Shown: positions 1 to 61,169, numbered from the stretch's first letter. The stretch is 61,169 nt of DNA from a virus (IMGVR_UViG_3300020109_000001:1-61169), one strand, 5' to 3'. Notes: generated by a model from the sequence alone, not told the origin. Numbers and translations are program-made.

Positions 1-127
1 GCGACGGTTTCGGTAGCGGTTTCGACGGCGGGTTTTTTAGCGTTAGCGGTCATTTTATCTTATCCTATCTCTAAGGGTTAGCGGTTAGCGTTTATCGCTT
101 CCGTATAATCCTTATACCGCGCTTAAC
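1..127. repeat. Terminal direct repeat, left copy
   Basis: Identical base for base to 61043-61169. Bases 1-53 repeat the first codons of the leftward gene at 60748-61095, and the rest repeats its upstream region. A length of exactly 127 is a common assembler k-mer size, so this is more likely the overlap of a closed circle than a biological terminal repeat. Confidence 0.97.
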
Positions 128-139
128 TGGGGAAGTAAA
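111..139 (-). promoter_or_regulatory. Promoter of the 60748-61095 gene (across the circular junction)
   Basis: On the minus strand the -35 box TTTACT (134-139) and the -10 box TATAAG (111-116) are 17 nt apart. Reading left through base 1 and on from 61042, transcription would reach the ATG at 61095. It has the same layout as the other promoters of this genome. Confidence 0.7.
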
Positions 140-593
140 GCGGTTTTATACTTAATAAAAGTTAAGTTAGCGGTTAGCGGTTTAGCGTTATGTTATTACC
201 TATCTTGTGCGTCGGGGTGTGCGTCTGCGTGCATGCATCTGCTCTCGGGGAATCACGACACCATGACAGGATGATAACGTGTAAACGTCGCTGAACCATG
301 GTCCCTGCATCTCAGCATGCGGACATCGAAAACAGGGATCGTGACACCGGCTGAGCGCTCAGGCTGGAGTGGTCCATGGTCGCCAGTGCACGTGCCATGA
401 CATCATGATAGGATGACATATTGGCTCGGTGCATGGACCCTGGAGGAAGCACCTGCACAGGGGATTGTGTGTCTGGGATTGTGCGTGTGGGATAGTGGTT
501 GCTCGAGAGTGGTGGGTTGCTCTTGATGCAAGGATCGGTGCGAGGATCGCTTGACCCAAGCCCCAAGGACCGTCACCCATAAAACACCCAGAA

Positions 594-746
594 CATTACC
601 TCAACTAATAATCAAGGACCGTGGATCATTACCCAATTTAATAATCACAAGGCCCATGAACCAAGGTCCCTGAGAGACGACCACCGAATCATCATTACCC
701 CAACTAATAATCAGGCTACCTGGTACATTAGGCCAGCTAATAATCA
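594..746 (+). repeat. Four 21-bp iterons on a 33-bp period
   Basis: The unit CATTACC-N5-TAATAATCA occurs at 594-614, 627-647 and 693-713, and with CATTAGG as its left half at 726-746. Start-to-start distances are 33, 66 and 33 bp, so one slot is skipped and all copies lie on the same face of the helix about every three turns. Such arrays are typical of initiator or repressor binding sites. Confidence 0.8.
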
Positions 747-927
747 GAAAATACTGGAATCAGTACCCAACCTAAATACAAACGACGCTCAAATTTGATA
801 GACGTAAAAGGCGACAGCCAATAAGACTGTCCCAGTCCCCATTCATCTCCCCAAAGAACCTCCCCCGCATATCCAGAGACGATGGTGCGGGGGACGGTGG
901 TGGAAGGTTGGCACGTGTTGTTGTGGT

Positions 928-1098
928 CTATTCGTTTACCTGCAACCATGTTACAAAGCATTCAGCATAGACCTGCTCCGTCATTTCTTGAACACGAGAA
1001 AAGGCAAAGACTTCAGCTTCTCGATACGGATATCGAACACATGCATCCCTGTATGCTTGTTCTTCGTACACGTCTTCTTGTGCGACTTGGTAAGTCAT
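928..1098 (-). CDS. Hypothetical protein, 56 aa
   Basis: I do not recognise this small acidic, Tyr-rich protein. The ATG at 1098 has AGGAG seven bases upstream, and that site overlaps the stop of the preceding gene (1110), so the two are coupled. It is the last gene of the leftward cluster that starts near 4772, before the iteron region. Confidence 0.6.
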   Translation of the reverse strand: MTYQVAQEDVYEEQAYRDACVRYPYREAEVFAFSRVQEMTEQVYAECFVTWLQVNE

Positions 1099-1109
1099 GG
1101 TCTCACTCC

Positions 1110-1394
1110 TCAATCATATGTTACGCCAGGGCAGGGACAAGTACCCCAAATCATATTCTGATCGTGGTACTCCCTGTAGAGTGGTTCGATGGAATAGTGC
1201 TCTGGCTTGAACATCACTGACTCGCTCAGATGGAGCAGTTCCACCAGTTGCTGGGCTCTGTGGATGAGTTTGACCTCATCCTCTGTAATGGTGTCGTAGT
1301 ACTCCGGATGTCCGTCATCGTCGTGCGAATCCGGGATTTGGTACCCCTCCAGGATGTCGTGAATCTGGTGGAGTTCTCGTTGGATGCGGTTCAT
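1110..1394 (-). CDS. Hypothetical protein, 94 aa
   Basis: Unrecognised, soluble and acidic, with a predicted helical centre around residues 38-60 and a Cys-Pro-rich end. The ATG at 1394 follows a GAGG site. It lies 12 bases after the upstream gene and overlaps the ribosome site of the next, so it is an operon member. Confidence 0.65.
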   Translation of the reverse strand: MNRIQRELHQIHDILEGYQIPDSHDDDGHPEYYDTITEDEVKLIHRAQQLVELLHLSESVMFKPEHYSIEPLYREYHDQNMIWGTCPCPGVTYD

Positions 1395-1406
1395 GGATCA
1401 CACGCC

Positions 1407-1673
1407 TCAGTACGGAACAAAGCCATAACGACGATAGATTGGTGCATCATTACCAATCCGAGCACGGATAGCTTTACGCAAGAGACGCATGCTTTTCACA
1501 CCTGCCACCTTACAGGCATGACGACGAGCCAAACGATACTCATTTCCAGAGACTTTGGCCAAAGCATAGCACTCCGACGGAGCACCCATCGCATAAATAT
1601 CATCGACGATGGCAGCGTCCCGATTATGGGGTTTCATCAAAATCGAGATTGCTTTTCCGAGATTCTGGGTCAT
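1407..1673 (-). CDS. Hypothetical basic protein, 88 aa
   Basis: Unrecognised. The C-terminal half (residues 45-80) is rich in Arg and Lys and could bind nucleic acid. The ATG has AGGA upstream, and a clear promoter (1718-1746) lies about 45 bases before it, so it heads a short transcription unit with the two genes that follow. Confidence 0.7.
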   Translation of the reverse strand: MTQNLGKAISILMKPHNRDAAIVDDIYAMGAPSECYALAKVSGNEYRLARRHACKVAGVKSMRLLRKAIRARIGNDAPIYRRYGFVPY

Positions 1674-1717
1674 TTTATCCTACTCCTATGCTAAAGCCTT
1701 TAGCGGCTTATAGTTAA

Positions 1718-1746
1718 ACTATACCCTATCAGGATAAGGCAGTAAA
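1718..1746 (-). promoter_or_regulatory. Promoter TTTACT-17-TATAGT
   Basis: Minus strand: -35 TTTACT (1741-1746), spacer of 17 nt, -10 TATAGT (1718-1723). It precedes the gene at 1407-1673. The spacer contains an imperfect inverted repeat. Confidence 0.75.
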
Positions 1747-1758
1747 TAGCCGATAAAA

Positions 1759-1926
1759 TTATTCAGCAATTCTTTCAGCTGCTTGTCGAGTTCGCCCAAC
1801 ACTCTCATTTGCTCTCTCAATCAATCGATCTGCTTCATGATCGAGTTGTGTATAGTGTAGTTGTGCCATCATGCTGTAGAGAAGTACAAACATGAAGAGA
1901 ACGATTGCGAACTGAGAGCGTGTCAT
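1759..1926 (-). CDS. Small membrane protein, 55 aa
   Basis: One transmembrane segment at residues 6-20 is followed by a charged, probably helical tail of about 30 residues. The ATG at 1926 has AGGA nine bases upstream. The layout (short N-terminus, one span, amphipathic tail) is common among phage accessory membrane proteins; no function can be named. Confidence 0.65.
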   Translation of the reverse strand: MTRSQFAIVLFMFVLLYSMMAQLHYTQLDHEADRLIERANESVGRTRQAAERIAE

Positions 1927-1944
1927 TCGAGAGAGTCCTTATGA

Positions 1945-2067
1945 TCAGGGCGAATACAGAAGAGAGTAGGTGAAGAGACAGACTGCGACCATGCACAGGA
2001 TTACACAGATATACAAGACAACCACATCGTTAGATTTGTGACCCAAGTATATCGCAAAATCAGACAT
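1945..2067 (-). CDS. Small membrane protein, 40 aa
   Basis: A polar start of 14 residues is followed by one hydrophobic span (residues 15-36). The ribosome site is weak. A competing frame at 2001-2090 encodes a 29-residue hydrophobic peptide with a much better site (GAGG, 7 nt, ATG) one base after the upstream stop. One of the two is probably real, and they could also be translated in sequence. Confidence 0.45.
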   Translation of the reverse strand: MSDFAIYLGHKSNDVVVLYICVILCMVAVCLFTYSLLYSP

Positions 2068-2091
2068 GCGAAAGCGAGAAAAGTGTCCATG

Positions 2092-2418
2092 TTACAGCCT
2101 CGTATACAGAGTGAATTTGATCTCTTCCAGCAATCCCAGAAGGAGGCGGGGAGGGAAGTTGGTCTTGTTGATGGAGTGCAGGATTTCCTCTCGGAGCATC
2201 TCAACAGGATTGATCTTGGTCTCTCCAAGTTTCCTGAAGTATTCCTGCTTGTGCTGAACTTCGGATAAGACTTTCCTCCCCGCTCCCTTCTGATCAAGTA
2301 TCTGCTCAGGCTCGAGATCCATGAACTGGACCATGCTGTCCACACCCATACGGGTGAGGACATTGCCTGTACGAACTGATGGTTCGATGGACTTTATGAA
2401 TTCTGACCAGCCGTGCAT
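2092..2418 (-). CDS. Protein resembling the RNA polymerase alpha C-terminal domain, 108 aa
   Basis: Residues of about 12-60 follow the pattern of the alpha subunit C-terminal domain: SVRTGNVL, then an acidic helix with ILDQKGAGRKVLSEV, matching the family pattern of LSVR..N.L and the (H)hH turn G.KSL.E. That domain binds promoter UP elements and activators. The start at 2418 is chosen over an upstream ATG at 2448 because GGAG lies eight bases before it; it overlaps the preceding gene by 25 bases. Inferred role: altering host polymerase promoter choice. Alternatively it is a generic helix-hairpin-helix DNA-binding protein. Confidence 0.7.
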   Translation of the reverse strand: MHGWSEFIKSIEPSVRTGNVLTRMGVDSMVQFMDLEPEQILDQKGAGRKVLSEVQHKQEYFRKLGETKINPVEMLREEILHSINKTNFPPRLLLGLLEEIKFTLYTRL

Positions 2419-2747
2419 TGTTCTTTCTCCAGTTGTTCGATCATCCATTCGAGCAGTTCCCAGCGGAGTGCAGCATATGGACTGTTTTCACGGTCCCAGG
2501 AATACTGTCTATTCTGATCCTCATCGTCATTGGATTCAATACTTTGCCAGAAGCTACCAGGGATTGGATAACAGTTGGCTCCTGAATGTTTTGACCATCC
2601 TTTAGCGAACTCTTGGAACTCTTCTCTTAAATTACTGTAATCCATTTGATGGACACTGTCGATTACGTCACAAATCCCGAAACGAGACCAGTTCTTCTGA
2701 TCTTGCATCTTTGTGTGTACAGCTTTCAGTGCTTCCAATAGTGTCAT
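2394..2747 (-). CDS. Hypothetical protein, paralogue of the next gene upstream, 117 aa
   Basis: It shares with the 2744-3112 product an N-terminal pattern of MTLL..LK..H..MQD.KNW and a central SPYAALRWELLEWMI. Similar proteins of about 120 residues are frequent in phage early regions but have no known activity. It overlaps its paralogue by ATGA (2744-2747), which points to tandem duplication and translational coupling. Confidence 0.75.
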   Translation of the reverse strand: MTLLEALKAVHTKMQDQKNWSRFGICDVIDSVHQMDYSNLREEFQEFAKGWSKHSGANCYPIPGSFWQSIESNDDEDQNRQYSWDRENSPYAALRWELLEWMIEQLEKEQCTAGQNS

Positions 2748-3112
2748 TGTTGCTTCTCCAATTCAGCAATCATCCACTCAAGCAGTTCCCAGCGGAGTGC
2801 AGCATATGGACTGTTGACTCGATCCCACATTCGTGCCTTTTGATCTTCAGCAAGATTGAAATTGAGAGCCCAGATATCATATGCCTCACAACCACCAGGA
2901 AGAGGGAAAGATGAGTGACCACTGAACTTTGGCCATGTGCAAAACAATTGATACATTCTTTCGCTGTAGCCAGGATCGTCCCACCATAAATCCACGAGTT
3001 CTTCTGTGTTCAGTTGTTCACGAATAGTGACGCAAATTCCACTTTTCGTCCAGTTTTTCTTGTCTTGCATTCTTTCGTGCAGTTGCTTCAGGAGATCCAA
3101 CAATGTCATCAC
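2744..3112 (-). CDS. Hypothetical protein, tandem paralogue, 122 aa
   Basis: Upstream partner of the 2394-2747 gene, with the same KNW..GIC start, a Trp- and Gly-rich middle and the same SPYAALRWELLEW block near residue 100. The ATG overlaps the previous stop by four bases. Function unknown. The divergence between the two copies suggests an old duplication. Confidence 0.75.
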   Translation of the reverse strand: MMTLLDLLKQLHERMQDKKNWTKSGICVTIREQLNTEELVDLWWDDPGYSERMYQLFCTWPKFSGHSSFPLPGGCEAYDIWALNFNLAEDQKARMWDRVNSPYAALRWELLEWMIAELEKQQ

Positions 3113-3336
3113 AACCCCTCCACCAGATGCAGCTCACCGGCCGCATTGCGTACATATTTCTGCCCCAGACCAAGGCCCAAGGACCCAATCGCCCAGATAT
3201 CGTAAGAAGTCTGTGTCATCATGGCACAAGGACCAGCCTTCGTCTTCGCATCATACACGATTTTACCCTCTCTATGGGTAAACATGACTCCAAAATCGTC
3301 ATGCGTCTCCTTCTCTGCACTCAGATAACGAGTCAT
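3109..3336 (-). CDS. Hypothetical protein, 75 aa
   Basis: Unrecognised small soluble protein with a Gly-Leu-rich stretch at residues 52-58. The start at 3336 has a strong GAGGA-rich site, and ATGA overlaps join it to genes on both sides. Confidence 0.65.
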   Translation of the reverse strand: MTRYLSAEKETHDDFGVMFTHREGKIVYDAKTKAGPCAMMTQTSYDIWAIGSLGLGLGQKYVRNAAGELHLVEGL

Positions 3337-3422
3337 TCCTCGTCCTCCTCGTAATTCCAGAATGCAATGATCACCATTGGAATCCAGATAGGCATCAGCA
3401 CCCAGTACAGGATCTCTTCCAT
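3333..3422 (-). CDS. Membrane microprotein, 29 aa
   Basis: MEEILYW followed by a hydrophobic span with two prolines and an acidic end. Its stop overlaps the next start as ATGA, and it begins 14 bases after the upstream stop, so translation by coupling is likely although there is no good ribosome site of its own. Confidence 0.5.
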   Translation of the reverse strand: MEEILYWVLMPIWIPMVIIAFWNYEEDEE

Positions 3423-3435
3423 CACGTCTTTCACA

Positions 3436-3669
3436 TCACACCTCAAAGCTGATTGTTTGGTAGTCGGTCCCGAACTCGAGACCATCTTCATCCCAGGACT
3501 CAAGAATCTCTTTCGGTGTCCTGTCAGTCTTGTACTCTAATCCGACACCCACAGTCCGGTACATCCATCGGGCTGATTCCAGTTCAGTCATCGTTAAGAC
3601 ACCACCCTCAATCCGATCCACCATTTCCTGGGTCAGATGACTAGAAGAGAAAAGGAGATAGACTTTCAT
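3436..3669 (-). CDS. Hypothetical protein, 77 aa
   Basis: Begins MKVYLLFSS. The ATG overlaps the stop of the previous gene (TGATG) and has GAGG upstream, so a longer reading from 3726 is rejected. Unrecognised; the acidic C-terminal half is probably a small alpha/beta fold. Confidence 0.65.
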   Translation of the reverse strand: MKVYLLFSSSHLTQEMVDRIEGGVLTMTELESARWMYRTVGVGLEYKTDRTPKEILESWDEDGLEFGTDYQTISFEV

Positions 3670-3851
3670 CACTCTGCCCTCACAACCCGAAGAATGGATC
3701 CGGTGTATCCGATGATACCATTCCATTCAAGATACACAGCCAGACGATTTTCTACACCATTATCTTCGATTCTGGTGCGTGCTTCCTCCTCAGTGATCTC
3801 ATAGTATCCCATGTACGCTGAGACAAGTGGTTCAAAGTCAGTGGCTTTCAT
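3669..3851 (-). CDS. Hypothetical protein, 60 aa
   Basis: Unrecognised acidic protein, first of a coupled series running left. AAGG lies eight bases before the ATG. A probable promoter (3893-3921) lies about 45 bases upstream. Confidence 0.65.
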   Translation of the reverse strand: MKATDFEPLVSAYMGYYEITEEEARTRIEDNGVENRLAVYLEWNGIIGYTGSILRVVRAE

Positions 3852-3892
3852 AACTGTTACCTTTATCCTAAGTTAGCGGGCCGCGCCCTACT

Positions 3893-3921
3893 TATATAGG
3901 TTAGCGCGGCCTTAGCGTGAA
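3893..3921 (-). promoter_or_regulatory. Probable promoter TTCACG-17-TATATA
   Basis: The weakest member of the promoter family: -35 TTCACG, 17 nt, -10 TATATA on the minus strand, upstream of the gene at 3669-3851. A TTTACT box also occurs just upstream, but at an unsuitable distance. Confidence 0.5.
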
Positions 3922-3951
3922 GTAAAACTCTTTAACGCTGTCAGCTGCTGA

Positions 3952-4110
3952 TTATTTAATCTTCCCCATGATTCGACCCATAATCTTCCCAAGCAATCGA
4001 CGCTTGAGTCTCCGTTCAATCGCACCAGGGCGGGGAGATCGGATGGCCTGAATATCACCCAGCACCTTGGCCAGTGCGTACAGGAATCCGCGAAACTTGT
4101 TAATCGACAT
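3952..4110 (-). CDS. Small basic phage protein, 52 aa
   Basis: MSINKFRGFLYALAKVLGDI followed by a strongly basic tail with repeated GKIMGRIMGKIK. This matches a common family of phage proteins of about 50 residues (amphipathic start, LGD, then RR-rich tail) of unknown function. The ATG has GAGG nine bases upstream. Confidence 0.75.
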   Translation of the reverse strand: MSINKFRGFLYALAKVLGDIQAIRSPRPGAIERRLKRRLLGKIMGRIMGKIK

Positions 4111-4186
4111 CCTTATTTACCTCGTTATGTTCCCAAATTGCATCATAGCAGATGAAGTGGAACAACCAGTCGAGAACACGTTTCAT
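4100..4186 (-). CDS. Possible microprotein, 28 aa
   Basis: Trp- and aromatic-rich peptide MKRVLDWLFHFICYDAIWEH. Its ATG overlaps the upstream stop as ATGA, and its end overlaps the start of the basic protein by 11 bases. The coupling argues for translation; nothing else does. Confidence 0.4.
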   Translation of the reverse strand: MKRVLDWLFHFICYDAIWEHNEVNKDVD

Positions 4187-4449
4187 CGCTCTTGCACCTT
4201 TCCAGTCAGACCATCGATGACCCAGCAATTGTTACCATTGGCTGTTGTGTCACCAGCAGGATAGATTTCGAACTCACCCAACTTCGGACTGAAAAGAACG
4301 GCATAACTCTCCCGCCCACGCTTCGGGAATGCGATCAAGGTCCCTTGATCAGCATCCGCCCAACAAGCTAGATCATCTTTGGACATTGGACCAAATCCTC
4401 CGGTCATCAGTTCTTGGATCAGGTCGTCTTTTGTTAACAGAAGTTTCAT
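4183..4449 (-). CDS. Hypothetical protein, 88 aa
   Basis: Begins MKLLLTKDDLIQEL. AGGAG lies eight bases before the ATG, which rules out the GTG three codons upstream. The C-terminal half looks like a small beta-rich domain (SYAVLFSPKLGEFEIYPAG). Function unknown. Confidence 0.7.
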   Translation of the reverse strand: MKLLLTKDDLIQELMTGGFGPMSKDDLACWADADQGTLIAFPKRGRESYAVLFSPKLGEFEIYPAGDTTANGNNCWVIDGLTGKVQER

Positions 4450-4454
4450 TTGAT

Positions 4455-4772
4455 TCACTCCTCATCACCATTTTCATAGTTAGCCCATTCACAACCCGCA
4501 ACGTCAACGCGAAGGCGGACAACATCACGGTCAAATACCACCAGTTCGAAGAACCGAATCACCGCAGCGAGGTCATCGAAGAACACTTGGGAACAGCGAT
4601 CGTAATAGAGGATATACCCACCACACCAGATTACCTCAGCATCCTCAGGGAGACCAAGTTCAGCCGGAACACCCAAGCCATAGGCGAACGCAGTTGAAGC
4701 AGTCACATTTTCACCAAGGATAACAAAGTTCCCTACATTCAGAGAGTTCAGCTTGTCACGAAGTTCAATCAT
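4455..4772 (-). CDS. Hypothetical protein, 105 aa
   Basis: Unrecognised alpha/beta protein, first gene of the leftward early cluster. AGGA lies before the ATG at 4772, and the promoter at 4830-4858 lies about 60 bases upstream. Confidence 0.7.
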   Translation of the reverse strand: MIELRDKLNSLNVGNFVILGENVTASTAFAYGLGVPAELGLPEDAEVIWCGGYILYYDRCSQVFFDDLAAVIRFFELVVFDRDVVRLRVDVAGCEWANYENGDEE

Positions 4773-4829
4773 ATCACTATCCTATCATAAAGAGCTTTAC
4801 TAGCAACGCGCTAGGTTAGCCGCTTTATA

Positions 4830-4858
4830 CTTATATACGCCCGCGCGGGCGCAGTAAA
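4830..4858 (-). promoter_or_regulatory. Promoter TTTACT-17-TATAAG, leftward
   Basis: -35 TTTACT (4853-4858), 17-nt spacer containing the perfect palindrome GCCCGCGCGGGC, -10 TATAAG (4830-4835). It faces away from the rightward promoter at 4963-4991, so 4773-5055 is a divergent control region. A palindrome inside the spacer is a natural operator. Confidence 0.8.
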
Positions 4859-4962
4859 CCTCTTTAGTGCTCGGCGTATTGTGCGAGCGACAATCGTCGC
4901 AAAGAGACGAGCCAAATCACTGTAAAAAGAGCGTTGACAGGGTTATTTCAGCAATAAAGAAC

Positions 4963-4991
4963 TTTACTGCAGTTTATACGTACCTTATACC
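4963..4991 (+). promoter_or_regulatory. Promoter TTTACT-17-TATACC, rightward
   Basis: -35 TTTACT (4963-4968), 17 nt, -10 TATACC (4986-4991). It drives the rightward operon 5056-7578. A TTGACA at 4934-4939 lacks a fitting -10 box. Confidence 0.75.
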
Positions 4992-5055
4992 TTTACGGGT
5001 AGCGGTTAAACGGCGCTACCAGGTAACTCGGAATAAGGTAACATCGAGGAATAAG

Positions 5056-5115
5056 ATGCCTGCTTTCTACGTGTGTGTACTGATACTTGCAGCGCTGCTG
5101 TATATCGGTTCGTAA
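5056..5115 (+). CDS. Leader microprotein, 19 aa, hydrophobic
   Basis: A single hydrophobic segment, with a strong site (GAGG, 6 nt, ATG) and the first position in the rightward operon. It could be a functional membrane peptide or a leader whose translation affects the next gene, 24 bases downstream. Confidence 0.5.
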   Translation: MPAFYVCVLILAALLYIGS

Positions 5116-5139
5116 TCTTAGCATAGGACAGAGACCAAA

Positions 5140-5670
5140 ATGCAAAACAAATATGCTACCCATTTCGCCAGCCTCAGCAATGACGAGGCCGAGTACTTCG
5201 CAGATGCGATCGTCGGCGCTCTGAACCTGGAGCCCAAGCCCGAGCAGCAGTACAACGTGGCAAGTGCCCGGAGTGGTGGTGATCTGTATCTGGCGCTGGT
5301 CGCAGAAAATATCGACCACAAGACGGCGTGCATGTCGCTCGCCACGGACCCCAGCCCTATGGCCATCACCATCCTGGAGAAGGTCGTCGGCAACAAGATC
5401 ATCAAGGAAGTCCCGAAGACTGCTCCGGTCGGGAAAGTTCAGCGAGCCAAGGTCGAAGGAGCACCGAAGCCGAAACTGCTCAAGAATGACCCGCGCACCA
5501 TCCACAATATCAAGGAAGGTGCCAAGCGCCCCGGATCGGCGTCCTATGAACGGTACATGCTCTACAAGGAAGGTATGACGGTCACCGAGTTCATCGCTGC
5601 AGGTGGCACCGCTGGCGACATCAAGCACGACGTCAGCAAAGGCTTCATCACTCTGAAGGATCCTGAATAA
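5140..5670 (+). CDS. Protein with the in-genome repeated C-terminal domain, 176 aa
   Basis: Residues of about 125-176 share with two other genes (22099-22461 and 60748-61095) the pattern KRPGS.S.ER..LY..GMTV.EFIAAG...GD...DV...FI. The domain looks like helix, turn, helix, helix, strand and may be a small winged-helix DNA-binding unit (inference). The N-terminal 115 residues are unique to this copy, with a Lys/Pro-rich linker at 90-120. AGGA precedes the ATG. Confidence 0.75.
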   Translation: MQNKYATHFASLSNDEAEYFADAIVGALNLEPKPEQQYNVASARSGGDLYLALVAENIDHKTACMSLATDPSPMAITILEKVVGNKIIKEVPKTAPVGKVQRAKVEGAPKPKLLKNDPRTIHNIKEGAKRPGSASYERYMLYKEGMTVTEFIAAGGTAGDIKHDVSKGFITLKDPE

Positions 5671-5789
5671 TGCCAGGGGTTTTTGTAGCATTCGCTCTGC
5701 TCATCATCACGCTTATCAATGGTTGGCATTTTGATGAAATCGAGAAACGAATCGAAAATCTCGAGGAGCAAGTTTATGGGAATCCCTGA
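5670..5789 (+). CDS. Small membrane protein with coiled-coil tail, 39 aa
   Basis: Hydrophobic residues 3-17, then a charged heptad-like tail (FDEIEKRIENLEEQV). The ATG overlaps the previous stop (TAATG), with AAGGA upstream. Confidence 0.6.
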   Translation: MPGVFVAFALLIITLINGWHFDEIEKRIENLEEQVYGNP

Positions 5790-5874
5790 CGGACTTCCTG
5801 TCAACGCTGGGCCGAGCATCTGGATGATGCTCGTGCTCGTCCAGGCAATGAAAGAGAAGGATGCGAAGAAATGA
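5776..5874 (+). CDS. Microprotein, 32 aa
   Basis: Short peptide with a weakly hydrophobic middle (SIWMMLVLVQAM) and a basic end. GAGGAG lies eight bases before the ATG. It overlaps its neighbours at both ends, as expected for a coupled operon. Confidence 0.5.
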   Translation: MGIPDGLPVNAGPSIWMMLVLVQAMKEKDAKK

Positions 5875-6044
5875 AAGAAGTTCTCTTCAAGACCTTTGTC
5901 ATAGTGCTCGCGCTGAATGCAATCGCAGTGGTTGCAATGACTGTCGTGTTCACGATTGCGAGTGTCTTCGGTGAAGGAACAGGCCCAGGATGTCCTGGTG
6001 ATCCGGAGTGGCTGGGCTTTTGCTCGGAGGTACCAGTGAAATGA
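5871..6044 (+). CDS. Small membrane protein, 57 aa
   Basis: A long hydrophobic span (residues 5-33) is followed by a Gly/Pro tail with two cysteines (C41 and C51) that could form a disulfide if the tail faces the periplasm. AAGGA lies nine bases before the ATG, and both ends overlap neighbours by ATGA. Confidence 0.65.
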   Translation: MKEVLFKTFVIVLALNAIAVVAMTVVFTIASVFGEGTGPGCPGDPEWLGFCSEVPVK

Positions 6045-6313
6045 ACACCAAAGATCTCATCGAGACGATTCTTGATCAAGCAGTTCCCGGAGACATCACA
6101 CTCGGAGAACTCAAGAAATACGCACAGAGGTTGGACATGTGGAAACAAATCCCCAATGTCAAACCAGAGAATGTCGTCGTAAGATTTCTGCAAGGCGATA
6201 AGGAACTTCCAGATACGATGACCATTGGAGAGTTCCGACCACTACCAGACGGACAAATGAACATCACCATCTATCCTGGTGGTCTTGGCGTCGAAGAAAC
6301 GGAGGGTGTGTGA
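6041..6313 (+). CDS. Hypothetical protein, 90 aa
   Basis: Begins MNTKDLIETILDQ; mixed helix followed by a beta-rich end. GGAGG lies ten bases before this ATG, and the overlap with the previous stop fixes the start. Unrecognised. Confidence 0.7.
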   Translation: MNTKDLIETILDQAVPGDITLGELKKYAQRLDMWKQIPNVKPENVVVRFLQGDKELPDTMTIGEFRPLPDGQMNITIYPGGLGVEETEGV

Positions 6314-6712
6314 ATGAGCGAGTTCAAATGCTTCCGTGTTCCTGATCGTGACGTTGATCCATCAGAAGACATGATCAACTGGCTCAACGAGCACGAGCGT
6401 TGGGAAGGTGACAGCGAAGGTATTGTTCTGTACGATGATGAGTATGGTGACAGTAACAACGTCTGTTTCCCTGGTGATTGGATCACGTCGATCGAGACAG
6501 CGGAGGGGAGGAAGCTTGTCCGTCTCCCCCGCAAGGGTCGCAAGATGCGTATGTGTCAGATGGATGATGACTCGGAGAAGGAACTCTGGGTCTGGGAACT
6601 GCCGAATGGTCAAGCTGTCTATCTGTACGATGGCCGTGAACCGCGACTCACGACTCTGAGTGTCGATAAGGACAGTAATCGTGGAATCTGGTTTCCAGGA
6701 GGTGAGAAATGA
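6314..6712 (+). CDS. Hypothetical acidic protein, 132 aa
   Basis: Unrecognised. Rich in Asp, Glu and Trp, with a likely beta-rich fold. GGAGG lies before the ATG. A protein this acidic in an early operon could mimic DNA or bind a basic host protein, but nothing in the sequence proves that. Confidence 0.7.
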   Translation: MSEFKCFRVPDRDVDPSEDMINWLNEHERWEGDSEGIVLYDDEYGDSNNVCFPGDWITSIETAEGRKLVRLPRKGRKMRMCQMDDDSEKELWVWELPNGQAVYLYDGREPRLTTLSVDKDSNRGIWFPGGEK

Positions 6713-6834
6713 TGGATAAGTTTTGGGCGCTCATTATATATTTGATCCATTGCGGATTTCTACTGCTTCTATTTCTGGGACTCGTTTATGGACTACTCCT
6801 GCTTTCGTCTCAAATAGTGGGAATCTTCATATGA
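6709..6834 (+). CDS. Small membrane protein, 41 aa
   Basis: Almost wholly hydrophobic (residues 5-40), possibly two short spans. AGGAGG lies six bases before the ATG, an excellent site, and both ends overlap neighbours by ATGA. The fourth or fifth membrane peptide in this operon. Confidence 0.7.
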   Translation: MMDKFWALIIYLIHCGFLLLLFLGLVYGLLLLSSQIVGIFI

Positions 6835-7094
6835 CCCAGAAGCCTGAACCCTTTGTCCCAACTGAAGAACAGATCCAGCGTGTTCTTCAGCAGACAGGCG
6901 GTGATCCACGCAAGCTGGCAATTGCATATCTCCGGGCGCAGAATCGTGCCCGTGAGAATGGACTTGGCTTTGGTGTGATGACTGACGTCAACGAGTTGTT
7001 CTTGCGAACAGTGATTGGAGATGAACCTGGAGCCGACAAAGCAATTGAACGAGCCAAGAGCCGCATCAAAACATTCAAGGAGGTAAAAGAGTGA
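6831..7094 (+). CDS. Hypothetical protein, 87 aa
   Basis: Unrecognised helical protein (PTEEQIQRVLQQTGGDPRKL, then a Lys-rich end). Coupled by ATGA to the gene before it and by GTGA to the gene after it. Confidence 0.65.
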   Translation: MTQKPEPFVPTEEQIQRVLQQTGGDPRKLAIAYLRAQNRARENGLGFGVMTDVNELFLRTVIGDEPGADKAIERAKSRIKTFKEVKE

Positions 7095-7345
7095 CCCGCG
7101 ACCCCATCTGGGATGATCTGAAACAGCATTCCAAAGAGAAGTTCGACAGCGACCGAAAGCGGTTCATGGAGCAAGCCATTGAGAACGATGACGGTGGTTG
7201 GACAAAGCACACCGAGTTCCATTGGTCACGGCAAGTGGCGGGGAAGAAGCTGGATTACTGGCCCAGTCGCAAGAAATGGCAATACGAAGGCAAGGTGAAG
7301 CGTGGCGATGTCCTTGCATTTATTCGCAGGAAGGAGAAGAAATGA
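7091..7345 (+). CDS. Conserved phage protein, 84 aa
   Basis: Features DPIWDDLKQHSKEKFDSDR, DDGGWTKHTEFHWS and LDYWPSRKKWQYEGKVKRGD match a widespread phage family of 80-100 residues without known function. GTG start at 7091, overlapping the upstream stop. Confidence 0.7.
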   Translation: MTRDPIWDDLKQHSKEKFDSDRKRFMEQAIENDDGGWTKHTEFHWSRQVAGKKLDYWPSRKKWQYEGKVKRGDVLAFIRRKEKK

Positions 7346-7578
7346 TCCAGTGTCTTTTGCTCAGCGGGAGTCTCTTCCTGTTCTCGGCTGATGGTGATCG
7401 TGCCATTAATCTTGGAACAGCACAAGGTCTCTGGAAAGAGGATCACAAGGTAATTTCTCGAGTAACAGGTGGTGATGTCTTTGTTAATGGTCTTCCTGAA
7501 GACATGACTCTCTTTCAGATCATGCAGGAATGTGACAATGTTGCATGGGAAAACTATGATGAGGTTGTGAGCGACTAA
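7342..7578 (+). CDS. Hypothetical protein, 78 aa
   Basis: Last gene of the rightward operon. GGAG lies seven bases before the ATG. The N-terminus is mildly hydrophobic and the rest acidic. A strong terminator follows at 7604-7638. Confidence 0.65.
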   Translation: MIQCLLLSGSLFLFSADGDRAINLGTAQGLWKEDHKVISRVTGGDVFVNGLPEDMTLFQIMQECDNVAWENYDEVVSD

Positions 7579-7603
7579 CTCTTTCCACAATCTAATCTAC
7601 CTG

Positions 7604-7638
7604 AACCCGCCAGCTTTTGCTAGGCGGGTTTTCTTTTA
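7604..7638 (+). terminator. Intrinsic terminator of the rightward operon
   Basis: Stem AACCCGCC (7604-7611) with GGCGGGTT (7623-7630), an 11-nt loop, then a T-rich tail. Confidence 0.9.
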
Positions 7639-7909
7639 CCTATAGCCCACAAAAACCAGCGCTCTCCAGCGTCTGTCAGCGGGCTTTACTAGGGTTAGGC
7701 TATAGGGGTAGCGGCCGCAAAAGCCCTCTCCCTGGAGCCTCCCAGGGCGCTGTCCAGCTGCCGTAATTTTAGCCCTATTTTCAGCCGCTAGGCGGGCGCT
7801 AGGCCGGGCCGCTACCCCTATACCCGGCACGGTTGATAGGCGGTTGACAGGGCTGCTCAGGGGTCTGTAGGTCTTGGTCACTAACCCGGCCTTAGCGGCC
7901 CGGTTATTG
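7639..7909. other. Intergenic region with two inverted copies of the dispersed element
   Basis: Between convergent operons. CTATAGGGGTAGCGG lies at 7700-7714, and its core appears inverted at 7809-7822. A CTGCTCAGGGGTCTGTAG word follows at 7853-7870. These words recur in four other intergenic gaps. No gene is seen. Confidence 0.6.
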
Positions 7910-7945
7910 AATAAAAAGACGCCCGGATACCAATGGCACCGGGCG
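7910..7945 (-). terminator. Intrinsic terminator, leftward
   Basis: Minus-strand stem CGCCCGG/CCGGGCG (7920-7945) followed by TCTTTTTAT. It ends the leftward cluster whose last gene stops at 8006. Confidence 0.85.
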
Positions 7946-8005
7946 CAAGTCGCGTACGAGGGTACAGTGATCCCAGCAGGATTGCTGGACTTACATTATA
8001 GCTGG

Positions 8006-8524
8006 TCAGGCGGCTGAAGTAAAGCCTTGTTTACGACACTTCTTTACCAGATAAAGAGCAACCATCGCTACAGGCAACAAGAACGCACCAGCAGGAATGG
8101 GGACAGGAGCAGGATTGACAGGATTATCAGGTGTACCACAAGAGTGCTTGCAACCACCACCAGGATTCCAAGGGAACCATGGATTGTTCGGATGGAAAGG
8201 ATTCCAGATATTCGTCGGCACACTAGTCCAAGTCATCCCTCCCCCGCTCTCCGGAACAAGAATCAGCGGGGGGAGAGGTTCGCCGAGGAGTGTTTCAATT
8301 ACTTCCTCAACTGGAGTGTACTTGGGTGCTTTGCCTGCCAGAAATTGAAATTCGATCCAATCTTCTTCGAGAGGGACAATCTGCATGTTGACTTGTTCTA
8401 TCGTCCCAAGGTTCTTGGCCGATGACCAACGGAACATAACGGTATCTTGCTCTTGATCACCAGTCGCTTTGACTTCGTATTTCCACAGGCATGGAATAGG
8501 TTCAGAACAAGCCACATGGGTCAT
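8006..8524 (-). CDS. Hypothetical protein with VPLPA-CTERM-like tail, 172 aa
   Basis: The N-terminal 90 residues are soluble, followed by a Trp/Pro/Asn/Gly-rich linker with two Cys. The C-terminal 30 residues read PVPIPAG, a hydrophobic span (AFLLPVAMVALYLV) and a basic cluster (KKCRK). That tripartite layout is that of the VPLPA-CTERM/PEP-CTERM sorting tails of bacterial envelope proteins, though a plain C-terminal anchor cannot be excluded. Last gene before a terminator. Function unknown. Confidence 0.65.
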   Translation of the reverse strand: MTHVACSEPIPCLWKYEVKATGDQEQDTVMFRWSSAKNLGTIEQVNMQIVPLEEDWIEFQFLAGKAPKYTPVEEVIETLLGEPLPPLILVPESGGGMTWTSVPTNIWNPFHPNNPWFPWNPGGGCKHSCGTPDNPVNPAPVPIPAGAFLLPVAMVALYLVKKCRKQGFTSAA

Positions 8525-8526
8525 GA

Positions 8527-8922
8527 CTACCTCCTTTTGAATCCCAAGAGATTGCGCCAGCTTTTCTTCTTCGGTTTCTCGTCAGCAGCTGCAATCTGTG
8601 CGAGCAACCGTTCTTGTTCTTCCAGAACCTTGTAGTCAAGATCCATGTTGAGGTTAAGAAGATTCTCGAACTCTTCGTGAGACATGCCTGCCTTCACAAG
8701 GAAATAACGTACCATGCCCAAAATGTTTGCCAGGACAGCTGCAACATCAGGGTCCTTGACTCCATGCTGCCGGCCATAGTCCTGCAAGGTGTTCACGACA
8801 TCCATCTTCATTTTGAAGATAGGATTGTCCTGGTCCATTTGCTGAAGGTGCATGGTCCCTTCACCGAATTGCTCGTCTATCTCATTCTGATTTCCGAGGA
8901 TTTGTTCAGGTTGGATGGTCAT
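8527..8922 (-). CDS. Hypothetical helical protein, 131 aa
   Basis: Unrecognised. Mostly helical, with acidic coiled-coil-like residues 85-115 and a basic tail (KPKKKSWRNLLGFKRR) that could contact DNA or lipid. The gene lies two bases upstream of the next. Confidence 0.65.
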   Translation of the reverse strand: MTIQPEQILGNQNEIDEQFGEGTMHLQQMDQDNPIFKMKMDVVNTLQDYGRQHGVKDPDVAAVLANILGMVRYFLVKAGMSHEEFENLLNLNMDLDYKVLEEQERLLAQIAAADEKPKKKSWRNLLGFKRR

Positions 8923-8960
8923 GGTTTATTCAACTCCCATATTAACTGTTCTAACATTAC

Positions 8961-9455
8961 TCACCACACAGGCTCCACTGGAGGAAGCGACGCGAGCCAC
9001 GCATTGGCTTCCTTGGCTGTGATCTCAGACTTCTTGTCGTAGAGACGTTCTTTCTGGCGACCTTCCTGGGTATTCTGGAACTTGGGTTTCGGAGCGTACA
9101 TCGGGTCACCCTTGTAGCTGTCAATATCATCATCAGACTCAACAATGATTGTTCCGTCAAGTGTTTTCCGTATCCGAATAGTGCCAGGAGGATATGAACC
9201 GTGATGGATAAGACGCCTATGTGCCTCTTCCAACCCACGCCAGTCGTGAAGTCGTGATTCTGGAGAGTAATCCCAAGAAGCAGAGATAGGTTCACGAATG
9301 ATCCGACCAGTCGGTGTTCGAGTTTCTCGAACGTCATACAGTGTCAAATCAAGTGCGATTGGATCACCATTCAGATCAAGGGCCACTCTCTTCGGATCAG
9401 GAGTCATCTTCTTATCCACAAGTCGAGCAAATGTTGAGTCCCACGGCTTCGCCAT
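8961..9455 (-). CDS. Hypothetical protein, 164 aa
   Basis: Starts MAKPWDSTFARLVDKK at 9455 with a GAGGAGGAAG site; a longer frame upstream is the antisense of the next gene's reading and is rejected. Strongly charged, possibly with a short beta domain (residues 60-110). Unrecognised. Confidence 0.65.
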   Translation of the reverse strand: MAKPWDSTFARLVDKKMTPDPKRVALDLNGDPIALDLTLYDVRETRTPTGRIIREPISASWDYSPESRLHDWRGLEEAHRRLIHHGSYPPGTIRIRKTLDGTIIVESDDDIDSYKGDPMYAPKPKFQNTQEGRQKERLYDKKSEITAKEANAWLASLPPVEPVW

Positions 9456-9465
9456 CTCTTCCTCC

Positions 9466-9882
9466 TCACTCTGGCCAAACATATGGTAGGGAGTCCACTT
9501 CCACCCAGCCAAACTGAGAGTAGTGGTCGGGGTCTTTTCGTAGGAGATTGCTTCGATGAGATGCGTGAAAGGCTTCGTCTCCGAACCAGCTTGGCATTCG
9601 GTATCTTTCGAAGCAGAGGTCCAGAATAACTGGATTATGTTCGAAAGCCATTGTGTTATTGTACCCACGACGAATCCACTCCCTGATACAAAAATCAGTA
9701 TACAACCGAAGTTGTGGGACATGGTCTCTCCACATACGGGCAGCTGGATGATTCGACCAGCCACCAATATTGTAGATAGCATTCACAAGCTGCATTCCTT
9801 CTACACGCTGCTTGCCCAAACGCTTGGTGTCAAGGCACTCAACAGATTTCTGGAAGTCAGCATATGGAAGGAACGTTTGCAT
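9466..9882 (-). CDS. Pyrimidine-dimer DNA glycosylase-like protein, 138 aa
   Basis: Matches the Pyr_excise/MSMEG_6728-type family: MQTFLPYADFQKSVECLD.KRLGKQRVE, then GWSNHPAARMWR and F.IREWIRRGY. The family relates to T4 endonuclease V, which excises UV dimers, though activity of this branch is unproven. Soluble and full length. The start overlaps the previous stop (TGATG). Role: repair of phage DNA or handling of unusual bases. Confidence 0.8.
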   Translation of the reverse strand: MQTFLPYADFQKSVECLDTKRLGKQRVEGMQLVNAIYNIGGWSNHPAARMWRDHVPQLRLYTDFCIREWIRRGYNNTMAFEHNPVILDLCFERYRMPSWFGDEAFHASHRSNLLRKDPDHYSQFGWVEVDSLPYVWPE

Positions 9883-10229
9883 CAGCCAATACCCAACTCT
9901 GTAGAAACACGGAGAACTTCCTGACGAAGTTCTTCAAACTGGTCATGTCGAAGGATACTAATGGACATAAACATCGGATATCCATTAATTGACATTGGGC
10001 CAGCATCTTTGAGATTAGAATAGAACATACCAATCTCAGTATGATCTTTCCCAGCCAGTAGTCCAAGACCCAAAGGCATCCAGATGTGCCTCAACATGTC
10101 CATATCTTCAGGAGGAACATGAACACTCGTAAAGATTTCGGATTTGACGATACCTGTCGCCAAAGCAGTAATCTCTTCCTTGGTCAAAGGCGTGAGACCC
10201 AGGGACTGAAGTTGCTGTTCTTCGCTCAT
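9882..10229 (-). CDS. Hypothetical protein, 115 aa
   Basis: Unrecognised helical protein with a Gly-Leu-rich turn at residues 53-59. Overlaps both neighbours (ATGA upstream, TGATG downstream). Confidence 0.65.
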   Translation of the reverse strand: MSEEQQLQSLGLTPLTKEEITALATGIVKSEIFTSVHVPPEDMDMLRHIWMPLGLGLLAGKDHTEIGMFYSNLKDAGPMSINGYPMFMSISILRHDQFEELRQEVLRVSTELGIG

Positions 10230-10459
10230 GCTATCCTCCTATAGCGTTCAAGAGCCCATCTTGGTGTACGAATCTGACTTGTGTGTTCGACAACTAACCG
10301 AGAGCCATCATGGAAAGCTACTGTTAGTTGTGGATGAACATCAGATACCGTTGCTGGTCGCCAGGAAACTCGATAGTCTCCCCGCATGTTCTTGATCTCA
10401 AAACCTGAAATCTCCACCGGATCACCGATGGAGTACAGGTCGTTCGAATATTTCTTCAT
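10226..10459 (-). CDS. Hypothetical small beta-rich protein, 77 aa
   Basis: Short beta barrel-like pattern (GDPVEISGFEI, ATVSDVHPQLTVAFHDGSRLVVE), reminiscent of KOW/SH3-type modules, with a basic end. Coupled to its neighbours by ATGA overlaps. Function unknown. Confidence 0.65.
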   Translation of the reverse strand: MKKYSNDLYSIGDPVEISGFEIKNMRGDYRVSWRPATVSDVHPQLTVAFHDGSRLVVEHTSQIRTPRWALERYRRIA

Positions 10460-10722
10460 TGCGTACGCCCCACACGAGTGCCGTCACGCATTTCGCCGTT
10501 GATTTCTTTCTTGTCACGGCGAGTTGCCCATTGACGATCAGGAAACTTGCGCTTCCAATAGCCTTTGGCGGCAGACATCTGCTGTGGGGTCTTGTCAGGA
10601 ACGAAGAAAGATTGACCCACGTTCAGCTTGTCGAAAGGATATCCTGCCTGGAGTGTATCCCTATCATGTACCTCGAAACCATCCTCGATTTCGAACTCAA
10701 ACTTCTCAACTTCAAGCGCCAT
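10456..10722 (-). CDS. Hypothetical protein, 88 aa
   Basis: Acidic start (MALEVEKFEFEIEDG) and basic end. The block FDKLNVGQSFFVPDK..QQMSAA resembles the N-terminus of many small phage proteins of unknown role. The ATG at 10722 (GGAG seven bases before) is preferred to the GTG at 10728. The promoter at 10759-10787 lies directly upstream. Confidence 0.7.
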   Translation of the reverse strand: MALEVEKFEFEIEDGFEVHDRDTLQAGYPFDKLNVGQSFFVPDKTPQQMSAAKGYWKRKFPDRQWATRRDKKEINGEMRDGTRVGRTQ

Positions 10723-10758
10723 TTCCACTCTCCGGGTTTAGCGTTACGGTATAATTTA

Positions 10759-10787
10759 ACTATAGGCCGGCAGCGGCTTGCGGTAAA
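10759..10787 (-). promoter_or_regulatory. Promoter TTTACC-17-TATAGT
   Basis: -35 TTTACC (10782-10787), 17 nt, -10 TATAGT (10759-10764), immediately after the nuclease gene and facing the run of genes 10722 to 8006. Flanked by ATAATTTAA words on both sides. Confidence 0.8.
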
Positions 10788-10790
10788 GCG

Positions 10791-11246
10791 TTAAATTATA
10801 CCTTTAACGCCTTTACCGGCTGTAAGGATTTCGGCAATTTCATCCCAGGACCAGCGGGGAGGGCCACCTGACCACTTCCCAAGCCATAGGATACTGCTGT
10901 CGAGCATGTTAGTTCTGTTAATCGTGGCAAGATGATGTCCTTGACAGAGCCAGAGTTCATCCACTGCTGGGCCTTTGCGAGGTCCTCCGTCGTGCCATCG
11001 TCGAATAGCAATGAAAGAAACACCTCCAACCATTCTACGGTGAAGGTGCCATCCAGGTTGCTCGGTACGAATTCCAGGTTTCCATCCGGAAGTCTGTTTG
11101 TACTCAATCCATCTTTCAACGCCTCTTGCGCCAAAATTTGAATCAGGCGTTCCGGGACCAACCAGTCCGGTTTCCACTGATTGCCAGTGGAAACCTGCTT
11201 GGAGTTTAGATCGGAACAAGGGTCGCAATCCACCGTCATCGCTCAA
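10791..11246 (-). CDS. PD-(D/E)XK nuclease, resolvase-like, 151 aa
   Basis: Catalytic pattern visible: HWQSVETG (Glu), GTPDSN (Asp), VERWIEYKQT (E-x-K) and RTEQPGWHL (Q..W). This is the small VRR-NUC/Holliday resolvase-like nuclease found beside phage polymerases; it probably resolves branched replication products. Start is the TTG at 11246, overlapping the upstream stop as TTGA; another frame of similar length (10796-11239) lacks the motifs. Confidence 0.8.
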   Translation of the reverse strand: MSDDGGLRPLFRSKLQAGFHWQSVETGLVGPGTPDSNFGARGVERWIEYKQTSGWKPGIRTEQPGWHLHRRMVGGVSFIAIRRWHDGGPRKGPAVDELWLCQGHHLATINRTNMLDSSILWLGKWSGGPPRWSWDEIAEILTAGKGVKGII

Positions 11247-11524
11247 TGCTTCATCGCCTTTACAATATTGTCGATCGCACCTTCCCGTTCCTTCCGGACA
11301 GATTGGTACAAGAAGACCGGATCAGTTCTGTAGAACAGTGCTGCCAAGACATAGAAGGTGTTCCGTGCAACCTGGTCCTCAGCATTCACTTCAAGACGAT
11401 CAAACGCAAGCATCAAAACATCATCGACATTCAGACCCTCGTTGTAGAGAGCATCAACATCCTCGTCTTGACGCTGAATCCGATCGTCGGGTTTCTTTCC
11501 TTCTTCAGCACACATGCGGCACAT
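11243..11524 (-). CDS. Hypothetical protein, 93 aa
   Basis: Begins MCRMCAEEGKKPDD with C-x2-C at the start but no second pair, so a full zinc site is not evident. Acidic helical body. GGAGG lies five bases before the ATG. Coupled to the nuclease gene by the TTGA overlap. Confidence 0.65.
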   Translation of the reverse strand: MCRMCAEEGKKPDDRIQRQDEDVDALYNEGLNVDDVLMLAFDRLEVNAEDQVARNTFYVLAALFYRTDPVFLYQSVRKEREGAIDNIVKAMKH

Positions 11525-11638
11525 TTCATCCTCCAATTGTTTAAGGCGTTTTTCAGGGCGCTGGCGGGCGTTAGGCGGTTAGGCTATACGGGTAGCGGCC
11601 CCCGTTGAGGGACCGCTGGTAGGGCTGCTCAGGGGCTG
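11525..11638. repeat. Dispersed intergenic element copy
   Basis: Carries CTATACGGGTAGCGG (11584-11598) and, 25 bases on, GCTGCTCAGGGGCTGTCAG (11624-11642), preceded by GGCGGGCGTTAGGCGG. The same ordered words occur near 7.7-7.87, 31.15, 50.95 and 60.44 kb. Confidence 0.6.
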
Positions 11639-12484
11639 TCAGACCGTGCCACCGGGCGCGCTAGGGGGCGTCTCGTAAACTACGTCCGAGTGCTCGATAG
11701 CCAGACTGTTCTGCGTCTTTTGAACCAGGCTGTTGAAATCCAAGTTCGCATTGCCGGCGAAAGACTTGGCTTTCTGCACCAGACGAGACTGACGGAGGTC
11801 GCGGAAGACTTGCTTTTTCTGCTCCTCGTACAGCTTGGCGTTGCTGACGTCGACCGTGTTGATGATCCATTTGAGTTCACCACCGAGATTCTCGACGATG
11901 TCCATGTCCCATTCTTCAAGGACTTCTTCAACCTCGCCGACCATCATCTGATCACGCGCCTGTACAATGACGTGATCACCCTTCTTCACGTCGATGGCTG
12001 CAAGATAATTATATTCCTGTTTTCCCAGAAACACAACCACCATCTTCACACCAGAGGACTGAAGCAGGGCGAGATAGAATTCGGTATCTTCGTTCATAGT
12101 TTTGGTCTCTTTCTTCACTTTGGGTTGATTTTGTTCGAACACTGCGCCGGTGGAAGGGAACGTTGCTCTTAGCCACATTATATGACTATGTGATGGCCGT
12201 GAATCCGGATACACGGAACCACTTCCTCCACACTGACTCAGTAGTCGTGCGATCTCAGAACGTGAATAGATTCCAGGTTGTTGTATATCGAACCAGAACT
12301 TTGCAACACACTGACCAGGATAACTCTTCACGGACTCGAGAACAAAGAATGCGTTGTAGTTCTCAAAGAACTTCTTCAGACCATCAGGCCAATTGGCACG
12401 AGGATCTTTCCTTTTTCTTGGGACCATTGGATCAGGAATCAGATCCTCTTGCCAGGTTGTTCTGTCATTATATGGATCACCCAT
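11639..12484 (-). CDS. Two-part hypothetical protein, 281 aa
   Basis: The ATG at 12484 follows the exonuclease stop. Residues 1-130 are unrecognised. From MNEDTEFYLALLQ (ATG at about 12096) the rest looks like a separate domain with a short beta-rich core (KKGDHVIVQARDQMMVGEVEEV) and a helical end. A GAGACCA word precedes that internal ATG, as it does the internal start at 22461, so a second shorter product is possible. Function unknown. Confidence 0.65.
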   Translation of the reverse strand: MGDPYNDRTTWQEDLIPDPMVPRKRKDPRANWPDGLKKFFENYNAFFVLESVKSYPGQCVAKFWFDIQQPGIYSRSEIARLLSQCGGSGSVYPDSRPSHSHIMWLRATFPSTGAVFEQNQPKVKKETKTMNEDTEFYLALLQSSGVKMVVVFLGKQEYNYLAAIDVKKGDHVIVQARDQMMVGEVEEVLEEWDMDIVENLGGELKWIINTVDVSNAKLYEEQKKQVFRDLRQSRLVQKAKSFAGNANLDFNSLVQKTQNSLAIEHSDVVYETPPSAPGGTV

Positions 12485-12494
12485 TGAATCATAC

Positions 12495-13232
12495 CTACCC
12501 ACGACTATGCTCCTTCATCCAGAAGTCAGCTGTGAACAGCACGTCCTTGTCCATGTCTTGCCGGCGACACCACTGGAGATAATCGTAGGGAACTTCCTTC
12601 CACTTCATCCCACGGTGCTTGCCAAACCGAACAGTGTCGAGAAGAATTGGTTCCTGAGAGAGCCAAATTAGATGCTCAAGAGGATCACCGATATTCGGAT
12701 TCTCTTCCTCGACATGCTTGAGCATATACTTCATGAGGTCCGCAGTCATCAGCGCGTCGAACAACGCACGATGGGGCATACTCCCCGCCTCCTCCGGCAT
12801 CGGCCGGTTGAGACCGAACTCGTACCAAAGAGCCCCATTGGAATGGGACTCAGCATTGGGGAACATGGCCACAGCACACCGCCAGGTGCACACGTACCGC
12901 AAATCCTGAAGGTGCGGGGGGAGAAAGGCTCGATCGAACTCTGCGTTGTGGAAGACGAGGATTGGTTCGATACCATCTGCTTCCATGTGTGAGATAGCTG
13001 TGGGTCCTAACCCCATTAGAACCAGAGCACCTGGAAGATCTTGAGCGTTCCTGACCATATCAAGCGTGATATGGTGAGTGGCCATTGCTCCGAAGCTGAT
13101 TGGTGTCGTGGGATTCACCAGGGAATGGGACCATTCCCCACGCTGGTCAACGAAAGCAATCTCCACAATACTGTTCGTCTCTGCCTCGAAACCAGTGGTC
13201 TCGGTGTCACCAGCGAACCAGAACTTTTTCAT
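12495..13232 (-). CDS. DnaQ/ExoX-like 3'-5' exonuclease, 245 aa
   Basis: DEDDh exonuclease: GDTETTG (D9, E11), HNAEFDR (D100) and HRALFDAL (H154, D159). The C-terminal FGKHRGMKWKEVPYDYLQW is the small domain seen after the catalytic part of exodeoxyribonuclease X. Acts on single-stranded 3' ends in repair or replication. GGAG lies before the ATG, which overlaps the previous stop by four bases. Confidence 0.88.
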   Translation of the reverse strand: MKKFWFAGDTETTGFEAETNSIVEIAFVDQRGEWSHSLVNPTTPISFGAMATHHITLDMVRNAQDLPGALVLMGLGPTAISHMEADGIEPILVFHNAEFDRAFLPPHLQDLRYVCTWRCAVAMFPNAESHSNGALWYEFGLNRPMPEEAGSMPHRALFDALMTADLMKYMLKHVEEENPNIGDPLEHLIWLSQEPILLDTVRFGKHRGMKWKEVPYDYLQWCRRQDMDKDVLFTADFWMKEHSRG

Positions 13233-13558
13233 TGAAACTTCTCCGGCAGAGTCACAGGTGTCGTTCCGTGTTTCCGGTGGTGTTGGAATAGTAGTGTGAC
13301 CACCTTCAAGACAGCTTCAGGATTCTGAAGCAACAGCACCAAAAGGCTCTTCGCCTGGAGTGTGGCGATTGGATGAATTGGAGCATCATCAAGGTTCTTA
13401 TCACCTTTAACATATTCCAACAGTTCATCCTGATTCGCAGCACGGATATCCTTCGCCCACATCACCAGCTTCTTGGTGACTGGATCAGCAATCTCCATCA
13501 GTAGTTCATCAGCAAGTTGAGTGATAGCTTCACGTGCAGCTTTTTTTCGAGCGTCCAT
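13229..13558 (-). CDS. Hypothetical helical protein, 109 aa
   Basis: Begins MDARKKAAREAITQL. All-helical, with a hydrophobic stretch at about 70-90 that is more amphipathic than membrane-like. The ATG overlaps the previous stop (TAATG), with AGGA upstream. Unrecognised. Confidence 0.65.
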   Translation of the reverse strand: MDARKKAAREAITQLADELLMEIADPVTKKLVMWAKDIRAANQDELLEYVKGDKNLDDAPIHPIATLQAKSLLVLLLQNPEAVLKVVTLLFQHHRKHGTTPVTLPEKFQ

Positions 13559-13758
13559 TAGCACATTCCTTTTTCTTCGGCCAGCCAGACCGGGATTGAA
13601 ATTTGAAAAACTTCGTCGCCGTCAAACTCGAAGATGTCCGAGTCTGTTTCGACCAAGGAGATTGGAAGCCAGACCTCCTTGTCGTCTTCGTTCCGTACAA
13701 GCACAGCATCCTTGCTGCGACGGACGAATTCTACATCACAGGTGAACCATTCGCTCAT
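13558..13758 (-). CDS. Hypothetical acidic protein, 66 aa
   Basis: Unrecognised small beta-rich acidic protein (EFVRRSKDAVLVRNEDDKEVWLPISLVE), of the kind that forms a small barrel. Overlaps neighbours by ATGA and TAATG. Confidence 0.65.
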   Translation of the reverse strand: MSEWFTCDVEFVRRSKDAVLVRNEDDKEVWLPISLVETDSDIFEFDGDEVFQISIPVWLAEEKGMC

Positions 13759-14027
13759 TTCTGCAGTTCTCCAATGTAGTTGGTTTCCTCAATATGTGCC
13801 ACCATATGCATCGGCACAATTCGAACTCGATCAGGAACCAGAACTCCTCGACGTGTCCCTCGTTCATTGGTGTATGTATGCATCAGACGGTAGAACAATC
13901 CATTGACTGTTCCCGTATCAGCAATATCATCCATCAGCGCGTCGTGAGTAAGGTCTTCTCCTGCGAGAATTAACCATTGAGCACCGATACGATTTTCATC
14001 CATCAGGTGCACATTCCAAGCTTTCAT
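13755..14027 (-). CDS. Hypothetical protein, 90 aa
   Basis: Unrecognised. Begins MKAWNVHLMDENRIG. First gene of a coupled leftward run; a TATAGT box lies upstream near 14070 but no good -35 box does, so its promoter is uncertain. Confidence 0.65.
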   Translation of the reverse strand: MKAWNVHLMDENRIGAQWLILAGEDLTHDALMDDIADTGTVNGLFYRLMHTYTNERGTRRGVLVPDRVRIVPMHMVAHIEETNYIGELQK

Positions 14028-14093
14028 ATCCTAACCTCCGATAAGCGTATAAGTAAGCTATAAGGTAACTATAACCCTACAGCGGGTTGGTGA

Positions 14094-14516
14094 CTAACTC
14101 TTTTTAATGAAACGACCGTTTCTACCAATTGGTTGTTGTCTTCTCCTATTAGATTCTGCAACAGCTTTTCGAGTCTTATCCGACTGACGCTTACCGTGCA
14201 TTCCTCTGTGCCGACCTTTCTTCACCATATCTTGTGAGTTCTCTTTAGATGTTCCTGCGAAAAGATGCTCAGGGTTAACACAACTTGTATTATCACATGT
14301 GTGACAAGCTTTCTTTCCCGGAGGAAGTGGTCCTTTATATTTCTCATAGAACCAACGATTCGCACGAATCTTAGTTTTGTAACCATTACGAACAGCTGAG
14401 ATCAGTCCATAACCATCCTGATCTTTAGAGCCTTCCCAGGTCCAGCAGCCATTGTCCTCAACAAAGTACGACTGCTCAATTGGAACTAATTGTGTGACCT
14501 GTATATCGTGTTCCAT
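14094..14516 (-). CDS. HNH homing-type endonuclease, 140 aa
   Basis: HNH_3-like core [30 protein letters not shown], with a basic C-terminal tail. The ATG at 14516 has GGGAG upstream and overlaps the last 41 bases of the polymerase gene, so the element sits exactly at its 3' end. Such free-standing genes spread by cutting phages that lack them. Confidence 0.85.
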
Positions 14517-16503
14517 GTACTTTCTCCCATGCTTCGTCCCATGTTGCACCCCAATTATTTTCTTTATCAGCTTCTGCACTTCCCCATGTATCGCCGAACT
14601 CCATATCCACGACAACAGGAACTTCCAACTTCACAGTGTCACGCATGATCTCATAAGCACGCTGCGCATCTCGAGGATCGTTGAAACTATAATCAAGTTC
14701 GTCGTGCATTTGAAGCATCGGTACAAGGCCCGCTTGATATGAAGCACGCATCGCCAACTTTGTCATACGGGCAGCTGAACCTTGGATCAGTGAGTTCATT
14801 GCCTTGTGGGTCATGGCCCGCTTCAGGCGCTTCTTGTACCACGGGTGGTGCTCATCATGGATACGACTCTGTGCCTCTTCAATCTTCACAGCAGCCAAGA
14901 ACTCTCCGTCTTGGTAGCGAGGTTCCCAGAGTTCGTACCGGGACCGTGCACCATCCAGTAGTCGAATATACCCACGCTGATTTGCAATCCGACTACAGGC
15001 TTCCCCTAGCATCTTCACAAAAGGCATTTCACCATCGTATTGGTCCATGACTGCAGCTGCTTCTTCCAGGGTCATACCTGTCATCAGAGCAAACTTGGCA
15101 ACACCAGCACCGAATGCTTTGGCAAAGTTAACATCCTTGGCCTTCTTCCGTGGAAGCTTCGTCATCTCAGCGACGAGAGTATGGAAGTCGGTCCGTGGAT
15201 CATTCCGATACTTCGCAACTGCCTCAGCTGCACCTGGCAGATTCATGAGATATGCGAAGTGAACAATCAGTCGATATTCTTGTTGCGAGTAATCCAACGC
15301 GCCCCAGATGGTTCCCTTTTCAGGCTGAAAGATCTGACGAATTCGCCTTTTGATTCGAGGATTTCTTGAAGGCATTTGTTGGAGCGGAGGGTCGGAATAG
15401 GCAATTCGTGTGGTGCGTGTCCCTCCGTCATCACTTTTAGTCTGATGGATTTCGGCATGGATTCTTCCCCTGTGAGTGTATCCCTGGATGTAGTTTCCAA
15501 TGAACTTGTTCGAAGCCTCGTTCATCTGCTTTGACTGGACCACTAGATCAGGAAGCCAGTGATCAATCTTTGAGATGACATCAGATTCGAATGACGGGTT
15601 GCCTTTCGCTGTCCGAGGAACAGGAATTCCCTCTGACTCGAACGCTCGCATCAGGAACTGTGGTGAGTTGATGTCACCAATCGTGACTTCACGACCCACA
15701 GCAAGACGCCGGCTGATCTCACCAAGGATGTTGTTCCGATCAACAATGAACTGATGCTTGAGTTCTTCAGCATAAGTTGAGTTGACAGGAATACCAGTGC
15801 GACGCATATCAAGGACCATAGGAACAAGGTCCATCTCAAGTCGATACGCGGCTTCACAACCTTGGTTCACGATCTGAGGATAAAGAAGCTTGGCGGCTTC
15901 TAATGTTGCTACACCATCCTGCTCACCGTATGGTCCAACATACTTGGCTGGCATTCGCCACATGTCTTTCTTCGGATCACATCCATAGGCTTCAGCTGCA
16001 GCCCGAAGCAGATGCTCATCTTTTCCCTTGATCCCGTTCCTCTTACAGGTGTCATCAAGGTTGAATGTCTTCTCATATTCATGGAGCGTGAACTCCATAA
16101 TCATGGTGTCTTCAATATTCCTTGGAAGAGGGAGATCCCAACTTGTAGTGAGCCAGCCAAGGTCGTAGATAGCCCTGTGAAAAACCACTTGGCGATCAGA
16201 AAGGAAGAGTTCACGAAGAAAATCTCGTACTGGCCCTTGGTCCCAGTTCGAGGTCTCGGGATGCCGTATGGGATAATACCATGATCCGCGAGAAGTCGAT
16301 ATGCCAACACCAGCGATCCACCCCAAACCGTAGACCCAACCAGGTCCAATATCGTTTGCCAGTCCATCATCTTTGGTCTCGATGTCTACAGCTACGATTC
16401 TCTCTCCGGTTAGATCCGGAAGAGACCGAGGAACCTCCCAATTCGTTTCAGGAAGGAGGAATCCCATTGGGAGTTGGTCTGGATTTTTCTTCCGCTTGGA
16501 CAT
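14476..16503 (-). CDS. Family A DNA polymerase with 3'-5' exonuclease, 675 aa
   Basis: Replicative PolA-type enzyme. Exonuclease motif AVDIETKD (D40, E42) lies near the N-terminus; there is no 5' nuclease domain. Polymerase motif A is [12 protein letters not shown] (D404), motif [15 protein letters not shown] (452-465) and motif C MQMHDELD (600-602). In the O helix the residue matching E. coli F762 is Phe, and the usual Tyr766 is Phe (F464). The gene ends inside the HNH gene. Confidence 0.96.
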
Positions 16504-16742
16504 TCTAGTTCCTCGTTTTCAATCAGGATTACTTCAGAGACCAGATCACCAAGTCTCTTGCTTTTGTGCATGTGAGTTTGACCATTTGCATGGTAAAATG
16601 TATCACCACATTGAAACTCCCATGATTCCCAACCGAACCATGAACTCCTATGTCCTGCCGGTGCGATACGAACCATTGGACCGACAAGATTTCCTTGTCG
16701 GTCCGTGTAGTATGCACCCTCTTTCAAAGAGAGTTCTGACAT
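16410..16742 (-). CDS. Hypothetical protein, 110 aa
   Basis: Follows a common phage pattern: SLKEGAYYTDRQGNLVGPM, an aromatic middle with YHANG, and a final GDLVSEVI. The function is unknown. It overlaps the start of the polymerase gene by 94 bases, so the C-terminal 30 residues are probably chance extension. Confidence 0.6.
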   Translation of the reverse strand: MSELSLKEGAYYTDRQGNLVGPMVRIAPAGHRSSWFGWESWEFQCGDTFYHANGQTHMHKSKRLGDLVSEVILIENEELECPSGRKIQTNSQWDSSFLKRIGRFLGLFRI

Positions 16743-16745
16743 TGA

Positions 16746-17267
16746 TCAAATCTCTGGGGTGGTGTTGATCTTGTGAGGTACGACACCACTTCTCATCTCC
16801 CCGCTGAGCGGCTTATGCTTCGGATGGAGCGGGGGAGAGAGTTCTTTCTCCCAATCAATATATCCAGTGGAATGTGGTGTGCTATTCGGTGTGGTTCGGG
16901 ACTCAATATCTGGGTCTTGGTTCACGTATCCTGGACCAGGCTCCATGCTTGAGATCATCTTCCGATCAGCTGCTGCGAGAATATCTGCTTTCGCCTTGGC
17001 GCGGACCAGAAGCAGATACCCGATCAGGTCATCGATGTCGTCGATGATGTCTCCGTGATTCGTCTTCACCAGTTCGAAGATATCGTAGTGAGCAGAACTC
17101 ACCATATTCTCGATGCGGTCCCACTTCCGAGCCAGCATCATGAAGGCACCTGGACCACCACGCTTCTGCCAGGAACCACCGTATGCTTTCTCCTTCTCAT
17201 GGAGAGTGCTGACGATTCCACCTGCGATGGATTCGAGGTGCTTGAGCCACGGATATTGATCAGTCAT
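16746..17267 (-). CDS. Nmad1/DUF1599-like protein, 173 aa
   Basis: Residues 15-100 resemble the nucleotide modification associated domain 1, an all-helical NTP pyrophosphohydrolase-like fold: EKAYGGSWQKRGGPGAFMMLARKWDRIENM and IIDDIDDLIGYLLLV, with a Glu/Asp-rich metal face. The tail from residue 115 is disordered. It heads the probable hypermodification genes and may police the nucleotide pool. A match to a MazG-type domain is the alternative. Confidence 0.6.
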   Translation of the reverse strand: MTDQYPWLKHLESIAGGIVSTLHEKEKAYGGSWQKRGGPGAFMMLARKWDRIENMVSSAHYDIFELVKTNHGDIIDDIDDLIGYLLLVRAKAKADILAAADRKMISSMEPGPGYVNQDPDIESRTTPNSTPHSTGYIDWEKELSPPLHPKHKPLSGEMRSGVVPHKINTTPEI

Positions 17268-17803
17268 TTCTTTCCTCCAAGTTGACGTGCCATTTGAGCA
17301 CGATCGTTAAAGTAATCTGTATTGTATTGAGAGAACATATCCATATTCTTATTCATCAGTACTCGAACAGCTGGAATAATCTTCTCAGCGATTTGCCAAC
17401 CATAGTGAACATTTCCGAGACGCATCTCTTCTATTGCGAACTCAAGCATTTCAATCAGATCAGCGCATTTGATCTTCACAGCTTCTTCAGTTGAGACAAG
17501 TCCGTCATGGTACTTACCAGCGGAAACTTCAAATGCTGTTTCAGAATCAATCCGTTCTGCAACCTGCGCCAGATCAGGATTCGCTCGCTTCGCATCGAAA
17601 GGAATGTCACCTGTACCAAGTTCGCCAGCATCATGGTACACGATTGCCACAGTGACATTCGAAGGTGGTGATCCGAACATCTCGATATAGATACGCAGAA
17701 CGTTGAACGTGTGATGACCCACGTTCTGCTTCTGAACAGTTGGCCAGATATGGTAACGCTGGACGTCACCAATATGTCGAGAACTCAATCCGTTACTCAG
17801 CAT
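17264..17803 (-). CDS. HD-domain 5'-nucleotidase, YfbR-like, 179 aa
   Basis: Pattern RYHIWPTVQKQNVGHHTFNV, then VYHDAGELGTGDIPFDAKR (H57, D58), and a later KCADLIE fits the HD-type deoxynucleoside 5'-monophosphatase family (YfbR). Such enzymes remove a canonical dNMP, often to clear the competitor of a modified base. ATGA overlap with the preceding gene and 11-base overlap with the synthase gene. Confidence 0.8.
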   Translation of the reverse strand: MLSNGLSSRHIGDVQRYHIWPTVQKQNVGHHTFNVLRIYIEMFGSPPSNVTVAIVYHDAGELGTGDIPFDAKRANPDLAQVAERIDSETAFEVSAGKYHDGLVSTEEAVKIKCADLIEMLEFAIEEMRLGNVHYGWQIAEKIIPAVRVLMNKNMDMFSQYNTDYFNDRAQMARQLGGKK

Positions 17804-18797
17804 GTTTATTGGTCCACTTTTGGAAACGACGATTGATCCACAGCTGCATAGCTAGTTGCCAGTCTGTGGCTTCGATACAACCCAACCACTCGTAACACTG
17901 TTCCCAGTTCTTCTCCTTGAAAGCCAGATGCGCCATCCAAGCAGGACGAGCCGTCAGATAGAACCACATGTTCTCATAATCGTGAGTATTCACTGGATCC
18001 ATCATGAACTTGTGGAGATCCTGGTCCCACTTGTCAGGATTGGACATAATCGACCAAGGTTCGACTCGACCAGTTCGATAGAAGTTCGTGTCAATCATGC
18101 CATGAATCGCAAACTTGTTTAGCACATCTGTGTAGGCGTGCCAGTTGTTACTCATCTGGTAGAACTTACCTACAGGTACACCAATTCTGCCAGCGAGGTA
18201 TTCCTGTAAGAACGTCATGTGTACCGCGTTGGCACCGTAAGCGCCATAAATCACGTCATTGGATCGAACACAGACGGTGATGTCCAAAGCACCATTCACG
18301 ATACGTGGATAGATGTGTGTGTTGCAGGGGACATCTTTCCACTGCTTCGCACCCAGGTTCTGGAAGTCGACGTACATATCCCACATTGAGATAACGACAC
18401 GTCGATCTTTCGGATCAGCTTTCAGTCTTTCAACTGTTCGATCCAGCTGGTCATAACCCGTCCAATCTCTCCAACGACGACCATAAGCACCATGAATATT
18501 TCCACCCTCTTCACCAAATCGACTTGAAAAGTCTCCCACAAATCGATCCAGCCAGCGACCATCCCGATCACCGTGCAACATCCACAAACACTCGAACAGA
18601 TGGAAGAACGGATTGGCGTCCCTATTCTCATCGAAGAGAACGCGCTCCATGGGTCGATCCGTGACAGTCATAACCGGGAAGGGGACAACCTTCACCTGAC
18701 CAGCCCGCGAATCCTCAATCACTCCATCTCGCTGGACGAAATGGAGTGCCTGAGGATAAAGATCGTTGATGTTGCGCCCACTCAGTACATATGTCAT
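17793..18797 (-). CDS. Thymidylate synthase family enzyme, possible dUMP hydroxymethylase, 334 aa
   Basis: Catalytic Cys in KDVPCNTHIYPR (C158); the substrate loop R178-S-N-D181 is followed by VIYGAYGANAVH with Asn190. An Asn there favours uracil over cytosine (hydroxymethylases for dCMP carry Asp). The protein has the length and N-terminus of the phage branch used for thymidylate or 5-hydroxymethyl-dUMP synthesis. Sequence alone does not settle methyl versus hydroxymethyl transfer; the downstream glycosyltransferase, coupled by ATGA, favours the latter. Confidence 0.85.
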   Translation of the reverse strand: MTYVLSGRNINDLYPQALHFVQRDGVIEDSRAGQVKVVPFPVMTVTDRPMERVLFDENRDANPFFHLFECLWMLHGDRDGRWLDRFVGDFSSRFGEEGGNIHGAYGRRWRDWTGYDQLDRTVERLKADPKDRRVVISMWDMYVDFQNLGAKQWKDVPCNTHIYPRIVNGALDITVCVRSNDVIYGAYGANAVHMTFLQEYLAGRIGVPVGKFYQMSNNWHAYTDVLNKFAIHGMIDTNFYRTGRVEPWSIMSNPDKWDQDLHKFMMDPVNTHDYENMWFYLTARPAWMAHLAFKEKNWEQCYEWLGCIEATDWQLAMQLWINRRFQKWTNKHAE

Positions 18798-19612
18798 GCT
18801 CGGTCTCCTATCTCATACGCCTTCTTCCACTGAACGGTGGCCTCGACACGAGTGCCGAACTCACCACCGCCCTTGTTCTCCTTGACACGTGCGGACACGT
18901 AACCAGGATGCAAATCCATCAGCTTGTACACTGCTTGCTCTTGTAGGTCATGTGTGCGCCAGATCGAGCAACCACCCTCAGTGTTCGTTGCCTTCTGGCC
19001 CGTGGCCCAATAGACAGTTACACAAGTGAGACGCTTCCTGCGGAGGAGTTGTAAGGTGATGTCGAAATCCTCCATAACCGGAACCCGCCCATGTTCCAGT
19101 GAGAGAAACTCATCGACCGAGAAGGCGTTGGCACGCATCCCTCGATAGTGAGGTTGTACTGCTTCGCGACCTCCGAGGCCCAAGCGATTGTTTCCTTCTC
19201 GGGCACCCAAGGAGACTTGCGCATATCCAGAATCCAACAAGCTAATGACGTCATTGTACATGTCGACTGTTTCGTCATCTTCCGTGTACCTCAACTGCCA
19301 ATTGTCGGGTGCTCGACGGACCAGGAAGTTTACATCATCGTCGACCATCAGGATCTTCTTGTATCCACGCTTTCGCGCTTCAACGGCCATCTGCCGGCGC
19401 TTCTCTCCAATGTTCCAATAACCCAACATCATAACGTCATTAACGTGCTCAAGAATCTTCGGATCACGGTAACGCCCACCATCTTCAACGTGCGTGAACA
19501 TAAACGTGTGTTCACGAAGCTTCGGTGACAGACATTTGAGAGTGTCCCGGAATCCTAGCACCTGCTTGTGACGACCCCGAGAAGGAATCGCGATCATCAT
19601 ATCATTCGACAT
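18794..19612 (-). CDS. TET-associated glycosyltransferase (TAGT) family, 272 aa
   Basis: GT-A-like: IAIPSRGRH at residues 7-15, DxD-like MVDDDVNF, EDFDITLQLLRR, then GGCSIWRT and LHPGYVSARVK. These are the hallmarks of TAGT, enzymes predicted to add sugar to hydroxymethyl-pyrimidines in phage DNA. ATG at 19612 with GAGGAG upstream; a 28-residue upstream extension is rejected. No TET dioxygenase is seen in this genome, so the hydroxymethyl group would come from the adjacent synthase. Confidence 0.8.
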   Translation of the reverse strand: MSNDMMIAIPSRGRHKQVLGFRDTLKCLSPKLREHTFMFTHVEDGGRYRDPKILEHVNDVMMLGYWNIGEKRRQMAVEARKRGYKKILMVDDDVNFLVRRAPDNWQLRYTEDDETVDMYNDVISLLDSGYAQVSLGAREGNNRLGLGGREAVQPHYRGMRANAFSVDEFLSLEHGRVPVMEDFDITLQLLRRKRLTCVTVYWATGQKATNTEGGCSIWRTHDLQEQAVYKLMDLHPGYVSARVKENKGGGEFGTRVEATVQWKKAYEIGDRA

Positions 19613-20051
19613 TTTCGGACTCCTCAAGTTTCCTGGTGATTCCCTCGAGATATTCATCCCCAGCAGGAACGTCAGTGCTTCCTGGAGCCGGCTCATCTTC
19701 TTTCCCCGGATATGTATCTGGAAACCATCCTAATGATCCATCCTGATCCATATCACCGTGCCAGAACTCGAAATTCGGAACAAGGATGCTCTTCCAATAA
19801 TCAGGATACTGGTTCTGTGGATGCTGTAGAATTAGATTTGGCTCGAATATAAGACCACGGCGAACAATCTCTCGAGCCATACAGTCTCCGATCATCATGA
19901 GATAGACCAGGTATGGCTTCCACTCAGAATCTTCAGCCTCCCCCGCCTGAATGTCTCGATGAAGATCACGAGCGTCACGAAAGTTGTCCAGAACGACGTT
20001 ATCCGGTAAAACCGCTGCACTGATTACAGGGTTTGGGAATGGTAGATACAT
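19602..20051 (-). CDS. Divergent glycosylase-fold protein, 149 aa
   Basis: Opening YLPFPNPVISAAVLPDNVVLDNFRDA and later GDCMAREIVRRG echo the pyrimidine-dimer glycosylase-like gene at 9466-9882, without its KRLGKQRVE block. It may be a degenerate paralogue with a binding role. Overlaps the TAGT start by 11 bases. A 13-bp palindrome GGGTATTATACCC (20071-20083) just upstream is a likely control site. Confidence 0.55.
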   Translation of the reverse strand: MYLPFPNPVISAAVLPDNVVLDNFRDARDLHRDIQAGEAEDSEWKPYLVYLMMIGDCMAREIVRRGLIFEPNLILQHPQNQYPDYWKSILVPNFEFWHGDMDQDGSLGWFPDTYPGKEDEPAPGSTDVPAGDEYLEGITRKLEESENVE

Positions 20052-20075
20052 CAGATTTCTCCTTCTCTTAGGGTA

Positions 20076-20144
20076 TTATACCCTGTCAAAAGGGCTGGCG
20101 CTACGGGGATCAGCGGGGAGAAGCGCTCGGTCGAAGTGTTTCAT
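20076..20144 (-). CDS. Possible microprotein, 22 aa
   Basis: MKHFDRALLPADPRS... with a strong AGGAG site seven bases before the ATG. It ends inside the palindrome upstream of the next gene, so it might be a leader peptide. Confidence 0.3.
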   Translation of the reverse strand: MKHFDRALLPADPRSASPFDRV

Positions 20145-20154
20145 GGGGATGCTC

Positions 20155-20313
20155 CTAACCGAACAGAAAAATAATGAACGAGCCTGACGCAGCGACGAAC
20201 ATGGTAAAGATCACTGCGGACAACACAGAGGCAAGTTCGCTCGATCTGAACATTTTTACCCGATCCTTCAGCGGGATACGTTCGAGATAGATGCGCTTAC
20301 GGGGTGGGGTCAT
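20155..20313 (-). CDS. Small membrane protein, 52 aa
   Basis: Basic N-terminal 20 residues and one transmembrane span (residues 28-50). AAGGAG lies eight bases before the ATG. Unrecognised. Confidence 0.6.
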   Translation of the reverse strand: MTPPRKRIYLERIPLKDRVKMFRSSELASVLSAVIFTMFVAASGSFIIFLFG

Positions 20314-20334
20314 GTGGTTGCTCCTTAGAGGTGC

Positions 20335-20583
20335 TTAGATTTGTTTCTCGTCACCGTCAAGATATCGCTTGAAGTCGATCGTCCAAGGATATTCCTTCTG
20401 CATGTTCTTGAACTGTTCAGCAGTACCAACCCATGCATAGTTGCGGTCAGTTGTTTCGCCAAGGCAACTGTAATTGACGTATGTCCTGCTCTCAGCATTC
20501 CAGGCGATGTATTTCCTACCACCTGGAAATCGAGACTGAACAGCCCATTCGTTGTATTCCCTTTTCTTCTTCAGAGGTTTCAT
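20335..20583 (-). CDS. Hypothetical protein, 82 aa
   Basis: Basic, Tyr/Trp-rich protein (SRFPGGRKYIAWNAESRTYVNY). Coupled by an ATGA overlap to the base-hypermodification gene upstream. No function recognised. Confidence 0.65.
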   Translation of the reverse strand: MKPLKKKREYNEWAVQSRFPGGRKYIAWNAESRTYVNYSCLGETTDRNYAWVGTAEQFKNMQKEYPWTIDFKRYLDGDEKQI

Positions 20584-21527
20584 CGATACGTTCCTCGTGG
20601 CCTTCCTTCACCATTGTTTGCTCGCTGGTACTTGTCGAACTCGCATAGCGAGTGCTCGATCTCTCGCATCTCTAATGGACGCTCGGGCCAAGGCCAATTT
20701 TCAGTTGGTCTCGACATAACTCGAAGATCAAACATTTCTTTATTCCACTCTTCCTTCTTCTGAGTGAAATTCAGCTTCCGACCATGAAGTCTGTTTAGAC
20801 CACGCATCGCACCGGGTCCAGCATTGGCCCAGGTCATGATATCGGGAGCACGCTCCAAGGCCCGAGTGAAGCGGAGGTCGGTCACAACCTCATAGGCCAT
20901 GAAATCACCCAGGTAGCTGAACTTGCGAAGCCAGTCCCAGGCGTCTTGGAGAGTGACCGTGCAATTTGTATCAAACATGATTTCTGCACCTCCTCTCCAA
21001 CTGACATTGTCGATGAGGACACAATCACGTTCTACATTGTGTCGCGTGTATCGAAGTGGGTACTTATCCCTCCAGAAATGCTCCAAGGCCCAACACACAC
21101 CGTGCAGTTTTGTCATTCCGCTCGGAGTCTTGATGATGTAGGCACCTGTGACGAAGGGACCATGAGGACCAATATGCTTGAGCAAAGCATCCTTGATGAT
21201 CTGCCCATCACCAGACTTTCGGAACTCTTCATATGGATTATCTCCAACATAAAGATCATCGGTGTTGAACAATGCTTCACCACTCACAGTCCGATTGAAC
21301 CAACGGAACAGAACCGTCGCCAGAATGATGTCTTCTCGATTCCGGAGCGGATCACGAACATTCTCTCGGAACCACACAGTCGTGCGATCATCTTCACGAA
21401 ACACGTTCGTGAATTTGTAATAGTCGAGAATCTCATCCTTGGTCCAAGGACGAGGCTCCCCGGCCTGCTTCTTCAGGAAGATGCGGTAGCGTTCCTGGAT
21501 GAAATTGAAGAAGGGTGTGGGATCCAT
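20580..21527 (-). CDS. DNA base hypermodification enzyme, 5-hmdU kinase helical/aGPT-PPlase family, 315 aa
   Basis: Opening FFNFIQERYRIFLKKQAGE, PWTKDEILDYYKFTNVFREDDR and later LFRWFNRTVSGE and FMAYEVVTDLRFT match the helical family described as alpha-glutamyl/putrescinyl thymine pyrophosphorylase or 5-hmdU DNA kinase helical domain. It has a DNA glycosylase-like fold that acts on 5-hydroxymethyl-dU in DNA. No P-loop is present. With the synthase and TAGT it makes a base-modification set. The exact reaction (phosphoryl or amino-group transfer) cannot be read here. Confidence 0.75.
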   Translation of the reverse strand: MDPTPFFNFIQERYRIFLKKQAGEPRPWTKDEILDYYKFTNVFREDDRTTVWFRENVRDPLRNREDIILATVLFRWFNRTVSGEALFNTDDLYVGDNPYEEFRKSGDGQIIKDALLKHIGPHGPFVTGAYIIKTPSGMTKLHGVCWALEHFWRDKYPLRYTRHNVERDCVLIDNVSWRGGAEIMFDTNCTVTLQDAWDWLRKFSYLGDFMAYEVVTDLRFTRALERAPDIMTWANAGPGAMRGLNRLHGRKLNFTQKKEEWNKEMFDLRVMSRPTENWPWPERPLEMREIEHSLCEFDKYQRANNGEGRPRGTYR

Positions 21528-21530
21528 GAT

Positions 21531-21914
21531 TCAATCCTTCCTCTCAATGCTGAAAGACCAACGCCAGTCTTGTTCCATCATCTCAGCAACTCTTTCACCA
21601 ATCTTACTTCCAAACTCACCAGCTTGAATTGCTGCAACAACCTTCGCCTTGACAGCAGCATTATGCTCGACCATGTACTCTCGCACAGCTTCCCGAGCCG
21701 CATTGCGAAGTTCATGACCGACCAACCAATCAAGATATGAAACTTCTTTGACACCATACTCATGCGAAGTCTTCGGATGACCTGTGTTTTCACTTACAGG
21801 TTTGTTGAAGGCTGCAGCAATCAACTTCTCAACCATTTCAGGTGTTGTGTTGAATGCTTCGATCACCTTCGCCTGGATTGTTGTCTTCAAGAGTGCTTCG
21901 ATTTGTTGGTCCAT
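21531..21914 (-). CDS. Hypothetical helical protein, 127 aa
   Basis: Helical, with repeated Ala-rich amphipathic helices (REAVREYMVEHNAAVKAKVVAAI). Common in phage early regions, without function. It lies right after promoter 21946-21974 and four bases before the hypermodification enzyme, so it heads that transcript. Confidence 0.65.
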   Translation of the reverse strand: MDQQIEALLKTTIQAKVIEAFNTTPEMVEKLIAAAFNKPVSENTGHPKTSHEYGVKEVSYLDWLVGHELRNAAREAVREYMVEHNAAVKAKVVAAIQAGEFGSKIGERVAEMMEQDWRWSFSIERKD

Positions 21915-21945
21915 TGGTGGGTCTCCAGCGTTACGTTATACAAGA

Positions 21946-21974
21946 ATTATACCGCTTCAGCGGTCTGCCGTAAA
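21946..21974 (-). promoter_or_regulatory. Promoter TTTACG-17-TATAAT
   Basis: -35 TTTACG (21969-21974), 17-nt spacer with the inverted repeat CCGCTgaAGCGG, consensus -10 TATAAT (21946-21951). It drives the leftward hypermodification genes. Confidence 0.8.
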
Positions 21975-21977
21975 ACT

Positions 21978-22005
21978 GAAAAACCCCGGAGATTTCTCTC
22001 CGGGG
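21978..22005 (-). terminator. Intrinsic terminator, leftward
   Basis: Nine-bp perfect stem CCCCGGAGA/TCTCCGGGG with a four-base loop, followed on the minus strand by TTTTT. It ends the transcript of 22099-22854; the next promoter starts three bases further on. Confidence 0.93.
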
Positions 22006-22098
22006 TCGACGGGCCATGTGCGTAGGATTGAGTTCAGTCAGTCGTGGCGCGATCAGGCTGCAACCATTCCGAAAACACCCAGGCCCGATCCTGGAAAC

Positions 22099-22461
22099 TC
22101 AGGCAGGGTTCTTGATCGCGATGAAGTTCTTCTGGACGTCGAACTCCAGGTCACCACGAGTCAGGCCGGCAGCAATGGCCTGTTCGACAGTCATGCCATT
22201 GGTGTAGAGCGCGAACCGCTCAGCCGATTTCGAACCAGCACGCTTCGGATTGTTCTCGGCGCCATAGGGATTGCCATCCTTGTCGGCGAGCAGCGTGATG
22301 ATCGACTCGTTCTTGTACTTGGGCTCACGGACCGGAGGCTTGCGCTTCGTGGTACCTTTTTCGGTGGTCGCTTCCGAAGCAGGAGCAGCATCGCTCACGA
22401 TTTGACCAGCATTGGTCTCGGTGGTCGCAGCAGCTTCGGTGTTCTTCGGGTCTTTAGCCAT
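22099..22461 (-). CDS. Nested repeated-domain protein from an internal start, 120 aa
   Basis: ATG at 22461 with GGAG nine bases upstream, an excellent site inside an open frame. Its length and N-terminus (Ala/Thr/Glu-rich, disordered) match the 60748-61095 protein, and it ends with NPKRAGSKSAERFALY, GMTVEQAIAAG and GDLEFDVQKNFIAI. Probable small winged-helix-like C-terminal domain; function unknown. Confidence 0.65.
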   Translation of the reverse strand: MAKDPKNTEAAATTETNAGQIVSDAAPASEATTEKGTTKRKPPVREPKYKNESIITLLADKDGNPYGAENNPKRAGSKSAERFALYTNGMTVEQAIAAGLTRGDLEFDVQKNFIAIKNPA

Positions 22462-22854
22462 CTTTCTGGTCTCCAGGTTTGGTGCGAGACGATCTCGCTT
22501 GATGATTTCAAAAATGGTTTCTGCCTCAGTGGGTAGAGGTTTGCACTTATCGAGCATCTTTTGCCAAAGAAGCCCGCGATAGCGATCCATGGTGAGGATC
22601 CAGTTGTCCCATCCTTTAGATTTGAAGTCTACAAGAATCTCCGAACGTTCAACTGGATCAACCAGAACTGACAACAACCAGGGAAATTCTCGACGAGTCC
22701 AATTCCTCTCGATGAAATCTGGGCCTTCACAGATCACATCCCCGTACTGGATAAGAGGGTGGGTATATGCTGACTTCCAATCAGGAAACCACCAGAAATC
22801 ACCTTCCCCATTCCGGGTAACTGCAACAACTCCCTTTTCCGCCGCTTCAACCAT
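22099..22854 (-). CDS. Fused frame: unknown N-terminal part plus repeated-domain protein, 251 aa
   Basis: Residues 1-131 (Trp-rich, FWWFPDWKSAYTHPLI) are unrecognised. From residue 132 the frame becomes MAKDPKNTEAA..., a complete protein like the 115-residue gene at 60748-61095. There is no stop between them, so both a 251- and a 120-residue product are possible. The first ATG lies only six bases after the -10 box of its promoter, so a long product would come from a nearly leaderless mRNA. Confidence 0.6.
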   Translation of the reverse strand: MVEAAEKGVVAVTRNGEGDFWWFPDWKSAYTHPLIQYGDVICEGPDFIERNWTRREFPWLLSVLVDPVERSEILVDFKSKGWDNWILTMDRYRGLLWQKMLDKCKPLPTEAETIFEIIKRDRLAPNLETRKMAKDPKNTEAAATTETNAGQIVSDAAPASEATTEKGTTKRKPPVREPKYKNESIITLLADKDGNPYGAENNPKRAGSKSAERFALYTNGMTVEQAIAAGLTRGDLEFDVQKNFIAIKNPA

Positions 22855-22860
22855 ATTCTT

Positions 22861-22889
22861 AATTTACCCCCGCATCAGGACGTTGTAAA
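22861..22889 (-). promoter_or_regulatory. Promoter TTTACA-17-TAAATT
   Basis: -35 TTTACA (22884-22889), 17 nt, -10 TAAATT (22861-22866), six bases before the ATG at 22854. Confidence 0.6.
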
Positions 22890-22917
22890 GCGTTATTTTA
22901 CGCCCAAGTTGATATTT

Positions 22918-24417
22918 TTATAGGTCATAGTGGAGAACATCACTCGGCTTCACCAGAGTGAGTTTTTGACGAGTCCGAGTCACTCCAACATACCATACAC
23001 GAGCCTCGTCTTCAGGGTTACTTTGCATCTCTTGATGTGTTCGTTTCGCCATATCTGGAATAAGAATCACATGGTCGGCCTCGCCACCTTTTGAACCATG
23101 GATTGTAGACAGTCGAATGTTCGATTTCCCAAGCGTCTCGCCACGCTGGATCACCGCACGAATGTAATTCAATTCTTCCCTCGGAATACGATCTAGAGCA
23201 TCGAACCAAGGTTTGTCAGTCAACAATCCAGCATTCTTCTTCAGCCACGCGAGGTCGACTTGGAGATCATCAGGATGTCCAGGAATCTTTTTATATCCTC
23301 TTCTAACACCTTTGCCACTCGACATTTGTTCGTAAAGGAATCGAGCATCGTCGACGGATATTTCCTTGCCTCTTCGAAGGTCCTCCCATCTTCTAACCGC
23401 ACCGATAACCGCAGGCTTAATAGATGGTGATGATCGTAAATCGAACTGGTGACCTTCCCTTCGAAGATGCGCAGCGAGATTTCTGAGAGAGAAGACATTC
23501 CGGGCCAATACAAGTATGTCAGTGCCGGAATAATCGATGTCATAGATCGAACTTGCTCGCTCCAGTATTCCTTGTCCTTCTTTAGGTCTCCATTCCTTAT
23601 CACGACGATGCTTAACTTTGCCAATGAGTTCATTCGAAATCTCCTGTATCTCAGCTGGCACCCGCCATGATTGACCCAGAACTCGTGTGTTCCCCCGCAT
23701 GTCCACGAAATGTTCAACAGCTGCACCAGCCCAACGATAAATGGCCTGATCATCGTCTCCGGCCACAACGACACGGGAGGAGCGGGAGGCGAGTTTCTCG
23801 ACAACTCTCCACTGCAGCAGACTCAAGTCTTGTGCTTCGTCTACGATGAGAACTTCAAGCTGTGGTGCCCAGTCCCCATCTGCAAACATTGACAGCATGT
23901 CTGTGTAGTCGTAGAGATTCTTGGCTCGCTTGAACTTTTCCAGACCACGAGCCACACGGTCCACGAACGTCCAAGGAAGACCATCGTGATACTGATCATA
24001 CAGCTGGCGAAGTGGAACACACATCACCCGAGCCATGTTCTCCATATGAAGTGCACGGTCCCCTTCGGTAAACCCAAAGAGTGTTGAGTCATCCATCTTT
24101 AGAGACTGACTCAATCGTATTCCGAGCCAGTCTCCAAATTCCAGCAGCTTCTTGCCTTCAAACACATCAGCATTACTCAAGCCAAGTGTGTGAAAGCACA
24201 TCGAATGTAGTGTCCGGAAGAATGGTAGATCTGTCTTTTGTAGATTGAACTTCTTGACGGCTCGATCTATTGCTTCATTCGCAGCTTTCTTCGTGAATGA
24301 GAAGAACCCAATTCTGTCGGGTGGAGTTCCGATTGAGAGTTCTTCGTCAACAATATTAAGAAGTGATGTAGTTTTTCCACAACCTGGAGGACCGAGAATA
24401 ATTTCAGGTTCCAACAT
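22918..24417 (-). CDS. UvrD/Rep-type superfamily 1 helicase, 499 aa
   Basis: Walker A GPPGCGKT (9-16), TKKAANEAIDRA, Walker B VLIVDEAQDLS, motif III GDDDQAIYRW, motif V TIHGSKGGEADHVIL and motif VI VGVTRTRQKL. Shorter than cellular UvrD (about 720), with reduced accessory domains. A 3'-5' helicase for replication or repair. ATG at 24417 with AGGAG upstream; a longer start is rejected. Confidence 0.92.
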   Translation of the reverse strand: MLEPEIILGPPGCGKTTSLLNIVDEELSIGTPPDRIGFFSFTKKAANEAIDRAVKKFNLQKTDLPFFRTLHSMCFHTLGLSNADVFEGKKLLEFGDWLGIRLSQSLKMDDSTLFGFTEGDRALHMENMARVMCVPLRQLYDQYHDGLPWTFVDRVARGLEKFKRAKNLYDYTDMLSMFADGDWAPQLEVLIVDEAQDLSLLQWRVVEKLASRSSRVVVAGDDDQAIYRWAGAAVEHFVDMRGNTRVLGQSWRVPAEIQEISNELIGKVKHRRDKEWRPKEGQGILERASSIYDIDYSGTDILVLARNVFSLRNLAAHLRREGHQFDLRSSPSIKPAVIGAVRRWEDLRRGKEISVDDARFLYEQMSSGKGVRRGYKKIPGHPDDLQVDLAWLKKNAGLLTDKPWFDALDRIPREELNYIRAVIQRGETLGKSNIRLSTIHGSKGGEADHVILIPDMAKRTHQEMQSNPEDEARVWYVGVTRTRQKLTLVKPSDVLHYDL

Positions 24418-24778
24418 AAAGATCTCTCCTAGTTGCTGCCTGCTCCATATAGTGACTATTCTGAACATTCACTGACTGTGTAACTACTCGTATATTCTTC
24501 CAGCGATTGTCATCTCTTATTCTATTTTCGTGATCGACAACTAATTCTGGTGGGGGATATTCACCAGTCATATAGAAAACTGCAAGTCGTGACACATACC
24601 AATTCTCTCGAAACAAACAAATAGCTCGATGTCCATCAGCTTGTTTCCATCCAGCCTCTTCTCCAGCTTTACATCGCCCTCTACTTTCTCTCCAAGTCAT
24701 TATCCCAGTTATAGGATCATAATGGATCAGTTTAATCAACTGAGCATGTGTGAATGTTGGAACTTTTGCATGTATCAT
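24404..24778 (-). CDS. HNH homing-type endonuclease, 124 aa
   Basis: N-terminal LIKLIHYDPITGIMTWR and C-terminal HNH core VVDHENRIRDDNRWKNIRVVTQSVNVQN. Inserted between the helicase and the primase, with a 14-base overlap into the helicase start. The second such gene in the replication module. Confidence 0.85.
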   Translation of the reverse strand: MIHAKVPTFTHAQLIKLIHYDPITGIMTWRESRGRCKAGEEAGWKQADGHRAICLFRENWYVSRLAVFYMTGEYPPPELVVDHENRIRDDNRWKNIRVVTQSVNVQNSHYMEQAATRRDLYVGT

Positions 24779-24786
24779 TACATCAC

Positions 24787-26334
24787 CTAGATTGGGTCTA
24801 CTGGAACGTCCGGAATGATAGCTTCTGGATCAGCAGTGAACAAGTTGTCCGGAACTGCAAAGAGGTTCACGAATTTGCCACCAATGTTCTTTCCCTTCTT
24901 GGTTCCCAGATCACCGAGGAGTTTCCCCACTTTGTTCCGTCCCCAGACTTTGAAGTTCTCTCGCTCGAGTAGCTTCATGAAATCTTGCAAACGGAACCAG
25001 TGCTGAGCTGTTTCTGGATCAAAGTAAGGACGTCCCTGATGGATGTCTTCCCACCGTTCGCCCTTGTGTCGGTCAGTGATGAATGCCTCAAGGAGTTCCA
25101 TAAAGTGACCCTTAATGGACATTTCTGGTGGCACCTCGATGATCGTAGCATTCTGCATCGCCTCACCAATCATCTGAGACCAGACATCATGTTTCACTGG
25201 CATGAAGAAGATTGTTAGTTGCTCCATACATGCCGCCTGGAACGATCGGTAGTTCTGTAGAGCATCAGTTGACAACTCAATCCGATCACCATCGATATCC
25301 AAGAACCAGATAGGTGGTTCTGAGTTCAACTTCGACAGACCACTCACAACTGGATAGAGACCTGTCCCACCAACACCAAACTTCCGTGTTCGACACACGG
25401 TTGACTCACAATGGTTACAGAGTGGTGTATCACGACAACTGTAATTGTATTCTGATTTCTCAAGATTTTTGATGATGCCCATCATCTCTTCAGAATCGAG
25501 CGGTGGAGTAATGTATTTACGATTGATCTCTTCTAGCTGATCTTTCCAACTCTCGCCGTATTTCTTCTTACAGTACACGCCGAACGCGAAGAGACCCTTG
25601 TTCCTTGTTCCTTCAGGTAATCCGAGGAGTGATAGGTGCTGAAGACATGGAGGACCATCCGCGAATGGAATATCCGACTCAGATTGACCACGCTTCTCAG
25701 TTGCAATCGGTCGGGTGTACTTCACTTCATGAAGTGCGACAGCCATCGACTCGGCATAATTCAAAAACTCTTCAACCGTCATCGCGAGACCGTTCTCACG
25801 TACACCGTAACGATTAGACTCATCACCACCTAGATAGGGCATATTGAGCCAGTTACCCAGGTCACCTTTTTCAGACAGAATGCGATTCTGCTTCGGAAAT
25901 ATCTCGCAATCACCCCAACCCATAGATGCTGCAACATTCTTCAGAGTAGCACGAAGATCTTCTGCTGATTCTGGATACTTGAGGAACAAATATGCATGCG
26001 CTCCCCCGCTCTTGGTCTTACACACGACCAGCGGGAGGCCTCGCTTCTTCAGTTCCTTCACTACCTCTCCGTGGTTGATGTCATATCGATCGACGTCAAT
26101 ACATCCCCAGAGACATGTGCTATCTTTTCGAATCGGGATAATCCCAAGTGCTCTGTCACCTGATAGATGCTGTTCCCACATCTCAATGGTAACTGACTCA
26201 CGAAGGGTTCGTGCTGATTTCTTGATCTCGAGTTTTCCACCTTTCGCATCGTTCTTATCCGTTTTACCATGCGTTCCATGCGCATCTTCGTACCCTGCGA
26301 ACAGGGCCATGAATCTTTCTGCAGTGTTCCTCAC
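24787..26334 (-). CDS. Archaeo-eukaryotic primase, TOTE/primpol-like, 515 aa
   Basis: Primase core: GCIDVDRYD (metal Asp pair near residues 80 and 82), KSGGAHAYLF (S.H, near 110) and IFPKQNR. A PriCT-like helical region (residues 225-300) and a Cys cluster (CRDTPLCNHCESTVC) follow, probably zinc-binding. The C-terminal 180 residues are unrecognised. The GTG at 26334 follows GGAGG. Makes primers for the PolA enzyme; the genome has no DnaG-like gene. Confidence 0.85.
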   Translation of the reverse strand: MRNTAERFMALFAGYEDAHGTHGKTDKNDAKGGKLEIKKSARTLRESVTIEMWEQHLSGDRALGIIPIRKDSTCLWGCIDVDRYDINHGEVVKELKKRGLPLVVCKTKSGGAHAYLFLKYPESAEDLRATLKNVAASMGWGDCEIFPKQNRILSEKGDLGNWLNMPYLGGDESNRYGVRENGLAMTVEEFLNYAESMAVALHEVKYTRPIATEKRGQSESDIPFADGPPCLQHLSLLGLPEGTRNKGLFAFGVYCKKKYGESWKDQLEEINRKYITPPLDSEEMMGIIKNLEKSEYNYSCRDTPLCNHCESTVCRTRKFGVGGTGLYPVVSGLSKLNSEPPIWFLDIDGDRIELSTDALQNYRSFQAACMEQLTIFFMPVKHDVWSQMIGEAMQNATIIEVPPEMSIKGHFMELLEAFITDRHKGERWEDIHQGRPYFDPETAQHWFRLQDFMKLLERENFKVWGRNKVGKLLGDLGTKKGKNIGGKFVNLFAVPDNLFTADPEAIIPDVPVDPI

Positions 26335-26359
26335 CGGACCCTCCAATTCGCAAAGTTAT

Positions 26360-26377
26360 GGCCGGGAATCCCCGGCC
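26360..26377 (-). terminator. Strong hairpin between genes
   Basis: GGCCGGG-AATC-CCCGGCC, seven-bp stem and four-base loop, between the genes ending at 26384 and starting at 26334. There is no T run, so it may attenuate or protect RNA rather than terminate fully. Confidence 0.5.
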
Positions 26378-26383
26378 ACTACT

Positions 26384-26611
26384 CTACTCGAATTTGTTGA
26401 GGAAGTCGACAATATGCCGATAGAATGTCACATCAGGCCATTCTGGGTCATAATATGCGATTGTTAATGATAGGTCCGACTCGTTAAGTCCAACCTCACT
26501 GACACAATACACGTCACCAGACTTCTTGTGTGTGTACTCGCGATCGACTTCGACCATCTGCTTGCCCTCATTAACGAGAGCAAGCAACTGTTCCTTCGAG
26601 AGCCTGGTCAT
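26384..26611 (-). CDS. Hypothetical protein, DUF1653-like, 75 aa
   Basis: Begins MTRLSKEQLLALVNEGK. The body REYTHKKSGDVYCVSEVGLNES...YRHIVDFLNKF follows the DUF1653 pattern (small beta-barrel-like). The ATG follows the previous stop by one base; a longer frame is chance. Confidence 0.6.
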   Translation of the reverse strand: MTRLSKEQLLALVNEGKQMVEVDREYTHKKSGDVYCVSEVGLNESDLSLTIAYYDPEWPDVTFYRHIVDFLNKFE

Positions 26612-26612
26612 T

Positions 26613-27470
26613 TCAGATCGGCAGCGTATCCGGATCAACCACCGAAGCGCCTGATCCTTCGCCCATCTCAGCAACGTTCGCCTGAACCTTGTTGTCCTTC
26701 AGGGACTTCAGAAGTTCCAGACCAGCCCGCAGCTGATTCTCGTCATGGATCCAGCCCAAGTCTTTCACGTCATAGTTGAACCAGGACTGCGATCCACGCT
26801 CGCGGTATTTGGTGCTGACCGCATATTTCCGGAAGAACGCTGCGGCCTTGGTGCCATTCGGAAGCTTGAATTGCTTCATGGTGGCAGTCCATTGACGCGA
26901 CACGGTGTGGTTCGTGCCGGCCATCGGAATTACCAGGGGCATCGCACCGTCGTCCGTCAGAGCATAGCCGAAATGGTAGCGAGTATCCACCAGACGGTTG
27001 CCGTTGTCCCGGATCAGCATCTTCTTGTCCGGGTTCTCAGGGTCTTGAACTTCCTTGGTGTCTTCCGGCGGCGAATCGAAATCGAACTGACCGACAGGAA
27101 CACCTTCACCGACTTCACCCTGCCACTCGACCCAGACATGCTGGAAGCCACAAGGTTGGAAGATCATCGGCCCGTCCTGGGCGATGTTGATAACCTTCTG
27201 AATCGACCGAATGATCAGGTCGCCCGCCTGAGCACCATCGATGCGCTTCGAATGTCTCGCCTTCACCTCACCCGACTGATCCTGGAGAATCGCCAGAATC
27301 GGGATCATCGAGTCTTCTTGCTTCTCCGAATAGCCAAGATCGCCAACTTCGGCAACTTCGTCCATCAAGCCAGCGGGAAGCTGGAATCCACCTTCACTGG
27401 TCGCAGGCAGATTCGCTTCGTCCGAAATCTCAACGGTCTCAGCATCATTCTTTACAGCTGCTTTAGCCAT
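26613..27470 (-). CDS. Replication-associated, possible ssDNA-binding protein, 285 aa
   Basis: Acidic, disordered start and end with a beta-rich middle (residues 60-230: GDLIIRSIQKVINI, FQPCGFQHVWVEW, FGYALTDDGAMPLVI). It lies between the primase and a coiled-coil protein, as do presumed single-strand binding proteins of many phages. No OB-fold motif can be proved by eye. GAGG lies eight bases before the ATG at 27470. Confidence 0.6.
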   Translation of the reverse strand: MAKAAVKNDAETVEISDEANLPATSEGGFQLPAGLMDEVAEVGDLGYSEKQEDSMIPILAILQDQSGEVKARHSKRIDGAQAGDLIIRSIQKVINIAQDGPMIFQPCGFQHVWVEWQGEVGEGVPVGQFDFDSPPEDTKEVQDPENPDKKMLIRDNGNRLVDTRYHFGYALTDDGAMPLVIPMAGTNHTVSRQWTATMKQFKLPNGTKAAAFFRKYAVSTKYRERGSQSWFNYDVKDLGWIHDENQLRAGLELLKSLKDNKVQANVAEMGEGSGASVVDPDTLPI

Positions 27471-27472
27471 AG

Positions 27473-28084
27473 TCACTTCCTCACTTTGATTTTGACAATA
27501 TTACCGATCATGCCGCCGAGTTTCTCGAGATCTACAGCGACACCCTTCTTGTGCAACTCTTTGATCGTTGCAGTCAGAGTGTTCCAAGGAACGCTCTTCT
27601 TGACGGACGGAATCGGAATCTCCGTACCACCAAATTCGTCAATCTTCTCCGCCATCAGATTCAGCATCGCCACGACAGTCATCGCATGCGCATACTGATC
27701 TTTACTGAAGGAGAAGGTCACCTGTGTGCGAATAATATCCGACACACCCAGTTCTTCCAGATGCGCGAAAGCTGCATCCTGACGCTCGGGTTCCCATTCC
27801 GCAGAAATGTTCGCCTTCGCATAATCTTCGAGCACAATATCAACACCAGCACTCGCGAGACCGTGCTTGTCGACATCGAGGCTCAGCATGATATCCGGAA
27901 GCGTCTTGTGCTTCATCTCATGGATATCTTTATTCAGATTCTCGAGTTCCGATTCGAGAACCTTCTTCTTCTGTTCCAAAGCAACGAATTCTGCTGCCTT
28001 TTCCGAGAGGGTTTTGAGATCAGCGTCGCTCGCCACACCGCTGACGTCCTTAGCCTCTTCGGCTAATTCCTCGAAAATACCCAT
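27473..28084 (-). CDS. Coiled-coil protein of a conserved phage replication family, 203 aa
   Basis: MGIFEELAEEAK, a coiled coil at residues 25-60 (LEQKKKVLESELENLNKDIHEM), then LPDIMLSLDVDKHGL and a mixed domain. This layout recurs next to single-strand binding or nuclease genes in many phages (sometimes labelled gp5.5-like). First gene of the leftward replication transcript, beside the duplicated noncoding block. Confidence 0.65.
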   Translation of the reverse strand: MGIFEELAEEAKDVSGVASDADLKTLSEKAAEFVALEQKKKVLESELENLNKDIHEMKHKTLPDIMLSLDVDKHGLASAGVDIVLEDYAKANISAEWEPERQDAAFAHLEELGVSDIIRTQVTFSFSKDQYAHAMTVVAMLNLMAEKIDEFGGTEIPIPSVKKSVPWNTLTATIKELHKKGVAVDLEKLGGMIGNIVKIKVRK

Positions 28085-28204
28085 TGATGTCTCCGGATAA
28101 ACTTACTGGAAGCCCTACTATAACCCGGCAAACGCTCGGGCGCTACTAGCATTTTAAGCGGAAGTAATAAAGTAATAACCGAAAAACAATACCATCTAAT
28201 ACGC

Positions 28205-28505
28205 TGAAAAACCCTATAGTAAAATCATTATTGCTTTATTGGATTATTCGTCAGGTGTGATACACGTATATGCTCACACGTACGTATAGCACATGTGAGG
28301 AAAAACTAATAAAACAATAATAACCGAAAAGCAAGATACGCAACCCGTTGTAATAAAAGAAAAATCACATTATCGTTTTTATTATTGCTTCCGAAAAGTA
28401 AAATAATAAAGCAATAGGATTACGTGCCACAATGACGCTGGAATAGTGTGTGCGGGGGAGGCGACAAAGTTTCAAGTTCTCATATACGGGTGCATTAAGG
28501 CGACG
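28205..28505 (+). repeat. Duplicated noncoding block, copy 1
   Basis: Homologous to 59985-60290. Shared words in the same order: CCCTATAGTAAAATCA (28212-28227), CTTTATTGGATT, an ACGTACGTA-rich inverted repeat (about 28259-28290), CAATG.CGCTGGAA (from 28430), GCGGGGGA and TCTCATAT. From 28430 on, the offset to copy 2 is constant at 31785 bases. Confidence 0.8.
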
Positions 28506-28506
28506 C

Positions 28507-28535
28507 TTTTCTTCGGGCGTTTGTTAGGCTATACT
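28507..28535 (+). promoter_or_regulatory. Promoter TTTTCT-17-TATACT, rightward
   Basis: -35 TTTTCT (28507-28512), 17 nt, -10 TATACT (28530-28535), then GAGG and the ATG at 28566. Confidence 0.65.
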
Positions 28536-28565
28536 AGGTGGACATTCTCCCCACGTGAGGTTAAC

Positions 28566-30041
28566 ATGCTCTACGAGTTCAAGACCAAACCCTATGAGCA
28601 CCAGAAGACTGCTCTTCGTAAGTCAGGGATTCTGGACCGTCGCCCCCGCCCCGCCTATGCATGGCTGATGGAAATGGGTACCGGAAAGTCGAAAGTCGAC
28701 TGTGATGAGACAGGGATCATGTATTCCTGTGGACTGCTTGATGCATGGGTGATTTGGGCTCCGAAAGGTGTGTACAACAACTGGATCAAGACATCTGGCG
28801 AACTCGAGACACATATGGCGATTCCCTATGTCGCAGCCAAATGGGAAGCGGGGGGCGGCAACAGTAAGAACAAGCGTGCGCTCGAGAAGCTTCTCTCCCC
28901 CGCCAATTCTCTGAGAATCCTGGTTATCAACATCGAGTCCGTGTCCTCGGGCAAGAAAGCACTCGAGTATGTGAAGCGTTTCATTGAGTCATGCTCCAAG
29001 AACCCCGAAGGAAAATACAAGGTGAAGATGTCTGTCGACGAAGCCACAAGGATCAAGAACCCTGAGGCACAGCGCACCATCAACATCATCAATCTCGGGA
29101 AGCTATGTGCATTCAGACGCATCCTGACCGGCTCTCCGATCACCAAGAATCCTCTGGATGCGTATGGGCAGTTCACGTTCCTTGATCCGAAGATTCTGGG
29201 TCACAACAGCTGGTTCTCGTTCCGTGCGCGTTACGCGGTCATGCAGGAGCGTCACTTTGGTACGCGGAAAGCCAAGGTGATTGTCGGCTTCCGAAATCAG
29301 GAAGAACTGAAGGATAAGATACAACATCACAGTTATCGTGTTCTAAAAGAAGATTGTCTCGATCTCCCCGAGAAAGTCTATCAGATGCGAGAAGTAGAAC
29401 TGACGGATGAACAGATGTCGGTCTACACTCAGATGCGAGATCAGGCCTTCGCAGAATTCAAGGGCGGTTTCACTTCTGCTCAAAACGCAATCACCATCTT
29501 GATGAAACTCCAGCAGATCGTATGTGGTCACGTAAAGGATGCAGAGGGAAATGTTCACCGACTCTCAACAAACAGAATCGATGCTCTTCTCGAAACTATT
29601 GAGGAGACATCGTCCGACTGTATTATCTGGTCTCGATACCGTGAAGATATTGATCGGATTGTCGAAGCGGTCAAAAAGGAGTATGGCGACAACTCTATTG
29701 CGCAATTTCACGGCGGCAACACCCGCACAAGAGATTCTGAAGCCACTCGATTTATCACAGAAAAAGAATGCCGCTTCATCGTCTCAACCCAACAATCAGG
29801 TGGCTTCGGCAACACCTGGCTCAATGGAAGACAGACAATTTTCTATTCCAATTCAGAGGATTTGGAACACCGTCTCCAGTCGGAAGATCGTCCGCACCGG
29901 GCAGGGCAACGTGAGACTTGTTTTTACACAGACTTGGTTACACCAGGCACGATCCAAGTGAAGATGCTGAAGAGTTTCCGTAACAAGATGGATATCGCCA
30001 GCACGATTCTGGGTGATGATCCGAGGGAGTGGTTGCTATGA
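28566..30041 (+). CDS. SNF2-like superfamily 2 helicase, 491 aa
   Basis: Motif I LMEMGTGKSK (35-44), Ia WAPKGVYNNW, II SVDEATRIKN (DEAT 158-161), III LTGSPITKNP, IV IIWSRYREDI, V and VI QQSGGFGNTWL and QSEDRPHRAGQ. An ATPase of the Snf2 family common in phages near replication genes; translocates on double-stranded DNA. The ATG at 28566, after GAGG, is used; a start 120 bases upstream would enter the promoter. Confidence 0.92.
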   Translation: MLYEFKTKPYEHQKTALRKSGILDRRPRPAYAWLMEMGTGKSKVDCDETGIMYSCGLLDAWVIWAPKGVYNNWIKTSGELETHMAIPYVAAKWEAGGGNSKNKRALEKLLSPANSLRILVINIESVSSGKKALEYVKRFIESCSKNPEGKYKVKMSVDEATRIKNPEAQRTINIINLGKLCAFRRILTGSPITKNPLDAYGQFTFLDPKILGHNSWFSFRARYAVMQERHFGTRKAKVIVGFRNQEELKDKIQHHSYRVLKEDCLDLPEKVYQMREVELTDEQMSVYTQMRDQAFAEFKGGFTSAQNAITILMKLQQIVCGHVKDAEGNVHRLSTNRIDALLETIEETSSDCIIWSRYREDIDRIVEAVKKEYGDNSIAQFHGGNTRTRDSEATRFITEKECRFIVSTQQSGGFGNTWLNGRQTIFYSNSEDLEHRLQSEDRPHRAGQRETCFYTDLVTPGTIQVKMLKSFRNKMDIASTILGDDPREWLL

Positions 30042-30211
30042 GTCTCGATCTCTCAAAAGAAATTGAAGAACACGCTGAACGTGTCTGTGAACACTGTGGT
30101 ACTTGGACTCGGAAGAAATTCCAGTCATGTTGGAAATGTGGTCTCTGGGAAGGTGTTACATATGAAAGAACTGGTGGACATCAGCATAAGGATAACCGAC
30201 TGGATGCCTAG
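30038..30211 (+). CDS. Zinc ribbon protein, 57 aa
   Basis: One four-Cys site, CEHC (C17, C20) and CWKC (C31, C34), flanked by charged segments. A likely nucleic-acid-binding or protein-docking module. The start overlaps the helicase stop by ATGA. Confidence 0.75.
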   Translation: MSLDLSKEIEEHAERVCEHCGTWTRKKFQSCWKCGLWEGVTYERTGGHQHKDNRLDA

Positions 30212-30527
30212 AGTATATCAAAAAGTAACCGTCACTGTGACAGATGATCATATCTGTGCAGCATTCAACGAACTCGAACTCGAGGTTGAAACGGAGGTTT
30301 CTGCGACTCCCCGCTCCTTCCCTCATGATTATGAACCTTGGACAGAATACCATGATTTGGAAGTTGGTTATCCTATGACCATCAACGGCGAGGATTGGTC
30401 AGAGTTCGAAGTTCGAGAGAGGGTGGTCCCGGCGCAGTTGAAACAACTCGAGCAACTCTTGTTCAATGCAGTAGACAATGATGCGTGGCCAGCGGGGGAG
30501 GAAGGATATGACCCAGACGGATATTGA
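30162..30527 (+). CDS. Hypothetical acidic protein, 121 aa
   Basis: Begins MKELVDISIRITDW, beta-rich then acidic. GGAAGG lies eight bases before the ATG. It overlaps the zinc ribbon gene by 50 bases in another frame. Unrecognised. Confidence 0.65.
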   Translation: MKELVDISIRITDWMPRVYQKVTVTVTDDHICAAFNELELEVETEVSATPRSFPHDYEPWTEYHDLEVGYPMTINGEDWSEFEVRERVVPAQLKQLEQLLFNAVDNDAWPAGEEGYDPDGY

Positions 30528-31152
30528 GGGCATCGGTTCATACTTCCAGAAACAGGGCTATCAAAAGAAACAAGGACACTACCTCGATGTTGAGAAGGTC
30601 ATCCAGATATTCGCCATGCTTTCCTGCGATGTACCTGTCTACGAGATTGGAAAGCATTTCGCAGTCTCCTCTCAAATGGTCTACCACATCAAGAACGGAA
30701 CTCGGTGGTCCTGGGTCCGAGACAAACTCTTGGAACCCACTAACGATACTCGAATTCGCCATGAATGGGTGCCTGATCCGAAGAGGAAAGGGAAGTACGT
30801 ATGCAACGAATGTGGCGTGAGGTATGACCAACTGGTAATGTTTGCGAAATGTCCCGTTCGAGAAAAGCAGGACGATGCACCAATCTACCTGACTTGGAAA
30901 ATGCCTGAGCCCAAGAAGCCACAGTACAAGATTGCGATGCCTGGTGCCAACCTGAAGCGTATGCGGCAATACAAAAAGAAAGAGCAGAAGCTGAAGGAAG
31001 AGTTTGATGCCAAGAAGAATCGGAAAAGGGCTCGTGATGCTGAGAAGGAAGCCAAGCGCCAACAACTGTTGGCAGAGGTTGCTGCTCTTCGTCTTCGTAA
31101 CCAACTCGCCGAAATTGCCACAGGTAAAAATCAGGCCGTAGGCGGGCGGTAA
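30508..31152 (+). CDS. HTH and zinc-finger DNA-binding protein, 214 aa
   Basis: Residues 28-65 (VEKVIQIFAMLSCDVPVYEIGKHFAVSSQMVYHIKNG) form a helix-turn-helix, the kind found beside homing nucleases. A C-x2-C...C cluster lies near 98-120, and the C-terminal 75 residues are a basic coiled coil. Possibly a regulator or packaging/condensation protein. Start chosen by the GGGAGGAAGG site. Confidence 0.65.
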   Translation: MTQTDIEGIGSYFQKQGYQKKQGHYLDVEKVIQIFAMLSCDVPVYEIGKHFAVSSQMVYHIKNGTRWSWVRDKLLEPTNDTRIRHEWVPDPKRKGKYVCNECGVRYDQLVMFAKCPVREKQDDAPIYLTWKMPEPKKPQYKIAMPGANLKRMRQYKKKEQKLKEEFDAKKNRKRARDAEKEAKRQQLLAEVAALRLRNQLAEIATGKNQAVGGR

Positions 31153-31282
31153 CGCGGGCCGCTATACGGGTAGCGCGGCGCTTTGACCAAGGACTAGAAC
31201 AGCTGCTCAGCGCCTCCAGCGGTTAAGAAAATAACTAGGCGGGCGGTTATAGGCGGCGGGGCGCGGTACAGGGCGTGAAAAT
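31153..31282. repeat. Dispersed intergenic element copy
   Basis: CTATACGGGTAGCG (31162-31175), then CTGCTCAG (31203-31210) with CCTCCAGCGG, preceded by GGCGGGCGGTAACGCGGG. Lies between convergent operons. Confidence 0.6.
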
Positions 31283-31320
31283 GAAAATGGGCCAGGGTTT
31301 GATCCCCGGCCCATTTGTTA
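31283..31320. terminator. Bidirectional terminator
   Basis: Nine-bp stem AAATGGGCC (31285-31293) with GGCCCATTT (31308-31316), A/T-rich on both sides. It serves the rightward operon ending at 31152 and the leftward lysis genes ending at 31318. Confidence 0.85.
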
Positions 31321-31692
31321 TTTCAACAGTTTCCCAATCTTCTGACCTTCTTTGAAGGCTTCCAGACCATTCTCTACGACAGCCGCTACCTGTTTCTCCT
31401 TGGTAGGTGTCAGCACATACGGCCGAGGGATTTGTCCAGTGAAGGTTCCTCGGTTGTACGCGAACAGTAGCAGGTAGAGAGGTGTCAGCTTTCGAATGAC
31501 CTCAGAGATCATTTCAGCACTGATGTCTGCTCCGAATGCTGAAAGAACATAGACAATTGACTCGGCGACAGGACCACCCTGGTCAGAACCAAAGGTGGTG
31601 AAGACGAATTCAATTGCTGCAAGGATCGTTGGGAAAAGTCCCGTCCACCAACTTGCAGTCTTGGCGAACCAAATAGGAATGATTGTTTTCAT
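31318..31692 (-). CDS. Probable holin or lysis membrane protein, 124 aa
   Basis: Hydrophobic stretches at about residues 12-32, 45-60 and 67-80, with a charged C-terminus (KEKQVAAVVENGLEAFKEGQK). Directly follows the endolysin, which suggests a holin. The ATG at 31692 after GAGG is used. Confidence 0.6.
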   Translation of the reverse strand: MKTIIPIWFAKTASWWTGLFPTILAAIEFVFTTFGSDQGGPVAESIVYVLSAFGADISAEMISEVIRKLTPLYLLLFAYNRGTFTGQIPRPYVLTPTKEKQVAAVVENGLEAFKEGQKIGKLLK

Positions 31693-31693
31693 T

Positions 31694-32365
31694 TCAGGCC
31701 TCATTCGTTGACAGTTTTCCAGAAGCATCTGCAAACACAACACTTCCACTCACTTCCCGCTCCAACGGCCAGCGTGACTGTAGAAGACGGTTCTTGGCGA
31801 TGCGCGTGATCGTCACAGCATCAGATTGGTTCCCACCGAGAACATGGTATGCGCTGCTGTCCTCAGCATAGTAAAATCCAACATGACCCTGCCAACCTTT
31901 CGGACTCCCCCGCCAGAATGTGAGAACTGACCCACGGCGGGGGGAGACGGGTTGCCCGAACGCCCCCCACTGTCGTGCTCCGAGAGGATTCTCAGGAAGC
32001 TTGATATCTGGATTCCATTTCCTGAAGCAGGTGGCAACGAATGCGCCGCACCAGGGAATCTCTTTGGGATTGATCCATTGAACAGACTTGTCGAACCACT
32101 GCTTCAGGGTGGTGTAGTTTTTCCGTTCATGTAGACCCTTGACCAGAAGAGCCTCGGACATCCAAGGTTCTTCTTTGGTTGAATGTGCAATCTTCATCAG
32201 GGCTTCATGGGTCAGAGGCCCATAATAATCCCTCGCGACAAAGCCGATAGATTTCTTGAACGCTACGATGGCTTGATTGGTGAGGGGACCACGGTCCCCG
32301 TCAACTTTACCACTGTAGAAGCCCAAATCTTTCAGGCGTTGTTGGATTGCTTTCCAATCATACAT
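31694..32365 (-). CDS. Endolysin: peptidoglycan-binding domain plus CHAP-like amidase, 223 aa
   Basis: Residues 4-60 form a PG_binding_1 repeat (AIQQRLKDLGFYSGKVDGDRG). The catalytic part has IPWCGAFVATC (C106), GHVGFY (H161) and GGNQSD (N179), matching the TIGR02594/CHAP-type Cys-His enzymes. No signal peptide, so export depends on a holin. ATG at 32365. Confidence 0.93.
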   Translation of the reverse strand: MYDWKAIQQRLKDLGFYSGKVDGDRGPLTNQAIVAFKKSIGFVARDYYGPLTHEALMKIAHSTKEEPWMSEALLVKGLHERKNYTTLKQWFDKSVQWINPKEIPWCGAFVATCFRKWNPDIKLPENPLGARQWGAFGQPVSPRRGSVLTFWRGSPKGWQGHVGFYYAEDSSAYHVLGGNQSDAVTITRIAKNRLLQSRWPLEREVSGSVVFADASGKLSTNEA

Positions 32366-32841
32366 TATTCCATCTCCTCTCTTGGAAAGATAGAGAACAT
32401 GTTGCTTGTTGTGCAGACCACTTTATCAGGAAGCAATCCACCGAAAGGTCGGATCACTGTCCAACACACTTCGGCGTAATACTTACCAACAGGAAGTCGA
32501 CCACACCATTCATCGTCAGCCCATTGTGTGATTGGGGCTTCATGAGGCTCAAACAAGCCACCTCGATATCGCAAATTATCAGAACCACCACAAGTCATGT
32601 GACCATCAGGTGGATCTTTCCAGATACTCACTGAGTACATTCCATCAAAGCTTCTGTGGATTGTTCGAGTGATCGAGACGATTGGTTCTTCCCCAACTTG
32701 AGCATCTGAGATGGAGATTCGACCAGGCTCATACCACCATGTTGCGGGGACCAGCCAAGCTGCTGTATAGAGCACGAGTGCAATTGGAAAAACGAAGAAC
32801 CACATGATGACTCGTATAGATCGCCTATCAGTTGGGCTCAT
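32365..32841 (-). CDS. Membrane-anchored protein of the lysis cassette, 158 aa
   Basis: One N-terminal transmembrane span (residues 11-31, IMWFFVFPIALVLYTAAWLV) and a periplasm-facing domain with three Cys. Position next to endolysin suggests a spanin-like or regulatory role, but no lipobox or long coiled coil supports that. Starts at 32841; a longer frame is rejected. Confidence 0.6.
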   Translation of the reverse strand: MSPTDRRSIRVIMWFFVFPIALVLYTAAWLVPATWWYEPGRISISDAQVGEEPIVSITRTIHRSFDGMYSVSIWKDPPDGHMTCGGSDNLRYRGGLFEPHEAPITQWADDEWCGRLPVGKYYAEVCWTVIRPFGGLLPDKVVCTTSNMFSIFPREEME

Positions 32842-33098
32842 TGGCCTGCTCCCATGAATTCCTTGAACTTGTCCCATATCGATTGTCCTTGGCTCATTAG
32901 AAGAATGATTGCTGCAAGGAAAGCCAGAAGTCGCTTTCCCATCCATCCTGCTGTCTCAAACCATTGAACGAGTTCACCGGCACGTTTGAGTTGGGCAATT
33001 TCCTCTGCTGAAAATGGACATGGTTCATTGACTTTTTCTAGTCTGGCGGCTATTCTCTCAAGCGACCTCGCTAGTTCTATGATGTTTGGCTCAGTCAT
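32838..33098 (-). CDS. Small coiled-coil and membrane protein, lysis region, 86 aa
   Basis: Helical start (ELARSLERIAARLEKV), then one span at residues 54-70 (GKRLLAFLAAIILLMSQG). This arrangement is common for small proteins between tail fibres and endolysin, sometimes called holin or HP1-type. Overlaps the next gene by ATGA. Confidence 0.65.
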   Translation of the reverse strand: MTEPNIIELARSLERIAARLEKVNEPCPFSAEEIAQLKRAGELVQWFETAGWMGKRLLAFLAAIILLMSQGQSIWDKFKEFMGAGQ

Positions 33099-33116
33099 TT
33101 TTCCACCCTCGGGGAT

Positions 33117-33146
33117 CGGCGCTCTCGCGATGGTGCGAAAGCGCCG
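33117..33146 (-). terminator. Hairpin after the tailspike gene
   Basis: CGGCGCT/AGCGCCG arms with an inner CGC/GCG pair, between the tailspike stop and the lysis genes. No T run, so terminator strength is uncertain. Confidence 0.4.
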
Positions 33147-33155
33147 GAAGTCAGG

Positions 33156-35921
33156 TCAGGCAGGGACCGTGTAGATCGGCTTGCCGTTCGTGATGACCAG
33201 ACCGGGCGGGAGGATCGCACCATTGTCTACGAAGGTGTAGCCCGGCCCGGTCAGGTCGTGGACGGAACCCGCAACCGCCGCACCCTTCTCAACCTCGATG
33301 ATACTGCCCGCGTCCAGTGTCACCGTGACGTTGACTGTCGAGGCTGGGGTGGACCAGTCCTCCTGGATGCGCTCCAGCTTGGGCATCGCCGCCGTCAGAG
33401 AGGTCGTGGTCGTGACAGCATCGAAGTGACGGAAGCGCATGATGCCGCCGGACTGGACCTTTAGAGCAGCCGTGCCGCTGCCCTTGTGACCGATATAGCC
33501 CTGCTTGCCGATCCTGATGTCTAGCACCTTGCCATTGCTGACGGTGTAGTCTGGTCCAAGGAACACCTGTGCATATTGGTCATCAATGATCAGATCTTTG
33601 CCCGAGATGGGGCAGTCGAACACCAGCCGGCCCTGGGTGACGAGGAACGTCGGGACGTTGGTGGCGGTCTTGATGTAAAGCTGACCGGAAACGTCCCTGA
33701 CGCGAACCACGTCGATGTTGTTGAGGGTGTCGGCGGTCAGACGACCCGAGACACATTCCAGCAGCGCAGCGCCTTCACCGTCCACCGTCGCCAGTTCAGA
33801 CGTGACTTCCCCGAAGCGCGTCGTGGCCCCGCGAAGCTGCACGCTGTCCTTGTAGACCGTGCCCGGCACCATCTCCGTCAGCCAGTTGCGGCGATCCGCC
33901 CACAGCACGCCAGAGAAGCGCCGGTTCGGCTGGAACACGTCAGTCGTCGCTGCCGTGCGCGGGGCGCGGTAAAGCCCCGGCCAAGGTTCGCGGAAATACT
34001 GCTGGAACAGGCGGCGCTGCTCTTCCCGCTGCGCAGGCGTGAGGGTCCGCAGCCAGTCGAAATAGGCGTGAATTTTATCGCCCTCTTCGACGCCCGTCAG
34101 GTCCATCTGCGTGGCGGCGAAACGCTGGATTGTGGTTTCATCCAGGACCGCAGGGTCCGCACCCTTGGCAATCGCGTTGTCGGGGTTGCTTATCCAAGTG
34201 GGCGTTACCCAATCCCAGAAGCAGTTGTCGTGGGGCTGGGCATATTCGGTATCAGAGCCATAGTTGAACGCGAAGGCCATCTGCTCCTTGCCCTGGTTGG
34301 TCAGTTTTTCCACCCGCTCCGCCGCGTCATCCGGGTTTGCCCAGTGCATGACGATGTTTTCAAACGCCTCCGGATCGCTCCCGTCGAGGGAGAAGCCGAA
34401 ATTGACCGCAGCCGGTCGCATGTTTGATGCTACGCGCTTATACCCACCGGACGTCAGGATGTTGCCGACAAACGAAATATAATTCCCCATGCGACCCACT
34501 GAATTGATGTCGGTTACTGGGTCTTTGCTGGTGCCGGGCGCGTTGCCGAAGACATTGGCCTCTGCCAGCACGTTATCTTCCACGATCCCGCCCGGTCGAA
34601 TTTGGATCGCATGAGACGAACCGCGCGTGACCCAGTTGCGCCGAAGCGTGGCGTTCGCATGGTTGTGCTGGATATAGAAGTTATGGGCCAGGGCAGTCGG
34701 CGGGACGGGGAGGAAAGTGGTCGGGTCCGCAGGATCGGCAAAAATCCTGTTGGTCAGGTCATACCCGCGCTCCCATCCTCCCATATCAGGATAGCTTTCC
34801 AAGCACAGGAAGCTGTCCAGCGTCTCGGTGTAGACGCTCGCGTGGTGCTTGGCTCCGCCACTGCCCCAATTGTTGTTGGCAAGCTGCGTCGAGTTTGCAT
34901 CAGCGGGCAGAGGATGTGCGTCGAACGAGCCGCACCGATACATCGTCTTGTGGCCGCCGCCTTGAAGGTAGAAGCCACCGCGATACCTCAGCCTTTCTTT
35001 GTGACCCCACACATCGACGTGGCTGTAAATGGCACTAAAGGCCGAAAGGTTCCAGATGTAGGGGCAATCCACGTTCTGCTGGCAAATCCAGTTGCCCGTT
35101 ACGCGGTCTTGAAACTGCGCTGCACCGGTATGGTTGATGAACGGGCGAGTGCCGGTCCCGTAGCTGGTAATCAGAACCGGGTGGAACGGGCTTTCGCCTG
35201 AAGTGTGATCTGGGATGAAGTTTCCGCCAGATGGGTGACGGAAGTCCGAATAATCAAACCCGGCCTCAATAACGAGCCAGTTTGACTCGAAGAAGCGGCC
35301 ATTTCCGCCCCGGGTCTTGAGAAGGTTCGACCACAATGCAGCGGCCGTTTCGAAAGCCAGCGGCTTGTTCTCGGACTTGCCGTAGATACCATTATCCCTG
35401 ATCCAGGTGTCGGTGATCGAGGACAAGGCCACGCCCAATTCAGTGGCGATGTCCTGCTTGGTATATCCACCCTTGCCGCTCACATCATTGCGGGGACGGC
35501 GGGTCGCGAAATACTTGTGCCCAGACCGCCCTTTCTCGAACGCGACCATGCCGGTCGTCTTGTCGATCGGCAGCATGTAGTTGATGCCCTTGGCATGGCC
35601 CCGGTATTGCCGACGCGGCACCAGGTTGATCTTGACCGGTGTTCCGGTGTCCGTCTCGCCCGTCAGTTCGGTGACCGTGTTGAAGTCCGGCAGATCAGAG
35701 AGGACGACATAGGTGCCGCCCTCCTCGGCAGGCACCACATGGCCTTGGGAGATCGAGGCAATGGTTTCGGGCACCAGGACAGTCTTGCCGTCCCAGGCCG
35801 TGATCGTGATTTCCTCGCTGGGCGCAGGCTCATTGCCCCAATCCGCCCTGGTCTTGGTCACGCCGCGATGCCGCTTCGTGACGGTCCGGCCATTGAGATA
35901 AGGTCCAAACTTACGGGTCAT
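33156..35921 (-). CDS. Tailspike or tail fibre with parallel beta-helix, 921 aa
   Basis: Residues 160-570 carry right-handed beta-helix features: periodic short strands and Gly/Asn turns (NNWGSGGAKHHASVYTETLDSFLCLESYPDMGG, HNHANATLRRNWVTRGSSHAIQIRPGGIVEDNVL). The N-terminal 100 residues would attach to the tail, and the C-terminal 200 form a beta-rich trimer part. It may degrade a capsular polysaccharide; no catalytic residues can be assigned. GC content is visibly higher than the neighbours, a sign of recent acquisition. Confidence 0.8.
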   Translation of the reverse strand: MTRKFGPYLNGRTVTKRHRGVTKTRADWGNEPAPSEEITITAWDGKTVLVPETIASISQGHVVPAEEGGTYVVLSDLPDFNTVTELTGETDTGTPVKINLVPRRQYRGHAKGINYMLPIDKTTGMVAFEKGRSGHKYFATRRPRNDVSGKGGYTKQDIATELGVALSSITDTWIRDNGIYGKSENKPLAFETAAALWSNLLKTRGGNGRFFESNWLVIEAGFDYSDFRHPSGGNFIPDHTSGESPFHPVLITSYGTGTRPFINHTGAAQFQDRVTGNWICQQNVDCPYIWNLSAFSAIYSHVDVWGHKERLRYRGGFYLQGGGHKTMYRCGSFDAHPLPADANSTQLANNNWGSGGAKHHASVYTETLDSFLCLESYPDMGGWERGYDLTNRIFADPADPTTFLPVPPTALAHNFYIQHNHANATLRRNWVTRGSSHAIQIRPGGIVEDNVLAEANVFGNAPGTSKDPVTDINSVGRMGNYISFVGNILTSGGYKRVASNMRPAAVNFGFSLDGSDPEAFENIVMHWANPDDAAERVEKLTNQGKEQMAFAFNYGSDTEYAQPHDNCFWDWVTPTWISNPDNAIAKGADPAVLDETTIQRFAATQMDLTGVEEGDKIHAYFDWLRTLTPAQREEQRRLFQQYFREPWPGLYRAPRTAATTDVFQPNRRFSGVLWADRRNWLTEMVPGTVYKDSVQLRGATTRFGEVTSELATVDGEGAALLECVSGRLTADTLNNIDVVRVRDVSGQLYIKTATNVPTFLVTQGRLVFDCPISGKDLIIDDQYAQVFLGPDYTVSNGKVLDIRIGKQGYIGHKGSGTAALKVQSGGIMRFRHFDAVTTTTSLTAAMPKLERIQEDWSTPASTVNVTVTLDAGSIIEVEKGAAVAGSVHDLTGPGYTFVDNGAILPPGLVITNGKPIYTVPA

Positions 35922-35931
35922 GTCATGATCC

Positions 35932-37674
35932 TCAGGCTAGAAGGGCGTTGATTTGGTCGTTGGTCAGATCGGCATTTATGACCACCACACGATGGACAGC
36001 GCCGGTCCAAGACAGTTCAGAGGCCACAGACCGCTTGCCGTAGGCGACACGGTTCACGGCTGGCAGAGCGCCAGATGCGGCTGAAGATGCCCCTGCTACC
36101 CCATTTACCATCCCATAGTAATTACCGCTCTTGGCGCGCACCGCCATTCGGACAGGGCTGCTTGTCGACAGAAGGGGCGAGGTGATCGAACCGAGGCGGG
36201 AGCTGTTACCGGCTTGCGAGAAAAGTGCTGCTCGATATTCGTTATTCGCGAAGTGCCGGCCCACATAGACGATTTCGTCATTTGTGATCCCATCGTCTCC
36301 ATCATCCAGCGCGGCTAGGATTTGCGTTTGGTTTACATCAGCCGTGATCCCCTTCGCGGCAAGAACGTAGGAAGTGCCCAAGCCCGACACATCACTATAA
36401 TCAACCCCGGTAGGGCTGGTCTTGATCGCATTGGCTGTTCGTGCCGCTTCGATGCTGGCGTAGCTGACACCATTGATGCGAGCGCGGTTGTTCTGGAAGT
36501 CCACATCAACAATACTGTCAGGCACCCACCAGTTAGCAGGCGCCGCCACCGCGATCCCGTTGCTGAACACCGCCAGTTCGCTGTCGCTTCCCGCGCCTTC
36601 CATCCAGTCGCGGCGATAGATGTTCTTGCCGCCGTCCAGGACAGGATCGACGGTGTAGATGGCGACTCCTTCCGTTCCCTCGATCAAGGTCGCATCCAGC
36701 GCGGTCGTTCCGCGATAGTAGGCATGGCCGAACTGGATCGGCTCGATGCTGTCATCCCAGGTGAACAGAGGATCGCGGGTCGTCGTGACGGCATCCCCGC
36801 TGCGCGAGACCACTGCTTCCACGAGGTTCGCCATGCCATTGGTCAGGGACGAGTCCGGGGTGACGTAAGACCCTGCGTATTCCTGCGGCTCCTCAAAGAT
36901 CACCGGCTCAGAACCAGGGTCACCCTGCAACATGATTTCATAGTCGCGCTCAACCAAGGCAGACAAAGCCGAATCCACCGTAGCATTCAGGTTGAAGGTC
37001 TTCCAGCCATCCTTGATAGCCGTAAAGGAGATGGGTCCTTGGGCTCGAGCGATGAAGAGCCAGCGGTTGGTTGTCCCATCCCGAACCACCGGGACTACCG
37101 TCTGCCCCTGCGTAATAGTAGGGAGCCCTTTGATGTCCGTGTTGAAGGTGATCTGGGACTGCTGATCGACGGGGTTGAGATTCAGGACAGCCGTGATCTG
37201 TGGCATTTCCGACAGTTCTAGTTCATTGGACCACAGGGTGATTGTCCCACTGTCGTTGGTATAAGGAACCCCAGCCCGGATCCGACCTCCAGCTGTAACC
37301 GATCCAGAAGTAGGTGTATAGGTGTTCCCAGCCTGTCCTGAGATAGTCTCCCACGAGGCATTCTCATCAATTCGATACTGCCAGATAGGTGCACCTGGAT
37401 TAGGAGTTGGAACTCCTGAAACAGATCCCGTAGCAGCAAGAGTGATCGTGTCTCCAATCAATCCAGTTCCCGTGATTTGGGGATCAGAAACACGGGCAGG
37501 GGCGGAGGGAGCCGTCGAAGCCAGGGTCTTCAAATCGACCTGAGGTCCGACGAGACGTGCCTGGTAATTCGTATTGGGATCGAGACCAAGAACGTTGAAG
37601 TTTCCAGTCCCCGGCCGGAGATCCCATTGGGTCTCCGAAGCTTTCTTGATAATGATACCATTGACTTCAGGCAT
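35932..37674 (-). CDS. Tail fibre protein, mosaic, 580 aa
   Basis: The N-terminal 180 residues resemble an immunoglobulin-like/fibronectin-type repeat (LGLDPNTNYQARLVG, ISGQAGNTYTPTSGSVTAGG) and have the base composition of the upstream genes. The C-terminal 400 residues, in a GC-rich block, end with a concanavalin-like sugar-binding domain (YVGRHFANNEYRAALFS, SGNYYGMVNG, WTGAVHRVVVI). Receptor binding is the likely role. Confidence 0.75.
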   Translation of the reverse strand: MPEVNGIIIKKASETQWDLRPGTGNFNVLGLDPNTNYQARLVGPQVDLKTLASTAPSAPARVSDPQITGTGLIGDTITLAATGSVSGVPTPNPGAPIWQYRIDENASWETISGQAGNTYTPTSGSVTAGGRIRAGVPYTNDSGTITLWSNELELSEMPQITAVLNLNPVDQQSQITFNTDIKGLPTITQGQTVVPVVRDGTTNRWLFIARAQGPISFTAIKDGWKTFNLNATVDSALSALVERDYEIMLQGDPGSEPVIFEEPQEYAGSYVTPDSSLTNGMANLVEAVVSRSGDAVTTTRDPLFTWDDSIEPIQFGHAYYRGTTALDATLIEGTEGVAIYTVDPVLDGGKNIYRRDWMEGAGSDSELAVFSNGIAVAAPANWWVPDSIVDVDFQNNRARINGVSYASIEAARTANAIKTSPTGVDYSDVSGLGTSYVLAAKGITADVNQTQILAALDDGDDGITNDEIVYVGRHFANNEYRAALFSQAGNSSRLGSITSPLLSTSSPVRMAVRAKSGNYYGMVNGVAGASSAASGALPAVNRVAYGKRSVASELSWTGAVHRVVVINADLTNDQINALLA

Positions 37675-38212
37675 TGGTCCGCTCCAAGGTGATCGTCGTC
37701 TCTCCGACGGTAAAGGTGTAGTCAGGGAAGGTCCCTGCGTTCTGGACCGAGATCGAGTTCTCGAAGGGGGTGAACACAGGGACCGCGGTTGGTTTGATCT
37801 CGTAGTTCACCCGGATGGTGTTGCTTTGACCATTTGCTCCAGTAACCACAACGATCGCAAAACCAGCACCAATTGATGCAACATTCCCGTTGACAGTCAG
37901 GACCGATCCAGAGATCGAGAATCCTGTAATTGGTGATTGCAAGCTGAAGGTGTATGGAGTTACACCCCCAGATACCAAGTCATTGAGATTGACTGTAGTC
38001 ATCTGCCCCCGTTCCAGATTAACTGGATTAGGATTGGCAACGACAGGAGCATTTTGCTCTTTCGTAACAGTCACAGTTCCTGGCATCTTACGAGTGTTAT
38101 AGATCTCATAAGAACCAGGAGCAACCTTTTCTTCGACGAAAGAATTTCCTCTCCTTCTCACAAAGAGGGGAACGTCGATGATGTCGTCGTCAACAACGAA
38201 AAGTTTAGGCAT
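37667..38212 (-). CDS. Tail protein with Ig-like domains, 181 aa
   Basis: Begins MPKLFVVDDDIIDVPLFVRRRG; two beta-sandwich-like parts, the first with a GVTPYTFSL Ig-like motif. ATG at 38212 after GAGGAG. Overlaps the fibre gene by eight bases. Probably a fibre connector. Confidence 0.65.
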   Translation of the reverse strand: MPKLFVVDDDIIDVPLFVRRRGNSFVEEKVAPGSYEIYNTRKMPGTVTVTKEQNAPVVANPNPVNLERGQMTTVNLNDLVSGGVTPYTFSLQSPITGFSISGSVLTVNGNVASIGAGFAIVVVTGANGQSNTIRVNYEIKPTAVPVFTPFENSISVQNAGTFPDYTFTVGETTITLERTNA

Positions 38213-39005
38213 CTTCTGTCTCCTCAAAACTCATCCATTCAATACCGCCAGAAACATTGATCGTATTCACATCCGGCATCTTATTGAAGGTGATTCTAGA
38301 ATCACCACCCTGAACATCCCACAAGGAAACAGGTGAATCAATCACACCCACTGTGATTGTTACTTCTCGAGTCACACCTCTATCATAAAGGACGCTTGTC
38401 AGGATGAGCTGACCCGCGCGGTCGGGTATGTATACGCCTCCGGTTGTTTCTGAAAGAACATCCTCAGACACATCAACATTGTCTAGAACAAGCTTCCAGG
38501 TTAAACCAATACCCTGCCCTGGGTCAATTTGAAGTTCATCACCAACAGAAGCATTCGTAGGAGTGATAGACGGTTGTCTTACAAATTCAGGTTGTGGAAT
38601 ATTGGCAGGGCCAACAAACCAACCGCGTTGTTCTAGCTCAGGGTCTGACGGGTGTAGTCCCTTAGCTTGTGCAGTCCAAGTCAAATCACCTATATCTGGG
38701 AGGGTGACTTGAAATGGCTCTTGATTATTTCTTGTTGCGACAACTTGTTCGCGAAACTTAAGAACACCCATATAGACTATTGGACCAGTTCCAAGATATG
38801 TAGCTGGTGTGATGGTTATAACCTCCCCCGCCTTTGGATTTGCTGGAGAGATTTGCGTTGGTGTCTCAAGTGTTAATTTTTGGAGTAGTTCTCCTTGTCC
38901 ATCCCACTCAATTGGTTGTCCCATATAGTATGGAACAATTTTTTTCTTCACACCATCTGAACCAACAATCCAGATTTCAACAAACTTCTTGAATAGATTT
39001 CGCAT
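38205..39005 (-). CDS. Tail protein with Ig-like domains, 266 aa
   Basis: Repeated Ig-like strands (TPTQISPANPKAGEVITITPATY, TPTNASVGDELQIDPGQ) and a final IDSPVSLWDVQGG. A structural protein of the baseplate or fibre complex. Unrecognised beyond that. Confidence 0.65.
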   Translation of the reverse strand: MRNLFKKFVEIWIVGSDGVKKKIVPYYMGQPIEWDGQGELLQKLTLETPTQISPANPKAGEVITITPATYLGTGPIVYMGVLKFREQVVATRNNQEPFQVTLPDIGDLTWTAQAKGLHPSDPELEQRGWFVGPANIPQPEFVRQPSITPTNASVGDELQIDPGQGIGLTWKLVLDNVDVSEDVLSETTGGVYIPDRAGQLILTSVLYDRGVTREVTITVGVIDSPVSLWDVQGGDSRITFNKMPDVNTINVSGGIEWMSFEETEDA

Positions 39006-39006
39006 G

Positions 39007-39432
39007 TCACACCGTCACAAGGTAGATCATGTTTCTTTCTGGATTTGTCATCGAGTCAAACAACTGTTTGCTGATAACCCTGTTTTGATAACCAGTCACC
39101 AGATTCTCTTGTTCAATTACGAGCAAGTCGAAATCATGAATAGGACGTTCTTTACGAATGTAGAGCGGGGGGACAGGGTCGACCACCGCTCCATCATTCA
39201 ACTCGATGACAACTTGGTACTTGGTGTCTGCAAAATACCCAGCGTCATTCGGCCAGACATCTACACTGAACTCACCTTCACCATTGTGTGTTGCAGCGAT
39301 AGATTTCTTAGCGATGTATTCACCATTCTCGAAGTCAGAACCTGTTAGTCGAAAAGTGATCGACTTGATATTTGCACTTTGACCATCTGGCAAAGTGATC
39401 GTTCCTTCAACCTTTACTTTACTGATGGTCAT
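39007..39432 (-). CDS. Tail-associated beta-rich protein, 141 aa
   Basis: Begins MTISKVKVEGTITLPDGQSA, a carboxypeptidase-regulatory/Ig-like barrel for about 80 residues. ATG at 39432 after GAGG. Lies between fibre genes. Confidence 0.6.
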   Translation of the reverse strand: MTISKVKVEGTITLPDGQSANIKSITFRLTGSDFENGEYIAKKSIAATHNGEGEFSVDVWPNDAGYFADTKYQVVIELNDGAVVDPVPPLYIRKERPIHDFDLLVIEQENLVTGYQNRVISKQLFDSMTNPERNMIYLVTV

Positions 39433-39442
39433 TTTATTTTCC

Positions 39443-39925
39443 TCAGGTTGGTGCACCAAACATAACGTCAGCTTGTTTGGGTGTTATGTTTGCATACTTG
39501 CGGATTTCTTCAAATAACGGATGATTCCTTTCAATTTGAGTAACACCCGCCCAAAAAACTTCAATTTCGTCAGCAGACATACCAGTTCCACTGCTTTCTA
39601 AGAAAGATTGGAAAGTAGGTGGCCAATCTCCTTTAGCAGCGATTTTTGCTTCTTGTGGAGTAAGAATACCCATTCTCATGAGAGTGAGGCAGAAATCTGC
39701 CTTACTCACTGACGCTGTTTTTCGCCATAGTTCAATAGCAACATCAGAAACATCAGATTGACCAGGAGGAAGAATTGGCGGGTTTGTTCTTACAACGTCT
39801 TCCCAAACAGCTGGATACTCTTTTTGTGAGATTGTGATTGGCACCCAGCCATGGTGTGGATGTTTGATATCCATATCAATTCGGGATTTATCAGGATTGA
39901 TGTACCGTGCGTTACGAAAATCCAT
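39443..39925 (-). CDS. Tail fibre assembly-like protein, 160 aa
   Basis: Opening MDFRNARYINPDKSRIDMDIKHPHHGWVPITIS follows the pattern of proteins encoded beside phage fibres that help assembly. Followed by an all-helical part. It directly follows the fibre gene at 39925. Confidence 0.65.
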   Translation of the reverse strand: MDFRNARYINPDKSRIDMDIKHPHHGWVPITISQKEYPAVWEDVVRTNPPILPPGQSDVSDVAIELWRKTASVSKADFCLTLMRMGILTPQEAKIAAKGDWPPTFQSFLESSGTGMSADEIEVFWAGVTQIERNHPLFEEIRKYANITPKQADVMFGAPT

Positions 39926-41460
39926 CAGGAGATCCTCTTGAAGAGTGAGACCATTCGACCATCGCCAGAAGTGTAGGACGATAGGATACCATGAAGTTGC
40001 CAGGTTCCGGAAGGAGATTGGGCATTAAACTGACCGGGGTGGTCGATCCGTCCAGAGGCGTTCGCATAGTAAAGACTACTACCTGACACCGTTCGCCCAA
40101 CTTGCCAGGCTCCCGTTCCCCCAGGGGTAAGTAGAGCATAGGTCCCTATTGCCCCCACCCCCAATCGAGAAGTTAGTTCACCAACAGCTGCTGCAGACAA
40201 TGAATGAGTGTGACTAGTGTCAGTTCGAGTGTTTTCAGAATCAGCAGTAATGGAACTGGGGATGCCAAGTGAGATCGTGCGATCTCCTCCAAGATTTCCT
40301 CCACCGGCTAGTCCCATGCCCGCCAAAACCTGACGAGATGTCCGAACTACCGTGGAGTCTACAGACAAGGTTCGGCTTCCGGCAAGTGAACCTCCACCAT
40401 TCAACCCGTCGCCGGCTGAGATAGTCACAGAAGTTCGAGCAATACTTGAGGGAATCCGATCAACGTCAAAGACACCAGTCCCCATGTTTGCAGGATTCAA
40501 GTTTGTCAGAGCGCTTCCGTCCCCTCCAAAAGAGGCTGCGCTTAGTCGACCAGTAGACCCATTGAAACTGAAGGTTTTATAGTTCACCCCGTCAGTAGCA
40601 TAAGACCGAAGATGAGTGTTTGCATCCGCCCCAGAAAAGAGAACGGCTCTGCGAAGTCCATCGTTAGCTCGAAGCCAGAACTCGGAGTTCCCTGTCGCCG
40701 TTGGAGCATCGACAAACAGGTGCCCCAGGATATACTGTGACCCAGTGAAAGTGTTACCTGCATTCCTCCGAGCAACTGTTGAATCAACCGCAAGAGTTCT
40801 ATCTGCAGAAAGGTTACCACCACCAGAAAGTCCGTCACCGGATGTAATATTTCGAGAAGTTCTTACAATTGTCGAAGGTGCTCGAGCATCTGCAAACGTA
40901 CCCGTCATATTGGCTGCGTTTAGATAATACGATCCTTGCTGGCCATCCAGCAAATCTGCATCAAGCCCACTCCCCGCTCCATCAACATTCTTGAGCATCG
41001 TAAGAATGTTAGCATCCGTAAAGTTACCCGCAGTAACCAAACCAAGTTCAGTTGCTGTTGGTTTATTACCAGGATGATAGACAGTCTGTCCGTTCACCTT
41101 CAAGGCGGCAGTAGCACCATTCAAAGGAACAATGTTAATCGAACCATCGTTACCAATTCGGATCGATTGACGTTGTGTAGTTCCCTTGCTCAATGTTAGA
41201 GCAACCTGGTCGCCTGATGTAGCAGATGCCTGCATAACTGGAGGCATTGCAAAAGTAAGTGTCTGCAACATGGTCGATGCCACGTTGCGATTGATGAATG
41301 CTGTCGTATCGAGGTTCGTGTTCCAGTACGCAACAAGTGCGTTCAACTGAGTAACAAAACCAGGAAGAGCACCCATGAACGAATCTGCCCGAGCCGCAAA
41401 ATCGGCTGGGTTCGCTCGAGTAGGAGGAGCGGGGAGTGGTGTGAGTACAGGTGCGGCCAT
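39925..41460 (-). CDS. Tail fibre protein with internal repeats, 511 aa
   Basis: N-terminal helical part, then three repeats of the form GDGLSGGGNLSADRTLAVDS (near residues 205, 350 and 380), typical of trimeric fibres. ATG at 41460, adjacent to the preceding stop. Receptor-binding fibre is likely. Confidence 0.85.
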   Translation of the reverse strand: MAAPVLTPLPAPPTRANPADFAARADSFMGALPGFVTQLNALVAYWNTNLDTTAFINRNVASTMLQTLTFAMPPVMQASATSGDQVALTLSKGTTQRQSIRIGNDGSINIVPLNGATAALKVNGQTVYHPGNKPTATELGLVTAGNFTDANILTMLKNVDGAGSGLDADLLDGQQGSYYLNAANMTGTFADARAPSTIVRTSRNITSGDGLSGGGNLSADRTLAVDSTVARRNAGNTFTGSQYILGHLFVDAPTATGNSEFWLRANDGLRRAVLFSGADANTHLRSYATDGVNYKTFSFNGSTGRLSAASFGGDGSALTNLNPANMGTGVFDVDRIPSSIARTSVTISAGDGLNGGGSLAGSRTLSVDSTVVRTSRQVLAGMGLAGGGNLGGDRTISLGIPSSITADSENTRTDTSHTHSLSAAAVGELTSRLGVGAIGTYALLTPGGTGAWQVGRTVSGSSLYYANASGRIDHPGQFNAQSPSGTWQLHGILSSYTSGDGRMVSLFKRIS

Positions 41461-42392
41461 CAGACCAATCCTTCTACAGTAATCGATGCATAACTGTCAG
41501 CACCGACTTCAAGGTTTGCTGAGAAATCTGTATAGTAGCCAAAGATCATAGTCCCGGCACCATCAGTCATCCCATCGACATAGAACACACAAGGTTTCGC
41601 TCGAATCTTCGCAAGTTCTGTCAAGAGACTCCTGGTCTGATCACTTGGATAGACGATATTGAAGTCACCGTAAATAGAGTAAGGACGCTCAACGATGACA
41701 GGACGTCCGAACTCATCTCGCTCTTTGCGAGAATAATCTCGAATCCCGAAAGTTGGTTTCTCCAAGGTGACACCAATTTCCATTTCCTCACCATACACGA
41801 TCTCACCAATCTCTACAGATGCTGACGAGTCCACACGAACATAGAGAAAGTTACCTGTATAACCTGGTAGACCTGTAAAGATCATATCAGGTATCATCGT
41901 ATATTTTGAGAAGAAGTATTCAAACCAGTTTCGAATTGTTGGACTGCTGGACACTTTTCTTGTTTGAGTCGTTCCAGGTATTGTACTATAGGATGTTCCA
42001 TCAAACGTCTGCATCGCTACAGTCACTGTTTCACCAACAAGCCCAAAGAGTGCAACAGCAGTGACGTTTTCGGTCATTTGAAACCGATAAATCATCTGCC
42101 CAGTATTACCCTTTGCAGATTGTCCAAGTACGCGATCGAAGACTTTGTAACGATTAGAGTATCCAATGTTCACCCATTTTGGATTAGCAGACAACTGATC
42201 TGTAACTGGGTTCACATTGGTGCTCGTGGCGATTGCTTCAAAATCATACCGGAGGGCACCATCTGAAGCAGAGACTCGATCTCCAATCGCATAAGCTGTG
42301 GCACTTGACCAAGTTGGGTATTCGCTTAGGTCAGACCCCGACGATGACGTGAGTACCACATTGTCGGGGTCAACAGGGATCAGGATTTTCAT
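41460..42392 (-). CDS. Tail tip or baseplate protein, 310 aa
   Basis: A possible carbohydrate-binding beta domain (residues 20-60, WSSATAYAIGDRVSASDG, as in CBM5/12-like phage modules) followed by a beta-rich C-terminal half. Directly follows the tape measure (ATGA overlap), a usual place for distal tail proteins. Confidence 0.75.
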   Translation of the reverse strand: MKILIPVDPDNVVLTSSSGSDLSEYPTWSSATAYAIGDRVSASDGALRYDFEAIATSTNVNPVTDQLSANPKWVNIGYSNRYKVFDRVLGQSAKGNTGQMIYRFQMTENVTAVALFGLVGETVTVAMQTFDGTSYSTIPGTTQTRKVSSSPTIRNWFEYFFSKYTMIPDMIFTGLPGYTGNFLYVRVDSSASVEIGEIVYGEEMEIGVTLEKPTFGIRDYSRKERDEFGRPVIVERPYSIYGDFNIVYPSDQTRSLLTELAKIRAKPCVFYVDGMTDGAGTMIFGYYTDFSANLEVGADSYASITVEGLV

Positions 42393-45300
42393 GGTACGCT
42401 AACCTCTGGACGAACAGGGGGTGTTCCATCAACATCCCATTTACGTTGGATATCTGCACTCTGTTTTGCCTGACGAGCGATCTGAGCATTTCCAGAGTTG
42501 TTCTCCTGACGAAGCTGCTTCACTTCATCTCGCAGACCCTTTACTTCTTGGATCAGCGTCGTGGTTGGATTAACAACACCAACCTGACCAGGAACAACAG
42601 GAGCACCTGGAATTGCTGAACCAGATGGATCACTCAAAGGTGAGTCGAAGATACCAGCTTCAGCATTCGCAAGTTTGGCGATGGCTTTATCCAGGTTTTT
42701 CAGAGCATCCGTCAGAGACAGTACAGTCTCTTCCTGGAGACCATACTTCTTCAGTGCTTCTTCAAGACGCTGTTCTGCACCTTTCGCTTGTTCAGCCTGT
42801 TCCTCAGACACACTCTTCAGGAGGCTTGCTGCACGGGCAGAAGCGATCGCAAAGTCAGTGTAACTTCCGAAGTTGTTCACATCAACAGCAGCGGCTCGCT
42901 CAGCAAGATTCTGGAGACTTGTGTCCCAAACTTTCCCAGTTTCCAGAGCAATCCGGAGTTGACGTTCAGCAGCCAAGCGTTGTGCTTCACCAGTAGCGAA
43001 GGCAGCTTCCATCGTCGTATCCGCCAATTGACGGATCGCATCAGATGTTGACTTCAGCGTGTTAATGCGCTCCCGCTCAGCATTTGCAGCGTTACGGGCA
43101 GCATTTTCAGCTTCAGTCACAGCAGCCTGAGCATCTTGGATTGCCCAGATTTGCTGCTGAAGTGCACGGTTACTCGCATCCAGAGTCAGCAACTCACGCT
43201 GACGCAAAGTGCCGGTACGACCCAGAACTTCAAGCAACTGCTCTTCCAGATCTTTCCGTTCAGCTTCAATCGCTTTGGTTTTCTCCAGAGCCCAGATACG
43301 TTGCTGAAGTGCACGGTTAGACGGATGAAGCTGAGCCAACTCTAGACGACGCAGTTCCGCGTTGTTCTCAGTCAGTTCCAACCACTGTTGTTCCAGACCC
43401 TTGCGTTCATCCTCAATCTTCGCGAGATCTTCCAGATGCCAAATTTGGCGCTGGAGAGCGCGGTTCGCAGGATCAAGAGCAGCCAGTTCCAACTTGCGCA
43501 GAGCAGCAGTGTTTCCTTGCAACTGAAGGAGTTGTCGCTCAAGACCCTCCCGCTCTTGCGCGATCGCATTGGCTTTCTCCACTGCCCAAATCTGCTTCTG
43601 AAGAGCACGATTGGCGGGGGAGAGCGCGGCGAGTTCTAGGCGACGCAGTTCGGCTGTATTCCCCTGAGCAGTGAGAAGTGCACGTTCAAGAGTTTCACGT
43701 TCAGCTGCAACACGATTCTCTTCTTCGATCTGCCAGATACGACGCTGCAATGCACGGTTAGAAGGATCAAGCGCAGCCAGTTCCAGTTGCCGCAACGCAT
43801 ACGTTTTGCCTTGGACTTGGAGCAACTGTTGCTCGAGATTCTTCCGTTGGTCATTGATTTCGTTCTGTTTTTCAACAGCCCAAATCTGACGAAGCAGTGC
43901 TCGGTTAGACGGATGAAGAGCGGCAAGTTCACGACGACGCAGTTCCGCGATGTTTCCTTGAGCGGTCAACAGACGAGTCTCAAGATCATAACGTTCCTGC
44001 ATAATGTCGTTGGTCTTGTCTGTCTCGCCAGCCAGTTCCTTCTGCATATTGAGCATCTCGATGAATGCTGGTCCGAGTTTCATCAACTCCGCAACAGCAT
44101 TCGTTCGACCAGCAGCATTGAGTCGGTCGACCAGTTTCCGGAACTGTTCCGTTGTTTGAGGAACAGTCTTGATTCCCAGTTCTTTCAGAGCACCATTGAA
44201 GGACTTCTGTGCATTCTTTGCACGCTCCTGAAGACTGTAGAAGTTCTCATAATAGAAAGATGCCGCTTGAGTAAACTCATTCAGACCACCGAAGAGATCA
44301 GCAAACTTCGATGCTGCAGCTGCACCAGCCACGGACAAATCAAAAGTCCTCAGACCCAAGTCTTTCATGAACACATTGACAGTCGAGAGGCTCGTGGCCA
44401 ATCGTTGCATGGTCTCAACAGCTGTCTCTTCGCCCTGACGATAACGACCGATATTCGGAATCACCTTCTTGACCAAGAGTTCGCTGTATTCTTCCATGCC
44501 TTCCATCAGGCGTTCTTGAATCTCCTCTTGAGACATTCCCTTGGTGCTGAACTTCATCTCAAACTCAACACCTTTGAGAGATGCAGAGTTCAATTTCATA
44601 ATCTTGGAGAAGTCTGTGACAGTCTTACCAATCTCAGAGAATGCTTGACCCAGTGGGTTGGTGAGTTCGTCAGGAGCCTCAGACCACTTAGTCTTGTCAC
44701 TCCGGAACCAACCACCCTTGTAGAATTTGTAGGTGTGGGCAGCAATTCCTTCGGCCATTGAGAACGTCGCCTCAATACCTGTGTCCTTCAGTTTGCGACC
44801 AAACATCTTTTTCGCCAGCGAAACAACACCAACGACAGCACCAATGATTGGAACAGCTGCACCGATTGCTGAAGTGATGCCAGCAATCCCACCCATAGAG
44901 AGACCAGCACCAATCCCAGAGATAGATGAACTGAGTCCACCACTAAGAGCGCCCAGAATACCACCACTAGAAAATCCACTACTGATTCCAGACCAGACAC
45001 CAGAGAGACCACCCAGAACACCACCGCCAGCAGCTGCACCCCAAGTTCCCAATGCCTTCCCGAGAATTCCTTTTCTAACGGGAGCACCTGCTAGTCCAAG
45101 AGCACTCGAAAGGGGATCCATCCCCATTGATATCATGATTCTGTTACGTGCTGCAGTTGCAATCATCTCAGAGAGCATGTTCTTGAACACATTCAGAACG
45201 GAACTGGCAAACTCTTTGAAATCAGAGAATCCAGAAGCAACATAATCACCCCAGGCGTCAGCAATCTCACCGATTGCTCCTTTGACTTTCTCCCATGCTT

Positions 45301-48300
45301 TTTCTTCAGCAGCAACTGCGATCGAACGATCGATAGCATTTTGAATTGCTTCTTTGCTGTATTTGCGCTCGCTCTGAGCAACCTTGTCGATAACCGACTT
45401 AGCAATCTCACGACGCTCAATCTCTTCATCAGAAAGACCAATCAGAGACTTTCTGTAATCCAGTTCCTTATGGATATCAGCCAGAATATCCTTCTGTGCT
45501 TGGCCCTTGTCTTTTGCGCCCTTCTTAGATTTCTTCGCACCCTTTTCTTCCTCCTTATGGAGTTTCTCGGCAGCATTAACAGCACCTTCATATCCATCTT
45601 GGACATGCTTGAGTGCGAGAGAAATCTGACCAGCGTTCGGGATGACATTCCCGAGCATGTTACCAATAACACCAAGTCCCTGACCGGCAGCTTGGCCCGC
45701 TCCACCAATACCGCCTAAACCCGGTATAGCGCCCGCGATAGCTGAGACGCCTTTGAGAAGCCCTGAAAATGCCCGTAGGCCAGCCAACAACTTCGCCAAG
45801 AGCGAAGCCATCATATCAGAGGCTCCACCAATCTCACCCTTCATAATCCCGAAGGCGTTCGCAAGATTGTTAGCGGCACCAACAGAAGTCAAAATGAGAT
45901 TCAATTGTTGTTGAGAAGCACCCAGTCCCTCAAGTTGAGTCTTGAGGGTCTCAGCTTCTTGACGCTGACGCTCCCGAACAACACTGATGTGATCTTGACC
46001 GTACTGAAGCGCCAGACGATCGAGACGAATACGATCCTCAGTCTCTTTCGTGATCTGCTTGATCTCATCTTGGTTTTCACGCATCTTCTCAAGAAGATCG
46101 TTGGCACCATCAACCAGCTTTTCCCATGCGCCAGCAAAAGTCTTGGTTGCTTCAGCACGAAGTTCCACAGAACGAGCCAGATCATATTCGAGCATCTTCT
46201 GCTCGACATACTGTTTAGTGATGTCAACGTTGAAGTCTTTTTGGGCAGCAAAAGCAAGAGCAGTCTGACGAGCCTGTTCACGCTTCAGACGCTCAACTTC
46301 AATTGACTTCTCACCATACCTCAGAATTGCTTGAGACATAGCTATCTGAGACTCTGCAGCAAATTTTGCTTGAGCAGCCTCTTGGATGGCCTTATCAGTC
46401 ATCCCTTCTGTAGAAGTGGCAACCTTACCCCAGGTCCCAGCCAGGGACTTGAGGATTGCGTCAGCCATTCCAAGATAACCAGTTTGTTCAGCAAGTTGAC
46501 CGTTCAAACGATCGACTTCTGCCTGGGCTTCGCGAATTGCATCGGTCTCGAACAACTGAAGTGAAGGACCAACACCAAAGTCGAGTTCAGTCCACCACTT
46601 TGCAGCTGCCAGTCGTTCCTCTGCAACAGCCAATGCTGCTTTGATATCGGCAATGGCTGCATCTGCTTGTGTCTTTAGACCAACAGCTGTATCTAGATTC
46701 CGCTGGTTCTCGAAAGCACGCAGCTTGTTTTGGAAGTCTTCCTGCGAAGCTGTTGCAGTCTTGATTGCGGCATCATATTCCTGAACCAGTTCTCGGTTCC
46801 GGCTGATCTGCATCCCGAATCCGACCAGTGAGGCCAGAAGCATGGCGGGGAGGAAGGTCTTCATCGCCAGTGATGCAGCTTGGACAACCTTCGTAAACGA
46901 TGCGACAGCACCACCAGCAGCAGTCACAGCACTTAGAAGTTGACGTCCGAAGTGCAGAGTCGCCAGTGACGCTGCAACCAGACCGAGGAAACGCAGGTCC
47001 CCCGCCAGTTCGCGAACCGTTCCAGCATTCTCAACCACAGAACGGCTGAAGCTGACCATACTCTCCGACACTCGCATGATCCCGCGCGAAAGTGTTTGCG
47101 AGAAACCAACTGCGTGGTCCATTTCACCGATTGACACCATGAAGGTGTCAGCCATCACAGTCAGTGCCTGGCTGAGAGTCGGCACAGTTTTGCCGAATGT
47201 CTTTTCCAGGTTATCCGATTGAGACAGCAATGCGTCAAAGAATTTCTTCGAAGACAGTTCTCCGGCCAGCATCATCTGGCGGAGTTTCATCACCGATCCG
47301 CCGGTTTCCTCAATCCCTCGTGCAACAGCAACCAGGATAGGATAACCACCTTCCAACAGCGAGTTGAATTCTTCTGCGCGGACCGTACCCATACCGATGG
47401 CCTGAGCCAACTGGAGCAGAGCACCGCGAGTAGAAATTGTTGCACCACCTTGCTGAGCAAGAGCAAGACCAACGTTCTTCGTGAATTGAAGAATCTGATC
47501 TTGCGAGGCACCAAGTTCTTTGGCTGCCATCGTGGTTTTCTGATAGATTTTCGCGAGTTCGTCGACAGGAGATCGGGTCGTACGAGCAATGTCTTGAATT
47601 TCCCGCAGTTTCTCGGCGGCTTGTCCACCTTCAAAACCCAGGACTTTCAAAATGTTCGTAAGTTCGGTGTACTTATTCAGCGAGTTGTAAACTGCGAATA
47701 CACCAATACCTGCAATCAATCCATTAATCGACAGGAGGGAACCATGGATACGAGACAGTGTCCCGAGAAGTCCACGTCCCGAACGGTTATTCCTGTCTTC
47801 AATGCGTTGTGCTTCACGGAGACGCTCGGCTTCAGCACGACGGAACATTGCGTCCATGCGAGCCTGTTCACGCATCATCGATGCAACACGACGTCCTTCA
47901 GCCTGCTCAGCACGGGCAGCGGCAGCAATTTCTCTTTGAGCCTGACGTTCAGCTGCAGCAGCGGCACGATCACGTTCGGCTTGAAGGCGAAGAGAGTTGC
48001 GATAATTGCGACGGAAAGCGGCTTCTTCAGCATCAGCTGCCCGACGAGCGATCGATTCTTGTTTCGCAGCAGCTTGGGCTGCGCGATTGGCTTCTTGTTC
48101 CCGAGCCTTTTGGATCGTCAGTAGACGCTGGAACTGTTGACGCGCTGTGCGATCTTCGACATCCTGTTGACGACGAGAAGCAGCAATCTGACGTTCCCGT
48201 TGACGTTCTTCCTGCAACGCAGCTTGGTCACGCGCTTTCTGCGCCGCAAGAATGCGACGATACTCAGAACGCATCTGACGATCAGCAACAGATTCTGCAC

Positions 48301-48694
48301 GAGCAGCGGCAGCAGCACGCTGTTGTTCAACCCGAACTTCTTGCGCAGCTGCCTGTTCACGCGCACGCTGAAGTTGGAGAGAGCGGGAGTACTGCTGGCG
48401 GACAGACTTGTCTTCCTGCTGACGGATCGCTTCTACACCACGCGCAGCGTTGATGATCAAAGAGGCCCGCGACTTCTCAGCCCGAGCCTCTTCTGCTTTC
48501 ATGCGTGCGATAGACTGACTGGCTTGCGCAATCTTATTCGCGGCCATGCTGTATTCACCAGCCAGACGACGACTGAAAAGCGCAGATGTTGCAGCAGTCT
48601 TCTGCATAGAGTCGGCAAGTTGATCGACTGAACGCTTCCCCCGATCGATATCGGAGGTGTCGAGTTCCATGTCCATATCAACGATGTCGACCAT
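42389..48694 (-). CDS. Tape measure protein, 2101 aa
   Basis: Sets tail length. Residues 1-290 form a long Ala/Arg/Gln/Glu coiled coil; residues 330-500 match the tape measure N-terminal domain (YTELTNILKVLG, AQAIGMGTVRAEEFNSLLEG); hydrophobic Gly-rich stretches lie near 1220-1300. Six tandem 49-residue repeats (43117-43998) occur near residues 1560-1860. The ATG at 48694 overlaps the chaperone gene by 17 bases. Confidence 0.95.
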   Translation of the reverse strand: MVDIVDMDMELDTSDIDRGKRSVDQLADSMQKTAATSALFSRRLAGEYSMAANKIAQASQSIARMKAEEARAEKSRASLIINAARGVEAIRQQEDKSVRQQYSRSLQLQRAREQAAAQEVRVEQQRAAAAARAESVADRQMRSEYRRILAAQKARDQAALQEERQRERQIAASRRQQDVEDRTARQQFQRLLTIQKAREQEANRAAQAAAKQESIARRAADAEEAAFRRNYRNSLRLQAERDRAAAAAERQAQREIAAAARAEQAEGRRVASMMREQARMDAMFRRAEAERLREAQRIEDRNNRSGRGLLGTLSRIHGSLLSINGLIAGIGVFAVYNSLNKYTELTNILKVLGFEGGQAAEKLREIQDIARTTRSPVDELAKIYQKTTMAAKELGASQDQILQFTKNVGLALAQQGGATISTRGALLQLAQAIGMGTVRAEEFNSLLEGGYPILVAVARGIEETGGSVMKLRQMMLAGELSSKKFFDALLSQSDNLEKTFGKTVPTLSQALTVMADTFMVSIGEMDHAVGFSQTLSRGIMRVSESMVSFSRSVVENAGTVRELAGDLRFLGLVAASLATLHFGRQLLSAVTAAGGAVASFTKVVQAASLAMKTFLPAMLLASLVGFGMQISRNRELVQEYDAAIKTATASQEDFQNKLRAFENQRNLDTAVGLKTQADAAIADIKAALAVAEERLAAAKWWTELDFGVGPSLQLFETDAIREAQAEVDRLNGQLAEQTGYLGMADAILKSLAGTWGKVATSTEGMTDKAIQEAAQAKFAAESQIAMSQAILRYGEKSIEVERLKREQARQTALAFAAQKDFNVDITKQYVEQKMLEYDLARSVELRAEATKTFAGAWEKLVDGANDLLEKMRENQDEIKQITKETEDRIRLDRLALQYGQDHISVVRERQRQEAETLKTQLEGLGASQQQLNLILTSVGAANNLANAFGIMKGEIGGASDMMASLLAKLLAGLRAFSGLLKGVSAIAGAIPGLGGIGGAGQAAGQGLGVIGNMLGNVIPNAGQISLALKHVQDGYEGAVNAAEKLHKEEEKGAKKSKKGAKDKGQAQKDILADIHKELDYRKSLIGLSDEEIERREIAKSVIDKVAQSERKYSKEAIQNAIDRSIAVAAEEKAWEKVKGAIGEIADAWGDYVASGFSDFKEFASSVLNVFKNMLSEMIATAARNRIMISMGMDPLSSALGLAGAPVRKGILGKALGTWGAAAGGGVLGGLSGVWSGISSGFSSGGILGALSGGLSSSISGIGAGLSMGGIAGITSAIGAAVPIIGAVVGVVSLAKKMFGRKLKDTGIEATFSMAEGIAAHTYKFYKGGWFRSDKTKWSEAPDELTNPLGQAFSEIGKTVTDFSKIMKLNSASLKGVEFEMKFSTKGMSQEEIQERLMEGMEEYSELLVKKVIPNIGRYRQGEETAVETMQRLATSLSTVNVFMKDLGLRTFDLSVAGAAAASKFADLFGGLNEFTQAASFYYENFYSLQERAKNAQKSFNGALKELGIKTVPQTTEQFRKLVDRLNAAGRTNAVAELMKLGPAFIEMLNMQKELAGETDKTNDIMQERYDLETRLLTAQGNIAELRRRELAALHPSNRALLRQIWAVEKQNEINDQRKNLEQQLLQVQGKTYALRQLELAALDPSNRALQRRIWQIEEENRVAAERETLERALLTAQGNTAELRRLELAALSPANRALQKQIWAVEKANAIAQEREGLERQLLQLQGNTAALRKLELAALDPANRALQRQIWHLEDLAKIEDERKGLEQQWLELTENNAELRRLELAQLHPSNRALQQRIWALEKTKAIEAERKDLEEQLLEVLGRTGTLRQRELLTLDASNRALQQQIWAIQDAQAAVTEAENAARNAANAERERINTLKSTSDAIRQLADTTMEAAFATGEAQRLAAERQLRIALETGKVWDTSLQNLAERAAAVDVNNFGSYTDFAIASARAASLLKSVSEEQAEQAKGAEQRLEEALKKYGLQEETVLSLTDALKNLDKAIAKLANAEAGIFDSPLSDPSGSAIPGAPVVPGQVGVVNPTTTLIQEVKGLRDEVKQLRQENNSGNAQIARQAKQSADIQRKWDVDGTPPVRPEVSVP
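43117..43998 (-). repeat. Six tandem 49-residue (147-bp) repeats in the tape measure
   Basis: Each unit reads E/Q-R-x-x-LE...LL...G.....LR..ELA.L...NRALQ..IW..E. Consecutive units: ERYDLETRLL, QRKNLEQQLL, ERETLERALL, EREGLERQLL, ERKGLEQQWL, ERKDLEEQLL. A 49-residue period (seven heptads) suggests an exact increment of tail length per copy. Confidence 0.9.
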
Positions 48695-48986
48695 TATTCC
48701 TATCCATCATTGCCATCAGAATCGCGTCAAGCTGATCACTGACTTTCTTTCTGTGCTCTTCGATGTCCACAATGAACGGAGGAGGACAGGCTTTGTCAGT
48801 TGACAGGTTGTATTGGTGCGCGAACTCCTGAGAAAGTTGATAAAGAATCTTCACTTCCCAGTGTTGTAGTTCGCGATCCATCAGGCTTGACCATGCAAGA
48901 ATATCTAGCCATGATATTCCTGTATATCCAAATCCCGTTGATCGAACAGGGTTTATCTCAAACAACCAAGTGACAAGATAACTCAT
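48678..48986 (-). CDS. Tail chaperone GT downstream part, via -1 frameshift, 102 aa in its own frame
   Basis: Open in the -1 frame from the slip site at 49106-49112 through its ATG at 48986 to the stop at 48678. Reading through gives a fused protein of about 281 residues with the upstream gene. It resembles the T part of the lambda GT tail assembly chaperone by position and by helical sequence (SWLDILAWSSLMDRELQHWEV). Confidence 0.75.
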   Translation of the reverse strand: MSYLVTWLFEINPVRSTGFGYTGISWLDILAWSSLMDRELQHWEVKILYQLSQEFAHQYNLSTDKACPPPFIVDIEEHRKKVSDQLDAILMAMMDRNNGRHR

Positions 48987-49084
48987 CTCTGGTTCTGGAG
49001 GCAGGTGCGCGGTGGTGGTGTTCCACCGCGATCCCGATCCTTCAACTGGTGCCGACAGCCAGGCATGCTGTCGAACAAACAGTG

Positions 49085-49522
49085 TTAGTTGTTCGAGTTG
49101 GTCTGCAAAAAATTCTCGGCCTCAGCCACAAATTCATCGACCTGACGACGCAGCCAAGGACGAGCCTTGTAGATCATCTTGGCGTTCTCACGGGTGCAAG
49201 CAAGTTCTGCTTTCTCACCGTACTCATTCGGCCAGACCATGCCCTCCCAGCCGGTGGTCACAGAGGCCAGCAAATCTGCACTCTGTTCCTCAATCTCGGC
49301 GAGAGATTGTTCCTTGTTCTTCCGCTTGCTGTTCTGGCGCATGTGAAAATCCATGCGGTTGCGGAAGGTCTTCGAATCGTTCCCCTTCAGGAAGATGCGG
49401 ATAGGTTTCGTCTCACCCATCTCATCAACGAAGGTCATTTCTTCACCCGTCACCGGGTTCCGGACAACCATGGGAGCGCCTTCTTCGGCAGCGTTGCCAA
49501 GGTCAAGATCAAAGATATCCAT
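49085..49522 (-). CDS. Tail assembly chaperone G-like protein, 145 aa
   Basis: Lies between tail tube and tape measure. Helical, acidic end, with a TFRNRMDFHMRQ region as in Gp13/G-type chaperones. It ends eight codons after the slippery run. GT fusions of this kind guide the tape measure during tail growth. Confidence 0.85.
   Translation of the reverse strand: MDIFDLDLGNAAEEGAPMVVRNPVTGEEMTFVDEMGETKPIRIFLKGNDSKTFRNRMDFHMRQNSKRKNKEQSLAEIEEQSADLLASVTTGWEGMVWPNEYGEKAELACTRENAKMIYKARPWLRRQVDEFVAEAENFLQTNSNN
49106..49112 (-). promoter_or_regulatory. -1 programmed frameshift site (minus strand TTTTTTG)
   Basis: Zero frame reads GAG AAT TTT TTG, so the heptamer is T TTT TTG, of the X XXX XXY type. 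No stop interrupts the -1 frame between this site and the ATG at 48986. Confidence 0.8.
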
Positions 49523-49550
49523 TTTCAGTTTCCATAGTCTCAGGTCTCAA

Positions 49551-49583
49551 GCTGGGGTCGGTGAGACCAATCCCGACCCCAGC
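49551..49583 (-). terminator. Hairpin after the major tail gene
   Basis: Perfect 11-bp stem GCTGGGGTCGG/CCGACCCCAGC with an 11-nt loop, between the tail tube stop (49602) and the chaperone start (49522). No T run. It probably limits read-through or stabilises the abundant tail tube mRNA. Confidence 0.65.
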
Positions 49584-49601
49584 CACCCATCTGCTGATGG
49601 A

Positions 49602-50054
49602 TTAGGCGGCGACGCGGACGATCAGGTCGCTGTCGACTTCCACGGTCGGCGATGCAGTGACAACGTCATCGACACCACCAACGTTCGGCTTGAAGGACAT
49701 CACTTTGCCCATCAGATAGTATTTCGCACCACTCTGCAGAGTGACCATGAATGCGTAGGATTCATCGCTTTCCAGCGCTTCTTCCATCAGAATTTGACCC
49801 GCATCCACAGGGTCCAGAGCCAGCGCGGGGTTCAGAGTCCCGTTGTTGTAGCTGCCTTTGCCTTTCTTCACACCACGGGTGCTCAGAGGCTGGTGAGTCA
49901 CCAGGGCGAATTCTTTGCCGAATTCACCGATGTTCGTGATCTCACCGACAGCGACATAGGACTTCGCAGCATATCCAGCTGCATCAGCGGTAGCAGGGGC
50001 ACCTGGGGTGCTCGCGATCGAAAGAGACGCGCCTGCAGCAGTTTGCCAAGCCAT
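49602..50054 (-). CDS. Major tail (tube) protein, 150 aa
   Basis: Begins MAWQTAAGASLSIASTPGAP, with a beta-rich tail tube pattern (YVAVGEITNIGEFGKEFALV, YAFMVTLQSGAKYYLMGKVMSF) as in siphophage tubes. Its position after the terminator gene and before the chaperone supports the call. Confidence 0.88.
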   Translation of the reverse strand: MAWQTAAGASLSIASTPGAPATADAAGYAAKSYVAVGEITNIGEFGKEFALVTHQPLSTRGVKKGKGSYNNGTLNPALALDPVDAGQILMEEALESDESYAFMVTLQSGAKYYLMGKVMSFKPNVGGVDDVVTASPTVEVDSDLIVRVAA

Positions 50055-50078
50055 GATTTTCTCCTATCCAGATGGCAT

Positions 50079-50471
50079 TTATGCAGGTTTCATAAATCCT
50101 TGATACCTGACCTGCACAGGCATTCGGTAGTGTGTTGCTCCATCCGGATATCCAGAAAGCCGATGAGGCCAATGATTGACTCTCGCCCCAGCCAGCACAG
50201 CATTATAGAAATGATTCTGGACCCTTCGCGCAACAGTCAGTGCTTCATCGGAACCTGTGTTCGCAAGCACCCTCACAGAGATTTGAAATCTCCCTGTGAA
50301 CTCATGCGTTCCATCTAGAGACCTCCGGAAAGGTTCATCAGGAACAGATTCTACAATCAACAAGGTGTCATCCTCACCTTGCCAATGTTGGTTTTCCCAC
50401 ACAATCGAGGGGCGGGGAGAGAGCGCGGTCAGATGTAGTGCCGCAGCATTCAGAATGTCATCTTCAGTCAT
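50079..50471 (-). CDS. Tail terminator/completion-like protein, 130 aa
   Basis: Fits the DUF4128-type tail terminator pattern (GRFQISVRVLANTGSDEALTVARRVQNHF). Place in the order (before the tail tube) agrees. Caps the tail tube and joins it to the head. Confidence 0.7.
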   Translation of the reverse strand: MTEDDILNAAALHLTALSPRPSIVWENQHWQGEDDTLLIVESVPDEPFRRSLDGTHEFTGRFQISVRVLANTGSDEALTVARRVQNHFYNAVLAGARVNHWPHRLSGYPDGATHYRMPVQVRYQGFMKPA

Positions 50472-50890
50472 TCCATCATACTCGCTCTCTTGGCTTCGTC
50501 CCTCGCGATCCTTTTCGCCAATCCTTCACCATATTCGATGAAGTGAACACCTGCCTGGTTGTAGTATCGACCCAGAGAGTCGGTTCCAGTAAATCCATAG
50601 TTGATACGATCAGCATAAGGTGCTGTCCATCCCCAACGGATATTGCCTTCAAACGGTGGTAGAGAGATCAATTCCCGATAGGCTTCAGCACCAATCAGAA
50701 GCGTCCCTCCCGCATCTACCACAAGCGAGTCTCGGAGTTCGCCAGTAACAACAGGCATCCGACCGCCGCTACTCCGAGGTCTTTGTTGTGCCTGCATAAT
50801 TCTCGCTGCAGTCATCACCTTAACATAGTCAAGACGGTGCTTGACCATTGCGGCCCAGCGATCGGCCTGTGAGAAGCGAAATCGCGCCAT
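50468..50890 (-). CDS. HK97 gp10-like head-tail protein, 140 aa
   Basis: Signature of the gp10 family: PVVTGELRDSLVVD, YADRINYGFTGTD and FIEYGEGLAKRIARD. Start MARFRFSQ at 50890. Adjoins the tail terminator by an ATGA overlap. Confidence 0.8.
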   Translation of the reverse strand: MARFRFSQADRWAAMVKHRLDYVKVMTAARIMQAQQRPRSSGGRMPVVTGELRDSLVVDAGGTLLIGAEAYRELISLPPFEGNIRWGWTAPYADRINYGFTGTDSLGRYYNQAGVHFIEYGEGLAKRIARDEAKRASMME

Positions 50891-51023
50891 ATCAGACCCC
50901 ATATTGAGGAGCGCTGGAGAGGCTCGCAGGCGGGCGTAACGCCCTAACGGGTAACGCCCTAGCGGCTAGGGCGTTCCGGGCCTCCAGCGGGCTGCTCAGC
51001 GGCTCTCAGGTACGTTTCAAAGG
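50891..51023. repeat. Dispersed intergenic element copy
   Basis: Contains AGGCGGGCGTAACGCC, a run of GGGTAACGCCCTAGCGG words and GCTGCTCAGCGGCTCTCAG (50990-51008). It separates two genes inside the head-tail cluster, where other gaps are only a few bases. Confidence 0.5.
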
Positions 51024-51380
51024 CTAACCCGCTACCGTAGCGTTCCAAAGTACGGTGAGACCGGCTGGAGCGATCTCTTTGACCGTTTGGATCGTCAGAA
51101 TTGAATCTCCGAACTCGATCTGATCATTGTCTTCAACTTTGACACGACCAATAGTCGAGATGAGGAAACTGTTCTTCGTAATCGAAAGACGTGCGTCATT
51201 GGGTGACGTGATTGTCTTTGTGATCCGAAAGACAGTGATTCTCTTCCGAATTGGCTCACCAATTGTTGGTCGATGCTCTGGACCAGTCTTTGGTCCTGGC
51301 TTGAGGAGATATGCTTCTGTACCAAACTCAGCAAGCATCTCTTCAGCCATTGAGCGAAATTCAGCGTAGATGGGGTTCAT
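51024..51380 (-). CDS. Head-tail joining protein, 118 aa
   Basis: Unrecognised beta-rich protein at the position of neck/stopper proteins (before gp10-like). Features KRITVFRITKTITSPNDARLSI and IGRVKVEDNDQIEFGDSILTI form a small barrel. Directly follows the connector gene. Confidence 0.65.
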   Translation of the reverse strand: MNPIYAEFRSMAEEMLAEFGTEAYLLKPGPKTGPEHRPTIGEPIRKRITVFRITKTITSPNDARLSITKNSFLISTIGRVKVEDNDQIEFGDSILTIQTVKEIAPAGLTVLWNATVAG

Positions 51381-51865
51381 TATCGCACCCAGAAAATGGG
51401 GAAGGAACCCTGGTTGTCATTGATGATGTCGATCAGGATACCTTCGATTACAGGAAGGTAGGGTAGATTGTCACGAGAGTACATCGACTGGTTCTTGAAG
51501 AACTCTCGCTCAAGGACATCTATCTTTTGCTTCTTCACTTGTTGTGAAGCGAAACTCGTTGGTAGGATACCACCAGGCCGGAGGACTTCGCTCTTCGCAA
51601 TCTCGAAGGCGGCAACCTCAACAGCAGGAGGAATCATATCGAAGGGGATCAACTCCCCGCGAATTGTTTGTGCGCCTTCCCGAGGCCATTGGCGGATTTG
51701 AGCAATCCCACCAGTCTTTTGACCAGGAAAACGATGGGCATAGATAGCGTCGAGGATCATGGAACCCTGGGTCAGCGCAGTCGTCTTTTGGGCTTCATCC
51801 AGATCACCCCATTCAGGGAAACTGGCGCCATAGTACGTTGTTGCTTTTTCCAGGGTTCCATACAT
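51380..51865 (-). CDS. Head-tail connector, DnaT-like family, 161 aa
   Basis: Pattern of the putative DnaT-like phage family: GDLDEAQKTTALTQGSMILDAIYAHRFPG, IRQWPREGA, IPPAVEVAAFEIAK. Members sit at the head completion (gp6-like) position. ATG at 51865. Confidence 0.75.
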   Translation of the reverse strand: MYGTLEKATTYYGASFPEWGDLDEAQKTTALTQGSMILDAIYAHRFPGQKTGGIAQIRQWPREGAQTIRGELIPFDMIPPAVEVAAFEIAKSEVLRPGGILPTSFASQQVKKQKIDVLEREFFKNQSMYSRDNLPYLPVIEGILIDIINDNQGSFPIFWVR

Positions 51866-51869
51866 TGTC

Positions 51870-52277
51870 TTATGCTTTCTCGGACAGAGCCCAGATGCGG
51901 TCGCGTTCTTCAGCCGTGATGTTCGGCTTGCCGGCTTCATGAAGCTTCTCGTTCACACGACGAACTTCAGGACGACCATCACCCATCATCGCGTCATCAG
52001 GCAGCGACTTCATGATTGCGAGGATTTCCTGGTCGGCTTCATCAGCCGAAGGCTCCTCATCAGCTTCCTGGACAGTTTCAGGATTCTGAACGTCCACGAT
52101 GCGGAACGAATCATCGTCCTCGTCCACAGGAGCGCCAGTGATCTCAAGAACACCGAGTTGCTCCAGTTTGCGAAGGGACCGCGGAATGCGGCCCTCCACT
52201 TCCAGAGTACCACCGGCATCGAGAGCCTGACCACTGATGGTGACGCGCTGTTCACCAATGTTTTTCACACTTGCCAT
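51870..52277 (-). CDS. Hypothetical head-cluster protein, 135 aa
   Basis: Beta-rich start (MASVKNIGEQRVTISGQALD) and an acidic, disordered middle. Similar proteins occur between capsid and connector genes. Function unknown. Confidence 0.6.
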   Translation of the reverse strand: MASVKNIGEQRVTISGQALDAGGTLEVEGRIPRSLRKLEQLGVLEITGAPVDEDDDSFRIVDVQNPETVQEADEEPSADEADQEILAIMKSLPDDAMMGDGRPEVRRVNEKLHEAGKPNITAEERDRIWALSEKA

Positions 52278-52286
52278 GATCCGTCC

Positions 52287-52475
52287 TCAATTGTCGCCGA
52301 CAGCTGCAGCTTTTACAGCCCACATCGACGCGGTTTCCAGGTTAGTCAGGGCAACAGAACGCCGACGCCCTGCAGGGAGTTCCTCGATGATGGAAGCGAG
52401 TTGGTTACTCGCCTCCTTGATTCGAGTGATCATCGGGTCACCACTTGGGTTGAAATTGGTATCTGTAACAGACAT
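52287..52475 (-). CDS. Acb2-like anti-CBASS protein, 62 aa
   Basis: The C-terminal pattern ITRIKEASNQLASIIEELPAGRRRSVALTNLETASMWAVKAA fits the Acb2/Tad1 hairpin family, helical hexamers that sequester cyclic di- and trinucleotides of CBASS defence. Shorter than many members (62 versus about 90). Lies just after the capsid gene, coupled by TGATG. The conserved LTNLE..SMWA helix is the strongest evidence. Confidence 0.78.
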   Translation of the reverse strand: MSVTDTNFNPSGDPMITRIKEASNQLASIIEELPAGRRRSVALTNLETASMWAVKAAAVGDN

Positions 52476-53425
52476 CAGATTCCATCCATGTAGGTGACTT
52501 CCAGGGGACGACGGATATCCACACCACCCAGACGGAACAGACCAGGAACGTCCCAGCGGAACGGACCGGACTGATACACAGGGAAGAAGCGGTGAGGCAT
52601 CGGCATGTGCAGCTTCAGCACTTCCGGCGACCGACGATAGGCAACGATCCGGTTGGAGTTACCAACACCAGCTTTGTCCAGCCCATACACTGCACGAATC
52701 GTCAGCGGACGACCAGTGGTAATCGTGTACAGATTGTACTTCATGATGTATTCCATGAGGCTACCAGCCGTCATGGTGCCCGACACATCCGTCAGCCGAC
52801 GAGTTGCCAGCAGGGTGATGATGTCATAGGGCAGCAGCACCGTGTCTGCGATCGAGGTGTACTTCGTGTCTTTCCAGGAGACAGTCAGTGCCTCGTTGAA
52901 ATCGGCCAGGATCTGGTCGATGTCAGCATTGGCCCAATCCCCGTTGGGGGCAGTGCGGGGGGTGATGGCGTTGTGGTTGACCACGCCCTTCAGGTTCTTC
53001 TCGGAGTCACCGACGAAGCAGATGCGGTTGATCATGTCTTCCGCGGCACGACGAGCAGCGACAGCGTCTTCTGCAGGCAGGTTGCGACCAGCAGCCATGG
53101 CGCCGACCAGTTCCTCATAGCCCCAGCCATAACCGATGGCTGCGGTGTAGACGGTCGACATCCCGCGCGTGCGGACTTGACCGGCAGTCGGAACGTCATC
53201 GTTGTTGGCGTTGAACCACTGGGCTCGGCCATACATATCGCCCGACCAGAATTCGACAACCTGGGTCCATTCAGGAGCCGACATATCGATCGGCACCAGC
53301 TGGGCATAGTTGAATTCCGGGTAGCGCATCATGTTGACGCCAGGCTCGATGTAGGTTCGTGCCTGGGATGCATATCCCGCGACAGCAACCATGTCGTCCT
53401 GAGTCAGATGTTGATTCGGATACAT
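52475..53425 (-). CDS. Major capsid protein, 316 aa
   Basis: DUF2184/HK97-type coat: YIEPGVNMMRYPEFNYAQLVPID, a SISRIC-like AARRAAEDMINRICFVGD, VLLPYDIITLL and the C-terminal FPVYQSGPFRWDVPGLFRLGGVDIRRP. Coat proteins of this type follow a cement and a protease gene, as here. Confidence 0.92.
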   Translation of the reverse strand: MYPNQHLTQDDMVAVAGYASQARTYIEPGVNMMRYPEFNYAQLVPIDMSAPEWTQVVEFWSGDMYGRAQWFNANNDDVPTAGQVRTRGMSTVYTAAIGYGWGYEELVGAMAAGRNLPAEDAVAARRAAEDMINRICFVGDSEKNLKGVVNHNAITPRTAPNGDWANADIDQILADFNEALTVSWKDTKYTSIADTVLLPYDIITLLATRRLTDVSGTMTAGSLMEYIMKYNLYTITTGRPLTIRAVYGLDKAGVGNSNRIVAYRRSPEVLKLHMPMPHRFFPVYQSGPFRWDVPGLFRLGGVDIRRPLEVTYMDGI

Positions 53426-53436
53426 CGTTGCTCTCC

Positions 53437-53895
53437 TCAGAGGTCGATGTTGACGATGACGAGTTCGCCAGCGTCAGCACTTGTTTCGAATTTACCGACA
53501 CGAATGTTGCCCGTATCGATGTTGGTGACCAGGCCAGGATTGGCAGGAGTCACATAGGCATCGGTGTCAGCGACGACAGCGACAGATGCCTTGACCCAGA
53601 AGCTACCACGCGCAGCCAGACGAGCAGAGTCGTACTGTGCGAAGCCTTCTGCGGTCGTGTCCGTTGCCGGGCGAGCACCACGGTCAAGCACAGTCAGAGC
53701 CAGAACCGAGGTCTTGCCCACCAGGTTGGTCGTGACAGTGCGTTCAGTCGTGCCGCGAGCGACAAATCGACCGAAGCGGGTGATGCCGGCATCCTCGCAG
53801 GTCCGCGAGAAGAAGTCGCGGGGACGAGCATTCGCCACAGCGCCTTCATAGCCTTCCGGCATATGGTCATTATAGACAGTTTGAATCGGCGGCAT
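53437..53895 (-). CDS. Capsid cement or decoration protein, 152 aa
   Basis: Follows the structural cement (gp24-like) pattern: GYEGAVANARPRDFFSRTCEDAGITRFGRFV, ending with a beta-rich part. Lies between scaffold and capsid genes. Confidence 0.75.
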   Translation of the reverse strand: MPPIQTVYNDHMPEGYEGAVANARPRDFFSRTCEDAGITRFGRFVARGTTERTVTTNLVGKTSVLALTVLDRGARPATDTTAEGFAQYDSARLAARGSFWVKASVAVVADTDAYVTPANPGLVTNIDTGNIRVGKFETSADAGELVIVNIDL

Positions 53896-53907
53896 GGTAT
53901 GCGCTCC

Positions 53908-54435
53908 TTACTGCGGGGTTTTCCAGGCGTCCGCGAGTTCTTTCTCGCGGGCATGATACCCGAAGGAATCATTCACCTGGGTCGGGTTGCTCTGACGATC
54001 GAGAACGGTCGACATCACATTGTCACCCAGTTGGGTTTTCTTCTGGGCTTCCTTGGCCTGCTTCAGAGCAATATCGAACATGGCTTCGATATAGGCTTCG
54101 CCCTTGTCAGCATACTCAGCATCGACAGTCACAACAGCTTTCTTGCGGACATCAGCATCGGACAGACCCTTGAAGTCAGCCTTGGGTGCGATCAGAGCCG
54201 CGTCAGCCAGCAGCTGGGCACGCTTGGCCACACGTTCATCCAGCTGTGCGTCGTTCAGCTGAGCAGCTTCCAGTTCCTTGATGCGAGCATCCTTCGTCGC
54301 GAGTTCCTTGTCTTTCGCGTCGATAGCAGCTTGGGCGCGATCTTGAATATTCTTGATGTGACCAGTGATCTTGTCCGCATCAGTGGCGATAACCTCTGCG
54401 GTCGAATCGCCGATCGCAATATGCTTCGTGGTCAT
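53908..54435 (-). CDS. Nested scaffold protein from an internal start, 175 aa
   Basis: ATG at 54435 preceded by AAGGAGG with a five-base spacer, the best ribosome site in the head cluster, in frame within the protease gene. Coiled coil (ATKDARIKELEAAQ) and C-terminal helical region. Confidence 0.8.
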   Translation of the reverse strand: MTTKHIAIGDSTAEVIATDADKITGHIKNIQDRAQAAIDAKDKELATKDARIKELEAAQLNDAQLDERVAKRAQLLADAALIAPKADFKGLSDADVRKKAVVTVDAEYADKGEAYIEAMFDIALKQAKEAQKKTQLGDNVMSTVLDRQSNPTQVNDSFGYHAREKELADAWKTPQ

Positions 54436-55014
54436 CTTGACCTCCTTTTCTATCGGGGCAGCACCCCATTCGTCGCCGATCTGGCAATTCCCCGCACGTC
54501 CGTTGGGGACGACCGCGAGATGGTTGATGCGAATATTGGTCTGCTTCGCATCGTAGTCTTGTCCATCAGATGTAACACCAGGAGTTGCATCCAACACACA
54601 AGTGTAACCAGCAGACAACTGCCGGGTACCACTTTGAATGGCGGCAACCGCCGCAGCATCCTTGATCACGAGAGGCAACTTGATTCGGTTACCATCCCAC
54701 ATCGCCTCGGTTGAGACTTCCCCGACAGCCAGCTTGTTCCAGTTATCAGCTGTCACAGCTTCTTTGGGGTGTCCCATGGTCACAGGTGCGTGGCTGAAAG
54801 TCGTGAGACTGTCAGGAGCACGAACCTCATCCTCAGGACGATAGACCCGGACGATGGCCTTGTCGCGAAGACCCAGAGTTCCATCCGGATCAACTTCTTT
54901 GCCAGTGTACAGTTGGACGCCAGTACGGACTGCAAAAGCTTCCGTCACCATGTATCCATCTGAAGTGATGCGAGTGCCACTCAGCGTGACACTGTCGCGA
55001 AGGGGCACAGTCAT
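53908..55014 (-). CDS. Head maturation protease with C-terminal scaffold, DUF2213, 368 aa
   Basis: N-terminal 190 residues carry the DUF2213 protease pattern (TRITSDGYMVTEAFAVRTGVQLYTG, FSHAPVTMGHP, RQLSAGYTC and INHLAVVPNGRAG with His and Ser/Thr candidates). The rest is an acidic coiled coil typical of scaffolds. An internal start with a perfect ribosome site (54435) would make the scaffold alone, as in lambda C/Nu3. Confidence 0.85.
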   Translation of the reverse strand: MTVPLRDSVTLSGTRITSDGYMVTEAFAVRTGVQLYTGKEVDPDGTLGLRDKAIVRVYRPEDEVRAPDSLTTFSHAPVTMGHPKEAVTADNWNKLAVGEVSTEAMWDGNRIKLPLVIKDAAAVAAIQSGTRQLSAGYTCVLDATPGVTSDGQDYDAKQTNIRINHLAVVPNGRAGNCQIGDEWGAAPIEKEVKMTTKHIAIGDSTAEVIATDADKITGHIKNIQDRAQAAIDAKDKELATKDARIKELEAAQLNDAQLDERVAKRAQLLADAALIAPKADFKGLSDADVRKKAVVTVDAEYADKGEAYIEAMFDIALKQAKEAQKKTQLGDNVMSTVLDRQSNPTQVNDSFGYHAREKELADAWKTPQ

Positions 55015-56918
55015 GTCGCATCCTTTTTGATTGTCTCGAAGACTTCTGGACCAAGAACAATCTTACCAGTGTATGGCTCGATGTCGTCAAGATTCAGACC
55101 GTCAACAGACTTCGACAGAGAGATATGTGGCTTGTAGTCTGGGTAAGACGACGAAGCACCACGATCAATCATATCTTCGTGACGATACTTCAGTTGGTAG
55201 CTGTTGAACCGAAGAACGAGTGTCTCATCGTCAGGAGGACCAAAGATGTCGAGCATCCGAGCACCACCAGGACGAATCTCGAGGTTCCCGTTCCGCCAGT
55301 CACCCGCCCAGTCATCTTCCATACTCATCCAGTCAACAGGTGTCTCACTGTAGAGGATGGTAACATGCAAGTCGTCGGCTGGGAACAGGTCTTGGATTCC
55401 CTGCTTCTTGGCCCAATCGAGAATGGATTTCGCATTCACGACCTTGCGACTCACATAGAGAGGCATGGGACCTCTCTCGTCGTTGACTGCTTTCTTGCGG
55501 GATGCGGGGGGCGAGTTCTCGTTCGCAGCACCACCAGGCTTGGGTTCAGGCTTCAATGCTGCTTTGACAACATCGATAGCTTCACCAGGTTCATTCCGAA
55601 CCTTCTGATGCATCTCCCAAGCATCTTCAAGACCAGGCATGGCTTCGTGCTCGACGATGGTGTTAACGACAGCCGCACCCATCGAGTAGGGGTCGATCAT
55701 GCCGTTCTTGATCATCGTCTCGCCGACCTTCGCAGCATTCAGAGCAATCTCTGCACGCTCCTTCTCGGTCACCTGCCACAATGGGCGCCAGGTATAGAAG
55801 ATCTCTTTCGGACGACGACCCAGAGCGGAGCGGATCACCGCCTCGTCGTAGTTCTTCATCGCCGGAGTGATCTTATTATTCTGCATCGACTGAACACGAT
55901 CATAGTAATGGCGGATATCCGCCTCACCTGTTGCGTTCAGACCACCAGGGCTGGTTCCGAAGAGTCGAGTAACAGGAATGCTGCACGACCCAGAAACATA
56001 CTGGTAGAAGCGGTCGATGAGTTCAGGAAGAGAACCATAGGTCTGGCTCTTCTGTTGGTACTGTTCCAGTTCATCCAGGATGAGCGTACCGTTGACGCTT
56101 TTCGACATGCTCGCCATGGCGAATCGCTTCAGAAGGTCAGCCTCATATCCCGGCTGCTGAGCCAGCTTGGTCATCAGACCCTTGACGTTGATTACGTCAA
56201 TCTTCGCTTCAAAGATCAGGTTGGCGATTGCCGTGATGGCTCCGTCAACATGTTTAGTGGCGTTCAACACAACCTGTAGAACCGAACGTGACCATTGCGT
56301 GTTCACGCGCGGCATATCAAGCGGTCGTTCATCACCCTTGAAGATCATCAGACGAGTGTGGTGAATCTTGACGTCACCGCCATCAGCTTTCTTGTACAGA
56401 TAGTACACAGGCTTGCCGAAGTTCTCGCTGTCCAGGTTCTCATCGAGATCACCCTGAGTCAGTTGAAGCTGACTGAAGACGATACAACGACGAAGATCGC
56501 CTTTCCCGATGGTCTTCGCATCAAATGGGGTGTCGGGCTTTTGGCCACGGATTGGGAAATAGACTGCAGCGCCTCCGAGCAGGCGTCCATTCTTCAACCC
56601 AGTCTCTACTGCTTGTAGAACACCCGTGCGAGATTCTTCGGCTTCGATGGCGGTGATCTGGTCGGGAGGAGCGTTCCAGTTCCGCCAGCGACGAGTCGCA
56701 TCTTCAGCGATGGTATCTACGATTCGGCGTGGGAGGAACGCCGTTTCATAGGCAGCAAGCAACTCAGCATCAGTGTAAGTGCGTGACATGTACACGCCAG
56801 CTGATGCTTTGTCTCTACCACCACCAAAGCCTGCGACTACATTGCCGTAGCCATCCCACATTTCAAGTACTTGACCGTCCGCTGTGACACGCGCACGACC
56901 ACGAGGCTTCTCTGTCAT
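55011..56918 (-). CDS. Portal protein with C-terminal Acb1-like domain, 635 aa
   Basis: Residues 40-430 match the DUF1073-type portal (RRIVDTIAEDATRRWRNW, SGSCSIPVTRLFGTSPGGLNATGEADIRHYYDRV). Residues 478-635 (PLYVSRKVVNAKSILDWAKKQG) carry the two HxT/S motifs of 2H phosphodiesterases: H518-V-T520 and H598-I-S600. Acb1 cuts the cyclic nucleotides of CBASS defence. Fusion to the portal is known in related phages; activity here is inferred. ATGA overlap with terminase. Confidence 0.88.
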   Translation of the reverse strand: MTEKPRGRARVTADGQVLEMWDGYGNVVAGFGGGRDKASAGVYMSRTYTDAELLAAYETAFLPRRIVDTIAEDATRRWRNWNAPPDQITAIEAEESRTGVLQAVETGLKNGRLLGGAAVYFPIRGQKPDTPFDAKTIGKGDLRRCIVFSQLQLTQGDLDENLDSENFGKPVYYLYKKADGGDVKIHHTRLMIFKGDERPLDMPRVNTQWSRSVLQVVLNATKHVDGAITAIANLIFEAKIDVINVKGLMTKLAQQPGYEADLLKRFAMASMSKSVNGTLILDELEQYQQKSQTYGSLPELIDRFYQYVSGSCSIPVTRLFGTSPGGLNATGEADIRHYYDRVQSMQNNKITPAMKNYDEAVIRSALGRRPKEIFYTWRPLWQVTEKERAEIALNAAKVGETMIKNGMIDPYSMGAAVVNTIVEHEAMPGLEDAWEMHQKVRNEPGEAIDVVKAALKPEPKPGGAANENSPPASRKKAVNDERGPMPLYVSRKVVNAKSILDWAKKQGIQDLFPADDLHVTILYSETPVDWMSMEDDWAGDWRNGNLEIRPGGARMLDIFGPPDDETLVLRFNSYQLKYRHEDMIDRGASSSYPDYKPHISLSKSVDGLNLDDIEPYTGKIVLGPEVFETIKKDAT

Positions 56919-58363
56919 AGCGCATACTCCAGCACTTCGGTCTCCAGCAAGCGAGCAAATGCCCGCGAGCAGGCATCGATTTGGTCTTTGAATCTCCCTG
57001 CTGGGAAGGTTTCAGCTTCAGACAGGAACGCATTGTTCCAATCACCTTGTACGAGGAACACATTCCCCGCAGCAGCCTGGGCAGCAAGTGGTGCCGCCCG
57101 TGTGGCTTTGTCTCCAGATTCGGTCGAGAACGTGTAATCGTATCCCAACAGCTTACCGACCAGATATGTGACCTGGAACTTCCCCGACTGTCCAGGGTCC
57201 TGGGGCAAGGAGCCAGGAACCAAATAACCGTCTTGTTTAGCTGTTGCGATCAAAGTCGTTTCGACCATCAGCGGATCGCCGCGAAACCGCTTCATGTCGC
57301 CAATGTAAATCTTTCCGGCAGGACTTATCCCAACCAATGCTCCAGCAGTAAAGGCTGCTGTTGCACTGTCCGTGGCCGCCAAGTCCCATCCACGAGCCCA
57401 TCGAGTCCCCTTGGGGGCAAAATCGACGACTTTGAACCAGTCTCGCTTAAACAACCCGCCGCCACGGGGCGAGGGCCGCTGCTGGAATTGGCCCGCAACT
57501 GCGTACGGACCCGAGATCGACATCATGACTTTCTTGTCACGTTCGACTACTTCTCGTGAGAATCGTTCCGGGAAGAGGAGTTCATCGACCTCAGTACGTG
57601 GATCAACAAAACCAATGCTAGTATAGCACTTGCGATCAGGCTCAAACTCCATAGGAAGGTTAAGATGTTCGTAACCAAGACCTTCCTCCAGAATAATACC
57701 AGCAGGATCACGCTCATGGAGACGCTGCATAATCATTACAATGGCATCCCGCTCCGGATCGTTGAGGCGGGAGGGCACGGCTTCAGTGAACGTCTCAGCC
57801 ACCTGCTGAAGGATGACTGGTGAACGAGCATCGTCGACGGAGAGAGGGTCGTCGATCCCGACTCGATGTCCCCGAGAACCCGTCAGAGAGGTGAAAGCCA
57901 TAGCTTCCCGGAATCCCCGCTCGCTGTTCTCGAACTTCTGCTTCGAGTCACTTCCTGAGTCAATCGTGAACTGGGAACCCCAGCGAGACTGGTACCAATC
58001 AGACTTGATCAGGTTCCGAGTCTTCTGGGAATCACGAAGAGCCAGGTCTTGTTTGTGTGAGGTCCCAAGATACCGGACCCACGGCATTTGTTTGGGACCC
58101 CACTCCCACGCGGTCCAGAAGACCCCTGTGAGAAGCGATTTCATCATGCCCGGAGGGACGGTGATGAGAAGTCGTTTCAAATGACCGTCGGTCACGGCCT
58201 CGAGATGATCACAGATTGCGTCAAGAGCCCAACCCCATTTGAGTTCGGCTCCTGGTTCGAGAACATGCCAACCACCCTTGGTGAATCCCGCGAGCGTGGC
58301 GAACTCTTTGCGTTCTTTGCGCCGACGAAGAACCTCGGCCGCAGCCTGGGCTCTAGTTACCAT
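56915..58363 (-). CDS. Terminase large subunit, 482 aa
   Basis: ATPase motif VPPGMMKS (69-76), Walker B-like RVGIDDPLS, and nuclease Asp in GWDLAATDSATAAF. Packages DNA through the portal. ATG at 58363 fits AGGAG with a six-base spacer better than the ATG at 58369. Overlaps terminase small and portal genes. Confidence 0.95.
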   Translation of the reverse strand: MVTRAQAAAEVLRRRKERKEFATLAGFTKGGWHVLEPGAELKWGWALDAICDHLEAVTDGHLKRLLITVPPGMMKSLLTGVFWTAWEWGPKQMPWVRYLGTSHKQDLALRDSQKTRNLIKSDWYQSRWGSQFTIDSGSDSKQKFENSERGFREAMAFTSLTGSRGHRVGIDDPLSVDDARSPVILQQVAETFTEAVPSRLNDPERDAIVMIMQRLHERDPAGIILEEGLGYEHLNLPMEFEPDRKCYTSIGFVDPRTEVDELLFPERFSREVVERDKKVMMSISGPYAVAGQFQQRPSPRGGGLFKRDWFKVVDFAPKGTRWARGWDLAATDSATAAFTAGALVGISPAGKIYIGDMKRFRGDPLMVETTLIATAKQDGYLVPGSLPQDPGQSGKFQVTYLVGKLLGYDYTFSTESGDKATRAAPLAAQAAAGNVFLVQGDWNNAFLSEAETFPAGRFKDQIDACSRAFARLLETEVLEYAL

Positions 58364-58841
58364 CGTCATCTCCTGGAGGGAGAATGTCGTAGTCAGCTTC
58401 CGTCAGCAAGATCTCCTCGAGTTCGTCATCGGTCATTTCCTCGAGGCTCTTGTCCTCCGTTTTGAGGCTGATCTCCTGTTTCGGAGCGCCCAAGCCACGG
58501 GTCTCTGCATCCCGCAGCATCGTGTTGACATCCGAGTTGATGAACTTGAGGATCTTCTGGATGGCCTCAGCGCGTTCCTCTTCGGTGGCGTCCGGATTAA
58601 CAACAACGAGTTGTTGGGTTGCAATCTGGGATTCCAATGTTTCAAGTAGAGTGGCACGAATACGAAGAGCAGTCTTTGCATTTATTCGTCCTTGGGCTGC
58701 GTCACGGTTGCTCATCCCGAATAAGTTGGGATTCCCGGTCTGCCCTTTGACGAATCGAGTAGCCATCTGTCGAGGGCTGAGAATCATAGACTGTGCCGAA
58801 GCAGGTGCCTCCCGCTCGGCTTGCTCTTTGGTACGAGGCAT
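58353..58841 (-). CDS. Terminase small subunit-like protein, 162 aa
   Basis: RFVKGQTGNPNLFG at residue 30, then helices with a basic patch (GRINAKTALRIRATLLETLESQ) and an acidic C-terminus. This DUF5681-like start occurs in small terminase proteins. First gene of the late operon, after a long leader. GAGG lies ten bases before the ATG. Confidence 0.7.
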   Translation of the reverse strand: MPRTKEQAEREAPASAQSMILSPRQMATRFVKGQTGNPNLFGMSNRDAAQGRINAKTALRIRATLLETLESQIATQQLVVVNPDATEEERAEAIQKILKFINSDVNTMLRDAETRGLGAPKQEISLKTEDKSLEEMTDDELEEILLTEADYDILPPGDDDGN

Positions 58842-59021
58842 GTGGGTCCATCCTCATGGTTGTGAATAGCTTCGCCCGAGGGCTCCAGTCAACCCTCGGG
58901 CGTAGTGACCCTCTAAGGGTCAGGCGCAGCACTGGTAGGCCCAAAGCCGCTAGTCCAGGAGGTCACTTCCACAATCTTCTGGCGAGGAGAACTGGGCAGA
59001 CCGTACAACCGAACTATGGTC
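58842..59021 (-). ncRNA. Structured late leader RNA
   Basis: Transcription from the promoter at 59022-59050 gives a leader of about 170 nt. It contains a TGACCCT-cta-AGGGTCA hairpin (58906-58922) and a second perfect 10-bp hairpin CGCCCGAGGG/CCCTCGGGCG (58873-58902) just before the terminase start. Neither is followed by a T run. Could be an antitermination signal read by the adjacent NusG-like protein; this is inference. Confidence 0.5.
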
Positions 59022-59050
59022 AGAATAACCCGGCCCGATAATGAAGTAAA
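59022..59050 (-). promoter_or_regulatory. Late promoter TTTACT-17-TATTCT
   Basis: -35 TTTACT (59045-59050), 17 nt, -10 TATTCT (59022-59027), 25 bases after the NusG-like gene and facing the terminase-to-tail genes. Confidence 0.75.
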
Positions 59051-59074
59051 GTATTATTTTTTGGACGACGATAA

Positions 59075-59563
59075 TTATTTTATGGGTGTGATGTCAGTGA
59101 GTAGACATTTGATCGGATGGTCACAATCATCAGGCCAGACAATGGCTACATGACCCTTACATTCTTGGACCGTGCCCTTCAATCCATTCAATGTCTCATC
59201 CGTAAACACAACCCGTGCCAACCGTGGAAGAGGCCTCCCCATCACCATCGACCGTCTCTCCAGTTCCTGAGCATAATAGACCTGCTCTTGGGGGACTTTG
59301 ACTGGCATCCCGGTGGCGGGGGAGCGGAGGAAGTGGTGGGTCCATCGCTCAGCGAGTTGTGCGAGTCGGTGGAGTGCGTCCGGATGCAGGAAGGCGTATC
59401 CTGGGTACATTAAAGTGCGGATCGCTTTGGGACGTCTTTTTCGTCCTGCTCGCGTATATGTGGTCATGCGCGGGCGGATTAGGTGTTGTGGGGGGAGGTT
59501 CTCTTCAATCGCGGTCAAATTGGTGTTTGAGGAACGAATTACGTGGAAATAGTCGAAATTCAT
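59075..59563 (-). CDS. NusG/RfaH-like transcription factor, 162 aa
   Basis: NGN-like pattern MNFDYFHVIRSSNTNLTAIEENL, RPRMTTYTRAGRKRRPKAIRTLMYPGYAFL, then a KOW-like end: ARVVFTDETLNGLKGTVQECKGHVAIVW. NusG paralogues bind RNA polymerase and make it ignore terminators. It sits directly upstream of the late promoter. The NGN core is shorter than in host NusG (about 180 total). Coupled by ATGA to the gene before it. Confidence 0.8.
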   Translation of the reverse strand: MNFDYFHVIRSSNTNLTAIEENLPPQHLIRPRMTTYTRAGRKRRPKAIRTLMYPGYAFLHPDALHRLAQLAERWTHHFLRSPATGMPVKVPQEQVYYAQELERRSMVMGRPLPRLARVVFTDETLNGLKGTVQECKGHVAIVWPDDCDHPIKCLLTDITPIK

Positions 59564-59838
59564 CGCTTTAGACCCTTTTCACGAAGGAATTCGACACATT
59601 CGGGGAATGTTGTGGGCCAATTCTTGGCTTTCCTGTGTTTATTACTCAGATACATGTACTCGTGACCGAGATGCAAGGCAACTTCGTATTGGAGCACGTT
59701 TATACTGAGATCCTCTAAAGGTCGGGAAGATTGGAACGTTAGTGAGGCGTCAATCTTCTTCTCGATTTTGGCGCGGTCCTTGGCCTCTTCTTCGGCGGCG
59801 ATGTCGAGTGGGTGACGCTCGTGGTCGTATAGTTTCAT
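59560..59838 (-). CDS. Hypothetical acidic protein, 92 aa
   Basis: Helical and acidic at the start (HPLDIAAEEEAKDRAKIEKK), then a compact C-terminal part. Heads the NusG-like gene by ATGA overlap, possibly a partner of it. Function unknown. Confidence 0.6.
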   Translation of the reverse strand: MKLYDHERHPLDIAAEEEAKDRAKIEKKIDASLTFQSSRPLEDLSINVLQYEVALHLGHEYMYLSNKHRKAKNWPTTFPECVEFLREKGLKR

Positions 59839-59984
59839 GGTCCGTGGGTCCTGGATCAGAAAGTTAAAGCCATATTGGATATTATACCGCCTTATTACTT
59901 TTTAGTAAAGGGTGTTTTTAGCGAGTAATTGTCGCGTAACCATAAGTTATTGGTATTGGTTCTTAAAACCCGTCTAATACCCTG

Positions 59985-60290
59985 TTGCGCCCCTATAGTA
60001 AAATCAACCTTTGTCAAATTACTTTATTGGATTTTACCTCGGATGCGATGTGTGTACGTATTCGCTCGTACGTACGTAAGGACCGGAAATAAGTAATAAT
60101 CCAATAATACAATAATACAGGACTGAATACGCGATGAATACTCTCGTAATCAACTTATTAGATTCTTATTGCATTTTTATTACGACGCGGCGGAAATAAT
60201 AATGCACCTAAAATCAATGCCGCTGGAAGAGCGCGAGCGGGGGAAGAGAAATTCGGATTCGCTCTCATATGTAGGTGCACGTTATGGTTG
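59985..60290 (+). repeat. Duplicated noncoding block, copy 2
   Basis: Counterpart of 28205-28505: CCCTATAGTAAAATCA at 59991-60006, ACTTTATTGGATT at 60021-60033, a TACGTA inverted repeat at 60055-60078, CAATG.CGCTGGAA from 60215 and CTCTCATAT at 60262-60270. Confidence 0.8.
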
Positions 60291-60393
60291 ATGCGGTTGT
60301 GCTTGTGGTGTTGGTGGATGTTGTAAGTCTGGTGAAGTCGAGGAAGTGTGTCCTCCCCCGCTGCTTCCTGACTTGGTCGTGAAAACGTCCGGG

Positions 60394-60500
60394 ACGTTAA
60401 AACGGGCCGTAGGCGGCTGAAACGGGCTTTTAGGCTATACGGGTAGCGGGCGGTTACTGTGCGACGGCTAAAAACGCTGCTCCGGGGCTGGAGAGGGTCG
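60394..60500 (+). repeat. Dispersed intergenic element copy
   Basis: CTATACGGGTAGCGG (60435-60449) followed by CTGCTCCGGGGCTGGAG (60477-60493), the same pair of words as near 7.7, 11.6, 31.2 and 50.95 kb. Confidence 0.6.
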
Positions 60501-60718
60501 CAAAATAGGCGGGTTTAGCCCTATAGGCGGGCGGGCGGCGGAACCTACGATCAAATCCCGTTCCAAAAATTTGCAGCGATTTTTGTGTGTACGAATGCCG
60601 TTTTCATCTGTCATTCCACTTTTGGGAATTTGCACGCTGTCTCAGACACAGCTGCACCGCCGGGGGTAGGGGGTGGGGGGCGGTACCTCCACCGCGATAG
60701 TTTAACGTTAAACTAATC

Positions 60719-60738
60719 GGGCCGCCGGTTAGCGGCCC
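60719..60738 (-). terminator. Terminator of the 60748-61095 gene
   Basis: Stem GGGCCGC/GCGGCCC with a six-base loop, ten bases after the stop, followed by a T/A-rich palindrome. Only a short T run, so strength is uncertain. Confidence 0.55.
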
Positions 60739-60747
60739 GTTAGCGCC

Positions 60748-61095
60748 TTAACCTTCAATAACGATAAAGTTTCTTTCACTATCAAACTTAAGGTCTGCGG
60801 TAGCTACGCCCGGTTTATCGCCCTTAGCGGTACAAGCGGCGATATAGTCCTTAACGGTCATACCATCTTTATAAAGGGCGAAGCGCGTCGCGGCCTTACC
60901 GCGTTTAGGGTTTAGCTTAACCGCGCCGGTTTCCTTATCCGCGATTTCCGGGTTAAGGCGAATTACGCGGTTATCCGCGTATAGCCGGTTAGCGGCCATT
61001 TTACGCCCGAAAACGACGGGCGCGAAAGTAACCGGGTTAGCGGCGACGGTTTCGGTAGCGGTTTCGACGGCGGGTTTTTTAGCGTTAGCGGTCAT
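60748..61095 (-). CDS. Repeated-domain protein, third family copy, 115 aa
   Basis: The N-terminal 25 residues are Ala/Thr/Glu-rich; the C-terminal domain NPKRGKAATRFALYKDGMTVKDYIA...ADLKFDSERNFIVIEG is shared with 5140-5670 and 22099-22461. Its ribosome site (AGGATAAGATAAA) follows a promoter across the junction. Base words such as GCGGTTAGCG fill the gene and its flanks and resemble the dispersed elements more than the rest of the genome. Function unknown. Confidence 0.7.
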   Translation of the reverse strand: MTANAKKPAVETATETVAANPVTFAPVVFGRKMAANRLYADNRVIRLNPEIADKETGAVKLNPKRGKAATRFALYKDGMTVKDYIAACTAKGDKPGVATADLKFDSERNFIVIEG

Positions 61096-61169
61096 TTTAT
61101 CTTATCCTATCTCTAAGGGTTAGCGGTTAGCGTTTATCGCTTCCGTATAATCCTTATACCGCGCTTAAC
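61043..61169. repeat. Terminal direct repeat, right copy
   Basis: Identical to 1-127. Joining the ends restores the promoter at 111-139 upstream of the gene at 60748-61095, which shows that the circle is the right way to read this contig. Confidence 0.97.

What the first reader, a model, noticed from the sequence alone, without database searches (positions are those of the whole stretch)
16746..21914. Possible TET-free base hypermodification route
The island joins an Nmad1-like protein, a YfbR-type nucleotidase, a thymidylate synthase family enzyme with the uracil-type Asn, a TET-associated glycosyltransferase and a 5-hmdU kinase/aGPT-PPlase family protein, but no TET dioxygenase. TAGT usually pairs with TET on 5-methylcytosine. 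Here the hydroxymethyl group would be made on the nucleotide and then decorated in DNA, which suggests a glycosylated or aminoacylated 5-hmU derivative not matching a standard pathway.
Basis: partly seen in the sequence, partly recalled or inferred. Interest (0 to 1): 0.82.

Follow-up and report, generated by a model that had tools for sequence, protein, structure and literature searches.

The report
TET-free phage thymine-glycosylation cassette
This virus carries a compact gene set that probably makes a hydroxymethylated version of thymine as a free nucleotide, builds it into its DNA and then attaches a sugar to it, and related viruses show that one helper protein repeatedly changes partner between a sugar-adding and a phosphate-adding enzyme.

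Summary
The genes are real, and TET is absent from the record; the same search does find TET in control phages. The TS-family enzyme has the uracil-type Asn and is 42% identical to M6 gp58. Two corrections. (1) The "5-hmdU kinase" is only the helical partner (PF18723, aGPT-Pplase1). The catalytic kinase (PF18748) and the amino acid:DNA transferase (PF18724) are missing, so aminoacylation is unsupported and glycosylation is the coherent reading. (2) TAGT without TET is not odd here. In three viral-contig scans (202 loci after removing duplicates), TAGT sits with TS and PF18723 in 130 loci and with TET in 5, never with both. PF18723 follows the TS route rather than the kinase. TAGT and kinase exclude each other beside it (1 locus with both of 178; kinase-seeded scan 1 of 78), and its tree needs 11 partner switches. 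Other loci have methyltransferases or other enzymes there. Best reading: dUMP to 5-hmdUMP, incorporation, then TAGT glycosylates 5-hmdU in DNA, with PF18723 as a 5-hmdU-DNA recognition or site-selection subunit (inferred). The gene combination was noted before in Pelagiphages; the partner-swap rule appears undescribed in the papers I could search. No chemistry has been tested.

The parts
20580..21527 (-). aGPT-Pplase1 / PF18723 'HMUDK_hel': helical partner protein of 5-hmdU DNA kinase, without P-loop; proposed 5-hmdU-DNA recognition/site-selection subunit
   Evidence: PF18723 3.4e-47; 35% identical to M6 gp55; AF2 model pLDDT 95; catalytic kinase family PF18748 absent from record
20335..20583 (-). 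82-aa protein of unknown function, shared with the related cassette in L016
   Evidence: PHROG_18048 1.4e-7
19602..20051 (-). 149-aa diverged relative of the Pyr_excise/MSMEG_6728 family; paralog of window 9466-9882
   Evidence: family HMM 2.6e-40 (the window copy was among the sequences used to build it); homologs PF03013 6.2e-23 and NF038085 6e-40
18794..19612 (-). TAGT-family DNA glycosyltransferase, GT-A fold, invariant DDD motif; start corrected from 19696
   Evidence: PF20691 9.9e-16 and PHROG_842 1.9e-29; GT-A fold by model
17793..18797 (-). TS-family dUMP (hydroxy)methylase, catalytic C158, uracil-type N190
17264..17803 (-). HD-domain 5'-deoxynucleotidase (YfbR/DatZ-like), probably clears competing dTMP/dTTP (inferred)
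   Evidence: PF12917 9.8e-11; PHROG_7076 2e-16
   Evidence: 41% identical over 109 aa to Pam3_54; homologs in many cassettes; also found as a C-terminal extension of LuckyBarnes TS
14476..16503 (-). family A DNA polymerase immediately downstream, as in M6, Pam3 and most TAGT cassettes
   Evidence: PF00476 8.6e-44; 31% to M6 gp62

Best explanation
The island is a TET-free thymine-glycosylation cassette. Step 1: the TS-family enzyme turns dUMP into 5-hydroxymethyl-dUMP (inferred from orthology with M6 gp58 and N190). Step 2: the HD nucleotidase reduces competing dTMP/dTTP and the nucleotide is incorporated as 5-hmdU by the adjacent PolA (inferred). Step 3: TAGT, a GT-A glycosyltransferase, puts a sugar on the 5-hydroxymethyl group in DNA, giving a glycosyl-5-hmdU, chemically a relative of base J (inferred; the sugar is unknown). 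Step 4: the PF18723 protein acts on the same DNA, most likely as the subunit that recognises or presents 5-hmdU and sets which sites are modified. In M6-like phages the same protein sits beside the P-loop kinase; here TAGT has taken the kinase's place (exchange shown by gene content; mechanism inferred).
For: Families and residues. Synteny with M6 and Pam3, with kinase/PLP/rSAM/transferase replaced by TAGT. No TET, kinase or amino acid:DNA transferase in the record, with positive controls. Deduplicated counts: 129 TAGT+PF18723+TS; 45 kinase+PF18723; 5 TAGT+TET, all without TS and PF18723; 1 with TAGT and kinase. In the PF18723-seeded set alone, Fisher p = 3.7e-8 for TAGT-kinase exclusion. Kinase-seeded scan: 71/78 have PF18723, 1/78 has TAGT. 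PF18723 tree: 11 switches, well-supported branches forcing at least 7-8 changes of label. Sugar-nucleotide enzymes inside some TAGT cassettes: L016, L021, L035, L096. GT-A fold. 5-hmdU kinase is specific for hmU over hmC (PMC6457204) and favours TG/TC sites (PMC6449724); T4 beta-GT glucosylates 5hmU in duplex only when mispaired with G (PMC4111573), so a helper for 5hmU:A pairs is plausible.
Against: Nothing biochemical is shown. TS sequence cannot fully separate methylation from hydroxymethylation (stressed in PMC5977210). ctUhy936 (complete, circular) and contigs L192, L210, L233 have TAGT and TS without detected PF18723, so the helper is not obligatory. L018 and L274 carry both TAGT and kinase. 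Commercial 5-hmdU kinase works in vitro (PMC7653180); whether it includes the helical protein could not be read. No natural TAGT-PF18723 fusion was seen, and no complex could be modelled. The fold match of PF18723 to the glycinyltransferase 8z2m is weak (E 0.29, TM 0.33).
Confidence: 0.65

Rival explanations
1. The PF18723 protein is not a recognition subunit but does a separate job needed whenever the genome is first filled with 5-hmdU, for example processing leftover 5-hmdU to thymine; TAGT works alone.
For: PF18723 tracks the TS route and is absent from TET-route kinase and TAGT loci (Tonitrus, L280, L200 group). How leftover hmU becomes T in PhiW-14 is stated to be unknown (PMC5977210), and PhiW-14 has PF18723.
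Against: In the scored loci it is on the same strand as kinase (46/46) or TAGT (132/132) and mostly close by. Pfam names it a domain of the 5-hmdU DNA kinase. No redox motif was identified.
Confidence: 0.2
2. The pathway makes an aminoacylated or amino-alkylated thymidine, as in M6 or ViI, with TAGT acting elsewhere.
For: PF18723 is the M6 gp55 family and the locus is syntenic with M6.
Against: No kinase PF18748 or transferase PF18724 in the record, and no PLP or radical SAM homolog in the island. Among TAGT records tested none has them either.
Confidence: 0.05
3. The TS-family enzyme makes ordinary dTMP or the substrate is 5-hmdC; TAGT glycosylates cytosine or a non-DNA target.
For: TAGT relatives in T6-like phages act on glucosyl-hmC (PMC13390438; PHROG_842 name); TS sequence alone is ambiguous.
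Against: N190 instead of Asp in 100/100 TAGT-cassette TS. No second TS and no cytosine C5-methyltransferase was found among the window proteins scanned. PF18723, tied to 5-hmdU chemistry, is next door.
Confidence: 0.1

Closest known systems
Yuavirus/M6 thymidine-hypermodification cassette (5-NedU; gp51-gp62)
   Same: Same order PF18723 - TS - HD - small genes - PolA; TS 42% and PF18723 35% identical
   Different: M6 has catalytic kinase gp54, amino acid:DNA transferase gp51, PLP enzyme gp52, radical SAM gp53 and Nmad5; the window has TAGT instead of all of these
Pseudanabaena phage Pam3 cassette
   Same: PF18723, TS, deoxynucleotidase, the 16746-17267-type protein and PolA in the same order
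   Different: Pam3 has kinase and transferase, no TAGT
Pelagiphage clade II genes described in PMC9599517
   Same: TS, aGPT-PPlase1, 5'-deoxynucleotidase and putative beta-glucosyl-HMC-alpha-glucosyltransferase in one region near PolA
   Different: Reported there as co-occurrence only; partner swap and kinase exclusion not discussed in the passages read
Brevibacterium phage LuckyBarnes gp38-gp41
   Same: TS, two TAGTs, PF18723 homolog and nearby PolA, no TET or kinase
   Different: TS carries a fused C-terminal domain related to window 16746-17267; two TAGT copies; different gene order
TET-TAGT-ParB loci (L200, L203, L235, L239, L242, L248 and others)
   Same: TAGT glycosyltransferase
   Different: TET dioxygenase makes the hydroxymethyl group in DNA; no TS, no PF18723
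T4/T6 hmC glucosylation
   Same: TS-superfamily hydroxymethylase on the nucleotide plus DNA glycosyltransferase
   Different: Cytosine substrate (D179 in T4 gp42); no PF18723 in T4

Membership tests
M6-type thymidine hypermodification (5-hmdU, kinase, amino acid transfer) | Uracil-type TS-family hydroxymethylase | tested here: met
   N190, C158; 42% to M6 gp58
M6-type thymidine hypermodification (5-hmdU, kinase, amino acid transfer) | Catalytic 5-hmdU DNA kinase PF18748 | tested here: not met
   Absent from record at E <= 1; M6 and Pam3 found by the same family search
M6-type thymidine hypermodification (5-hmdU, kinase, amino acid transfer) | Amino acid:DNA transferase PF18724 | tested here: not met
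   Absent; M6, Pam3 and Tonitrus ring
M6-type thymidine hypermodification (5-hmdU, kinase, amino acid transfer) | PF18723 helical protein | tested here: met
   8.1e-49 in the record
TET-TAGT glycosylation system | TET/JBP dioxygenase PF12851 | tested here: not met
   Absent; eight TAGT contigs and Tonitrus ring
TET-TAGT glycosylation system | TAGT PF20691 | tested here: met
   9.9e-16, above the curated cut-off
TS/PF18723/TAGT cassette (as in Pelagiphage clade II and LuckyBarnes) | TAGT, PF18723 and uracil-type TS on one strand near PolA, no TET, no kinase | tested here: met
TS/PF18723/TAGT cassette (as in Pelagiphage clade II and LuckyBarnes) | Glycosylated 5-hmdU in virion DNA | not testable with these tools
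   No chemistry available
GT-A glycosyltransferases | GT-A fold with acidic metal/nucleotide-sugar motif | tested here: met
   66 PDB matches at E <= 0.001, invariant D91-D93
Nmad1 (16746-17267) | Match to a Pfam nucleotide-modification domain | tested here: not met
   No Pfam family at E <= 1 for the window protein; none at E <= 0.1 for four homologs

The most novel reading that the evidence does not exclude
PF18723 is not a kinase domain but a general 5-hmdU-DNA reader or base-presenting subunit that has been re-paired in evolution with at least three enzyme classes (P-loop kinase, TAGT glycosyltransferase, FkbM/class I methyltransferase, possibly others), so that one recognition module feeds many thymine chemistries; TAGT cassettes then give widespread phages a base-J-like glycosyl-5-hmdU made without any TET/JBP enzyme.
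Probability: 0.4. Interest if true: 0.78.

Novelty: new variant of a known kind. Interest (0 to 1): 0.62.

Why it matters
It would mean that glycosylated 5-hydroxymethyluracil, known in nature as base J of kinetoplastids made by JBP oxygenases and a glucosyltransferase, also exists in common phages through a different, nucleotide-level route. It makes the role of the helical partner of the 5-hmdU kinase directly testable, because nature has run the swap: same partner, different transferase. It also turns PF18723 neighbours into a search tool for further thymine modifications (methyltransferases, radical SAM enzymes and inositol-phosphate synthase appear beside it), with value for restriction-resistant DNA and phage counter-defence.

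Tried and rejected
Amino-acid route: rejected, kinase and transferase absent. TET elsewhere in the record: rejected. dCMP-type TS: rejected by N190. PDB sequence searches with PF18723 and TAGT, single sequence and profile: no relative. Fold search of the PF18723 model: only a weak hit to PaMx11 glycinyltransferase 8z2m, not used as proof. Tonitrus TET as single query in viral contigs: no relative; TET loci were later reached through TAGT. Genome-contig scan with TAGT: one MAG contig only, so no host assignment. dCTP deaminase first looked exclusive to TAGT cassettes, but a fuller count gives 29/131 TAGT against 7/73 kinase loci, so it is enriched only. TAGT tree: no clean separation of TS-type from TET-type beyond TET forming one small clade. 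Key papers Lee 2021 (gkab781), Iyer 2013 (gkt573), Burke 2021 and Wen 2024 were not held, so prior depiction of this architecture cannot be excluded.

Full report
Setting. The window is a 61,169-base virus record (IMG/VR, linear) of a tailed phage with terminase, portal, protease, major head protein and tail genes, PolA, a SNF2-family helicase, UvrD helicase and a primase, and genes related to cyanophage Pam3. The island lies on the minus strand, upstream of PolA, and its TAGT, TS, HD and 16746-17267 genes overlap end to end.

Observation. Pfam and PHROG searches confirm the HD nucleotidase, TS family, TAGT and PF18723 proteins. The 'Nmad1' protein has no Pfam match but is 41% identical over 109 aa to the Pam3 protein annotated 'nucleotide modification', and LuckyBarnes TS has a related C-terminal extension. 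TAGT homologs start at the methionine at 19612, so the 19696 start is probably too early.

What the PF18723 protein is. Pfam now splits the M6 pathway into catalytic 5-hmdU kinase PF18748 (M6 gp54), helical partner PF18723 (gp55) and amino acid:DNA transferase PF18724 (gp51). The window has only PF18723. Whole-record searches found no PF18748, PF18724 or TET PF12851 in the window or in any TAGT record of that set, while M6, Pam3 and Tonitrus were found as expected. So the aminoacyl branch is not available from known parts.

Relatives. Scans seeded with PF18723, with TAGT, with the LuckyBarnes TAGT and with the kinase were annotated with profiles built here. After removing duplicates, the first three scans hold 202 loci: TAGT+PF18723+TS 129, kinase+PF18723 45, PF18723 with neither 10, TAGT+TS without PF18723 8, TAGT+TET 5, TAGT+PF18723 without TS 2, TAGT alone 2, all of TAGT+kinase+PF18723+TS 1. 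TAGT and PF18723 are on one strand in 132 of 132 loci. In the kinase-seeded set 71 of 78 have PF18723 and 1 has TAGT. Some loci are cut by contig ends, so absences there are weak; part of the eight TAGT+TS loci without PF18723 are of this kind (L170's whole record has it), but ctUhy936, a complete circular record, truly lacks it. The loci were picked by similarity to TAGT, PF18723 or kinase, so the proportions describe these samples, not all phages.

Two contexts of TAGT. Where TAGT has no TS it also lacks PF18723, except in truncated L251 and in L035; 8 of the 10 TS-less, PF18723-less loci carry a TET gene (E 1e-28 to 1e-32), with ParB-like genes alongside in those inspected. TET-route kinase loci (Tonitrus, L280) likewise lack PF18723. 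PF18723 therefore follows the nucleotide-level TS route, whichever transferase acts later.

Partner swaps. On the PF18723 tree (88 rows) kinase and TAGT labels need 11 changes; starred branches alone force at least 7 to 8 changes of each label. The tree is a quick one and deep branches are weak. Within loci that have neither, genes touching PF18723 include FkbM methyltransferases (L043, L044, L046, L048; also near it in L029), a class I methyltransferase (L047), and an unassigned enzyme followed by a SPASM radical SAM protein (L076-L078, L093). This is the basis for reading PF18723 as a recognition module rather than a kinase part. It is an inference from gene content.

Chemistry. N190 marks a uracil substrate; the equivalent D179 is the cytosine determinant in T4 gp42 (PMC6400193). 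The TAGT model is a GT-A fold (pLDDT 91.5; 66 PDB matches at E <= 0.001). Some cassettes add sugar-nucleotide enzymes (epimerase in L016 and L021, GDP-mannose dehydratase in L035, cytidylyltransferase with mannose-6-P isomerase domain in L096, NTP transferase in L018), which argues for sugar transfer and for differing sugars. None was found in the window, so a host nucleotide sugar is assumed. T4 beta-GT can glucosylate 5hmU in duplex DNA only opposite G, which gives a reason why a 5hmU:A glycosyltransferase might need help.

Prior knowledge. PMC9599517 reports TS, aGPT-PPlase1, deoxynucleotidase and a glucosyltransferase together in Pelagiphages; M6-like cassettes are described in PMC9476957. 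The main pathway papers were not readable here. I therefore call this a new variant of a known kind: the parts are known and the combination has been glimpsed, while the mutual exclusion, the TS-route rule and the repeated swap appear undescribed in what I could read.

Verdict. Glycosylated 5-hmdU by a TET-free route is likely (about 0.65 to 0.7); the adaptor role of PF18723 is more likely than any single alternative but unproven (about 0.4 to 0.5).

Noticed in passing
window 9466-9882 (-) and 19602-20051 (-): An intact Pyr_excise/MSMEG_6728-family protein (PF03013 4e-21) and a diverged paralog of it inside the modification island; the family occurs in 12/131 TAGT+TS loci but 1/73 kinase loci.
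   Followed up: partly
L043, L044, L046, L048, L029, L047: FkbM or class I methyltransferases next to or near PF18723, with neither kinase nor TAGT: possible O-methylated or other 5-hmdU derivative.
   Followed up: partly
L076-L078, L093: PF18723 overlapped by a ~323-aa protein without Pfam match (looks GT-B-like by eye, unverified) and a SPASM radical SAM protein; no kinase or TAGT.
   Followed up: no
L091 10908-12973: A myo-inositol-1-phosphate synthase and a weak ADDT-like protein between PF18723 and the kinase: hints at an inositol-derived thymidine modification.
   Followed up: no
L018, L274: The only loci with both TAGT and kinase; L018 has two TAGTs and a MobA-like nucleotidyltransferase. 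Might make a mixed modification.
   Followed up: no
L017, L025, L031 and about 30 others: A recurrent ~200-aa family near PF18723 in both TAGT and kinase cassettes (15/131 and 15/73) with motifs resembling uracil-DNA glycosylases; no Pfam match.
   Followed up: no
L174 (Tonitrus), L280: TET plus kinase cassettes without TS and without PF18723.
   Followed up: partly
M6 gp54 (L004 4686-5249), Bhz59_00040 (L008), Vibrio K471_0184 (L013): The P-loop 5-hmdU kinase is annotated 'terminase small subunit' in public records; M6 gp54 matches PF18748 7.7e-18.
   Followed up: yes
window 2092-2448 (-): Small protein with an RNA polymerase alpha C-terminal-domain match (PF03118 3.8e-6), possibly a transcription takeover factor.
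   Followed up: no
window 20052-20334: About 280-bp gap without a called gene in an otherwise tightly packed island.
   Followed up: no
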